Shown here: positions 1 through 39,288 of the stretch, piece after piece
Layout: the number at the start of each line of letters is the position of its first letter
Position numbering within the stretch: the stretch's first letter is position 1
Source of the DNA: Gammaproteobacteria bacterium
GTDB lineage: Bacteria; Pseudomonadota; Gammaproteobacteria; Enterobacterales; Alteromonadaceae
Length of the DNA stretch: 39,288 bases
Assembly: GCA_018815765.1 (NCBI GenBank)
Contig: JAHIWM010000201.1
Span: 1 to 39,288, forward strand
Direction: 5' to 3'
Translations under genes and position numbers: made by a program
Notes under the pieces: generated by a model
Told to the model about the DNA's origin: nothing
The model's input: only the letters and a program-made list of their open reading frames with translations
Databases searched by the model: none

Positions 1-1
1 G

Positions 2-403
2 GATGCCAGCCGCATTTACGCTATGGGCTATTGTTTTGGCGGTGGCGTGGTATTGAATCAGGCCCGTATGGGTAAAAACCTTGCCGGAGTAGCCAGTTTC
101 CATGGCATGTTAACGTCAAAAAAATTCAAAGCAGACGCTACTACTCTGAAAGCCAAAATTTTGGTGGCGCATGGCGGTGCCGACCCTTTTGTGCCACCTG
201 AACAAGCCAGCAGCTTTGTTACTGAAATGCTGGGGGCCGGCGCTGACTTAGATTTTCGGGTTTATCCTGGCGTTAAACATAGTTTCACCGTGCCTGATGC
301 CACAGCCAAAGGGGAAGCTTTTGGTATGCCTTTTAAGTATGACGAGCACGCCGATAAAGACAGCTGGGCTGCGCTTTTGCGCATGCTGGAGCAAAAATCA
401 TAA
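2..403 (+). CDS. Dienelactone hydrolase family protein, C-terminal part (5' end outside window)
   Basis: The reading frame is open from base 2, so the gene begins before the window. What remains is the C-terminal half of an alpha/beta hydrolase of the dienelactone hydrolase type. The nucleophile elbow reads GYCFGG, with cysteine as the expected nucleophile. It is followed by an aspartate in GGADPFVPP and a histidine in VKHSFT, giving the Cys-Asp-His triad of the family. Such proteins hydrolyse esters or lactones in the cytoplasm or periplasm; the true substrate cannot be told, and a signal peptide cannot be judged because the N terminus is missing. A hairpin terminator follows the stop codon directly, so this is the last gene of its transcript. 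Confidence 0.85.
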   Translation, partial: DASRIYAMGYCFGGGVVLNQARMGKNLAGVASFHGMLTSKKFKADATTLKAKILVAHGGADPFVPPEQASSFVTEMLGAGADLDFRVYPGVKHSFTVPDATAKGEAFGMPFKYDEHADKDSWAALLRMLEQKS

Positions 404-404
404 C

Positions 405-423
405 AGCGCCTGCGGGCGCTTTT
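405..423 (+). terminator. Rho-independent terminator after the hydrolase gene
   Basis: A 6-bp stem, AGCGCC (405-410) pairing with GGCGCT (415-420) around a TGCG loop, is followed by a short T run. It begins one base after the stop codon of the hydrolase. Confidence 0.65.
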
Positions 424-553
424 CAAAGACTGTACCGCTGTTAACTCCAACACAAGCTAAATCACTAAATACCTGCTTTGTTTCAGCTTTTTATTTAAAA
501 GCTTTCAAAATTGCAGTTACACTCAATTCATATCTTTTGTCTGGAATTTTTGT

Positions 554-3500
554 ATGCGGGCAGTTTTTCCACCCAATGAAGCAGAACGTTTAGCCACACT
601 TTATGCGCTGAATATTCTTGATACAGCACCTGAAGCAGCCTTTGATGCGCTGGTTCAACTGGCGAGCCATATATGCCAGACTCCTTGTGCCGTGCTGACT
701 TTGGTGGACAAAGACAGACAATGGTTTAAAACTAAAATTGGTTTTGATCATCATCAAACCCCAAGAGATATATCCTTTTGCGCCCATAGTATTTTAGAAC
801 CAAACAAACTGACTTATGTGCCGGATGCCAGTAAAGACCCACGTTTTGCCGATAACCCTGATGTGACCAAAGCTGATGGTATACGTTTGTATGCCGGGGC
901 GCCGCTGACGCTGAGCAATGGCGCTGTGCTTGGCACTTTATGTGTGGTCGACAGTAAAGTCAGAGAACTCTCACCTGAACAACGACAAAGCCTTTCTTTG
1001 CTTGGACTTCAGGCGGTACAGCTTTTGGAAGCGCGGCAAAAAGCTGAGCTTTATTATCAGCAACAACGCACTTTAACGACTGTCATCAATCACGCCCCAG
1101 TGCTTTTAGGCCAGATAGATACCCATTTTCGTTATATATTCTGTAACCACAAATACTCGGAATGGTTTGGTATAGAACCTGATTATGCGGTCGGCAAGAC
1201 GATCACAGAGGTGTTTGGCAAGGCTCCTTTTACTGATGCAAAGCCGTCACTTGAACGCTGCCTGGCGGGAGAAACAGTATCATTTCAGACAAAACCCACC
1301 AATGGTCAGATTTTTGATGTGAATTTTGCACCGCAAAAAAATCACAAGGGCCAGATAGAAAGCATCATCATTATTGCAGCTAACGTCACCGAAGTGCATC
1401 GGCAGCAGTTACAAATTAAGCAAGAACATGAGCGGATGGATGCCATTATCAATGGTTCCAACCTTGGTACCTGGGAATGGAATGTGCAAACAGGCACCAC
1501 CATTTTTAATGAACGCTGGTTTACTCTGATTGGCTTAACGTCACTGCAGCAAACCTCTATCAATTTATGGGCTGAATTAGCACACCCTGAGGATTTAGTG
1601 CGCAGTACAGAGCTGCTGGAGCAGCATTTCGCTAAAGCTACGCCCTATTATGACAGCACTTTCAGAATGAAACACAAAGCTGGTCATTGGGTCTGGATCC
1701 ATGCCATTGGTAAAGTCATGAGCTGGACTGCGGATGGAAAACCGCTGCTGATGTTTGGGGTGCACTCTGATGTCACAGCGGCTTTGCAAAAAGAAACTGA
1801 GATTTTAGAAACCCGGTCCTGGCTGCAGGCCATTATTGATTCCTCGACAGAAGTCGCACTGATCTCTTTTGACCCCAGTGGCATTATCAGGCTGTTTAAT
1901 ACCGGCGCCGAGCGAATGCTCGGCTATAGCGCAGATGAACTCGTGGCTAAACATAGCCCAGCTCTGTTTCATGACCCTGCAGAAATAACAGCTCACGGTC
2001 AGCTCCTCAGTAAGAAGCACCAGCAAAAAATAGAGGGATTTGATGTTTTTGTGCATCATGCCCGCCAGGGTCAAAGTGAAACCCGGCAGTGGACTTACGT
2101 TTGTAAAAATGGCGACCGTAAACAAGTACGACTGAGTGTGTCGGCAATGCGGGACGAACACAATGCGATTCGTGGTTTTTTGGGCGTGGCCATAGATATT
2201 ACTCAGCTGGAGCAGTTAAATCATGCCTTACTGATGAGTGAGCAGCGCTACCGCTCTATGCTGGATAATTTGCCTGGCGTAGTGTATCGCTGCCGTAACG
2301 ACGAACACTGGACCATGCTGTTTGTCAGTGACGAGGTTTTTGCGTTAACAGGTTATAAGGCGCAGCAGTTGATCCGCAGCAAGGAACTCAGCTTTGCTGA
2401 ACTGAATTATCCGGATGATGCAGAGCATACCAATAAAGCAGTACAACAAGCCCTGGCAAAGCGACAACGCTTTAATGTGGAATACCGGCTCAGACACAAA
2501 GACGGCAGCTTACGTTGGGTGCAGGAACTAGGTCAGGGTGTTTATGACGATAACGGTGAACTGCTGTATATCGATGGGTTTATCTGGGATGTGACCCAAC
2601 AACATGAAGCGCTTCAAGCTTTAAGTTCAAGCGAGCAAAAACTGTCTTCGCTGTATAAAATGGCTCCACTGGCGATAGTATTGAATCGCTTTACCGATGG
2701 CGCTTTTATTGAAGCCAACCCTGAGTTTTATCGTATGCTGGGCTATCAGCATGATGCAATGTATTCCGAAGCTCCTTCTACTGCTGGTTACGCCACTATG
2801 GCCGCCGATCACATGACGCAATTGCAAACGAATGGGCGTTATGGGCCACTGGAGCAGGAGCTGCAGCATAGTGATGGTCATCCGGTGCCTGTCTCTGTCA
2901 CAGGGGTATTGATTAAAAACCACGAAGGCGAACAGCAGATCTGGTCCATTATTCAAGACATTACTGAACGTCGCCGCATTGAGCAGATGAAAAACCAGTT
3001 TGTCTCTATGGTCAGTCATGAACTGCGCACTCCATTGACCTCGATTTCCGGCTCTTTAGCTTTGGTTACAGGTGGTGTTTTAGGCCCGGTACCCGGCTCT
3101 ATGGTGTCGATGCTGGATATAGCCAAAGACAACAGCTCCCGACTCAGTCAGCTAATTAACGACCTGCTGGATATAGATAAGCTGGTGGCAGGTAAAATGC
3201 ATTTTGATCTGAGTTTATGCCTGATTACTGATCTGCTGGAAAAATCAGTGCAAAGTAACCAGCCCTACGCTGATAAGTATGGAGTCCAGCTACAACTGAC
3301 TGAACAACAGGACGCCATGGTGATGGTAGACGCCATGAGGTTTCAGCAAATTATGGCTAACTTATTGTCCAATGCCGCCAAGTTCTCCCCTGCGGGTTCT
3401 ATCGTCAAAGTGCGTTCTTTGATCATAGAGGGCCAGGTCAGGGTGGAAGTAGAAGATGAGGGACCTGGTATAGCTGATGAATTTAAAGCGCATATTTTCG

Positions 3501-4408
3501 AGAAATTTTCGCAGGCTGATGGCGCAGACAGCAGACAAAGCGAAGGCACAGGTTTAGGTTTATCCATAGTCAAAGAGTTGACTGAACACATGGCCGGCAA
3601 AGTAGGATTTGATAATCTGGCACCTAAAGGCAGCTGTTTTCACCTCACCTTCGCCCAAGCGAAACAAGCCAGCCTGAATCAGCCGAAAATATTGGTAGTT
3701 GAAGATGATCCTCACGTGGCTGGATTTATTATGCAGCTGTTGCAGACACAGGGCTATCAAAGCCACTGCGCTGCAACTCTGGCAGAAGCTATAGCGGCTT
3801 TAGATCAGGATTTATATCAGGCCATTACTTTGGATCTGAATTTGCCCGATGGCCATGGTTCAGCTTTGTTTGCCGAACTGCGCAGCCGTCGCCACTATCA
3901 GACAACCCCAGTGTTGATTGTCAGCTCTGAATCCAAAGACAATCATACTCAGTTGCTCGGTGGCGTTCATGCATTAGATTGGCTGGATAAGCCTGTATCC
4001 CCTTCCTCACTATTGGAAAAACTTGAGTTATTGCTGGGGACTGATAAGCAGCAAAACACCAGAATTTTGCATGTGGAGGATGACCCGCATTTAGGTCAAA
4101 TTCTTGCCTTGCATCTGGCTGATTTTGCCTCATCAGTGCAGGCCACCAGCGTAAAATCTGCTTTGCAGCTGCTCAACAGTCAAAGATTTGATTTAGTCAT
4201 ACTGGATATTGGTTTACCAGATGGCTCCGGGCTGGAGTTACTGCCCGAACTGGCACTGCGCCAACCTCAGACCCCAGTGGTGATTTGGTCAGCTCAGGAG
4301 TTAAATCAGCAGCAGCGCCATCAGGTGGATTTAGTGCTGGCAAAAAGCCGGATAGATTTACCGGCTTTGTTGCAACAATTGAAGAACTTATTACCTCCCG
4401 CGCAGTAG
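554..4408 (+). CDS. Hybrid sensor histidine kinase: GAF, five PAS, HisKA, HATPase, two receivers
   Basis: This is a 1284-residue cytoplasmic sensor kinase with no transmembrane segment. An N-terminal GAF domain (about 10-165) opens with the typical ERLATLYALNILDTAPE start, which supports the ATG at 554. Five PAS/PAC units follow (about 170-285, 290-410, 420-550, 560-690, 700-815). The HisKA box has the phosphorylated histidine at residue 822 (SHELRTPL). The HATPase shows an N box (NAAKFSP), DEGPGIADE and GTGLGLSI. Two receivers follow, with acidic pockets at 1050-1052 and 1175-1177 and phospho-aspartates at about 1094 and 1218. No Hpt or output domain is present, so a partner Hpt is needed. 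The convergent neighbour 17 bases away has one. The stacked PAS domains suggest several signals, or redox or light sensing, but no cofactor-binding residue could be assigned. Confidence 0.93.
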   Translation: MRAVFPPNEAERLATLYALNILDTAPEAAFDALVQLASHICQTPCAVLTLVDKDRQWFKTKIGFDHHQTPRDISFCAHSILEPNKLTYVPDASKDPRFADNPDVTKADGIRLYAGAPLTLSNGAVLGTLCVVDSKVRELSPEQRQSLSLLGLQAVQLLEARQKAELYYQQQRTLTTVINHAPVLLGQIDTHFRYIFCNHKYSEWFGIEPDYAVGKTITEVFGKAPFTDAKPSLERCLAGETVSFQTKPTNGQIFDVNFAPQKNHKGQIESIIIIAANVTEVHRQQLQIKQEHERMDAIINGSNLGTWEWNVQTGTTIFNERWFTLIGLTSLQQTSINLWAELAHPEDLVRSTELLEQHFAKATPYYDSTFRMKHKAGHWVWIHAIGKVMSWTADGKPLLMFGVHSDVTAALQKETEILETRSWLQAIIDSSTEVALISFDPSGIIRLFNTGAERMLGYSADELVAKHSPALFHDPAEITAHGQLLSKKHQQKIEGFDVFVHHARQGQSETRQWTYVCKNGDRKQVRLSVSAMRDEHNAIRGFLGVAIDITQLEQLNHALLMSEQRYRSMLDNLPGVVYRCRNDEHWTMLFVSDEVFALTGYKAQQLIRSKELSFAELNYPDDAEHTNKAVQQALAKRQRFNVEYRLRHKDGSLRWVQELGQGVYDDNGELLYIDGFIWDVTQQHEALQALSSSEQKLSSLYKMAPLAIVLNRFTDGAFIEANPEFYRMLGYQHDAMYSEAPSTAGYATMAADHMTQLQTNGRYGPLEQELQHSDGHPVPVSVTGVLIKNHEGEQQIWSIIQDITERRRIEQMKNQFVSMVSHELRTPLTSISGSLALVTGGVLGPVPGSMVSMLDIAKDNSSRLSQLINDLLDIDKLVAGKMHFDLSLCLITDLLEKSVQSNQPYADKYGVQLQLTEQQDAMVMVDAMRFQQIMANLLSNAAKFSPAGSIVKVRSLIIEGQVRVEVEDEGPGIADEFKAHIFEKFSQADGADSRQSEGTGLGLSIVKELTEHMAGKVGFDNLAPKGSCFHLTFAQAKQASLNQPKILVVEDDPHVAGFIMQLLQTQGYQSHCAATLAEAIAALDQDLYQAITLDLNLPDGHGSALFAELRSRRHYQTTPVLIVSSESKDNHTQLLGGVHALDWLDKPVSPSSLLEKLELLLGTDKQQNTRILHVEDDPHLGQILALHLADFASSVQATSVKSALQLLNSQRFDLVILDIGLPDGSGLELLPELALRQPQTPVVIWSAQELNQQQRHQVDLVLAKSRIDLPALLQQLKNLLPPAQ

Positions 4409-4425
4409 CTTTGACTGAGCGGGAT

Positions 4426-6081
4426 TTAACAGGGGGCCTGGTACAGCTGAGTTTGATTTCGTCCTGCATATTTGGAGCTGTACAGCGCTTTATCCGCCTG
4501 ATCAATCAGTTGGTCCGTCTCATCAGTGGCTTTTGCCTGGCTAATACCAGCACTCAAAGTACAATGGAAATTCTGGTAATCAAAACTAAAAGGTAAGCTG
4601 GCAAAGGACTGGCGCAGCTGTTCCACCAATGCAAAAGCTTGCTCGAGATTACAATCAGGCAAAATCAGCAAAAACTCTTCACCACCGTAACGGCCAATGA
4701 TGTCGGTTTTACGCAGTTGCTGTTTTAACAGGTTAGCTAAACTGCTAATCACCTGATCGCCGATCAGATGGCCATAGTTATCATTCACCTTTTTAAAGTG
4801 GTCAATATCCAGCATCACCACACTTAAAGGCTCACCAGTACGTTCGCTGCGTTGCAGTTCGTGACTTAAGCGCTCTTTGACTCTGGCATGTTGTAATAAG
4901 CCGGTTAAGCTGTCTTTGGTCATCATATCAGCCAGTTGTCTGGCACGTTGCGCTCTGGCAAAAACAGCGACTATCAATGCAGTGTCTGTAATAGGTTTAG
5001 TCAGGAAATCATCACCACCTTTGACTAAAGCAGCTAGCTGGCGTTCACCGTCTGTTTCTGAAGACAAGTAAATAATAGGCACGCTGAGCCACTCGTCTTG
5101 CAAGCGGATCAGCTGCGCCAATTCAGGGCCCGAACAGCCTGGCATCAACACGTCCAGTAATACCACGTCAGGACGGAAACGGTTCAGACCTTCGTAAATT
5201 TGTGAAGGCTCCAACAGAATTTCAGCACGCAGGCCAGCACCTTGCAACACCAGTGCATAATGCTCAGCCAATAACTGATCATCATCCACGATCAACACTC
5301 TGAACGCTTCACGACTTCTTACAGCCAGCAGACGTTGTAATCGGGCCTCTAAAGCTGCGGTATTTAAAGGTTTAACAAAATAACCACGAGCGCCAATTCG
5401 CACAGCCTGTAAATGATGAGCAAAACTGTCGTGACTGGTCAACACCAGCACTGGCAAAGCTTCAACCAGACTTTGCTGAAAATTTGCAATATACTCCAGG
5501 CCACTTTGCTCTTCATCCGGTAATGAAATATCCAAGATCAAGGCATCAGGTAAGCGGGTTTTTAGGGCCAGATCCAATTCTGCTATACGTTTATAGCTTT
5601 GGATCTGATAACCAAAAGTGGCAAGAGTCAGCGTCAAATGATCCGCAGTTTCTTCATCATCTTCCAGCACATAAATGAGTGCTTTCTGATCATGCACCAA
5701 ATCCAACCTGGCAGAGGTCAGGTTCATCACCTGATGTCCGCTTTGATGCGCATATTGCACCTGCTGAAAAACAGCCATAAAACTGTTTATTTCAGACAGG
5801 TCCGGCGCAGAATCTCCTGCGATCCAGTCTTTTAATTGCAACTCGAGTTTTTTGGCCAGCTTCCCCAGTTGTGGTAAGCCAAAAGTACCGGCAGAACCAG
5901 CCAACGTATGGAATTTATGCTTTAACGGCAGAACAACTGAACGCCAGTCGGGCTGGTTTGATAAAGTCACTAAGGCCCCGACCTGAGAGGCAAGCACAGG
6001 AATGTCGGTTTGCAGTCGCTCCATATATTGCTGATGAAGCTTAGCGAGTTGTTGCTCTAATTTGGATTGCTCTGCAGTCAT
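4426..6081 (-). CDS. Diguanylate cyclase response regulator: Hpt-REC-REC-GGDEF
   Basis: This 551-residue protein should make cyclic di-GMP from two GTP under phosphorelay control. It starts with an Hpt domain whose histidine is residue 58 (HTLAGSAGTFG). Two receivers follow: one with YVLEDDEE and LILDISLPD, the other with LIVDDDQ and VLLDVLMPG, both with the conserved lysine in KPL/KPI. The C-terminal catalytic domain has an active GGEEF at 466-470. An inhibitory I-site RKTD lies at 457-460, exactly five residues upstream, so product feedback is expected. It converges with the hybrid kinase, and the two gene ends are 17 bases apart. The kinase lacks an Hpt and this protein supplies one, so a kinase-to-Hpt-to-receiver relay is likely. 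The ATG at 6081 gives a complete Hpt domain. Confidence 0.93.
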   Translation of the reverse strand: MTAEQSKLEQQLAKLHQQYMERLQTDIPVLASQVGALVTLSNQPDWRSVVLPLKHKFHTLAGSAGTFGLPQLGKLAKKLELQLKDWIAGDSAPDLSEINSFMAVFQQVQYAHQSGHQVMNLTSARLDLVHDQKALIYVLEDDEETADHLTLTLATFGYQIQSYKRIAELDLALKTRLPDALILDISLPDEEQSGLEYIANFQQSLVEALPVLVLTSHDSFAHHLQAVRIGARGYFVKPLNTAALEARLQRLLAVRSREAFRVLIVDDDQLLAEHYALVLQGAGLRAEILLEPSQIYEGLNRFRPDVVLLDVLMPGCSGPELAQLIRLQDEWLSVPIIYLSSETDGERQLAALVKGGDDFLTKPITDTALIVAVFARAQRARQLADMMTKDSLTGLLQHARVKERLSHELQRSERTGEPLSVVMLDIDHFKKVNDNYGHLIGDQVISSLANLLKQQLRKTDIIGRYGGEEFLLILPDCNLEQAFALVEQLRQSFASLPFSFDYQNFHCTLSAGISQAKATDETDQLIDQADKALYSSKYAGRNQTQLYQAPC

Positions 6082-6204
6082 GCTCTGCCATTGTTCATTG
6101 TAGGTGCTGTTCTACTATAACAAAGGATTACATAAATCCCAGCAACAAATACAAATTTGGTTGTAAAAATTTCACGCTATGTGCTTAAAACAACAACAAA
6201 AATT

Positions 6205-6230
6205 GGGCAAAGACCAAACCGGCTTTGCCC
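6205..6230 (-). terminator. Terminator of the ABC permease/ATPase unit
   Basis: GGGCAAAG (6205-6212) pairs with CTTTGCCC (6223-6230) around a 10-base loop. Read on the minus strand the stem is followed by AATTTTTGTTG, ten bases after the permease stop codon. Confidence 0.7.
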
Positions 6231-6239
6231 TATTGTCAG

Positions 6240-7499
6240 TTAGAGCCGAACCATTAAACCCGAAGCCAGCGCTCTGCGGTAGGCTAAAAAGGCAGGGATA
6301 GCTCCCAATACTAAAGTGAGACCCAACACAGCAGACAGCAGTACGCCAGTTTGGTCATGCCAGGGATTAATACTGATAAAAAGCCCGTACTGACTGGCTA
6401 ACAGTTCACGAAAGCCCCAAAGCCCAACCACTAAAATAAGTAAGGCCGCGCCTATGGATAATAAGGCCATCAGCAATAATTCCAGCTCTATCAACAAAAA
6501 TACCGTAGAGGCCGGAGCACCCACAGCCCTTAATATGGCCATTTCACGCTGACGCTCTTTTAGACCTGCCAGCAAGGTGGTGACTATACCGACCAATGTT
6601 GCCACTATCACTAAGGCGGTGATCAGCAACAACATATTTTCTACCATGCTGAGCATCTGCCAAAGCTCAGCCAAAGCTACACCTGGTAAAATGGCCGATA
6701 AAGGTTCAGCTTTAAATTCGTTGAGCTGACGCTGCACCGCAAAAGTTGCCATTTTGGATTTTAAACCCAGCATATAAGCGGTAATGACTTTAGGTTCTAA
6801 ATCCATGTTCAGGCTTTGTTCTGCGCTGATGCTTTTGCCTGGCGCAGGCATGCCTCCACTTTGCCAGCCTAAATGAATAGCTTCGATGCCCTGCAGCGGT
6901 ATATGCACGCTCTGATCCACCGGAGTACCAGTGGGTGCCAAAATACCCACCACTTCAAAAGGCTTATCTTTATGTTGGGTAAAACTGATACTGCCAACAC
7001 CGTGCGACAAGGTAATTTGTTCTCCCAGTTTATAACCCAGTTTTTGCGCGACGACTGAGCCTAGAACCGCCTGGTACACGCCGGCAAACACTTTACCCTG
7101 CGCCAGTTTCAACGGCTGTTTTTCGCCATACTGATAAAACTTAAAATAATCTTCGTTGGTACCGATCACCCGATATCCACGGTGCGAATCGCCCAGCGAT
7201 ATTGGAATACTCCAGGCAACTTGTGGATGAGTTTTAACCGTCTGATAATTTTTCCAGCCGATATTATTGGTGGCATTACCAATACGAAATACCGAATACA
7301 ACAATAAATTCAACTGACTGGAACGGGCACCGACAATCAAATCTGTGCCTGAGACTGTGCTGGTAAAACTGCTTTTGGCTTCATGACGAATATGATCAAT
7401 ACCCAATAACAAAGCGATACTGATGGTTAACGAAATCACTGTCATCAGCACAGTGCCTTTGCGGTTCCATAAACTGGCTCTGGCCAACTGCATTAACAT
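6240..7499 (-). CDS. ABC transporter permease, FtsX/MacB/LolC type
   Basis: This 419-residue inner-membrane protein has one N-terminal transmembrane segment (around residues 15-35). A large periplasmic MacB-like domain follows (to about 280). Three C-terminal helices form an FtsX domain, with the family stretch LAGLKERQREMAILRAVGA. Such permeases do mechanotransmission or substrate release rather than classic import. The start overlaps the end of the ATPase gene by 7 bases (ATG at 7499), so the two are co-translated. With the neighbouring DUF3299 and DUF2796 genes the set resembles the zinc-regulated zrg locus described in Vibrio cholerae, where a zinc-uptake role was proposed. That role is carried over by context and is not visible in this protein. 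Confidence 0.87.
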   Translation of the reverse strand: MLMQLARASLWNRKGTVLMTVISLTISIALLLGIDHIRHEAKSSFTSTVSGTDLIVGARSSQLNLLLYSVFRIGNATNNIGWKNYQTVKTHPQVAWSIPISLGDSHRGYRVIGTNEDYFKFYQYGEKQPLKLAQGKVFAGVYQAVLGSVVAQKLGYKLGEQITLSHGVGSISFTQHKDKPFEVVGILAPTGTPVDQSVHIPLQGIEAIHLGWQSGGMPAPGKSISAEQSLNMDLEPKVITAYMLGLKSKMATFAVQRQLNEFKAEPLSAILPGVALAELWQMLSMVENMLLLITALVIVATLVGIVTTLLAGLKERQREMAILRAVGAPASTVFLLIELELLLMALLSIGAALLILVVGLWGFRELLASQYGLFISINPWHDQTGVLLSAVLGLTLVLGAIPAFLAYRRALASGLMVRL

Positions 7500-8200
7500 G
7501 GCTGAACTCCTTGTTGTAACTGCTCCATATCCAACTCGAATTTAAAGTACGAGCGCAATGCTGGGTCGTGACTAACAAAAACCACTGTGGTACCACAGAG
7601 TTCAGCCTCACTCAGCATTAACTGCATAAAGCCATCTCTGTGCTTGTGATCCAACGCCGAGGTCGGTTCATCGGCAATCAGCAAAGCAGGTTGAGTTAAT
7701 AAAGCTCTCGCTATAGCCACACGCTGCTGCTGGCCAACACTTAACTGGTTAGCCGGTGCTTGCCACAGCTGTTGATCTAATCCTAGCTTCTGCAATAAAT
7801 AACGGGCGCGCTGCTCTGCTTGTGGAATTTTTTTTGCAAAAGCGCTGACCAGCAAGACGTTTTGTAGCACAGTCAAATAGGGGATTAAGTTCAATTGCTG
7901 GAACACCACCCCTATCGAAGAAGCCCGCAATTTATCGCGTTTCGAAGCGGACAAAGCCGCCATCGACTGGCCGGCAATGAAAATATCCCCCTGCTGACAA
8001 GGGTAAATACCAGCGAGTAGATTTAGCAGGGTGGTTTTACCTGAACCAGAGGAGCCATAAATAAATAAATGCTGACCCTGTTCTAATTGCAGTTGTGGAA
8101 TATTCAATAAAGGGGCTTGGTCCGGCCAACTGAACACTAAAGATTTGAGTTCAAGTGCCGGAATTTTCAGGTCTGTGTACTCGGACATTACAAGGCTCAT
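7493..8200 (-). CDS. ABC transporter ATP-binding protein, LolD/MacB type
   Basis: The protein powers the adjacent FtsX-type permease. It shows Walker A GSSGSGKTT, the signature LSVGQQQRVAIARAL, Walker B LLIADEP and a switch histidine in VFVSHD, all intact. The frame is open to an ATG at 8275, but that start would overlap the divergent DUF3299 gene and add about 25 residues with no family match. The ATG at 8200 (MSLVMSEY) gives 235 residues, usual for LolD-like ATPases; 8188 is a possible alternative. An AGAAG lies about 12 bases upstream of 8200. The gene is transcribed away from the DUF3299 gene from a shared 55-base region. Confidence 0.88.
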   Translation of the reverse strand: MSLVMSEYTDLKIPALELKSLVFSWPDQAPLLNIPQLQLEQGQHLFIYGSSGSGKTTLLNLLAGIYPCQQGDIFIAGQSMAALSASKRDKLRASSIGVVFQQLNLIPYLTVLQNVLLVSAFAKKIPQAEQRARYLLQKLGLDQQLWQAPANQLSVGQQQRVAIARALLTQPALLIADEPTSALDHKHRDGFMQLMLSEAELCGTTVVFVSHDPALRSYFKFELDMEQLQQGVQPC

Positions 8201-8235
8201 GTTATGATACGGCTTCTTTTGTGACCTTATAACAT
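8199..8235. promoter_or_regulatory. Divergent control region with ATGTTAT...ATAACAT inverted repeat (possible Zur-type site)
   Basis: ATGTTAT at 8199-8205 and ATAACAT at 8229-8235 form an inverted repeat with 23 bases between the arms, in the space between the divergent ATPase and DUF3299 genes. The half-sites resemble those of Zur boxes, where the arms are normally almost adjacent, so the spacing here is wrong for one standard box. A near copy of the left part, GTTATGATA followed by AGG instead of CGG, lies just upstream of zrgA on the minus strand. Regulation by zinc is inference from the gene content. Confidence 0.3.
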
Positions 8236-8255
8236 ATGCAGAGGCTGAGGCTCCA

Positions 8256-8813
8256 ATGGTTAAATCGTTATACATGGCGTTAATTCTGACTTTGGTCGCA
8301 TTTGCTGCGTTACCGGCAAAAGCGGAAGACTATAAGGCGTTGGAATGGACAGATTTGTTGCCTGAAGAAGACTTGAAAAAAATGGAGCAACTACCAGAAG
8401 TCAGCCATGAAGGCGGCGAAGCTCCGGCCAGTGGTGCACTGAATCAGGCTTTTGGTAATCAGGATCCTGCTGCGGCCGCATGGAATGAAGTGCTGATGTC
8501 AGCCAATGTTAAAGGTGAGCTGAACAACCAAAAAGTGAAGGTTCCTGGCTTTATTGTGCCAGTGGAATACGATGCCGATCAAAACGTGACTGCGTTCTTT
8601 TTAGTGCCTTATTTTGGTGCCTGTATTCACGTGCCACCACCACCACCAAACCAGATAATTTTTGTCACGAACAAGCAAAAAATTAAAGGCGACATGATTT
8701 ATTCTCCTTTCTGGATCAGCGGCACTTTAACCACAGAGTCGATGAGCCATGATTTGGCAAAATCAGCCTATTCCATGAAAGCCGATAAAATCGAAGAGTA
8801 CACTTACGAGTAA
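8256..8813 (+). CDS. DUF3299 domain-containing exported protein
   Basis: This 185-residue protein begins with a signal peptide (MVKSLYMALILTLVAFAALP, cleavage near AKA-ED), so it should act in the periplasm. The rest matches the DUF3299 family, with the hallmark GFIVPVEY, then FFLVPYFGACIHVPPPPPNQ, which carries a conserved cysteine and histidine that could bind metal. Biochemical function is unknown. It is divergent from the ABC ATPase gene and is grouped with a DUF2796/ZrgA gene, a combination known from zinc-regulated zrg loci in Vibrio. An adequate ribosome site (GAGG) lies five bases before the ATG. Confidence 0.85.
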   Translation: MVKSLYMALILTLVAFAALPAKAEDYKALEWTDLLPEEDLKKMEQLPEVSHEGGEAPASGALNQAFGNQDPAAAAWNEVLMSANVKGELNNQKVKVPGFIVPVEYDADQNVTAFFLVPYFGACIHVPPPPPNQIIFVTNKQKIKGDMIYSPFWISGTLTTESMSHDLAKSAYSMKADKIEEYTYE

Positions 8814-8830
8814 TATTTTCTTTATTCCAA

Positions 8831-8854
8831 TAAAAAACCGGCCTGTGCCGGTTT
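8831..8854 (-). terminator. Terminator between DUF3299 and zrgA genes
   Basis: AAACCGGC (8835-8842) and GCCGGTTT (8847-8854) pair around CTGT. On the minus strand the stem runs into a T run, so it chiefly ends zrgA transcription. On the plus strand it is followed only by ATGTCC. Confidence 0.75.
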
Positions 8855-8920
8855 ATGTCCAGGGATGGACGGTATGTCGCAACTGTCTGGAACGTTGTTG
8901 CGACTGGGTCCGGCTTTTCC

Positions 8921-9511
8921 TTATTGCGCTGTAAGTGGCAAAGCGCCGGCTCCAGCAGCCCAATCCGCAGCCCCTTGTTCACCGTTCACTATCCACTGCA
9001 CTGACACTTTCTCCACCCCTGCCGCAATAGTGGCTAAATCCAATGTCAGCGCTTGTAAACGCGCCGGGTTTTGACAAACCAGAGTGTAATTGGCATTTAA
9101 ATCGGCATGTTGTGGTTGAGTGGTACGTTCTGCCGTTAAATCTGAGCTGATGTCCGTTCCTGTCACTGTGCAATTAGCTTCAGCGCCAAAACTAAACCAG
9201 CTGGCGTTGGTAAAATCCGTAATCATTTTTTGCACCAACTGGCGTTCTGCATCATCTTTGGCCTGATGCTCAAAACCAACAATATTGGCCGTAGGAGTGG
9301 CAAAGGCAAGTTCAGCTTCGTTGCCTTCCAGCACAAAAGTCAAAACAGCCTGACCATGGGTATGGCTGCCGTGTTCTTCGTGCTGATGTTCCTCTGCTGC
9401 TGCAGAGTTAACTAACAGACTAGCGCCAAGCAACAAGCCTGATAGCCATGCTTTTGTATTCACGGTTTTTGTATTCACAGTTTTTGATTGCACAGCAAGC
9501 CACCACTCCAA
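8921..9511 (-). CDS. zrgA: ZrgA family (DUF2796) periplasmic zinc-associated protein
   Basis: The mature protein starts with a histidine-rich segment, EEHQHEEHGSHTHGQ, right after a hydrophobic signal sequence (LSGLLLGASLLVNSAAA). It continues as a DUF2796 domain. ZrgA proteins are thought to bind zinc in the periplasm; the histidine cluster fits. The frame has no ATG. A TTG at 9511 lies 11 bases after a good ribosome site (AAGGAAG), but in-frame GTG codons at 9493, 9478 and 9463 would give a more normal signal peptide, the last being the best length. A 15-base tandem duplication sits in this start region. The gene is convergent with DUF3299 and shares its terminator hairpin. Confidence 0.82.
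   Translation of the reverse strand: MEWWLAVQSKTVNTKTVNTKAWLSGLLLGASLLVNSAAAEEHQHEEHGSHTHGQAVLTFVLEGNEAELAFATPTANIVGFEHQAKDDAERQLVQKMITDFTNASWFSFGAEANCTVTGTDISSDLTAERTTQPQHADLNANYTLVCQNPARLQALTLDLATIAAGVEKVSVQWIVNGEQGAADWAAGAGALPLTAQ
9456..9485 (-). repeat. 15-base tandem duplication in the zrgA start region
   Basis: Bases 9456-9470 and 9471-9485 are the same 15-mer with one difference (GTATTCACGGTTTTT and GTATTCACAGTTTTT). On the minus strand they encode VNTKT twice and duplicate a possible GTG start codon. Fifteen bases keeps the frame. Confidence 0.85.
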
Positions 9512-9524
9512 AGCTAAAAGTTCT

Positions 9525-9538
9525 TCCTTATCATAACT
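9525..9538 (-). promoter_or_regulatory. GTTATGATAAGG motif and ribosome site before zrgA
   Basis: On the minus strand GTTATGATAAGGAAG stands 11 bases before the TTG at 9511. Its 3' part is a strong Shine-Dalgarno sequence. Its 5' part repeats the motif at 8201-8212 in the divergent control region of the same locus, so it might also be a regulator half-site. The regulatory reading is weak. Confidence 0.3.
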
Positions 9539-9624
9539 CCGGCGTTCACAAGATATGCGCTTTGGTTTTTCCTTTTATCGCAGGTTTTTGTTAATCCAAC
9601 CCTATAGACTCTTGGCACTGTCAC

Positions 9625-9652
9625 TGATCTGTTCCATCGCCAGCGTCGTATC
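9625..9652 (+). promoter_or_regulatory. Putative RpoE/ChrR (ECF11)-type promoter of the photolyase operon
   Basis: TGATC at 9625-9629 and CGTATC at 9647-9652 are 17 bases apart and lie about 27 bases before the first photolyase ATG. As I recall the family, ECF11 sigma factors controlled by ChrR, which answer singlet oxygen, use TGATC at -35 and CGTA at -10, and photolyase genes are among their known targets. The match is by eye; no rpoE-chrR pair is in the window. Confidence 0.5.
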
Positions 9653-9678
9653 AAAAAACAAAATAATGGTAATGCAAG

Positions 9679-11202
9679 ATGGCAAAGTTAATTCTGGTAT
9701 TAGGTGATCAGCTCAGTCCTGCTCTGTCATCCTTACGCGACGTGCAACCTCAAGACAGGGTGTTAATGGCTGAAGTGGCCAGCGAGGCTAGTTATACCCC
9801 TCATCATAAACAAAAAATCATTTTGATCTTCAGTGCGATGCGCCATTTTGCGGCTGTGCTGCAGCAACAAGGGATCCAGGTCAGTTATATCGATTACCAA
9901 CAAAAAGTAAGTAGCCTTACTGAAGCTGTTGCTATAGAGCTGTCACGTCATCCAGAGCTGGACCAAATTTGTATCACCGAGTGCGGCGAATACAGGTTGG
10001 AGCAGGAAATTATAAGCTGGCAGCAAGTGTTTCAGCGCCCACTGCAGATGCTGGAAGATGACCGTTTTATTGCCAGCAAAGCCATGTTTCAGCACTGGGC
10101 ACAGGGGCGAAAACAGTATCGGATGGAGTATTTCTACCGCGAGATGCGCCGCTATACGGGCCTTTTGATGCAAGACGGTTTGCCTGCAGGTGGGCAGTGG
10201 AATTTCGATGCCAGTAACAGAAAAGCCATGTCGGCTAAACAGCAGTTACCAGAAATCCTCAAGTTCGAACCCGATGAAATCACCAGCCAAGTCATAGCTT
10301 TGGTGAAACAGCAATTCCCGAACAATATAGGCAATGCCGACAGTTTCAGTTACGCAGTGACAGGTAAGCAAGCACGGCAGGCGTTTTTACATTTTGTTGA
10401 GCATCAATTGCCACTCTTTGGTGATTACCAGGATGCAATGCAACTGAACGAGCCTCATCTGTTTCACAGCATTTGTTCTATGTATTTAAACTGCGGCCTG
10501 CTGGATGTGCGCTGGGTCTGCCAAAAAGTAGAGCTGGCTTATAAAGAGAGCAAAGTGCCACTGAACGCTGCCGAAGGTTTTATTCGCCAATTGATTGGCT
10601 GGCGCGAATATGTGCGGGGTTTGTACTGGTTACTAATGCCAGAGTACAAAGAGCGTAACTTTTTAAAGACCCATACGCCTTTGCCGTCTTACTACTGGAC
10701 GGGCGAAACCAAAATGCGCTGTATGCAACAAGCCATCAGTCACACTATTAACCATGCTTATTCGCATCATATTCAGCGCTTAATGATCACAGGTAACTTT
10801 GCCTTGTTGGCTGGCTTATCCGTCGAAGAAATCTGCGATTGGTATCTGGCTGTGTATGCTGATGCTTACGAGTGGGTGGAACTGCCAAATACACTCGGCA
10901 TGGCGTTATTTGCCGATAAAGGTGTACTGGCCTCTAAACCTTATGCCGCCAGCGGTAAATACATTCAGCGGATGAGCAATTACTGCAAAAGTTGCGCTTA
11001 CGATGTCACTGAAACGACCAGCCCCACCGCCTGCCCATTTAACGCCTTGTACTGGAATTTTCTCGAACGTAATCAGGCGCTGTTATCCGGTAATGCCAGA
11101 ATGCAGCTGAGTTATCAGAACTGGTACCGTAAATCGGGTGAAGAACGGGCGCAAATCACAGAAAAAGCGCAAGCGTTGCTGATCCATCTGGAGCAGCTAT
11201 GA
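9679..11202 (+). CDS. FeS-type (6-4)/CryB-PhrB photolyase family protein
   Basis: This 507-residue flavoprotein belongs to the bacterial iron-sulfur cryptochrome/photolyase group, whose studied member PhrB of Agrobacterium repairs (6-4) photoproducts with light. The opening MAKLILVLGDQLSP and the YTPHHKQKI region are typical. Four cysteines for a [4Fe-4S] cluster are present at 348, 436, 439 and 452 (MRCMQQ; CKSCAYD; ACPFN). Their spacing is the same as in PhrB (350, 438, 441, 454). So it should be a working cluster protein binding FAD and probably a lumazine antenna. It is the first of three overlapping photolyase-family genes; its stop overlaps the next ATG (ATGA). Confidence 0.93.
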   Translation: MAKLILVLGDQLSPALSSLRDVQPQDRVLMAEVASEASYTPHHKQKIILIFSAMRHFAAVLQQQGIQVSYIDYQQKVSSLTEAVAIELSRHPELDQICITECGEYRLEQEIISWQQVFQRPLQMLEDDRFIASKAMFQHWAQGRKQYRMEYFYREMRRYTGLLMQDGLPAGGQWNFDASNRKAMSAKQQLPEILKFEPDEITSQVIALVKQQFPNNIGNADSFSYAVTGKQARQAFLHFVEHQLPLFGDYQDAMQLNEPHLFHSICSMYLNCGLLDVRWVCQKVELAYKESKVPLNAAEGFIRQLIGWREYVRGLYWLLMPEYKERNFLKTHTPLPSYYWTGETKMRCMQQAISHTINHAYSHHIQRLMITGNFALLAGLSVEEICDWYLAVYADAYEWVELPNTLGMALFADKGVLASKPYAASGKYIQRMSNYCKSCAYDVTETTSPTACPFNALYWNFLERNQALLSGNARMQLSYQNWYRKSGEERAQITEKAQALLIHLEQL

Positions 11203-12542
11203 AAAGCGCTTTGGTGCTGTTTAATCAAGCGATGCGCTGGCACGATAATCGGTTGCTGTCAGAACAAGCAGATGTTGAACAACTGATAGCTGTAGTAGTG
11301 CTGGACCCTGTTGAGTATCAAGGTACGCAATACGGTATACAGCGTGCCAGCCTGCCGCGCTTGCAGGCTCAGCTAAAACTCATGCTGGACTGGCAAAAGC
11401 AATGGCAGCAAAAACAACTGCAGCTGCATATTCGCATTGGCGGCACAGCACAATGCCTGCAGCAACTGGCACAGCAGTATCAGGCGCAGAGTTTGATTGC
11501 AGCAGAACCCACAGCACCAGAGCAATACCAGCAACTGCAGCGCACAGGCTTAAAACTAAAGCTGCATGATATCAATAGCTTGTTGCAGCATGAGCTAAGA
11601 CCGGAGCTGGCCACTTTGCCAAAAAGCTTCTCTGCTTTCAGACGAGAGCGCGAACCAGAGCTTTTGGTGCAACAGCCACAGTCTTATGCTGTTTCTTCTC
11701 AGTTTTACGGTGAAGCTGAACAGGCTTTGGATGCTGCCACAGCCGACTTTATCAGCCAGTATCACAATCCAACTGCTGCCTTGCTGAACGAATCAGCCGC
11801 ATTAGAGCGACTGATGCAGTTTATCTGGCAACAACAAGCTGTTCGTAGCTACAAACAAAGCCGCGATGCTTTGGATGGCGAATGGAATAGCAGTTTATGG
11901 TCTTTTTATCTGGCTAATGGTTGTTTATCCGCTTGTTATGCGTGGCAGCAAGTACTGGATTTTGAACAACAGCATATTGCCAACGAATCCACCTATTGGA
12001 TCCGCTTTGAGCTGCTGTGGCGGGAGTATTTTCGCTGGCAGATGCGACAGCACAGCAGTGCCTGGTTTAGTAAAAATGCCTTTCGTCCACCGCTGGATTT
12101 CTCTGCACCAGTTCCTGATCAGCGCTTTGACCTCTGGTGCAAAGGCCAAACAGGCCTGCCTTTTGTCGATGCCAATATCAAGATGTTGCTGCACACGGGT
12201 TGGATGTCAAACCGGGGTCGACAAAATGTCGCCAGTTATCTTATTTTTGAGTTACAGCAGGACTGGCGTTTAGGCGCTGCTTTTTTTGAGCATCATTTAC
12301 TCGATTATGATTGTGCCAGCAACTGGTGTAACTGGGCTTATATAGCTGGGGTTGGTAATAGTGGTGCCCGGCAATTTAATCAAATCAAACAGGCCTTAAC
12401 GTATGATGCACAAGGTGACTTTGTTCGGCGTTGGCTACCGCAAAAAACAGCAGTTGGCGCCTTAGTGCATTTGCCCGAAGCTAAAGTGCCTGTACAGGAT
12501 TTTTGGCAGCCTTTTCTGCAGCAGTTGAAGACAAAAACATGA
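11199..12542 (+). CDS. DASH family cryptochrome
   Basis: This 447-residue protein has the N-terminal photolyase alpha/beta domain ([17 protein letters not shown]) and the FAD-binding helical domain. The signature near the end reads [31 protein letters not shown], close to the Cry-DASH consensus. Cry-DASH proteins bind FAD and usually an MTHF antenna, and repair UV lesions in single-stranded DNA or loops; some act in signalling. The start codon overlaps the previous stop, and its own stop overlaps the next start, so all three are translationally coupled. Length is normal to slightly short for the family. Confidence 0.92.
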
Positions 12543-14056
12543 TCAGTCTGGTCTGGTTTAAGCGTGATTTGCGTATTGATGACCATGGCCCTTTGGCAGA
12601 AGCGGCACGACAAGGTGCTGTATTGCCTTTATACATTATTGAACCTGATTATTGGCAACAACCTGATACCTCAGTGCGACAATGGCTTTTTATCGAACAA
12701 AGCCTACAGCTGCTGGACCAACAACTCACAGCCTTGGGCCAGCCCTTGCTGGTGATCAAAGGCCCTGCAACCCAAGTGATCCGACAGTTGTGTTATGAGT
12801 TTCCTATCGCTCAAGTCCTCAGCCATGAGGAAACCGGCAACCTATGGACTTTTCAGCGCGATCTGGCGGTAAAACAGCTATTAAAAGAGCTGGCCATCCC
12901 ATGGCGGCAATACCAGCAACATGCTGTATTTCGGGCTTTAAAAGACAGAGATCTCTGGGCTGAACAAGCGGACCAGTATTTATCAGGCACTTTATACCAG
13001 CGACCTCAAACTTTGCCTTTTATCTGCCATGGCCGTCAGCCGTTACAGCCTTTCAGGCCATACAGAGCTTTGGATTTATCACCTTGCAGCTCAGCTCAAA
13101 CAGCTTTTGCTCTGCCAGATACAGTACAAAGCTTTTTTAGTCACAGAGCCAAAGACTACAGCCGGCATATTTCATTGCCTGATAAAGCGCAGCACAGCAG
13201 CTCGCGCCTGAGCCCTTATCTGGCTTATGGCCAATTGAGTTTAAGAGCTTTGCAACAGCACACGCTACGCAACATCAAACAACAACCTGCTTTAAGTTTT
13301 GGCTTATCCTCGTTTTACAGCAGATTGCGTTGGCATTGTCATTTTATCCAGAAGCTGGAATCCGATCCGCTGATTGAAACCGAAGCTCTGCATCCTGGTT
13401 ATGCCCGCCTACGTAAACAAAGTTTTGATACAGATTGGTTTTGGGCCTGGTCGCATGGCTACACCGGCTATCCGCTAATTGATGCTTGTATGCGTAGCTT
13501 GCTGGCAACAGGCTGGCTGCATTTTCGTGCCCGCGCCATGTTAGTAGCTTTTGCCTGTTATCACTTATGGCTGGACTGGCGGCCAGTGGCTTTGCATCTG
13601 GCGCAGTGTTTTGTCGATTACGAGCCTGGTATTCATTATCCACAAATTCAGATGCAGGCCGGAACTACCGGCATCAATCCAAACCGGATCTACAACCCTG
13701 TATTACAAAGTCAGCAAAAAGATCCTCAAGGACAATTTATCAGGCGTTGGTGCCCTGAACTGCGTTTGTTACCCGATAGCTGGCTGCATCAGCCCTGGCT
13801 AATGCCATTGTCGTTGCAGCGCCAGTATGGCTGTGTGCTGGGCAGAGATTACCCTATGCCAGTAGTTGACCTGCAACAAGCGATGCGACTGGCGAAACAA
13901 CGGCTGACTGAATGCAAACAGCAGCAAGACCCGCAGTGGTGGCGCGAGCAAAAACGTCAGGTCGTGCAGCGTCATGCCAGTAGAAAAAGACCATCAAGAC
14001 GTACTGCTAAATCCGCAAGCTCAGCAGGACAGCTAAGCCTAGATCTGAACGAATAA
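12539..14056 (+). CDS. Third cryptochrome/deoxyribodipyrimidine photolyase family protein
   Basis: This 505-residue photolyase homologue is distinct from its two upstream neighbours. The N terminus [22 protein letters not shown] is the classic photolyase start. The ATG at 12539 overlaps the preceding TGA (ATGA), which decides the start over an upstream TTG. The FAD domain includes [17 protein letters not shown] and [20 protein letters not shown]. The stretch [20 protein letters not shown], then FIRRWCPEL, resembles a group of proteobacterial proteins annotated only as FAD-binding photolyase/cryptochrome. Whether it repairs cyclobutane dimers or is a photoreceptor cannot be settled from the sequence. 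The tail after about 455 is basic ([10 protein letters not shown]) and could touch DNA. Confidence 0.9.
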
Positions 14057-14115
14057 AGCACTGACAGGTCTATTTAAGTTATGCTGAGTTCAGTTACCTT
14101 CAAAAGGATTTATTC

Positions 14116-15384
14116 ATGACCATTACTGTCAGCCAACATACACCGGGGTTATTACGCCAGACCATTAAGATCAGCAGTCATCAGATCAATGCCGATCTAA
14201 CCGAAGCTGCTGGCGGTTCAGACACAGGGCCTGGCCCGCACGACCTCTTTGATGCCGCAGTAGCGACTTGTAAAGCCATGACCTTGCAGTTGTTTGCCAA
14301 ACGCAAAAATATTCCGCTGCAAGAAGTTAAAGTTGAAATCAACCGGGATGACAGTGCCGAAGCCAAAGGCTTGTATCAGCTGCATGTCAGTCTGGAACTG
14401 ATTGGTGATTTAACCACAGAGCAGCGTGAGCAATTGCTGGCTATTGCCGACAAATGCCCCATTCACAAACTGATGACGCAAACCGAAGTACAGGTGCATA
14501 CCAGCCTCAAAGCTGAACCAGCAACAGTGGATAGCAGCGAGCCTTTGATTATTCAACCGCAGGCCCGTGATATTGGTTTTATGATCAAGCGCTTATTACC
14601 GGCCAAAGCACAGCGCCGTGTTGGCCCTTTTATTTTTGTTGATCATATGGGTCCTGCAACTTTTGCTGCAGGCAACACTGAAGGTGATGTACGTCAGCAT
14701 CCGCATATTGGCCTTGCTACCGTCACCTATTTATTTTCCGGCGCTATGTTACATAGTGACACGCTGGGCACCAGGCAGCGGATTGAACCCGGTGCGATGA
14801 ACCTGATGCGTGCGGGTAGCGGCATAGCGCACTCTGAACGTATTCCAGCCGATATCCGGGAGGAACAGGTTCAGGTTGAAGGCATGCAAATTTGGTTAGT
14901 TTTACCTGAAGATGAAGCCGAGTCAGAGCCTTCGTTTCAGCATTATCCGGCGGCGTTATTTCCTGCAATCCAGGTGCCTGGCAGTGAAATTCGGGTATTG
15001 TTAGGTGAATATTTCTCTCAGACTTCAGTGGTGAGCTTTCCATCCCGCTGCTGTTATGCTGAGCTGAAACTGGATCCGTGCAGCAGCTTGACTTTGCCGA
15101 AATCTGAACAGCAACTGGCGATTTATCTGGCCAAAGGGTCGTTAAAACAGCCTGTCTTGACCGCAGGACAAATGCTGGTGATGACTGAGGATTTAACTGT
15201 GGTCGCTGGCGATGACGGCGCGCACTTTATGGTATTAGGTGGCGATGAAGTGGCAGATCCTGTGTTACTCAACTGGAACTTTGTAGCAAGAAACCCAGAG
15301 CGTCTAGCGCAAGCCAAAGCAGATTGGAACAGCGGTAACTTCCCTCGCCTGACTGATGATCCAGAATGGATCCCAGCCCCCTGA
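14116..15384 (+). CDS. OsmC-pirin fusion protein
   Basis: Two stress-related domains are fused in 422 residues. Residues 1-135 form an OsmC/Ohr-like peroxidase domain with the two expected cysteines at 52 (ATCKAMT) and 114 (DKCPIHKL). Residues from about 142 form a pirin: the iron ligands of human pirin correspond to His195 and His197 (QHPHIGLAT), His239 and Glu241 (AHSERIP). OsmC proteins reduce organic hydroperoxides; pirins are metal cupins, some with quercetinase or redox-sensor activity. The gene starts 59 bases after the photolyase operon, with AAGGA before the ATG and no clear terminator between, so it may be read with it. Confidence 0.88.
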   Translation: MTITVSQHTPGLLRQTIKISSHQINADLTEAAGGSDTGPGPHDLFDAAVATCKAMTLQLFAKRKNIPLQEVKVEINRDDSAEAKGLYQLHVSLELIGDLTTEQREQLLAIADKCPIHKLMTQTEVQVHTSLKAEPATVDSSEPLIIQPQARDIGFMIKRLLPAKAQRRVGPFIFVDHMGPATFAAGNTEGDVRQHPHIGLATVTYLFSGAMLHSDTLGTRQRIEPGAMNLMRAGSGIAHSERIPADIREEQVQVEGMQIWLVLPEDEAESEPSFQHYPAALFPAIQVPGSEIRVLLGEYFSQTSVVSFPSRCCYAELKLDPCSSLTLPKSEQQLAIYLAKGSLKQPVLTAGQMLVMTEDLTVVAGDDGAHFMVLGGDEVADPVLLNWNFVARNPERLAQAKADWNSGNFPRLTDDPEWIPAP

Positions 15385-15401
15385 TATCAGGTTCACCAGG
15401 A

Positions 15402-16340
15402 TTATTTCGTTTTTCGCGCCGCCTGATACCATTCAGGCGGTTGCTGATCCAGCCAAAGCACGATTTGGCTCAGACTATCAAACATGCGCTGTAAATATTC
15501 AGGATCTATATTCTGCCAATCATCCTGCGGTGTGTGGTAATGCTTGTGGGTGTCTACCCCAAAAAACAAAAACGGAATACCGGCACGTCGAAATGGGGCA
15601 TGATCGCTGGCATTAGACCAATCCAGCCTATTTTGCCCTCTCAGCCCTTTGCCTCTGTGCCTTAATTTTAAATTCACCGGGAAATCCTCAGCTTTTATAT
15701 AATCCACAACCCCTGGCAAGGAATGTGCTCCATACAGATACAAGTGATTAGCCCGCTCCCCGCGGCTGAGCATATCCAAATTAATATTCAGCATCAGCTG
15801 CTGCAGTGGCACTGCAGGTTCAGCGACAAAAGCTTTTGCACCATAAAGGCCTGATTCTTCCGCGTCGGTAGCAATGAAAAGATAACTGTAAGAAGGGCAA
15901 GGCTGAGTTTTTAACAATGCAGCTAAAGCCAACATGGTAGCAACACCAGAAGCGTTGTCATCCGCACCGTTGTATACTTTCCCGGCCACAGTGCCTAAAT
16001 GATCATAATGTGCGGTCATTACTATATAACGGTCAGGTTTATTGCAGCCCTTTAATGTTGCGATCAGGTTCACACCTTGCTTGCCAGCGAAGCCGATGCT
16101 GTAGTGAAAAGGATGTTGAAAATCGGGTTGTAACGCTGCTAAACCCAATTGTGAAAAGCGCTGTCGAATATACTGACGCGCCAATTCAGCACCAGGCTGT
16201 GCAGTCTTACGCCCAGCCATAAGTTCATCCGACAACTGCTGAATATCATGCAGCAAAGCTGAAGCTGCTTTTAGTTTAAAACTCACAGTCTGCCCAACAA
16301 GCAGTAGCACCCAGAGAACCAAATAATACCACTTCGGCAC
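15402..16340 (-). CDS. M28 family zinc peptidase (aminopeptidase-like), exported
   Basis: This 312-residue peptidase has an N-terminal hydrophobic segment (WYYLVLWVLLLVGQTVSF), a signal peptide or anchor, so it acts outside the cytoplasm. The two-zinc site of family M28 is complete: His111 (TAHYDHLG), Asp127 (NGADDNASG), the Glu161/Glu162 pair with general base (DAEESGLYGA), Asp189 (LDMLSRG) and His269 (HYHTPQDD). Members release N-terminal amino acids from peptides. The ATG at 16340 is 13 bases after the stop of the TPR lipoprotein gene, so the two probably form an operon. It converges with the OsmC-pirin gene with 17 bases between them. Confidence 0.88.
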   Translation of the reverse strand: MPKWYYLVLWVLLLVGQTVSFKLKAASALLHDIQQLSDELMAGRKTAQPGAELARQYIRQRFSQLGLAALQPDFQHPFHYSIGFAGKQGVNLIATLKGCNKPDRYIVMTAHYDHLGTVAGKVYNGADDNASGVATMLALAALLKTQPCPSYSYLFIATDAEESGLYGAKAFVAEPAVPLQQLMLNINLDMLSRGERANHLYLYGAHSLPGVVDYIKAEDFPVNLKLRHRGKGLRGQNRLDWSNASDHAPFRRAGIPFLFFGVDTHKHYHTPQDDWQNIDPEYLQRMFDSLSQIVLWLDQQPPEWYQAARKTK

Positions 16341-16353
16341 TACGATTTACCTC

Positions 16354-17535
16354 TTAATGCTTCATGACTGCGCTGGTTAGCAGGTCCAGTTTACCTTGAT
16401 AACGTTCACGCTCCGAGCTATTTGGTGCAGCCCTTTGTGCAGAGCGTAGATACTGTTCTGCTTTATCTGTCATGCCGAGCAGCAAGTGGGCTTTGGCAAG
16501 ACCAAATAGTGCCTCAGAGGATTTTTTATCCAACGCCAGGCTTTTTCTGTAATGCCCAATTGCAAGCTGCGCATGGCCAGAAGCAAAAGCTTCATCCCCC
16601 AGCATAATGTGGTAGTAGGGATTCTGATTTCTTTTTGAATCAACCTGACGTTTTAATTGTTCAGCTTTTTCTGTTTGTCCTGTCGCTTCGTATAACAAAG
16701 CTAAGTTCGCTCTGGAGTTCAGTTGAACCGGATCCAGCTGTATTGACAGCAAATAAGCTTTTTCAGCTAACTCTAATTGCTGCATTTTCCGATATAACAC
16801 TGCCAGATTATTCCAGTTTTCAGCGGCCTGCGGATCGGCTTTGATGGCAGCTTTTAAATAGGTATAAGCTAAATCATCTCTATCATACACCATAGCTTCA
16901 GCAGCTTTGTTGTTGTAGAACATCGCAATAACCTGACTCTGCTTCAAGGTCGCAGAGGGGAAATGGCTTCTATTGCTTTCCATTCCAAAATCAATGACAT
17001 AACTAAAAATGCTGTAATCAATATTGCCATTGGAGTTGATATTTTTACCACCCACAACATTCAGGTTCACATGACCGTTTAACAAACTCTGGCCATTATT
17101 CTGGGTCCAGTATTCAGGGATTTTAACATCCCTGAATTCCACATTCAGATCGATCTCTTGTGCCAGACTAAAAGACAATATGGTTAACGACAAACAATTT
17201 GCCTGCCTGGCAGCCATGGTTTCGGTTGCAGTCAAGGTTGCATCATTTTGATACAACAAATTGGTGCCTTTTTTTGAAAACAGATAATTGAGTAACAAAT
17301 CTGTTTTCTCCCGTGCAGAATGTGCAGAACGGGTCAAGGATCGGATTTCTAGTTTAACCTGTTGTGGCAACGCAAAAATTTGTTCAGGAGATTCCACAGG
17401 TTCAGCCACAGGCTTAAACAAGTCATCTTTCCACAGAGCATCATGGGCTGTAGTTGGGCTATTGTTTTGCTGGCATGCAGTTAAAAGCACAGCTACACAG
17501 ATGTTTAGAATAAATCTCATGTTCGTCATCTGCAT
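16354..17535 (-). CDS. TPR-repeat lipoprotein with transglutaminase-like N-terminal region
   Basis: This 393-residue protein carries a lipobox (VAVLLTAC) after a short hydrophobic stretch, so it should be a lipid-anchored protein facing the periplasm or outside. Residues about 80-190 have a cysteine in RQANCLSL and a histidine in LLNGHVNLNV, spaced like a bacterial transglutaminase-like fold, but this reading is tentative. From about 225 there are at least four TPR units (ENWNNLAVLYRKMQQLELAEKAY and following), a protein-binding scaffold. ATGs at 17535, 17529 and 17520 are all possible starts; none has a strong ribosome site. It precedes an M28 peptidase gene in the same direction. Confidence 0.72.
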   Translation of the reverse strand: MQMTNMRFILNICVAVLLTACQQNNSPTTAHDALWKDDLFKPVAEPVESPEQIFALPQQVKLEIRSLTRSAHSAREKTDLLLNYLFSKKGTNLLYQNDATLTATETMAARQANCLSLTILSFSLAQEIDLNVEFRDVKIPEYWTQNNGQSLLNGHVNLNVVGGKNINSNGNIDYSIFSYVIDFGMESNRSHFPSATLKQSQVIAMFYNNKAAEAMVYDRDDLAYTYLKAAIKADPQAAENWNNLAVLYRKMQQLELAEKAYLLSIQLDPVQLNSRANLALLYEATGQTEKAEQLKRQVDSKRNQNPYYHIMLGDEAFASGHAQLAIGHYRKSLALDKKSSEALFGLAKAHLLLGMTDKAEQYLRSAQRAAPNSSERERYQGKLDLLTSAVMKH

Positions 17536-17660
17536 TAGTCTTTCATAAATAAACTATAGGGCATATTTATCAGCTGTTCTATTTTCCACATCCCCCTCTC
17601 ATCCCATTTTTTCACCCTTTTGTAAATTAGTAAATCCAGTACCATAAATAGAAAACAACT

Positions 17661-17689
17661 TTGCATATTTATCATATTTGCACTATTAA
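17661..17689 (+). promoter_or_regulatory. Likely sigma-70 promoter of the PilZ gene
   Basis: TTGCAT at 17661-17666 and TATTAA at 17684-17689 are separated by 17 bases in an AT-rich intergenic stretch, about 46 bases before the pilZ-domain ATG. Confidence 0.45.
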
Positions 17690-17735
17690 TCAAAGATGCC
17701 ATTTTGTTCAAATAACAATCAAAAGGTGACTATCA

Positions 17736-18431
17736 ATGGAGCAGTCATTACTTTCACCCGTGGTGCATGAAAAAATCCGCCATTTGAATCCTGGCTGTCA
17801 GGTCGATTTGCAGTTCTCTCAGCCCAGCAGTTTACGGATCCGAACCTCATTAGTAGGTTATGAAAAAAACCGTTACCTTGTGCTGAAACTACCACAGCAA
17901 GTGGTAGATGGTGGTTATAAGGATGTATTTGTTGAAGGCAATATGACGGTTGTCCGTTGCCTGCTTGAAGGCGATTTAGGTGAGTGTATTGCCTTTAGAG
18001 CCATGATTAAAACCATATCCCATCATCCGGTTCACCTGCTGTTTTTGGAGTATCCGCAGCAAATTGAAAATCGCTCTTTGCGGGCAAAGCAGCGGATCCG
18101 GGCTTTTATCCCAGCTTATGTAAATCCGCTGGAGCAAGGAACTTTGCCTGAAACCTTTTCACTTTATAATGGCTTTGTCATTGATATTTCGCCTTGCGGC
18201 TGTCGTTTTTCGATGAAACTGCATGCGGACTCCAGTCAGATTAACAAAGTGTCGGTGCTGCTGGAATTACTGGTACCAGGCGAAGAAGAAAGAATTCAAA
18301 TCCCAGGCGAGATTATGAATTGCCATCTGGAATTACAGGAGTTGTCTTTAGGTATTAAGTTTGAACTGCCTGAGCTACAGGTCGCTAAAATGCTGCAACG
18401 TTTTATCGTCGACCCGGCTATCGCCAGCTAA
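17736..18431 (+). CDS. PilZ domain protein (c-di-GMP receptor), YcgR-like layout
   Basis: This 231-residue protein has an N-terminal barrel-like domain (1-105) of the flagellar-brake type and a C-terminal PilZ domain. The c-di-GMP binding motifs are RxxxR as Arg116-Arg120 (RAKQR) and DxSxxG starting at Asp150 (DISPCG). It should sense cyclic di-GMP and alter motility, adhesion or another output, with the partner unknown. A diguanylate cyclase is encoded about 12 kb away in this window, so a link is possible but not shown. AAGGTGA before the ATG at 17736 supports the start. A large palindrome begins two bases after the stop. Confidence 0.88.
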   Translation: MEQSLLSPVVHEKIRHLNPGCQVDLQFSQPSSLRIRTSLVGYEKNRYLVLKLPQQVVDGGYKDVFVEGNMTVVRCLLEGDLGECIAFRAMIKTISHHPVHLLFLEYPQQIENRSLRAKQRIRAFIPAYVNPLEQGTLPETFSLYNGFVIDISPCGCRFSMKLHADSSQINKVSVLLELLVPGEEERIQIPGEIMNCHLELQELSLGIKFELPELQVAKMLQRFIVDPAIAS

Positions 18432-18433
18432 AT

Positions 18434-18490
18434 AAATTGGGGTCAGAGTCAATTAATCGGCTGGCGATTAATTGACTCTGACCCCAATTT
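18434..18490. repeat. 25-bp palindrome with GGGGTCAGA core, between pilZ and metH2
   Basis: Bases 18434-18458 and 18466-18490 are perfect inverted copies of 25 bases around a 7-base loop (GGCTGGC). The element fills the gap between two convergent stop codons almost exactly and ends in AATTT runs on both strands, so it probably serves as a two-way terminator. Its outer TGGGGTCAGA is shared with the element at 27628-27674, while the inner stem is different. Confidence 0.92.
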
Positions 18491-18491
18491 T

Positions 18492-21119
18492 TCATCCTAA
18501 ATTCGGTGCTAACCAGCTTTCAGCTTGTTCTGCACTCCAGCCTTTTTTCGCGGCGTATTCATCTTTTTGGTCGGTGCCAATTTTGCTGACTGCAAAGTAT
18601 TTGCTATCCGGATGAGCAAAGTACCAACCACTGACTGCAGCACCAGGCCACATGGCATAACTTTCAGTCAGTTGGATGCCTGTTTGGGCTTCCACATCTA
18701 ACAGCTGCCATAAAGTGCCTTTTTCCGTATGCTCAGGACAAGCAGGATAACCAGGTGCAGGCCTTATACCCTGATATAACTCACGAATAAGTTGCTCGTT
18801 GTCCAGAACTTCGTCCGGCGCATAACCCCAGATTTCACGTCGTACCTTCATATGCAGGTATTCAGCTAATGCTTCAGCTAAACGGTCAGCTAAGGCTTTG
18901 ACCATAATGCTGTTGTAATCATCATGCTGAGCAGCAAATTCATCAGCCAGCTCGTCAGCACCAAAGCCAGTGCTGACAGCAAAACCACCAATGTAATCGG
19001 CAATGCCTGAATCCACAGGGGCAACAAAGTCAGCTAAGCAGCAGTTTGGATTGTCGTTACGCAGTTGCAATTGCTGACGTAAGTTGAATAAACGGCAACG
19101 TTCTGTGGTTCTGCTTTCGTCTGTGTAGACAATAATGTCATCACCCAGACTGTTCGCCGGAAAGAAGCCAAATACAGCTTTGCCCTGCACTTTCTTCTGC
19201 TGGATCATCAAGTCAAGAATAGCGTTGGCGTCTCTATGCACACGACGAGCTTCCATACCCACTTCAGGGTGATTCAAAATGGCAGGATATTTACCGGACA
19301 ATTGCCAGGTCAGGAAAAATGGCGTCCAGTCGATATAATCACGCAGCGTTTCTAAATCGACGTCTTGCCATAAATGCACACCAGGTTGTTTAGGCGCGGG
19401 AGCTACTTTGGCTAAATCCAGTTTGAATTTATTAGCGCGGGCTTGCTCCAATGTCAGCAGTTTTTCACCTGGACGACTGCGGGCATGCTGGTCACGCGCT
19501 CTGTCGTATTCGTCGTTCACTCGTTCCAAAAAGGCCGGCTTATGTTCTTTACTGATCAGCGACTGCACCACAGATACGCTACGCGAAGCATTAGGTACAT
19601 ACACCACTCCATGTTGGTAATTCGGTGCAATTTTTATCGCGGTATGAGCTTTGGATGTAGTAGCGCCGCCTATCAGCAACGGGATATCAAAACCTAAGCG
19701 GGTCATTTCTTTGGCTACATGCACCATCTCATCTAAAGACGGTGTAATAAGGCCAGACAAACCAATAATATCGACATTCAGCTCTTTGGCTTTTTGCAGC
19801 AAAGTCGCACAAGGCACCATCACACCAAGGTCTATGACTTCATAGTTATTGCACTGCAGCACTACGCCTACAATGTTTTTACCTATGTCGTGTACATCGC
19901 CTTTGACTGTCGCCATCAGTACTTTGCCCTGAGCCCGGGCGCCGGTACCGGCTTTTTCCAGTTCAATAAAAGGCTGTAAATAGGCCACTGCTTTTTTCAT
20001 GACTCGGGCGGATTTGACCACCTGAGGCAAGAACATTTTGCCTTCACCGAATAAGTCGCCGACTACGTTCATGCCGTCCATCAACGGACCTTCAATCACG
20101 TGCAAAGGACGCTCAACAGTTAAGCGGGCTTCTTCAGTGTCCTGATCAATAAAGTCGGTGATACCTTTGACTAACGCATGTTCAAGGCGTTTGTTCACAG
20201 GCCAGGCACGCCAGGCTTCGTCTTCTTTGACGGCAACAGAGCCATCACCTTTAAACTCGGCCGCAATGTCCAGCAATCGTTCTGTGGCATCTTCGCGTCG
20301 GTTTAAGATCACATCCTCAACCCGCTCACGTAATAACTCCGGAATATCGTCATAGACCGCCAACTGACCGGCGTTGACTATGCCCATATCCATACCAGCC
20401 CCAATGGCATGATACAAAAACACCGAGTGCATGGCTTCGCGCACTGGGTCGTTACCACGGAATGAAAAGGAGATATTAGATACGCCGCCTGAAATTTTGG
20501 CGTAAGGGCATAAGCGTTTGATTTCACGGGTGGCTTCAATAAAATCGACGGCGTAATTGTTGTGCTCTTCTATGCCGGTCGCCACAGCAAAAATATTCGG
20601 GTCGAAGATAATATCTTCTGGCGGAAAACCAATCTGATTAACCAGAATGTCATAAGCGCGCTGACAGATTTCGACTTTGCGGACTTTCGTATCAGCCTGA
20701 CCTTTTTCATCAAAGGCCATCACCACCACAGCAGCACCATAACGTCGTAGTAATTTTGCCTGGTATAAAAACGGCTCTATACCTTCTTTTAACGAAATAG
20801 AATTGACGACGGGTTTACCCTGAATACATTTCAGCGCCGCTTCAATCACTTCCCACTTGGATGAATCCACCATAATAGGCACACGGGAAATGTCCGGCTC
20901 AGATGCCAGTAAATTCAGGTAACGCACCATGGCCGCCTTGCTGTCGAGCATGGCTTCGTCCATGTTGATATCGATGATCTGAGCACCACTTTCAACTTGC
21001 TGGCGCGCAACATCCAAAGCTTTTTCGTATTCGCCTTCTAATATCAGCTTCTTAAAACGGGCTGAGCCTGTGACATTGGTGCGTTCACCAACGTTAATAA
21101 AACGGGCTTGTTGTCGCAT
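18492..21119 (-). CDS. metH: Methionine synthase, cobalamin-dependent, folate/B12/activation part (MetH2)
   Basis: These 875 residues cover everything of E. coli MetH after the homocysteine domain. There is a pterin/methyl-folate domain (starting [16 protein letters not shown]), a B12 cap and Rossmann domain with the cobalt-ligand His410 (GDVHDIGKN), then the AdoMet activation domain ([17 protein letters not shown]). With MetH1 it makes methionine by passing the methyl group from methyl-tetrahydrofolate through cobalamin to homocysteine. The ATG at 21119 shares one base with the stop of MetH1 (TAATG), with GGAG five bases before it, so the two are coupled. A GTG at 21125 is less likely. The retained activation domain shows it is a full enzyme half and not a remnant. 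Confidence 0.93.
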
Positions 21120-22183
21120 TACCACTCCAGACCAAAAGCTTCTAAACCAGACAAATGAAACTGGTGCGTTTTCTGTTTCGGCTGACGCGCAGGTAAACCG
21201 GCCACTACATCGCTGATGGCTTTAATATGTTCAGGCGTAGTGCCACAGCAGCCACCGACAATATTTAAAAAGCCCTGCTCTGCCCAATCGGCAATTTCTT
21301 TGGCCATCTCTACTGCACCTAAATCGTATTCGCCAAATTCATTCGGTAAGCCTGCATTTGGATGCACTGAGACATAACATTCTGAAATACCAGACAAAGT
21401 CTCAACATAAGGCCGTAATAAGTCTGGCCCTAAAGCGCAGTTCAGACCAAAGCTGACCGGTTGCACATGAGCTAATGAATGGTAGAAAGCTTCTGTAGTT
21501 TGGCCGGATAAAGTACGACCTGAGGCGTCGGTGATAGTGCCGGATATCATCACAGGTAAACTGTAACCCAGTTCATCAAACACTTTCAGTACCGCAAAAG
21601 CGGCGGCTTTGGCATTTAAAGTATCAAAGATGGTTTCGAGCATAATAATGTCGGCGCCACCTTCAATCAGTGCATGAGTAGATTCAGAATAAGCGCTGAC
21701 TAAAGTATCAAAATCGACATTACGGTAACCCGGATCGTTTACATCAGGTGAAATAGAAGCCGTTCTGTTGGTTGGGCCTAATACACCAGCCACAAAACGT
21801 GGTTTATCCGGCGTGCTGTATTCATCACAAGCCTGACGCGCTAAAGCCGCTGACTCGCGATTGATGCGAGCCGATAAATGCGACATATCGTAATCGGCCA
21901 TAGCGATAGGCGTAGCGTTAAAGCTGTTGGTTTCCAGAATATCAGCGCCAGCGGCTAAGTACTTACGATGAATATCCAGAATAAGTTGGGGTTGAGTCAG
22001 CACCAGCAAGTCGTTATTACCTTTCAGATCGGTAGACCAGTCAGCAAACTCAGTGCCACGATAATCATCTTCCTGCAATTTATATTGCTGGATCATGGTA
22101 CCCATAGCACCATCTAACACCAAAATACGCTCTGCCAACAGCGCACGAAGGGCATCCGGAGTTAACCTACTGCGATTGATCAT
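21119..22183 (-). CDS. Homocysteine S-methyltransferase domain of methionine synthase (MetH1)
   Basis: This 354-residue protein is the N-terminal homocysteine-binding barrel of MetH as a separate polypeptide. It begins [15 protein letters not shown]. The zinc thiolates are Cys249 (GLNCALG) and Cys312-Cys313 ([10 protein letters not shown]). The end, [12 protein letters not shown], aligns with the linker of E. coli MetH (LSGLEPLNIGED), so the split falls exactly between two domains. It follows metA by two bases and overlaps metH2 by one, forming a metA-metH1-metH2 operon. A stand-alone S-methylmethionine-type methyltransferase is possible by family name, but the adjacent complementary half makes that unlikely. 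Confidence 0.92.
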
Positions 22184-22185
22184 GA

Positions 22186-23106
22186 CTACTGCCCTATCTG
22201 CTGAATATCAAAAGGTGTGGCCTGATACACATAATAATTCAGCCAGTTGCTGAACAATAAAAAGGCATGGCTTTGCCATAACTTATGTGGACCTTTGGCT
22301 GGATCGTTTTGTTTATAGTAGTTCTCTGGAACTTTTGGCTCAAGACCTGCGGCTACATCACGCTGATATTCATCGTTTAAGGTGGTTAAATCATATTCTG
22401 GATGGCCGGTGACAAAAACCCGGCTACCCGTGCTGTTTTGCAGCAAGTAGGCGCCTGTTGCATCGGCTTCTGCCAACACATGTAAATCCGGGTGCTGTTG
22501 ATACTTTTGTTTGGGCACCTGAGCATAACGCGAATGGGGCACTAAAAACTCATCGTCAAAACCCCGTACTAAAGGGCTTAACGGCTGAGAGACATTTTGC
22601 CAGTACACTCCTGATAACTTCTCGCCACGAATTTCACGCTGCAAACCATAGTAATGATACAAAGCCGCATGAGCAGCCCAGCATAAAAATAAAGTGGATG
22701 TGACATGGCGATCAGCCCAGGTCAGAATTTCTGCCAGCTGAGGCCAGTAACTGACATCTTCGTAATTGACTAAACCTAAAGGCGCACCCGTGATAATCAG
22801 GCCATCATAGTTTTGCTGCTCTACATCAGAAAAATAGCGGTAAAAACAGTCCAGATGATTTTGTGGCGTGTTTTTGCTGACATGATTATCCAGTCGTATC
22901 AGCTCCACATCTACCTGCAACGGGCTATTGGCTAACAAGCGCAATAACTGGATTTCAGTGGCGACCTTATTCGGCATTAAATTAAGAATAGCGATTTTCA
23001 GCGGCCGGATATCCTGCGATAAAGCCCGGCTTTCAGTCATGACAAATACATTCTCCGCAGAAAGCGCTTCTACAGCAGGTAACTGATCAATGACTTTAAT
23101 AGGCAT
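22186..23106 (-). CDS. metA: Homoserine O-succinyltransferase
   Basis: This 306-residue MetA performs the first dedicated step of methionine synthesis, acylating homoserine. The catalytic cysteine is residue 142 (FLCWAAHA) and the His235/Glu237 pair lies in TGHPEYD. Residue 111 is glycine (TGAPLG); in this family glycine there goes with succinyl-CoA and glutamate with acetyl-CoA, so succinylation is predicted. The gene leads an operon with both parts of methionine synthase, joining the first and last steps. A GGAG ribosome site precedes the ATG, and a MetJ operator lies upstream. Confidence 0.95.
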
Positions 23107-23160
23107 AGCATCTCCGACAAGGCTGAAAAATGAGGTTACTCTGGCTTAAAGCGGCGGAAA

Positions 23161-23187
23161 TGTCAACTTCTAAACGTTTAGACGTCT
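23161..23187 (-). promoter_or_regulatory. MetJ operator with -35 element of the metA operon
   Basis: Two adjacent 8-base met boxes, AAACGTTT (23172-23179) and AGACGTCT (23180-23187), match the MetJ consensus AGACGTCT at 6 and 8 of 8 positions. A third, weaker box (CAACTTCT) may precede them. On the minus strand a perfect TTGACA (23166-23161) abuts them, so MetJ with S-adenosylmethionine should block the promoter. A clear -10 was not found at 17 bases. Confidence 0.85.
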
Positions 23188-23272
23188 AAATAAAAATAAA
23201 GATGGCCGATGAATGAATACAAGTAGTTCAGACTTCCGCATCATCAGCTTTTGATGTTAAAAATAGCCCGGC

Positions 23273-23288
23273 AGGACAGGACAGGACA
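23273..23288. repeat. Short AGGAC tandem repeat in the recA-metA intergenic region
   Basis: AGGAC occurs three times in a row plus one base. The 283-base gap around it (23107-23389) also holds the metA control region and the recA terminator. No gene, and in particular no recX, was seen in it. Confidence 0.8.
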
Positions 23289-23326
23289 TAAAATCTGATT
23301 TTCTCAAAGGCCATACAATTAAAAAC

Positions 23327-23354
23327 AACAAACCCGGCCTGAGCCGGGTTTGTT
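23327..23354 (-). terminator. recA terminator
   Basis: A 12-bp perfect stem (23327-23338 with 23343-23354, core CCCGGC/GCCGGG) with loop CTGA is followed on the minus strand by GTTTTTAATT, 35 bases after the recA stop. Confidence 0.88.
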
Positions 23355-23389
23355 TGAAGTCTTACTTCAGCTATCTAAGCTTATACAGC

Positions 23390-24448
23390 TTACAGATCGG
23401 CTTCAGCGTCTTCTGGCACCATACCAAAATCTTCTGCCGGTGACGGAGCACCTTTAGATGGTTCCAGTAACAGCATGCGACGTAATTCGGCTTCAATTTC
23501 TTTAGCAACAGCAGGGTTTTCCTGCAGGTATTTCATGGCGTTGGCTTTACCCTGGCCAATTTTGTTGCCTTTGTAGGCATACCAGGCACCGGCTTTGTCG
23601 ATCAGCTTATGCAGTACACCTAAGTCCACTAACTCGCCATCTTTGCTGATACCAGCGCCGTACATAATAATAAATTCGGCTTGTTTAAACGGCGGTGCTA
23701 CTTTGTTTTTCACCACTTTGACGCGGGTTTCGTTACCCGTCACTTCATCGCCATCTTTCACAGAACCAGTACGACGAATATCTAAACGCACTGAAGCGTA
23801 GAATTTTAACGCGTTACCGCCGGTCGTGGTTTCTGGTGAACCAAACATCACACCAATTTTCATCCGGATTTGGTTGATGAAAATACATAAAGTGTTTGAA
23901 CGTTTGATATTACCTGTCAGTTTACGCAAAGCCTGAGACATTAAACGAGCTTGTAAACCTACATGGCTGTCACCCATATCGCCTTCAATTTCAGCGCGAG
24001 GTGTTAATGCAGCGACGGAGTCGACCACGATCACGTCTACCGCAGCAGAACGTACTAACATGTCACAAATTTCCAGTGCCTGTTCACCAGTATCCGGTTG
24101 AGACACTAATAAATCATCGACGTTTACACCTAATTTTTTAGCGTAAACAGGGTCTAAAGCGTGTTCAGCATCGATAAAAGCACAGGTTTTACCCATACGC
24201 TGAGCTTCAGCGACCACCTGCAAAGTTAAAGTCGTTTTACCTGAAGATTCAGGACCGTAGATCTCAACAATACGACCACAAGGCAAACCGCCTATGCCCA
24301 GAGCAATATCCAAACCTAACGAACCTGTAGGGATAAAGTCGATATCAAGCGCAGTGCTGTCGCCCAAACGCATAATTGAACCTTTACCAAACTGGCGTTC
24401 GATTTGACCTAAGGCTGCGGTCAGTGCTTTTTGTTTATTGTCGTCCAT
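23390..24448 (-). CDS. recA: Recombinase RecA
   Basis: RecA forms filaments on single-stranded DNA, drives strand exchange and triggers LexA self-cleavage. The 352-residue sequence is canonical: [20 protein letters not shown] start, Walker [10 protein letters not shown], the L1/L2 loop region with [22 protein letters not shown], and an acidic C terminus (PEDAEADL). The frame is open to 24481, but the ATG at 24448 with GGAGAGAG just before it is the family start. A LexA box and promoter lie upstream. Neither the neighbouring 283 bases nor the next gene encodes RecX, which often follows recA. Confidence 0.98.
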
Positions 24449-24485
24449 TGCTCTCTCCGGTGGATTCTTGGATGCACTCAAAGTG

Positions 24486-24526
24486 CTGTATGCTCATACA
24501 GTAGTCTTTTTGCTTTAGTCTGTCAA
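24486..24526 (-). promoter_or_regulatory. recA promoter with LexA (SOS) box
   Basis: CTGTATGCTCATACAG (24486-24501) is a perfect CTGT-N8-ACAG LexA site. Read on the minus strand it is CTGTATGAGCATACAG, which I recall as the E. coli recA operator. TTGACA (24526-24521) and TACTGT (24503-24498) are 17 bases apart, so LexA covers the -10. The -35 lies inside the end of pncC. Confidence 0.93.
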
Positions 24527-25006
24527 TAACAAGATCAGCTGCTGCAAGACAAAATCGATCGCCTGTTGGCGCACTGTCGCTCTGTCGCCATCAAAAATAC
24601 GATGCGACAATACCTGATGGCCCTGAATTTCAAAACAAAAATGTACAGTACCCACAGGTTTAGTGGCGGAGCCACCATCAGGGCCTGCAATACCAGACAC
24701 TGCCACCGCCACTTCAGCACCGGCAGCTTTGGCTGCACCTACCGCCATCTCCAGCACTGTTTCTTTACTGACAGCGCCGTATTGCAACAAAGTTTCGGCT
24801 TTTACCCCTAGCAACTGTTGCTTGGCTTTATTACTGTAGGTGACAAAAGATCGGTCCAGATAGGCTGAACTGCCGGGCACTGCGGTCAACACATATGCAA
24901 TACCACCGCCAGTGCAGGATTCTGCTGTGGTGATACTGAAGTTTTTCCGCAATAATAGCGCTCCGAGATCCGCCGCCAATTGATAGGTGGTTACTGGAAT
25001 TGTCAT
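24515..25006 (-). CDS. pncC: Nicotinamide-nucleotide amidohydrolase PncC (CinA C-terminal domain)
   Basis: This 163-residue single-domain protein matches the CinA C-terminal family that deamidates nicotinamide mononucleotide to nicotinic acid mononucleotide in pyridine nucleotide recycling. Motifs: TTAESCTGGGIAYVLT near the N terminus, VSGIAGPDGGSATKPVGTV in the middle. It has no N-terminal MoCF domain, as in E. coli PncC. It lies between mutS (divergent, 32 bases apart) and recA, a common gammaproteobacterial order. The recA promoter -35 is in its last codons. Confidence 0.93.
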   Translation of the reverse strand: MTIPVTTYQLAADLGALLLRKNFSITTAESCTGGGIAYVLTAVPGSSAYLDRSFVTYSNKAKQQLLGVKAETLLQYGAVSKETVLEMAVGAAKAAGAEVAVAVSGIAGPDGGSATKPVGTVHFCFEIQGHQVLSHRIFDGDRATVRQQAIDFVLQQLILLLTD

Positions 25007-25038
25007 CTTTGGTCCAACGCAGGAATTATTAAGCCATT

Positions 25039-27624
25039 ATGCCGCCAGAACAGAAAGACGGGCAAGCCCTAAGCCCGCACACTCCGATGATGCAACAGTA
25101 CCTTGGCCTGAAATGCCAGCATCCTGATATTTTGCTGTTTTATCGTATGGGTGACTTTTACGAGCTGTTTTACGATGACGCAAAAAAGGCCTCTGCCCTT
25201 TTGGATATTTCCCTGACCAAAAGAGGCCAGTCGGCGGGCCAGCCTATTCCTATGGCAGGCGTGCCTTATCATTCGATTGAAGGCTATTTAGCCCGTTTAG
25301 TGCAACTGGGTGAATCCGCCGCTATTTGCGAACAAATCGGCGATCCAGCCTTAAGCAAAGGCCCGGTTGAACGTGCTGTGGTGCGTATTGTGACTCCAGG
25401 CACTGTCACAGACGAAGCTTTGTTGAACGAACGCCAGGACACCTTAGTATCGGCTTTGTATCAGCAAAAAGGCAGTTATGGTTTTGCTTACTTAGATTTA
25501 AGCAGCGGCCGTTTTTTAGTCAATGAAGTCACCCATCTGGATGATTTATTGGCCTTGTTGCAGCGCTTAAATCCGGCAGAAATTTTATATGCCGAAGAGC
25601 AGGACTGGCCGGATAGCGTGATCAACCGCAAAGGTGTGCGCCGCCGCCCTGTCTGGGAGTTTGAGTTAAGCAACGCTAAACGTTTACTGACCCAACAATT
25701 TGGTACCCGCGACTTACAAAGTTTTGGCGTAGAACAAGCGCCTGTGGCTTTAATGGCCGCGGGCTGTTTAATGGGTTATGTCAAAGACACCCAGCGCGCT
25801 CAGTTACCGCATATCCGCTCTATCGCTCTTGAGCGTAATCAGGACTGCATAGTTCTGGATGCGGCAACCCGACGTAATTTAGAGCTGACCCAAACTTTAG
25901 CAGGCCAGTTTGATCACACTCTTGCGGCTGTTTTGGATCAATGCCAGACCGCTATGGGCAGTCGTTTATTGAAGCGCTGGATCCATGCGCCGCTGCGCGA
26001 TCAGTCCTTAGTATCAGCCCGTCATCAGGCTGTGGCTGAATTACAACAGCATCATCAAAGCCTGCAGCCGCTGTTTAAACAAGTGGGTGATACAGAGCGG
26101 GTGATTGCCCGTTTAGCACTTCGAAGTGCCCGTCCCCGTGATTTCTCGCGTTTGCGTGCTGCTTTGCAGTTATTGCCAGAGCTATCCCCTGAACTGACTC
26201 TGTTACACAGCCCTTTATTGGCGCAGCTCGCTGCTAAATGCCAACCACTGCCAGAGCTTTGTGATTTATTAGAGCGTGCCATAGTCGAAACCCCACCTAT
26301 GCTCATTCGCGATGGAGGTGTGATAGCTTCAGGCTACAACGCCGCGTTGGATCAATGGCGTGAACTGGCAACAGGTGCCACTGATTATCTGGAGCGACTG
26401 GAGCAACGCGAAAAAGAGCGCACAGGCATAGCCTCACTCAAGGTTGGTTTTAACCGAGTAGCTGGCTATTACATTGAAACTGGCCGCAGCGCGGCCGATC
26501 AGGTGCCAGCGGACTATATTCGCCGCCAGACCTTAAAAAATAACGAACGTTTTATTATTCCTGAATTAAAAGAATACGAAGACAAAGTGCTTGGCAGTCA
26601 AAGCAAAGCTTTAGCTTTGGAAAAGCAGTTATACGATGAGTTGTTTGATTTAACAGCGCCTTACCTGGCGGAATTACAGCAACTTTCAGCGGCTTTGGCG
26701 GAACTGGATTTACTGACTAACTTCGCAGAGCGCGCTGAACAGCTAAACTACCATCAGCCAGAGCTGACGCCAAAGCCTGGCATACAGATTGAAGCTGGCC
26801 GTCACCCTGTGGTTGAACAGGTGATGACGGAGCCTTTTATTGCCAACCCACTTAAGCTCTCGCCAGAGCGTCGCATGCTGATGATTACAGGCCCGAATAT
26901 GGGCGGTAAATCGACTTATATGCGTCAGAACGCCTTAATAGTCCTAATGGCTTATATAGGTAGTTTTGTACCTGCAGAGCGCGCTGTATTAGGTCCGGTC
27001 GACCGGATATTCACTCGTGTTGGTGCATCCGATGATTTGGCGTCAGGCCGCTCTACCTTTATGGTGGAAATGACAGAAACTGCCACTATTTTGCATCATG
27101 CGACAGCGCAGAGTTTAGTGCTGATGGATGAAATAGGCCGTGGCACCAGCACTTATGATGGTTTGTCTTTGGCATGGGCCTGTGCTGAATACCTGGCGCA
27201 GCAACTCAAAGCCATGACTTTGTTTGCCACCCATTATTTTGAACTGACCGAGCTGGCATCCCAGTTACAAGGTTTAGCCAATATCCATCTGGATGCGGTA
27301 GAGCACGACGAACACATCGTCTTTATGCATCAGGTGCAAGATGGCGCGGCCAGTAAAAGTTATGGCCTACAGGTAGCCCAACTGGCTGGTGTGCCTCGGG
27401 TGGTAATCCAAAAAGCCAAACAAAAACTGGCCCAATTGGAACAACAGTCTGTTGTCAGTGCCAAAGCACCAGCAGCGGCTAAAACAGCAGAGCCGCTGCA
27501 GCAACAATTATTTGTCGAAGCCGAACCTCATCCAATACTGGAGCAACTGGCCACACTGGATCCGGATCAACTGTCAGCCCGTCAGGCTTTGGATTTGTTG
27601 TATCAGCTCAAAGCCAGCTTATAA
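25039..27624 (+). CDS. mutS: DNA mismatch repair protein MutS
   Basis: MutS binds base mismatches and small loops and starts methyl-directed repair with MutL. In this 861-residue protein the mismatch-reading Phe-X-Glu is Phe40-Tyr-Glu42 (GDFYELF). The ATPase has Walker A starting at 618 (GPNMGGKST), Walker [13 protein letters not shown] and the helix near [11 protein letters not shown]. The C terminus has a beta-clamp-type QQLFVE and a tetramerisation tail. Length is normal. The start MPPEQKDG is the longest in frame, with only a weak ribosome site (AGGA 15 bases upstream). A palindromic element begins four bases after the stop. Confidence 0.98.
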
Positions 27625-27627
27625 AAA

Positions 27628-27674
27628 TGGGGTCAGATCACATTGTTAACAGTTCACAATGTGATCTGACCCCA
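27628..27674. repeat. Second GGGGTCAGA palindrome, after mutS
   Basis: Bases 27628-27646 and 27656-27674 are inverted copies of 19 bases around a 9-base loop. The outer ten bases TGGGGTCAGA and their complement are the same as in the element at 18434-18490, but the inner stem (TCACATTGT) is unrelated. It follows the mutS stop immediately and ends in CCAATTT, so it may terminate mutS transcription. Confidence 0.9.
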
Positions 27675-27690
27675 ATTTCAGGTGTTGAAA

Positions 27691-27706
27691 AAGGAGTGTT
27701 GTTATT
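27691..27706 (+). promoter_or_regulatory. Ribosome site pointing to an ATT start for the phosphatase gene
   Basis: AAGGAG (27691-27696) is a strong Shine-Dalgarno sequence, seven bases before an in-frame ATT (27704). The first usual start codon, TTG at 27719, is 22 bases away, too far for this site. The GTG and TTG codons nearer to it are in frames that stop at once. Confidence 0.5.
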
Positions 27707-29668
27707 TCTGAACTAAGTTTGTCCAAAGCAGCCAGTTATATTCCCTTGGTGTGGGCTGGCCCTATACTACGCCGCCTGACACCAAAACGGCTATGTCTCT
27801 GGTTAGCCACTTCAGAACCCGTAGAATTGAAACTGCAACTCCAGCCTGAGCAAGGCGAAGTGATCAAGTTTGATTCAAAACAGATACAGCCCTTTGTGCA
27901 GCAACTTCAGCTTGCCGGCAAACTATATCTGTATTTTCTGGATTTGGAACTGAACGACGCCCTGCCAACTGAACGCTGGATTAGTTATGATCTGCAGTTA
28001 AAAACTGGCAGCAGCGACTGGCAAAACTGGCGGCAGTGGGCAGAGGATTTGGTTTATCCCGGACGGGATTTGCCGGGTTTTATTATCAAACCTAAAGTGC
28101 ATTCAGTATTGCATGGCTCTTGTCGCAAACCGCATTTTACTTCGGGTGATGCGTTGGTCCGTGCCGATCAGCAGCTAAAAGATACAACACCAGCTCAATG
28201 GCCATCCTTACTGATGTTAAGTGGCGATCAGGTCTACACAGACGACGTAGCAGCGCCGACGCTTTACGCTATCCATCAACTGATAGCTAAACTGGATTTT
28301 GCTGACGAAAAGTTACCTTGTTCAACCTTAAGCTCTGCTCATGAACTGCATAGCAAAACGCCCTATTATTACCAGCGTGAACAACTACTGCCAAACACCA
28401 AAGCTGGTTATCAGGTGTTAAAGCAGCTATTCAAAGGGGCCAAAAAACCGGTATTTACCACAGACAGCGCCCACAACCATCTGATCTCTATGGCCGAAGT
28501 GTTTTCGATGTACTTGCTGGTCTGGTCGCCAGCACCATGGCAGGGCCTGGATTTGCAAATGCCGGAAGGGCTGCTGAAAAGTTTTAGCCCGGAGCGCCAA
28601 AAGCGCAGCGCCAAATACACTCAAAACCTGGAAGAATTTAAAGCAGGTTTAGGCCAGGTCAGGCGGTTAATGGCCCATCTGCCAGTCGCCATGATGTTTG
28701 ATGATCACGATATTACTGACGACTGGAATTTAACTGCAGAGTGGGAAAAAACTGCCTACGAACACCCGTTTTCCCGCCGTATTATTGGTAATGCCCTGAT
28801 GGGATACCTGCTATTTCAGGGCTGGGGTAATGCGCCGGAAAAAGTGCAAAAGCTGTTGCCTTTATGCCAACAGGCGCTGAATCAGCCCGGCACCGAAACT
28901 CATGATGAATGCATCAATAGCCTGCTCAAATTCTCTGAATGGCATTACAGTTGGCCAACCCAACCGCCATTGCTAGTGCTGGATACCCGCACCCAACGTT
29001 GGCGCTCAGAGCTTGCGATGGAAAAACCTTCGGGTTTGATGGACTGGGAATCTATTACTGAATTGCAGCAACAACTGCTGGGCCATGAAGCTGTATTGCT
29101 GGTCTCCCCCGCCCCTGTGTTTGGCGTCAAACTGATTGAAACTATTCAGCGTATTTTCACCAGTTTTGGCAAACCTCTGATGGTGGATGCAGAAAACTGG
29201 ATGACCCACCCGGGTTCAGCTTATGCACTGCTGAATTTATTCCGTCATCCAAAAACACCCCGCAACTTTGTCATTTTATCCGGCGATGTGCATTACAGCT
29301 TTGTATTTCAGATAAAACTACGCCACAAACAACAAAGCCCATCCATCTGGCAAATCACCAGCAGTGGCCTGAAAAATGAGTTTCCACACCGGCTTTTGGC
29401 TTTATTGGATACAGCCAATCGTTGGCTTTATGCCTCCCGCTCGCCGCTGAACTGGTTTACCAAAAGACGCCGTATGATCATCACCCATCACCGACCTATA
29501 GGCGAAACCAAAGGCCGCCGTTTGGTGAATGCTGCTGGTATAGGCTTATTGGAGCTGACGCCTGAAGGAGTACCTTGCAAAATAGTGCAACTTTGCGCTG
29601 ATGGTGAAACAGTAAGTTTTGAGCTGGAAAAAGGCGATGATGAACTGACGCAGGATTATAGTTTGTAG
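27704..29668 (+). CDS. PhoD-like metallophosphatase (alkaline phosphatase D family)
   Basis: This 650-residue protein resembles the PhoD/alkaline phosphatase D superfamily of metal-dependent phosphodiesterases and phosphomonoesterases. Motifs: HGSCRKP, MLSGDQVYTDD, MMFDDHDITDDW and ILSGDVHYSF give the usual aspartate, asparagine/histidine metal-site positions. There is no Tat or Sec signal, unlike secreted PhoD, so it is probably cytoplasmic. The start is uncertain: a good ribosome site points to ATT at 27704 (giving ISELSLSKAAS), while TTG at 27719 is the first ordinary start. The gene is monocistronic, after mutS and convergent with the SDR gene. Confidence 0.83.
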   Translation: MSELSLSKAASYIPLVWAGPILRRLTPKRLCLWLATSEPVELKLQLQPEQGEVIKFDSKQIQPFVQQLQLAGKLYLYFLDLELNDALPTERWISYDLQLKTGSSDWQNWRQWAEDLVYPGRDLPGFIIKPKVHSVLHGSCRKPHFTSGDALVRADQQLKDTTPAQWPSLLMLSGDQVYTDDVAAPTLYAIHQLIAKLDFADEKLPCSTLSSAHELHSKTPYYYQREQLLPNTKAGYQVLKQLFKGAKKPVFTTDSAHNHLISMAEVFSMYLLVWSPAPWQGLDLQMPEGLLKSFSPERQKRSAKYTQNLEEFKAGLGQVRRLMAHLPVAMMFDDHDITDDWNLTAEWEKTAYEHPFSRRIIGNALMGYLLFQGWGNAPEKVQKLLPLCQQALNQPGTETHDECINSLLKFSEWHYSWPTQPPLLVLDTRTQRWRSELAMEKPSGLMDWESITELQQQLLGHEAVLLVSPAPVFGVKLIETIQRIFTSFGKPLMVDAENWMTHPGSAYALLNLFRHPKTPRNFVILSGDVHYSFVFQIKLRHKQQSPSIWQITSSGLKNEFPHRLLALLDTANRWLYASRSPLNWFTKRRRMIITHHRPIGETKGRRLVNAAGIGLLELTPEGVPCKIVQLCADGETVSFELEKGDDELTQDYSL

Positions 29669-29699
29669 ACGGTTAGCTCAAGGCTCCGTCTGACAAAAC

Positions 29700-29730
29700 A
29701 GCTGCACCCACTGAACAAATGGGTGCAGCT
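29700..29730 (-). terminator. Terminator of the SDR gene
   Basis: AGCTGCACCCA (29700-29710) pairs with TGGGTGCAGCT (29720-29730). On the minus strand it is followed by GTTTTGTC. It lies between the convergent phosphatase and SDR genes. Confidence 0.7.
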
Positions 29731-29739
29731 AAAAGCAGC

Positions 29740-30495
29740 TTAAATCCCCTGCCCGCCTGATACTTCTATACGTTGGGCATTGACCCAACGATGGTCTTCC
29801 GACAATAAACTGGCCACCATAGGGCCTATATCATCAGCAACTCCGACCCGGCCTAAAGCCGTCATATCGGCAAAAAACTTATTAAAGTCTGGTGTATCAC
29901 GCACTGCTCCGCCAAAAAAGTCAGTTTCTATGGCTCCTGGCGCTACCGTATTGACTGCTATACCACGTGGACCAAACTCTTTTGCCATATAGACGGTCAG
30001 CATTTCCACTGCGGCTTTGACCGCAGCATAAGCCGCCCAGCCAGGCGCTGATACCCGGGTTAAGCCAGTAGATAAATTCACAATACGCCCTCCATCTGCC
30101 AATAAAGGCAACAGCGCCTGAGTCAAGAAAAACACACCTTTAAAATGCACATTCACCAGTTGGTCAAATTGAGTCTCTGTGGTGTGCTCAATAAGGGCAT
30201 AGTCACCATGACCGGCATTATTCACCAAATGCTCAAAGCTATCGCGTTGCCAGATGTCAGCCAGCACAATGCGTAACCGCTCAGCAAAGTTGGCAAAACC
30301 TGCGACAGCGCCAGTGTCCAGCTGCAGAGCAACAGCTTTGCGCCCCATAGCGCGAATTTGTGTCACTACAGCTTGCGCCTCTTGCTCGCGACTCTGATAA
30401 GTGATGATGACATCTGCGCCACGACGGGCAATATTCAGTGCGGTATTACGGCCAAGGCCACGGCTGGCACCTGTTACTAAAGCGATTTTAGTCAT
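29740..30495 (-). CDS. SDR family oxidoreductase
   Basis: This 251-residue short-chain dehydrogenase/reductase has the NAD(P)-binding TGASRGLG at 8-15, the structural NNAG motif, a catalytic serine in NLSTG and the YxxxK pair as YAAVK, then PGAIETDF. An arginine-free but SR-containing first loop fits NADP preference weakly. The substrate is unknown. The ATG at 30495 has an AGGAG site before it. It is divergent from an AraC regulator with 137 bases between, the usual arrangement of a regulator and its target. Confidence 0.9.
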   Translation of the reverse strand: MTKIALVTGASRGLGRNTALNIARRGADVIITYQSREQEAQAVVTQIRAMGRKAVALQLDTGAVAGFANFAERLRIVLADIWQRDSFEHLVNNAGHGDYALIEHTTETQFDQLVNVHFKGVFFLTQALLPLLADGGRIVNLSTGLTRVSAPGWAAYAAVKAAVEMLTVYMAKEFGPRGIAVNTVAPGAIETDFFGGAVRDTPDFNKFFADMTALGRVGVADDIGPMVASLLSEDHRWVNAQRIEVSGGQGI

Positions 30496-30514
30496 GCGTT
30501 TTCTCCTGTGGTTT

Positions 30515-30559
30515 AAGACCCCTGCATGCTAAAGAAAAGCTGCTGAAGGGTCTTTACCC
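30515..30559. promoter_or_regulatory. Inverted repeats in the SDR/AraC divergent region
   Basis: AAGACCC (30515-30521) and GGGTCTT (30548-30554) are inverted copies 26 bases apart; the second is also part of the small palindrome GGGTCTTTACCC (30548-30559). They could be operator sites for the AraC protein. No promoter was assigned. Confidence 0.3.
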
Positions 30560-30632
30560 GAAGATCCGCATTTTTTGCTTAATTCTCCAAAGCTCTTGCG
30601 AAGGCCAATTCTGGTAGCCTAGAGTATCAACC

Positions 30633-31550
30633 ATGAAAGATACGCTATTAAACACTGTGCGCCGTTATGTTGAGGCTTATGCCAACCCAAATGGTCTTGC
30701 ACAAACGCCCATTATCGGCCTGACCACTATCCGTTCGAATACCCCAAGCGGACTCGAATATGCAATCTCGCGCCCACTGGTTTGTCTGGTCCTGCAGGGC
30801 AAAAAACAAGTGGTGATGGGCTCAGAGGTATTTGACTTTAGTACCGGTGATTCTTTGTTGATCAGTGCCGATGTACCGACCATCAGTCAAATTACAGAGG
30901 CAAGCCTGGATGCCCCTTATATCTCGCTGGTACTGGATTTGGATCTGAGTGTGATTGCTGAGCTGACGGAACAAATGGCGCAGCCCAGAGAAAGTACAAA
31001 GCATCCGGTGCAGGTTGAACCTACCGATCAGCAAGTGGCAGATGCAGCTTTGCGCTTGATGAACTTGTTAGACAGACCTGAATCAGTGCCTGTGCTGCAC
31101 AAACAACTGGTGCGGGAGATGCACTACTGGTTGTTAGCTGGACGCCATGGTGCTGCCATTCAGCGGCTTGGCTATCAGGACAGCCATATCCGACAAATAG
31201 CCAAAGCTGTGGCTGTACTCAGAGCAGATTTTCGTTTGCCACTGCAGATGGAGCAACTGGCCGCTATTGCAGGCATGAGCCCTTCATCCTTTTATCAGCA
31301 CTTTCGCGCTGTGACTTCGTTGTCGCCGCTGCAATTTCAGAAGCAATTACGGTTAATAGAAGCACGACGTTTAATGCGTGCTGAAGGCTTAAAAGCTGGC
31401 AGCGCAGCTTTTGCAGTAGGCTACGAAAGCGTGCCGCAATTTACCCGTGAATACAGCAGGATGTTTGGTTTGACTCCGCAAAAAGATACAGCACAAGGCA
31501 GAACCAGCACTGTTCACATCGGCACTACATCCACTTCCACTTCTAACTGA
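30633..31550 (+). CDS. AraC family transcriptional regulator
   Basis: This 305-residue regulator has an N-terminal AraC-type cupin arm (SRPLVCLVLQGKKQVVMG to about 120) for a small effector and a C-terminal pair of helix-turn-helix motifs (about 190-285: MEQLAAIAGMSPSSFYQHFRAVTSLSPLQFQK and the following AFAVGYESVPQFTREYSRMFG). It probably controls the divergent SDR gene. The last 12 codons (a Thr/Ser-rich tail) overlap the 3' end of the convergent transglutaminase gene by 37 bases. Confidence 0.9.
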   Translation: MKDTLLNTVRRYVEAYANPNGLAQTPIIGLTTIRSNTPSGLEYAISRPLVCLVLQGKKQVVMGSEVFDFSTGDSLLISADVPTISQITEASLDAPYISLVLDLDLSVIAELTEQMAQPRESTKHPVQVEPTDQQVADAALRLMNLLDRPESVPVLHKQLVREMHYWLLAGRHGAAIQRLGYQDSHIRQIAKAVAVLRADFRLPLQMEQLAAIAGMSPSSFYQHFRAVTSLSPLQFQKQLRLIEARRLMRAEGLKAGSAAFAVGYESVPQFTREYSRMFGLTPQKDTAQGRTSTVHIGTTSTSTSN

Positions 31551-32395
31551 TGCACACCATGGCCCTGCAGCAAGCCTTTCAGTGGCACTACATCGGCATA
31601 GTCGCGGCCATAAGCTAAGGTGATATGACGTTCTGCCGGCATCAGGTTATTGGTGGGATCAAAATCGACCCAACCCAATTCTGGATCGTACACGGCAAAC
31701 CAGGCATGAGAGGCATCAGCTCCTATTAAACGTGGCTGACCTTCTGGTGGTGAGGTTTCCAGATACCCACTGACATAACGACTGGGAATACCTAAGGCGC
31801 GCAGACAGCTGACTGCCAGTTGGGCGAAATCCTGACAGACCCCTTTTTTATGCAGCAGCACTTCGGATACAGGAGTGACGACTGAGCTAAATTCAGGGTC
31901 GTATTCAAACTGGTGAAAAATCAGATCGGTCAGTTGTTGCGCCAGCTGTAATACAGTCAAAGTCGGGTCAGCTATGCTCTGGATCAATGCCTTTGTTTCA
32001 TCAAGCACTGGGATCATCCGGCTTGGACCAGTGCACAACAGTGCCTTGAGTTGATCGGGTGAATAACCTTGTTGCTGGCGGAAAAAAGCTGCGACTTGTG
32101 GCCAGGGCTGAGTTAAATCCAAAGCCAGACTCTGCTGGCGTGGCAAAACTTCAACCACAGAATAAGCGGTCACTGCCAGTTGCTGATGCGGCGGCTGCAA
32201 GTGGATAAAATGCTGGGTATTACCAAAGGTATCTGTTCTGGCATAAACAGAAGATGCTGTGGGCAACACCTCTAAGTTAAAACTGCACAGCTCCTGTGTC
32301 GGTAATTGCCGTGGCCGCAAACAAGCCAGATTGTAACTGTTAGCCACAGGATGCTGGTAACAATAACGGGTCAGGTGACGGATCTGGTACTTCAT
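31514..32395 (-). CDS. Transglutaminase-like cysteine peptidase/ligase family protein
   Basis: This 293-residue protein has the N-terminal strand domain of bacterial transglutaminase-like proteins (MKYQIRHLTRYCYQHPV) and a full Cys-His-Asp triad: Cys187 (GVCQDFA), His230 (SHAWF) and Asp244/246 (WVDFDPTN). Such proteins hydrolyse or form amide bonds. It is the last gene of an operon with circularly permuted ATP-grasp and alpha-E proteins, a set that recurs in bacteria and was predicted by Iyer and Aravind to make or process peptide-like products. It begins 58 bases after the ATP-grasp/alpha-E fusion. It has no signal peptide, so it is cytoplasmic. Confidence 0.9.
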   Translation of the reverse strand: MKYQIRHLTRYCYQHPVANSYNLACLRPRQLPTQELCSFNLEVLPTASSVYARTDTFGNTQHFIHLQPPHQQLAVTAYSVVEVLPRQQSLALDLTQPWPQVAAFFRQQQGYSPDQLKALLCTGPSRMIPVLDETKALIQSIADPTLTVLQLAQQLTDLIFHQFEYDPEFSSVVTPVSEVLLHKKGVCQDFAQLAVSCLRALGIPSRYVSGYLETSPPEGQPRLIGADASHAWFAVYDPELGWVDFDPTNNLMPAERHITLAYGRDYADVVPLKGLLQGHGVHQLEVEVDVVPM

Positions 32396-32453
32396 ATAGT
32401 CGGCCCTATGACTCTGTCCCCAAAGTAATTAAAATCAAGTAAGAAGGGGGCCA

Positions 32454-34931
32454 TTAAAAACTCTGCCAGGATTTACCCGCTTCCGCATGGCTGAAATACG
32501 ACAAGGTAATGCTGTCAGACAATTGCCTTAGCACGGTATGCAACTGCTGTAATAAACGACTCAGCTCTGGTGTTGCCTGTAACTGATCATCAAAGAGTTG
32601 TTCTGGTTCAGCCAGTTGCAGTAAAGACACCAGCTCCACTGCCAGTTTTTGCTCACGGCTCAGCACCACAGCTGCACCAGGTTTAGGCAGTTGCTGAATT
32701 TGACTGGCAAGACGGGCGCACTGATAACCTACAGAACGAGGCGTACTGTCATCCAGTAGCAGCAAGTCAATCACAGCCAGCGGGTGCAGCTCGGTTTTAT
32801 AACGGCGCCTGTAGGTCATTAAAGTATCCGTCATACGCAGCACAGACTCCATCAACGAAGCGCTGCAATTCCTGCCCTGATCAAATACAAAAACTTCCTG
32901 CAGCAGGGTGACACTTTGCAATGCCCTTTCCATATGCTGACCTAAATCCATAAACCTCAGGGTTTGAGTGCGGCTCATGGTTTCGTTATTCAGACCATAA
33001 ATAGCAGTTTGTAGCAAAATCACTTCATCCAGCAAACGCACCATTTGCTGCGGCTGCTGCCAGTTCAGCGGATTCGGCCATTGCGTCAGCGCCAGCTGTA
33101 ATTTATCCAGCACATACCAGGTGTCTTCGCTGAAGTATTCCCGCACCGACTGCGCATTAAACAATAAATTTTTCAGCACCTGCGCCAAACCTGCCGGATG
33201 CTGCAGTGAAAACAATTCACTTAAGGCCTGCTGCAAGGCGCTGGTCTGCTGTAATGAACTCAGCGCTGCGCTGTCTGGCAAAGTGCCATTGGCCTGCAAA
33301 CAAAACCGTACTAATGCTCTGCTGTCAGTTTGTTGACCCGCTGTGACCTGGAAACTGGTTAAGAGCGGCACTGTGTAACGTAAAGCCCGACAAACTAAAT
33401 TTAATCGTTCGTTATAACGACCCAGCCAGAATAAATGGTCGGCGACGCGGCTTGGCAACAAGCCACTATGACGGGATAACAAGATGCGTTTTTGGGTATT
33501 TTGCAGCAAGCTGACCGCATGGTCCTGATCGGCAAGCACCCAGACATCTTTGGCAACAAACCCCATACTGTACTGATGCTGCAGGCTTTGCGCATCAGGG
33601 CTGATACGAGCCAAAGCGCCAGGCATCACAGCCGGACTATGCTGCTCGGACAACAAACCAAATAAACGCAAGACGCCATACTGCTGATGCTCGCCTTGAG
33701 TCGTGTTCCAGCATGGTACAGAGCACAATGGCAGCAAGCGAATCGCAATAAAAAGTTCAGGATAAGCCGCTAATTGCTGCTGTAACTCTTGTTGTTGCAG
33801 CGGGTCCAGTTCAGTCCAAAGCCAGCTTTGGGCTGTATCAATTCTGCGGAATCTGTACTGGCTTGCATCAGATAAAACCTGTTGCAACTGCTCAGGTTTA
33901 CCACACCAAAAAGCGGTAGTAGTGGGCAATTGCAATTCTTCATTTAGAAGCGTTCGGCAAAGCGCAGGCAAAAAGGGCAATAACACACCGGAGTCCACTA
34001 AGGCAGCTCCTGGCGGATTGGCGCAAAACAGCTGCTGCTGACGAATGCTTTGCAATAAACCTGCAGTGCCTGTGGAGTCCGGATCCAGCTCCAGCGCATC
34101 ACAACGGGCATCAGGTAAATAGCGCATCAGGCTGTCGACCTGCTGCAAACCTGTGACAGTTTTTAACCACAAAGCACCGTCTTTAAACATCAGATCGGCG
34201 CTGTGCATCAGGGCTATATCTAAATAATTGGCTAAAAAAGCATGTTCAAAATAGGCGGCGTCGCGTTTGCCATGGGTTAATAAACCACAAAGCGGTCGTC
34301 GCCCTTCGGCGGTATGGCCAGTCCCTTGCGCAAACACCAGCTGCAATTTACGGAAAAACCCGGCCAGCTGGCTTTTGCCAATGCTGTGATTCAGCTCACC
34401 AATACAATGGTTAAACGCCAGCCTGTGTTCTAATACAAAACCCAGCCCTGCCGGCATCTGGCTCTGATCGGCATAGACACAAAACTGACCTGCGGCATCG
34501 CGGCCTATATCTACAGCCAACAAACTCAGCCACTGCTGATGAGTGGGTACCAACTGATGGCAAGGCAACAGATAGTTTTTATTCTGGAAAATAAGTTCAG
34601 CAGGCAATAGCCCCTGCTGGATCATGAGCTGTGGACCGTATAAATCCTGCAATACCATAGAAAGCAGCAATTGACGCTGCTTTACACCAGCCTGCAACTG
34701 TTGCCACTCTTTATCACTCACCAGCCATGGCATTAGATCCAACTGACGTTGTTGCTCCAGCCAGGGATCAAAAGTAGCACCGTTTTCCCGCAGCTGATGT
34801 TGCAAATCTGTATGCAGCTGCACTAAATGCTGCTGGCTTTGCTGCTGCCACCACTGCTGCAATTGCTGCCACTGCGGCAAATCAGTCCATCTTAGTTGCT
34901 CGCTCAACTCCTGACTTTCCACAGTCATCAT
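32454..34931 (-). CDS. Circularly permuted ATP-grasp type 2 / alpha-E fusion protein
   Basis: This 825-residue protein joins an ATP-grasp-like domain (about 1-480) to an alpha-E domain (from about 490: HLFWLGRYNERLNLVCRALRY). The first part parallels the separate ATP-grasp gene upstream (LLSMVLQDLYGPQ, LLPAELIF, YFEHAFLANYLDIAL, GLQQVDSLMRYLPD). But the conserved VVKPANESGGYG of that gene appears here as a RFRRIDTAQSW-like stretch, and the SSQGGGSKDTW motif as SMGFVAKDVW. So ATP-binding residues look lost, and it may be a regulatory or scaffold partner. It is unusually rich in glutamine. The start overlaps the alpha-E stop (ATGA). Family and order are clear, function is not. Confidence 0.88.
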   Translation of the reverse strand: MMTVESQELSEQLRWTDLPQWQQLQQWWQQQSQQHLVQLHTDLQHQLRENGATFDPWLEQQRQLDLMPWLVSDKEWQQLQAGVKQRQLLLSMVLQDLYGPQLMIQQGLLPAELIFQNKNYLLPCHQLVPTHQQWLSLLAVDIGRDAAGQFCVYADQSQMPAGLGFVLEHRLAFNHCIGELNHSIGKSQLAGFFRKLQLVFAQGTGHTAEGRRPLCGLLTHGKRDAAYFEHAFLANYLDIALMHSADLMFKDGALWLKTVTGLQQVDSLMRYLPDARCDALELDPDSTGTAGLLQSIRQQQLFCANPPGAALVDSGVLLPFLPALCRTLLNEELQLPTTTAFWCGKPEQLQQVLSDASQYRFRRIDTAQSWLWTELDPLQQQELQQQLAAYPELFIAIRLLPLCSVPCWNTTQGEHQQYGVLRLFGLLSEQHSPAVMPGALARISPDAQSLQHQYSMGFVAKDVWVLADQDHAVSLLQNTQKRILLSRHSGLLPSRVADHLFWLGRYNERLNLVCRALRYTVPLLTSFQVTAGQQTDSRALVRFCLQANGTLPDSAALSSLQQTSALQQALSELFSLQHPAGLAQVLKNLLFNAQSVREYFSEDTWYVLDKLQLALTQWPNPLNWQQPQQMVRLLDEVILLQTAIYGLNNETMSRTQTLRFMDLGQHMERALQSVTLLQEVFVFDQGRNCSASLMESVLRMTDTLMTYRRRYKTELHPLAVIDLLLLDDSTPRSVGYQCARLASQIQQLPKPGAAVVLSREQKLAVELVSLLQLAEPEQLFDDQLQATPELSRLLQQLHTVLRQLSDSITLSYFSHAEAGKSWQSF

Positions 34932-35890
34932 CAGGCCGACATTTGCTGGCTGAGATCTGCGGAAAATTCAAGTTTTGGCGTACTAATCACCTGATGCAAT
35001 TCAATGATCCCTGTTTGAAATTGGTCAATCAGCTGATGCAGCTGACCTGTGGTTAATTCTGATAAGTTTTGTGTTTTTAACAAGTCCTGCAACTGCCAGA
35101 CCCGTTGCAATATAGCAGCACTATGAGGCAAAGCTTTGGCTGATGCAGCCACTCTATGCAAACAATAGGCAAGAGAGCGTGGAAAGTCAGCGTAGGTCAG
35201 CAAATAGTCCACCGCATCCACTTCAGTGTTTTGATGCGCCAGATAATAGTGGTACGACTCTACCCCACCCAAAGCATTTAAAATAGAAGTCCAGCGAAAA
35301 CGTGGTCTTTTAATATCCGTCGGCTGCAGCTGCTGCAATACCATCACATCCATAATACGGGTGGTCATATCAGCCCGCTCCACATGCCTGCCAATATTAA
35401 ATAAATCAAAGGCATCGCTACGCAGCATAGTGCCGTCCAGCACCCCCACTACCATCTGACAACGGCGGCTGACCTCCGTCATTAAGCGGTATCTGTGCTG
35501 ACGCCCTTGTAACTGCTGGCAATGCTCCTGTAAAAACAAATCCAGTGAATTCAGCTCTTCCCACATATCACGGGGGATCAGTTGTCGTACTGTTCTGGCA
35601 TTTTGTTTTAGTGCGCTACAAGCCGAACGGATAGAGACTTCACTGTCGGCATCGGTAATTAAAAAGCCCATCACCTGCTGCTCTACCGTCAAATCGCTTG
35701 GTGGTAACTGACTTAAGAGTTCAGCGCCATTCTGACCTAATACGTCCAGTAATAAGGGCCAGCTGAACTGGCTGTCTTTGTGACTGTCGATCAGCAAATG
35801 GCTGGTGGCATTAATTAAGCGCGCCGTATCATCCAAACGCTCCAGATAACGGCCTAACCAGAATATATGATCCAAAGATTTTAATAACAT
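34931..35890 (-). CDS. Alpha-E domain-containing protein
   Basis: This 319-residue all-helical protein belongs to the alpha-E family (MLLKSLDHIFWLGRYLERLDDTARLINA, a hallmark N terminus; later FNIGRHVERADMTTRIMDV). The family has no known activity but almost always sits beside a circularly permuted ATP-grasp gene, suggesting a complex. It begins three bases after the ATP-grasp stop and overlaps the next gene, so all are co-translated. A second alpha-E copy is fused in the next gene. Confidence 0.9.
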   Translation of the reverse strand: MLLKSLDHIFWLGRYLERLDDTARLINATSHLLIDSHKDSQFSWPLLLDVLGQNGAELLSQLPPSDLTVEQQVMGFLITDADSEVSIRSACSALKQNARTVRQLIPRDMWEELNSLDLFLQEHCQQLQGRQHRYRLMTEVSRRCQMVVGVLDGTMLRSDAFDLFNIGRHVERADMTTRIMDVMVLQQLQPTDIKRPRFRWTSILNALGGVESYHYYLAHQNTEVDAVDYLLTYADFPRSLAYCLHRVAASAKALPHSAAILQRVWQLQDLLKTQNLSELTTGQLHQLIDQFQTGIIELHQVISTPKLEFSADLSQQMSA

Positions 35891-35893
35891 AGA

Positions 35894-37345
35894 TCAGACC
35901 TCATCGTTGATGATCCAGGTGTCTTTGCTACCGCCGCCTTGCGACGAATTGACCACCAAAGAGCCTTTTTTCAGCGCAACCCGGCTTAAACCGCCTGTGG
36001 TGCAATACAAATCTCTGCCCTGCAAAATAAAGGGCCGTAAATCTAAATGCCGTGGTTCCAGCACACCGTCACATAAAGTAGGAGCTGTGGATAACGCCAG
36101 AGTCGGCTGAGCAATAAAATTGCGCGGATTGGCTTTAATAGCCTCCGCCATTTGTTGTTGCTCTTCTTTGGTAGAACGTGGGCCTATCAAAATGCCGTAA
36201 CCACCGGATTCATTGGCAGGTTTCACCACCAGTTGATCCAGATTAGCCAATACATACTCACGCTGTTTTGGATCCAGACACAAATAGGTAGGAACGTTAT
36301 CAATCAGCGGTTGTTCGCCCAAATAATAATTTATGATTTCAGGCACATAGGCGTAAATCACTTTATCGTCGGCAACCCCAGAACCAGGTGCATTGGCGAT
36401 AGACACATTGCCTTTGGCCCATGCTTTGATCAAACCCGGAATACCTAAAACTGAATCGGGCCGGAAAGCTTGTGGGTCGATAAAAATATCGTCCACCCTG
36501 CGATAAATCACATCCACGCGTTGCAGGCCATGCAGAGTTTTTAAATAGACGATGTCATCCTGCACCAGCAAATCGGTATTTTCAGCCAGCTCAACACCCA
36601 TTTGCTGGGCTAAAAAGCTGTGCTCGAAATAAGCCGAGTTGTAGACACCGGGGGTCAACAACACTATGCAGGGGACATCACCAGGGCGAGGCGATAAAGA
36701 GGCCAACATACGCCAGAGTTGATGCGGGTAGTCGTCTACAGGGTAGATAAAGGAGTCGGCAAATAATTCCGGAAAAACCCGTTTCATCACAGTGCGGTTT
36801 TCCAGCATATAAGACACGCCAGATGGTACCCTTAAGTTATCTTCAAGCACTAAAAATTTGCCAGAGCCATCACGCACCAAATCAGTCCCACAGATATTGG
36901 CCCACACCCCATAACGGGGCGAAATGCCCTTACATGGTGCAAGGTAGTTGCGGGAGTCCAGCACTAAATCAGCCGGTACTATACCGTCTTTAAGGATGCG
37001 CTGGTCGTGGTATAAGTCGTCAATAAACAGGTTTAAAGCGGCTAAACGTTGTTTCAGGCCAGCACTGGTTTTTTGCCATTCTGAGCTTGGGATAGTGCGT
37101 GGCATTACATCCAAAGGCCAGCAACGGTCGATATTATTGCCGTCAGAATACAAGGTAAAGCAAACGCCCATAGCGCTAATCGTTTGATTTAACTGCTCTT
37201 GCCTTTGAATAAGCTCAGCAGAGCCGTGGCGATCAATAAAACGTGCTATAGCCGCAGCTGGTGGTCGTATTTGTCCATCCGCCTGCACCAGCTCATCAAA
37301 ACACTGGCTGATTTGCTGATAGTGCCCAAAACTTTTTGCACCCAT
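35894..37345 (-). CDS. Circularly permuted type 2 ATP-grasp protein (putative peptide ligase)
   Basis: This 483-residue protein heads the operon. It shows LVLEDNLRVPSGVSYMLENR, the DVIYRRVDD stretch, VVKPANESGGYG at about 371-383 and the C-terminal RVALKKGSLVVNSSQGGGSKD, all conserved in the active family, in circularly permuted order relative to classic ATP-grasp ligases. It should activate a carboxylate with ATP and join it to an amine; substrate unknown. A strong ribosome site (GGAAGGAG, six bases) precedes the ATG at 37345. It is followed by alpha-E, fusion and transglutaminase genes. Confidence 0.92.
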   Translation of the reverse strand: MGAKSFGHYQQISQCFDELVQADGQIRPPAAAIARFIDRHGSAELIQRQEQLNQTISAMGVCFTLYSDGNNIDRCWPLDVMPRTIPSSEWQKTSAGLKQRLAALNLFIDDLYHDQRILKDGIVPADLVLDSRNYLAPCKGISPRYGVWANICGTDLVRDGSGKFLVLEDNLRVPSGVSYMLENRTVMKRVFPELFADSFIYPVDDYPHQLWRMLASLSPRPGDVPCIVLLTPGVYNSAYFEHSFLAQQMGVELAENTDLLVQDDIVYLKTLHGLQRVDVIYRRVDDIFIDPQAFRPDSVLGIPGLIKAWAKGNVSIANAPGSGVADDKVIYAYVPEIINYYLGEQPLIDNVPTYLCLDPKQREYVLANLDQLVVKPANESGGYGILIGPRSTKEEQQQMAEAIKANPRNFIAQPTLALSTAPTLCDGVLEPRHLDLRPFILQGRDLYCTTGGLSRVALKKGSLVVNSSQGGGSKDTWIINDEV

Positions 37346-37590
37346 TGGCGACTCCTTCCCGTCCGATACGACCCGAACAACATCAGTTCAAGGCCTGCTT
37401 TTTTTGTTCTGTATCAGAAAGGAGCAAGGGTTATGCCAGCACGGAATACAGACACCATGAGTCAATCTATGTGACAGGCCAGCACCCTTTACCTCCCCAA
37501 AACATTCGCATATAGCTACTGAAAGATGAGTTAGTATCAGATATTTAGGATATTTTAACTATTCACCTCAGAGACGAAACTGAAATAAAA

Positions 37591-37609
37591 AAGCCCCGCA
37601 GTTAAATGC
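37591..37609 (-). terminator. Left half of a terminator hairpin split by the IS
   Basis: Joining AAGCCCCGCAGTTAAATGC here to AGGGCTTT at 39102-39109 rebuilds a hairpin: AAAGCCC/GGGCTTT and GCA/TGC around loop GTTAAA with one mismatch, followed on the minus strand by a T run (the A run at 37587-37592). It would have terminated the TonB-receptor gene to the right. The IS with its 12-bp duplication now separates the arms by about 1.5 kb. Confidence 0.7.
37598..37609. repeat. Target-site duplication, left copy
   Basis: GCAGTTAAATGC directly flanks the IS left end and is repeated exactly at 39090-39101. Twelve bases is longer than the 9 typical of IS50. Confidence 0.85.
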
Positions 37610-37624
37610 CTGTCTCTTATACAC

Positions 37625-37656
37625 AAATCCCCCGGTTTTTACCGGGGGATTTTTTT
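37625..37656 (+). terminator. Terminator at the left end of the IS
   Basis: A perfect 12-bp stem (37625-37636 with 37641-37652) with a TTTT loop is followed by a T run. It lies between the left end and the transposase start, so it should stop outside transcripts from reaching the transposase. Confidence 0.88.
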
Positions 37657-37712
37657 GAACTATCAGCATCCCTCTCGATCAGATCTTTCACTTAATCTAC
37701 AGGTGAATAGTG

Positions 37713-39078
37713 ATGAACAACGCGCAGTGGGCAAAAGATACGTTTGGTCAGGCCGACTTAGGGGATCCCCGCCGAACCACACGTCTGGTAAAGTTAACTG
37801 AAACCTTAGCGAACGAACCAGGAAAGCCATTCGTGTCTATCACACAATCCCCCGCCGACATGGAAGGCGCCTATCGTTTTATCCGTAATGAGCACGTCAA
37901 TGCTGACGCGATAGCAAAAGCTGGCTACCAGGTCACGGCAGAGCAAGCCGCCAAACATACTTTATTACTGGCCTTAGAGGATACCACCGCTATTACTTAC
38001 AGCCATCGTTCTGTGCGAGATGAGCTAGGTCATGTCAATCAAGGAAACAACTGTCGGGGCATACTTGCACACAGCGTTTTGTTATTCGCTCCTGAGCAAC
38101 AGGAGCTTGTTGGATTAATTGAACAATCCCGCTGGACAAGTGACATCAGCGCGCGGAAAGAAACATGTGCGAGCACAAACACCTTATGAAGAAAAAGAAA
38201 GCTTCAAGTGGCAGTCCGCTTCGGTCAATCTATCGGCACGATTAGTCGCTAAAATGGCCGATGTGATATCCGTCTGCGATCGGGAGGCCGATATCTATGA
38301 GTACTTGCAGTATAAGCTCTCAAAGCAACATCGTTTCGTGGTTCGTTCCATGCAGAGTCGCCATATTGAGCAGTCTGAGGATAAGCTCTACCACTATGCA
38401 GCAGGTCTTGAAAACGCCGGACAAAAGCAAATCCATATAGCGCAAAAAGGTGGACGTAAAGCACGTACAGCAACAGTAAACATTGTATTTGCACCATTCA
38501 CGTTGCAAGTCCCCGCAAATCAGCGTGGCGAGTCACTAGCACTTTACTATGTCGGGTGCGAAGAGCGAACCGATGACAAGGACGCGTTAAATTGGCATTT
38601 GCTGACTACCGAACCAGTCCAAAGCAAAGCTGATGCACTGAACATCATCCGTTATTACGAGCATCGCTGGTTAGTTGAGGAATATCACAAAGCGTGGAAA
38701 ACGGATGGTACAGATATTGAGAATGCCCGCTTACAAAGTAAAGATAACATTGAGCGGCTTGTGACCATCAGCGCCTTTATTGCTGCAAGAATAGTGCAGC
38801 TGAAGTTTGCGCGCGAACAGCCAGATGATGTGAGCTGTGAACAGGTACTGTCGCCAAAAGCATGGAAATTGTTATGGATAAAACGGGTCAGTAGAACATT
38901 ACCTGACACAGTCCCTTCGATGAAGTGGGCTTATACCGAGCTTGCGAGGCTCGGTGGGTGGAAGGATACAAAACAAACCGGCAAGGCTTCGGTCAAGGTG
39001 TTGTGGCAAGGATGGTTCAAACTGCAAACCATCCTTGAAGGGTATGACCTCGCGAAGTCTCTTGAGGCTGACTTGTGA
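37713..39078 (+). pseudogene. IS4-family (Tn5-type) transposase, frameshifted
   Basis: Two overlapping frames together match Tn5 transposase end to end. The first (ATG 37713, AGGTG seven bases before) runs to 38189 and has the first catalytic aspartate (ALEDTT, codon 37980). The second, shifted by +1, carries CDREAD (aspartate codon 38278) and the YREK signature YEHRWLVEEYHKAWK (glutamate codon 38677), ending at 39078 within the right end. The switch falls near 38150, where one extra base in a GCGCGGAAAG stretch would explain it. No slippery sequence is obvious, and IS50 does not use frameshifting, so it is probably a dead gene or a sequencing error. All DDE residues are kept. Confidence 0.88.
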
Positions 39079-39089
39079 TCAAGAGACAG

Positions 39090-39101
39090 GCAGTTAAATG
39101 C
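39090..39101. repeat. Target-site duplication, right copy
   Basis: GCAGTTAAATGC after the right end of the IS, identical to 37598-37609. Confidence 0.85.
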
Positions 39102-39128
39102 AGGGCTTTGTATTCTGCATCTTAGAGA

Positions 39129-39287
39129 TTACATAAAGCTATAATCAACCCTGAAAGTGATACTTCGCTCTGGAGCATACAATACGCTCAGATTATTCGT
39201 ACTATTGGTGCGGCTTCGAGCTTGTTTGAATTGCTCAATTTCGGAATCAAACAAATTATGGATAAATGCCGATAAACGTACATTGTC
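39129..39287 (-). CDS. TonB-dependent receptor, C-terminal 52 codons (5' part outside window)
   Basis: A minus-strand frame stays open from the window's right edge to a TAA at 39131-39129. It ends in the features of an outer-membrane TonB-dependent receptor barrel: LSAFIHNLFDSE (the usual V/I-x-NLFD), then LYAPERSITFRVDYSF, the last strand with its terminal phenylalanine, here followed by one extra methionine. Ligand cannot be told. Its terminator, just downstream, has been split by the IS insertion. Confidence 0.8.
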   Translation of the reverse strand, partial: DNVRLSAFIHNLFDSEIEQFKQARSRTNSTNNLSVLYAPERSITFRVDYSFM

Positions 39288-39288
39288 A

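Follow-up and report, generated by a model that had tools for sequence, protein, structure and literature searches.

Operons that combine an ATP-grasp protein, an alpha-E protein, a transglutaminase, and Anbu were predicted by Iyer and colleagues in 2009 to form a tagging or peptide-synthesis system, according to the available sections of two papers (PMC6376114, PMC5666114). For the Yersinia bercovieri Anbu operon, the available text reports that its ATP-grasp protein frees phosphate from ATP and that Anbu used as bait revealed no specific interaction of the operon's proteins (PMC6376114). Two transcriptional data sets connect related clusters to nitrogen. In an ntrC mutant of B. cenocepacia, I35_5080-83 changed by log2 values of -8.2, -9.4, -9.4, and -6.0, and these genes are listed among the common sigma-54 and NtrC targets (PMC5491218); in P. 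putida, PP_2685 and PP_2688 were raised by log2 values of 4.44 and 3.99 on nitrate over ammonium (PMC8050072). In the available parts of both sources, no fusion is evident in the clusters concerned. The gene family is common, yet the literature within reach gives no substrate or product for it, in line with the first-pass annotation, which held that no product of such loci is established.

Here, we describe a related operon in a 39,288-nucleotide stretch of gammaproteobacterial DNA (the window). Four genes encode a stand-alone ATP-grasp protein (G), a stand-alone alpha-E protein (E), a fusion of the same two domain types, and a transglutaminase-like protein (T); an open reading frame check reproduced exactly the genes and coordinates given in the first-pass annotation. 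G and E are separated by 3 bp, E shares 1 bp with the fusion (TGATG), and the T start lies 58 bp beyond the fusion. The operon belongs to a small, bacterial, little-studied kind in which an enzyme that apparently still makes amide bonds is paired with a paralogue whose predicted ATP-binding residues are gone. The sequences support the earlier description of one G whose predicted ATP site is complete, a second G in which it is not, and two alpha-E modules.

Features of the four-gene operon and its upstream region (positions within the window)
Feature	Position	Strand	Description
G	37345-35894	minus	Stand-alone circularly permuted type-2 ATP-grasp, 483 aa; PF14403, 541 bits
E	35890-34931	minus	Stand-alone alpha-E protein, 319 aa; PF04168, 230 bits
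Fusion (pseudo-G-E)	34931-32454	minus	825 aa; PF14403 (residues 68-443) and PF04168 (residues 492-813)
T	32395-31514	minus	Bacterial transglutaminase-like protein, 293 aa; PF08379 and PF01841
Sigma-54 (-24/-12) promoter TGGCATAACCCTTGCT	37423..37438	minus	Predicted; at 93 to 78 bp 5' of the start codon of G
E168-D169-N170 of G	36836..36844	minus	Predicted Mg2+-ligand motif (ExN); translation checked
Pseudo-ATP-grasp domain of fusion	33528..34877	minus	Residues 19-468; PF14403, 328 bits; predicted ATP-site residues lost
A154-D155-Q156 of fusion	34464..34472	minus	Stands where G has the E-D-N motif
Alpha-E domain of fusion	32508..33452	minus	Residues 494-808; PF04168

Stand-alone G is predicted to be an active amide ligase with a complete Mg/ATP site. 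PF14403, which was found in 116 of 200 genomes sampled from the window's phylum, matches both G and the fusion with its full-length model (cut-off 32 bits), and PDB 3n6x matches G over residues 14-481 (E 2.6e-156). The active site was assigned from fold matches to glutathione synthetases, from the ligand residues that we assume for an ATP-grasp site, and from the register of motifs in a profile alignment of G with GSP_synth (hhalign), which placed ExN in line with ENN/ELN, and VVKP likewise, at a nonsignificant E value of 0.17. The ExN motif was present in all 75 stand-alone G proteins and in none of 120 fusions from other loci. Twenty-five residues were scored with the window G as reference, and all were intact in 74 of the 75 stand-alone proteins (73 of 74 when the window G is excluded), a figure that is partly built in because the residues were picked from columns conserved in stand-alone G.

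In the fusion, the ExN motif has become A-D-Q, and the site lysine and the glycine loop are missing from the translation aligned with G. The first-pass annotation had proposed that the fusion lacks two motifs of the stand-alone enzyme; this stands for the site overall, but SSQGGGSKDTW is only partly gone, since its K-D-x-W element persists as AKDVW. The most telling change, from E-D-N in LEDNLRVPSG to A-D-Q, was absent from that annotation. Neither is the inactivation peculiar to this locus, as had been implied: it is near-invariant across the 120 other fusions and dates from an old split. In G numbering, E168 was found in 1 of the 120, N170 in 8, D327 in none, K328 in 1, K375 in 33, G384 in 5, and D435 in none. 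The full D155/E168/N170 set occurred in no fusion, and E168 was in 0 of 69 after thinning at 70% identity; the exceptions among single residues were fusions L116 (E168), L132 (K328), and L128 (three loop glycines). Eleven predicted site positions had been lost more often than invariant positions drawn at random (permutation P 0.0005, a post hoc value because the positions were picked after the conservation data had been seen). Loss of the predicted site residues is near-universal in the fusions sampled, and the fusion would be without catalysis.

Other positions are kept. D155 was retained in 102 of the 120 fusions, Q413 in 67, K474 in 103, and R437 in all, and the D and W of K-D-x-W in 120 and 119, respectively; because many fusions retain these residues and some also K375, some nucleotide binding may remain. 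Residues conserved specifically in fusions occupy G positions 30 (W), 178 (G), 249 (L), 293 (E), 346 (L), 355 (W), and 357 (G). The structural check suggested in the first-pass annotation was run in part, and it predicted an ATP-grasp fold for a domain whose site residues are missing by sequence: the single-chain model of the fusion (pLDDT 90.1, pTM 0.86) has a fused G domain that matches the folds of 3n6x and 2hgs with TM scores of 0.78 and 0.63, respectively, by target length. The literature searched describes no inactive ATP-grasp partner; Iyer 2009 and Valas and Bourne 2008 lay outside its scope and may note inactivity. A literature search with mycobacterial locus tags gave a single, unrelated paper, and a search of viral contigs with the fusion, which reaches close relatives only, gave no match.

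The alpha-E proteins carry PF04168, a helical domain in which E-R pairs are conserved, as seen by comparing conservation between fused and stand-alone E. Stand-alone E is a confidently modeled fold (pLDDT 88.9) that had no match in the PDB, either by Foldseek (best E 0.5) or by sequence. T has a Cys-His-Asp triad (C187-H230-D246), and the same triad aligned in every one of 133 related T proteins and of 57 T-DUF2126 proteins.

The first-pass annotation was silent on two features, a predicted sigma-54 promoter and the lack of DUF2126 and Anbu. The -24/-12 element upstream of G was found in 14 of 14 upstream regions from the genus. With start codons corrected by profile, an element matching 9 or more of the 10 consensus bases preceded 28 of 30 group A operons, compared with a mean of 0.12 in mononucleotide shuffles; with mechanical starts, the count was 21 of 30 versus 27 of 1,874 other open reading frames. 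The window alone is weak evidence, with two matches where 0.44 were expected and two reached in 7 of 100 shuffles. The genome encodes one RpoN-type protein, and together with the predicted promoter this places the operon in a putative sigma-54 regulon. No convincing NtrC palindrome was seen by eye in the genus upstream alignment or in a simple listing of GG-N10-GC, and conservation across the genus does not extend 5' of the element. By analogy with the B. cenocepacia and P. putida clusters, the operon is probably nitrogen regulated, with nitrogen limitation as the likely signal.

The DUF2126 GS-like amidoligase, which we take to be a member of the Iyer-type peptide-tagging system, was detected in 0 of 22 genomes of the genus (Rheinheimera-type), with Synechococcus elongatus as a positive control, and was absent from 9 of 10 other group A genomes. 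PF00227, which detects an Anbu-like control protein at 38.5 bits, gave one hit in each of the 22 genus genomes and no Anbu; in the window's assembly (91% complete), the sole proteasome-family match is HslV beside hslU. One hit each was also obtained in all of 10 additional genomes, 9 of which carry the window's operon type; these hits were not identified singly. Anbu and DUF2126 are both missing from the genus genomes searched, and what is new here is a Rheinheimera-type operon without either protein and with a predicted sigma-54 promoter.

Fused and stand-alone G domains each form one clade in the tree (support 1.0; 0 of 195 misplaced). Fusions occur in Proteobacteria, Planctomycetes, Verrucomicrobia, and Actinomycetes, as judged from record titles and domains. 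The ATP site of the fusion appears to have been lost long ago and its altered state maintained in many bacterial groups, so the partner role of the fusion is directly testable. Stand-alone G was present, among the matches listed, in all 74 fusion-bearing genomes checked (by survey 12 of 12, 36 of 36 among the matches listed, and 26 of 26 genomes with a fusion-sized match), and in the first of these surveys 7 of 19 positive genomes had stand-alone G and no fusion. The two share a locus in at least 61 of 117 cases (29 of 31 in group A and 32 of 86 elsewhere), counts that are lower bounds as the flanks were limited. A transglutaminase gene lies directly downstream of the fusion in 106 of 110 evaluable loci.

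We consider it somewhat probable that the operon encodes an amide (peptide) ligation module under sigma-54 control, in which one ATP-grasp is catalytic and the other is not. In this reading, stand-alone G would convert a carboxylate to an acyl phosphate and link it with an amine, in the manner of glutathione-synthetase-type ATP-grasps, and alpha-E would be its helical partner, as the G-E gene pairs, which also exist without any fusion, and the fusion itself suggest. The fusion would be an anciently duplicated G-E unit that lost the usual Mg-ATP binding and was retained as a structural or substrate-holding subunit, acting with the active G-E pair and passing a product or carrier to the adjacent cysteine transglutaminase. 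Catalysis by G, its absence in the fusion, complex formation, the operon's substrate and product, and nitrogen limitation as the signal are what we infer. More tentatively, and with doubt prevailing, the arrangement may be a catalytic/pseudo-catalytic ATP-grasp pair that is obligate and conserved across several phyla. The fusion would then be a non-catalytic core through which an acyl-phosphate ligase is coupled to a transglutaminase, and the Rheinheimera-type operon would be the minimal sigma-54-driven form, for which Anbu and DUF2126 are dispensable. The constancy of the downstream transglutaminase, set against the looser linkage to stand-alone G, fits a different proposal, that the fused ATP-grasp is a ligand-binding sensor or carrier-binding site, never for ATP, that regulates or recruits the transglutaminase and forms no complex with stand-alone G; the fusion-specific residues and the retained R437, D475, and W477 could form such a site. 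We regard this as rather unlikely, as stand-alone G accompanies the fusion in every genome listing checked and the window has both in one operon.

Some pseudokinases are catalysts with a non-canonical nucleotide site, and the fused domain might likewise still be a catalyst. The predicted fold is intact, the retained D155, K375, Q413, K474, and R437 would suit this idea, and L128 keeps its loop glycines; however, E168 is replaced variously (A, G, S, N, or R), no single new loop set is conserved, and an intact D/E/N set is missing throughout, which makes it an improbable reading. That the fusion is a decaying, functionless duplicate is very hard to credit. Fused G has diverged further than stand-alone G (mean within-group patristic distance 1.187 versus 0.312), and its dN/dS, calculated pairwise to the window over six common loci, is about 3.7 times higher (0.059 versus 0.016; MutS, 0.023), but the value still reflects strong purifying selection and is below that of the neighboring PhoD-like gene (0.082). 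The reading frame is also open in all 16 genus sequences aligned (a 17th genome, G012, has a fragment only), and fusions are spread over the phyla named above. A decaying pseudogene is thus largely contradicted. The active/pseudo ATP-grasp pair proposed in the first-pass annotation holds at the sequence level and extends more widely than was stated there. With a predicted pseudoenzyme partner in every fusion sampled, substrate-holding and catalytic roles are separable in tests; of the fusion-bearing sets found, the four-gene form, which has neither Anbu nor DUF2126, is the smallest for reconstitution, and its sigma-54 element suggests when the product might be sought, probably under nitrogen limitation.

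Among comparable known systems, the glutathione, trypanothione, and glutathionylspermidine synthetases (GSS-type ATP-grasps) share their fold and the ExN/VVKP register with G, whereas profile alignment found no significant sequence relation. PDB 3n6x, Methylobacillus flagellatus Mfla_0391, a putative glutathionylspermidine synthase, has the fold of the fused G domain, but the fusion is without the predicted ATP-site residues and has an added alpha-E. Like the window, B. cenocepacia I35_5080-83 encodes DUF404/407 (ATP-grasp), DUF403 (alpha-E), and transglutaminase-like proteins; unlike it, the cluster has a large transglutaminase-like protein and no fusion evident in the annotation available from the source (PMC5491218). 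Anbu-type operons, among them the P. putida cluster for which a nitrogen response is reported (PMC8050072), also have stand-alone ATP-grasp, alpha-E, and transglutaminase genes in a single operon, whereas the window has an extra pseudo-G-E fusion and its assembly no match other than HslV. The T-DUF2126/G-E fusion/T clusters of Proteobacteria, Planctomycetes, and Verrucomicrobia differ from the window in carrying a transglutaminase-DUF2126 protein of approximately 1,100-1,200 aa (PF09899 matched in four of four scanned), which is on the same strand in 62 of 86 non-group-A loci versus 0 of 31 group A loci. They share with the window the same fusion, with its degenerate fused ATP-grasp, and a transglutaminase of the same kind after it.

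The four open reading frames found in the window match exactly the minus-strand coordinates given in the first-pass annotation, and Pfam returned the same families: an ATP-grasp protein (G), an alpha-E protein (E), an ATP-grasp/alpha-E fusion, and a transglutaminase (T). G and E are separated by 3 bp, E overlaps the fusion gene by 1 bp, and T starts 58 bp past the fusion. Among the named contigs with the fusion profile, the closest fusion was that of Rheinheimera faecalis (98% identity in the best segment), and by sequence the genome of the window is Rheinheimera-like.

Features of the window, with coordinates where available
Feature	Coordinates	Strand	Length	Remarks
G, stand-alone ATP-grasp		minus	483 aa	Pfam
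E, stand-alone alpha-E	34931–35890	minus	319 aa	Pfam
Fusion		minus	825 aa	Pfam
Alpha-E domain in fusion	32508–33452			
T, transglutaminase		minus	293 aa	Pfam
Interval between sigma-54 element and G start codon	37346–37422			strongly conserved in closest species
Tn5/IS50-like insertion sequence	37610–39089		1480 bp	ends CTGTCTCTTATACACA and TGATCAAGAGACAG
Transposase, first frame	37710–38189			
Transposase, second frame	38119–39078			
SDR and AraC-type regulator pair	29740–31550			between operon and PhoD-like gene
MetH (methionine synthase), two ORFs	18492–22183		354 aa and 877 aa	homocysteine methyltransferase domain; remainder

The fusion had been described as lacking two motifs of G. Alignment of the two proteins bore this out for the VVKPANESGGYG region, but SSQGGGSKDTW is lost only in part, with K-D-x-W retained. 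A further change, absent from the earlier description, replaces LEDNLRVPSG of G with YADQSQMPAG in the fusion. An E-x-N in this type of motif binds magnesium in glutathione and glutathionylspermidine synthetases. Two results bear on that role: a confident model of the fusion (pLDDT 90.1, pTM 0.86) matches 3n6x and glutathione synthetases by fold, and D155, E168, N170, K328, and K375 (numbered as in the G of the window) fall on the corresponding family motifs in a GSP_synth profile alignment that is not significant alone (E 0.17).

The sample comprised 80 named loci having the fusion profile and others from genomes at genus, order, and phylum level; for the phylum, 28 of the 36 listed fusions were taken, including the 11 top-scoring ones, which are the likeliest to be intact. 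After 8 short domains were left out, the survey covered 195 G domains, 120 fused and 75 stand-alone, the latter counting the G of the window. All 25 scored residues were retained in 74 of 75 stand-alone domains, a figure partly built in because the residues were chosen from columns conserved in stand-alone G, and the most found in any fusion was 14; the finding is the contrast between the two classes and not the stand-alone figure itself. E168 and K328 each survive in a single fusion (L116 and L132, respectively), N170 in eight, and K375 in 33, and the full D155/E168/N170 set was seen in none of the 120. Loop glycines 381, 382, and 384 are kept in 24, 15, and 5 fusions, with all three together only at locus L128. 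Predicted site residues were lost preferentially over other invariant positions (P 0.0005, positions chosen post hoc), whereas R437 and D475 are present in all 120 fusions, W477 in 119, and K474 in 103. It is very probable that the fused site does not work as an ordinary Mg-ATP site.

In a FastTree phylogeny, a stem of 0.90 with support 1.0 cleanly separates fused from stand-alone domains, and 0/195 are misplaced; the sample is thus accounted for by a single inactive lineage of ancestral origin. Within the genus, dN/dS was 0.059 for fused G and 0.016 for stand-alone G (pairwise to the window at six common loci, values not independent); the fused domain evolves faster, yet is strongly constrained, and seven positions show fusion-specific conservation among the sampled domains. 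Stand-alone G accompanied the fusion in 12/12 order-sample genomes listing a fusion-sized frame, in 36/36 phylum-sample fusion genomes among the matches listed, and in 26/26 named genomes, mostly of other groups and picked for a known fusion locus. Fusion status was assigned by frame length and checked in the DNA for all 12 order-sample and 28 of the 36 phylum-sample genomes. In one of the 26, genome G381, stand-alone G lies in pieces at a contig end, and in another an over-long mechanical frame proved on inspection to be stand-alone G followed by E. The converse fails, as 7 of 19 positive order-sample genomes have stand-alone G without a fusion. The only partly changed stand-alone G among the 75 (L144, 7224–8672) keeps 17 of the 25 scored residues, with ExN and K375 intact and the glycine loop altered.

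Alpha-E was present in 17 of 22 genus genomes and absent from five. Paired E-R residues are retained in 96–100% of both alpha-E types, whereas D174, R178, and D181, found in 95–99% of stand-alone E, are not retained in the fused form. The model of the stand-alone protein is confident (pLDDT 88.9) and all-helical. A PDB search gave no sequence match and no Foldseek match better than E 0.5, so the modeled alpha-E is possibly an unsolved fold.

Three neighborhood types were distinguished: G-E-T (type i), with an Anbu-like protein adjoining T at L120, the sole case inspected; a transglutaminase-DUF2126 protein (~1100–1200 aa) with fusion and T, and G-E close by or elsewhere (type ii); and G-E-fusion-T as in the window (type iii), with contig titles of Rheinheimera, Arsukibacterium, Alkalimonas, Marinobacter, Pokkaliibacter, and Larsenimonas. 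T lies directly downstream of the fusion in 106 of 110 evaluable loci (exceptions L068, L071, L076, and L079). DUF2126 was found in none of the 22 genus genomes and was not found in nine of ten other type iii genomes, Pokkaliibacter having one. The 22 genus genomes carry one proteasome-family match apiece. In that of the window the match is HslV, adjoining hslU; the same model does pick up an Anbu-like protein.

A good predicted sigma-54 element, TGGCATAACCCTTGCT, lies 93 bp 5′ of the G start codon. The element recurs in 14/14 genus upstream regions, and sequence farther upstream varies by species. Of the 30 type iii operons, several of which are close relatives, 28 agree with the consensus at 9 or more of its 10 bases, whereas mononucleotide shuffles average 0.12; L044 (8/10) and L061 are the exceptions, and at L046 the match lies much farther upstream than usual. 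When start codons are assigned mechanically, the element was found in 21/30 type iii operons versus 27/1874 other ORFs. The whole window has two matches against 0.44 expected, so the claim rests on conservation and not on a single match. The genome has one RpoN-type protein.

Copies of the 12-bp direct repeat GCAGTTAAATGC border the insertion sequence, which lies upstream of the operon and has not displaced the sigma-54 element; the relative L023 is uninterrupted at this site. The SDR/AraC pair separates the operon from the PhoD-like gene in the relatives L011, L020, L022, and L023 and not in L012, L014, L015, L017, L019, or L024, and its AraC gene is convergent with T, overlapping it by 37 bp. 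A homoserine O-succinyltransferase gene adjoins the split MetH.

We lean slightly toward a scheme in which sigma-54 would drive an amide-ligation module, with G as the catalytic member and the G-E fusion as an obligate non-catalytic subunit, that would feed the transglutaminase. Its novelty is limited because the type of system is already known. For the Yersinia bercovieri Anbu operon, the ATP-grasp protein is reported to free phosphate from ATP, Anbu as bait gave no specific interactions, and Anbu had no peptidase activity (PMC6376114). A review table of nematicidal examples, citing a thesis, includes a clone from a metagenome that carries genes for an ATP-grasp, an alpha-E, a transglutaminase, and a protease (PMC7764037). 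Two further reports describe related, nitrogen-responsive clusters with no evident fusion: B. cenocepacia I35_5080-83, where loss of ntrC gave log2 values from −6.0 to −9.4 (PMC5491218), and the P. putida cluster with PP_2685 and PP_2688 (PMC8050072). It is from these related clusters, therefore, that we infer nitrogen control of the fusion-type operon.
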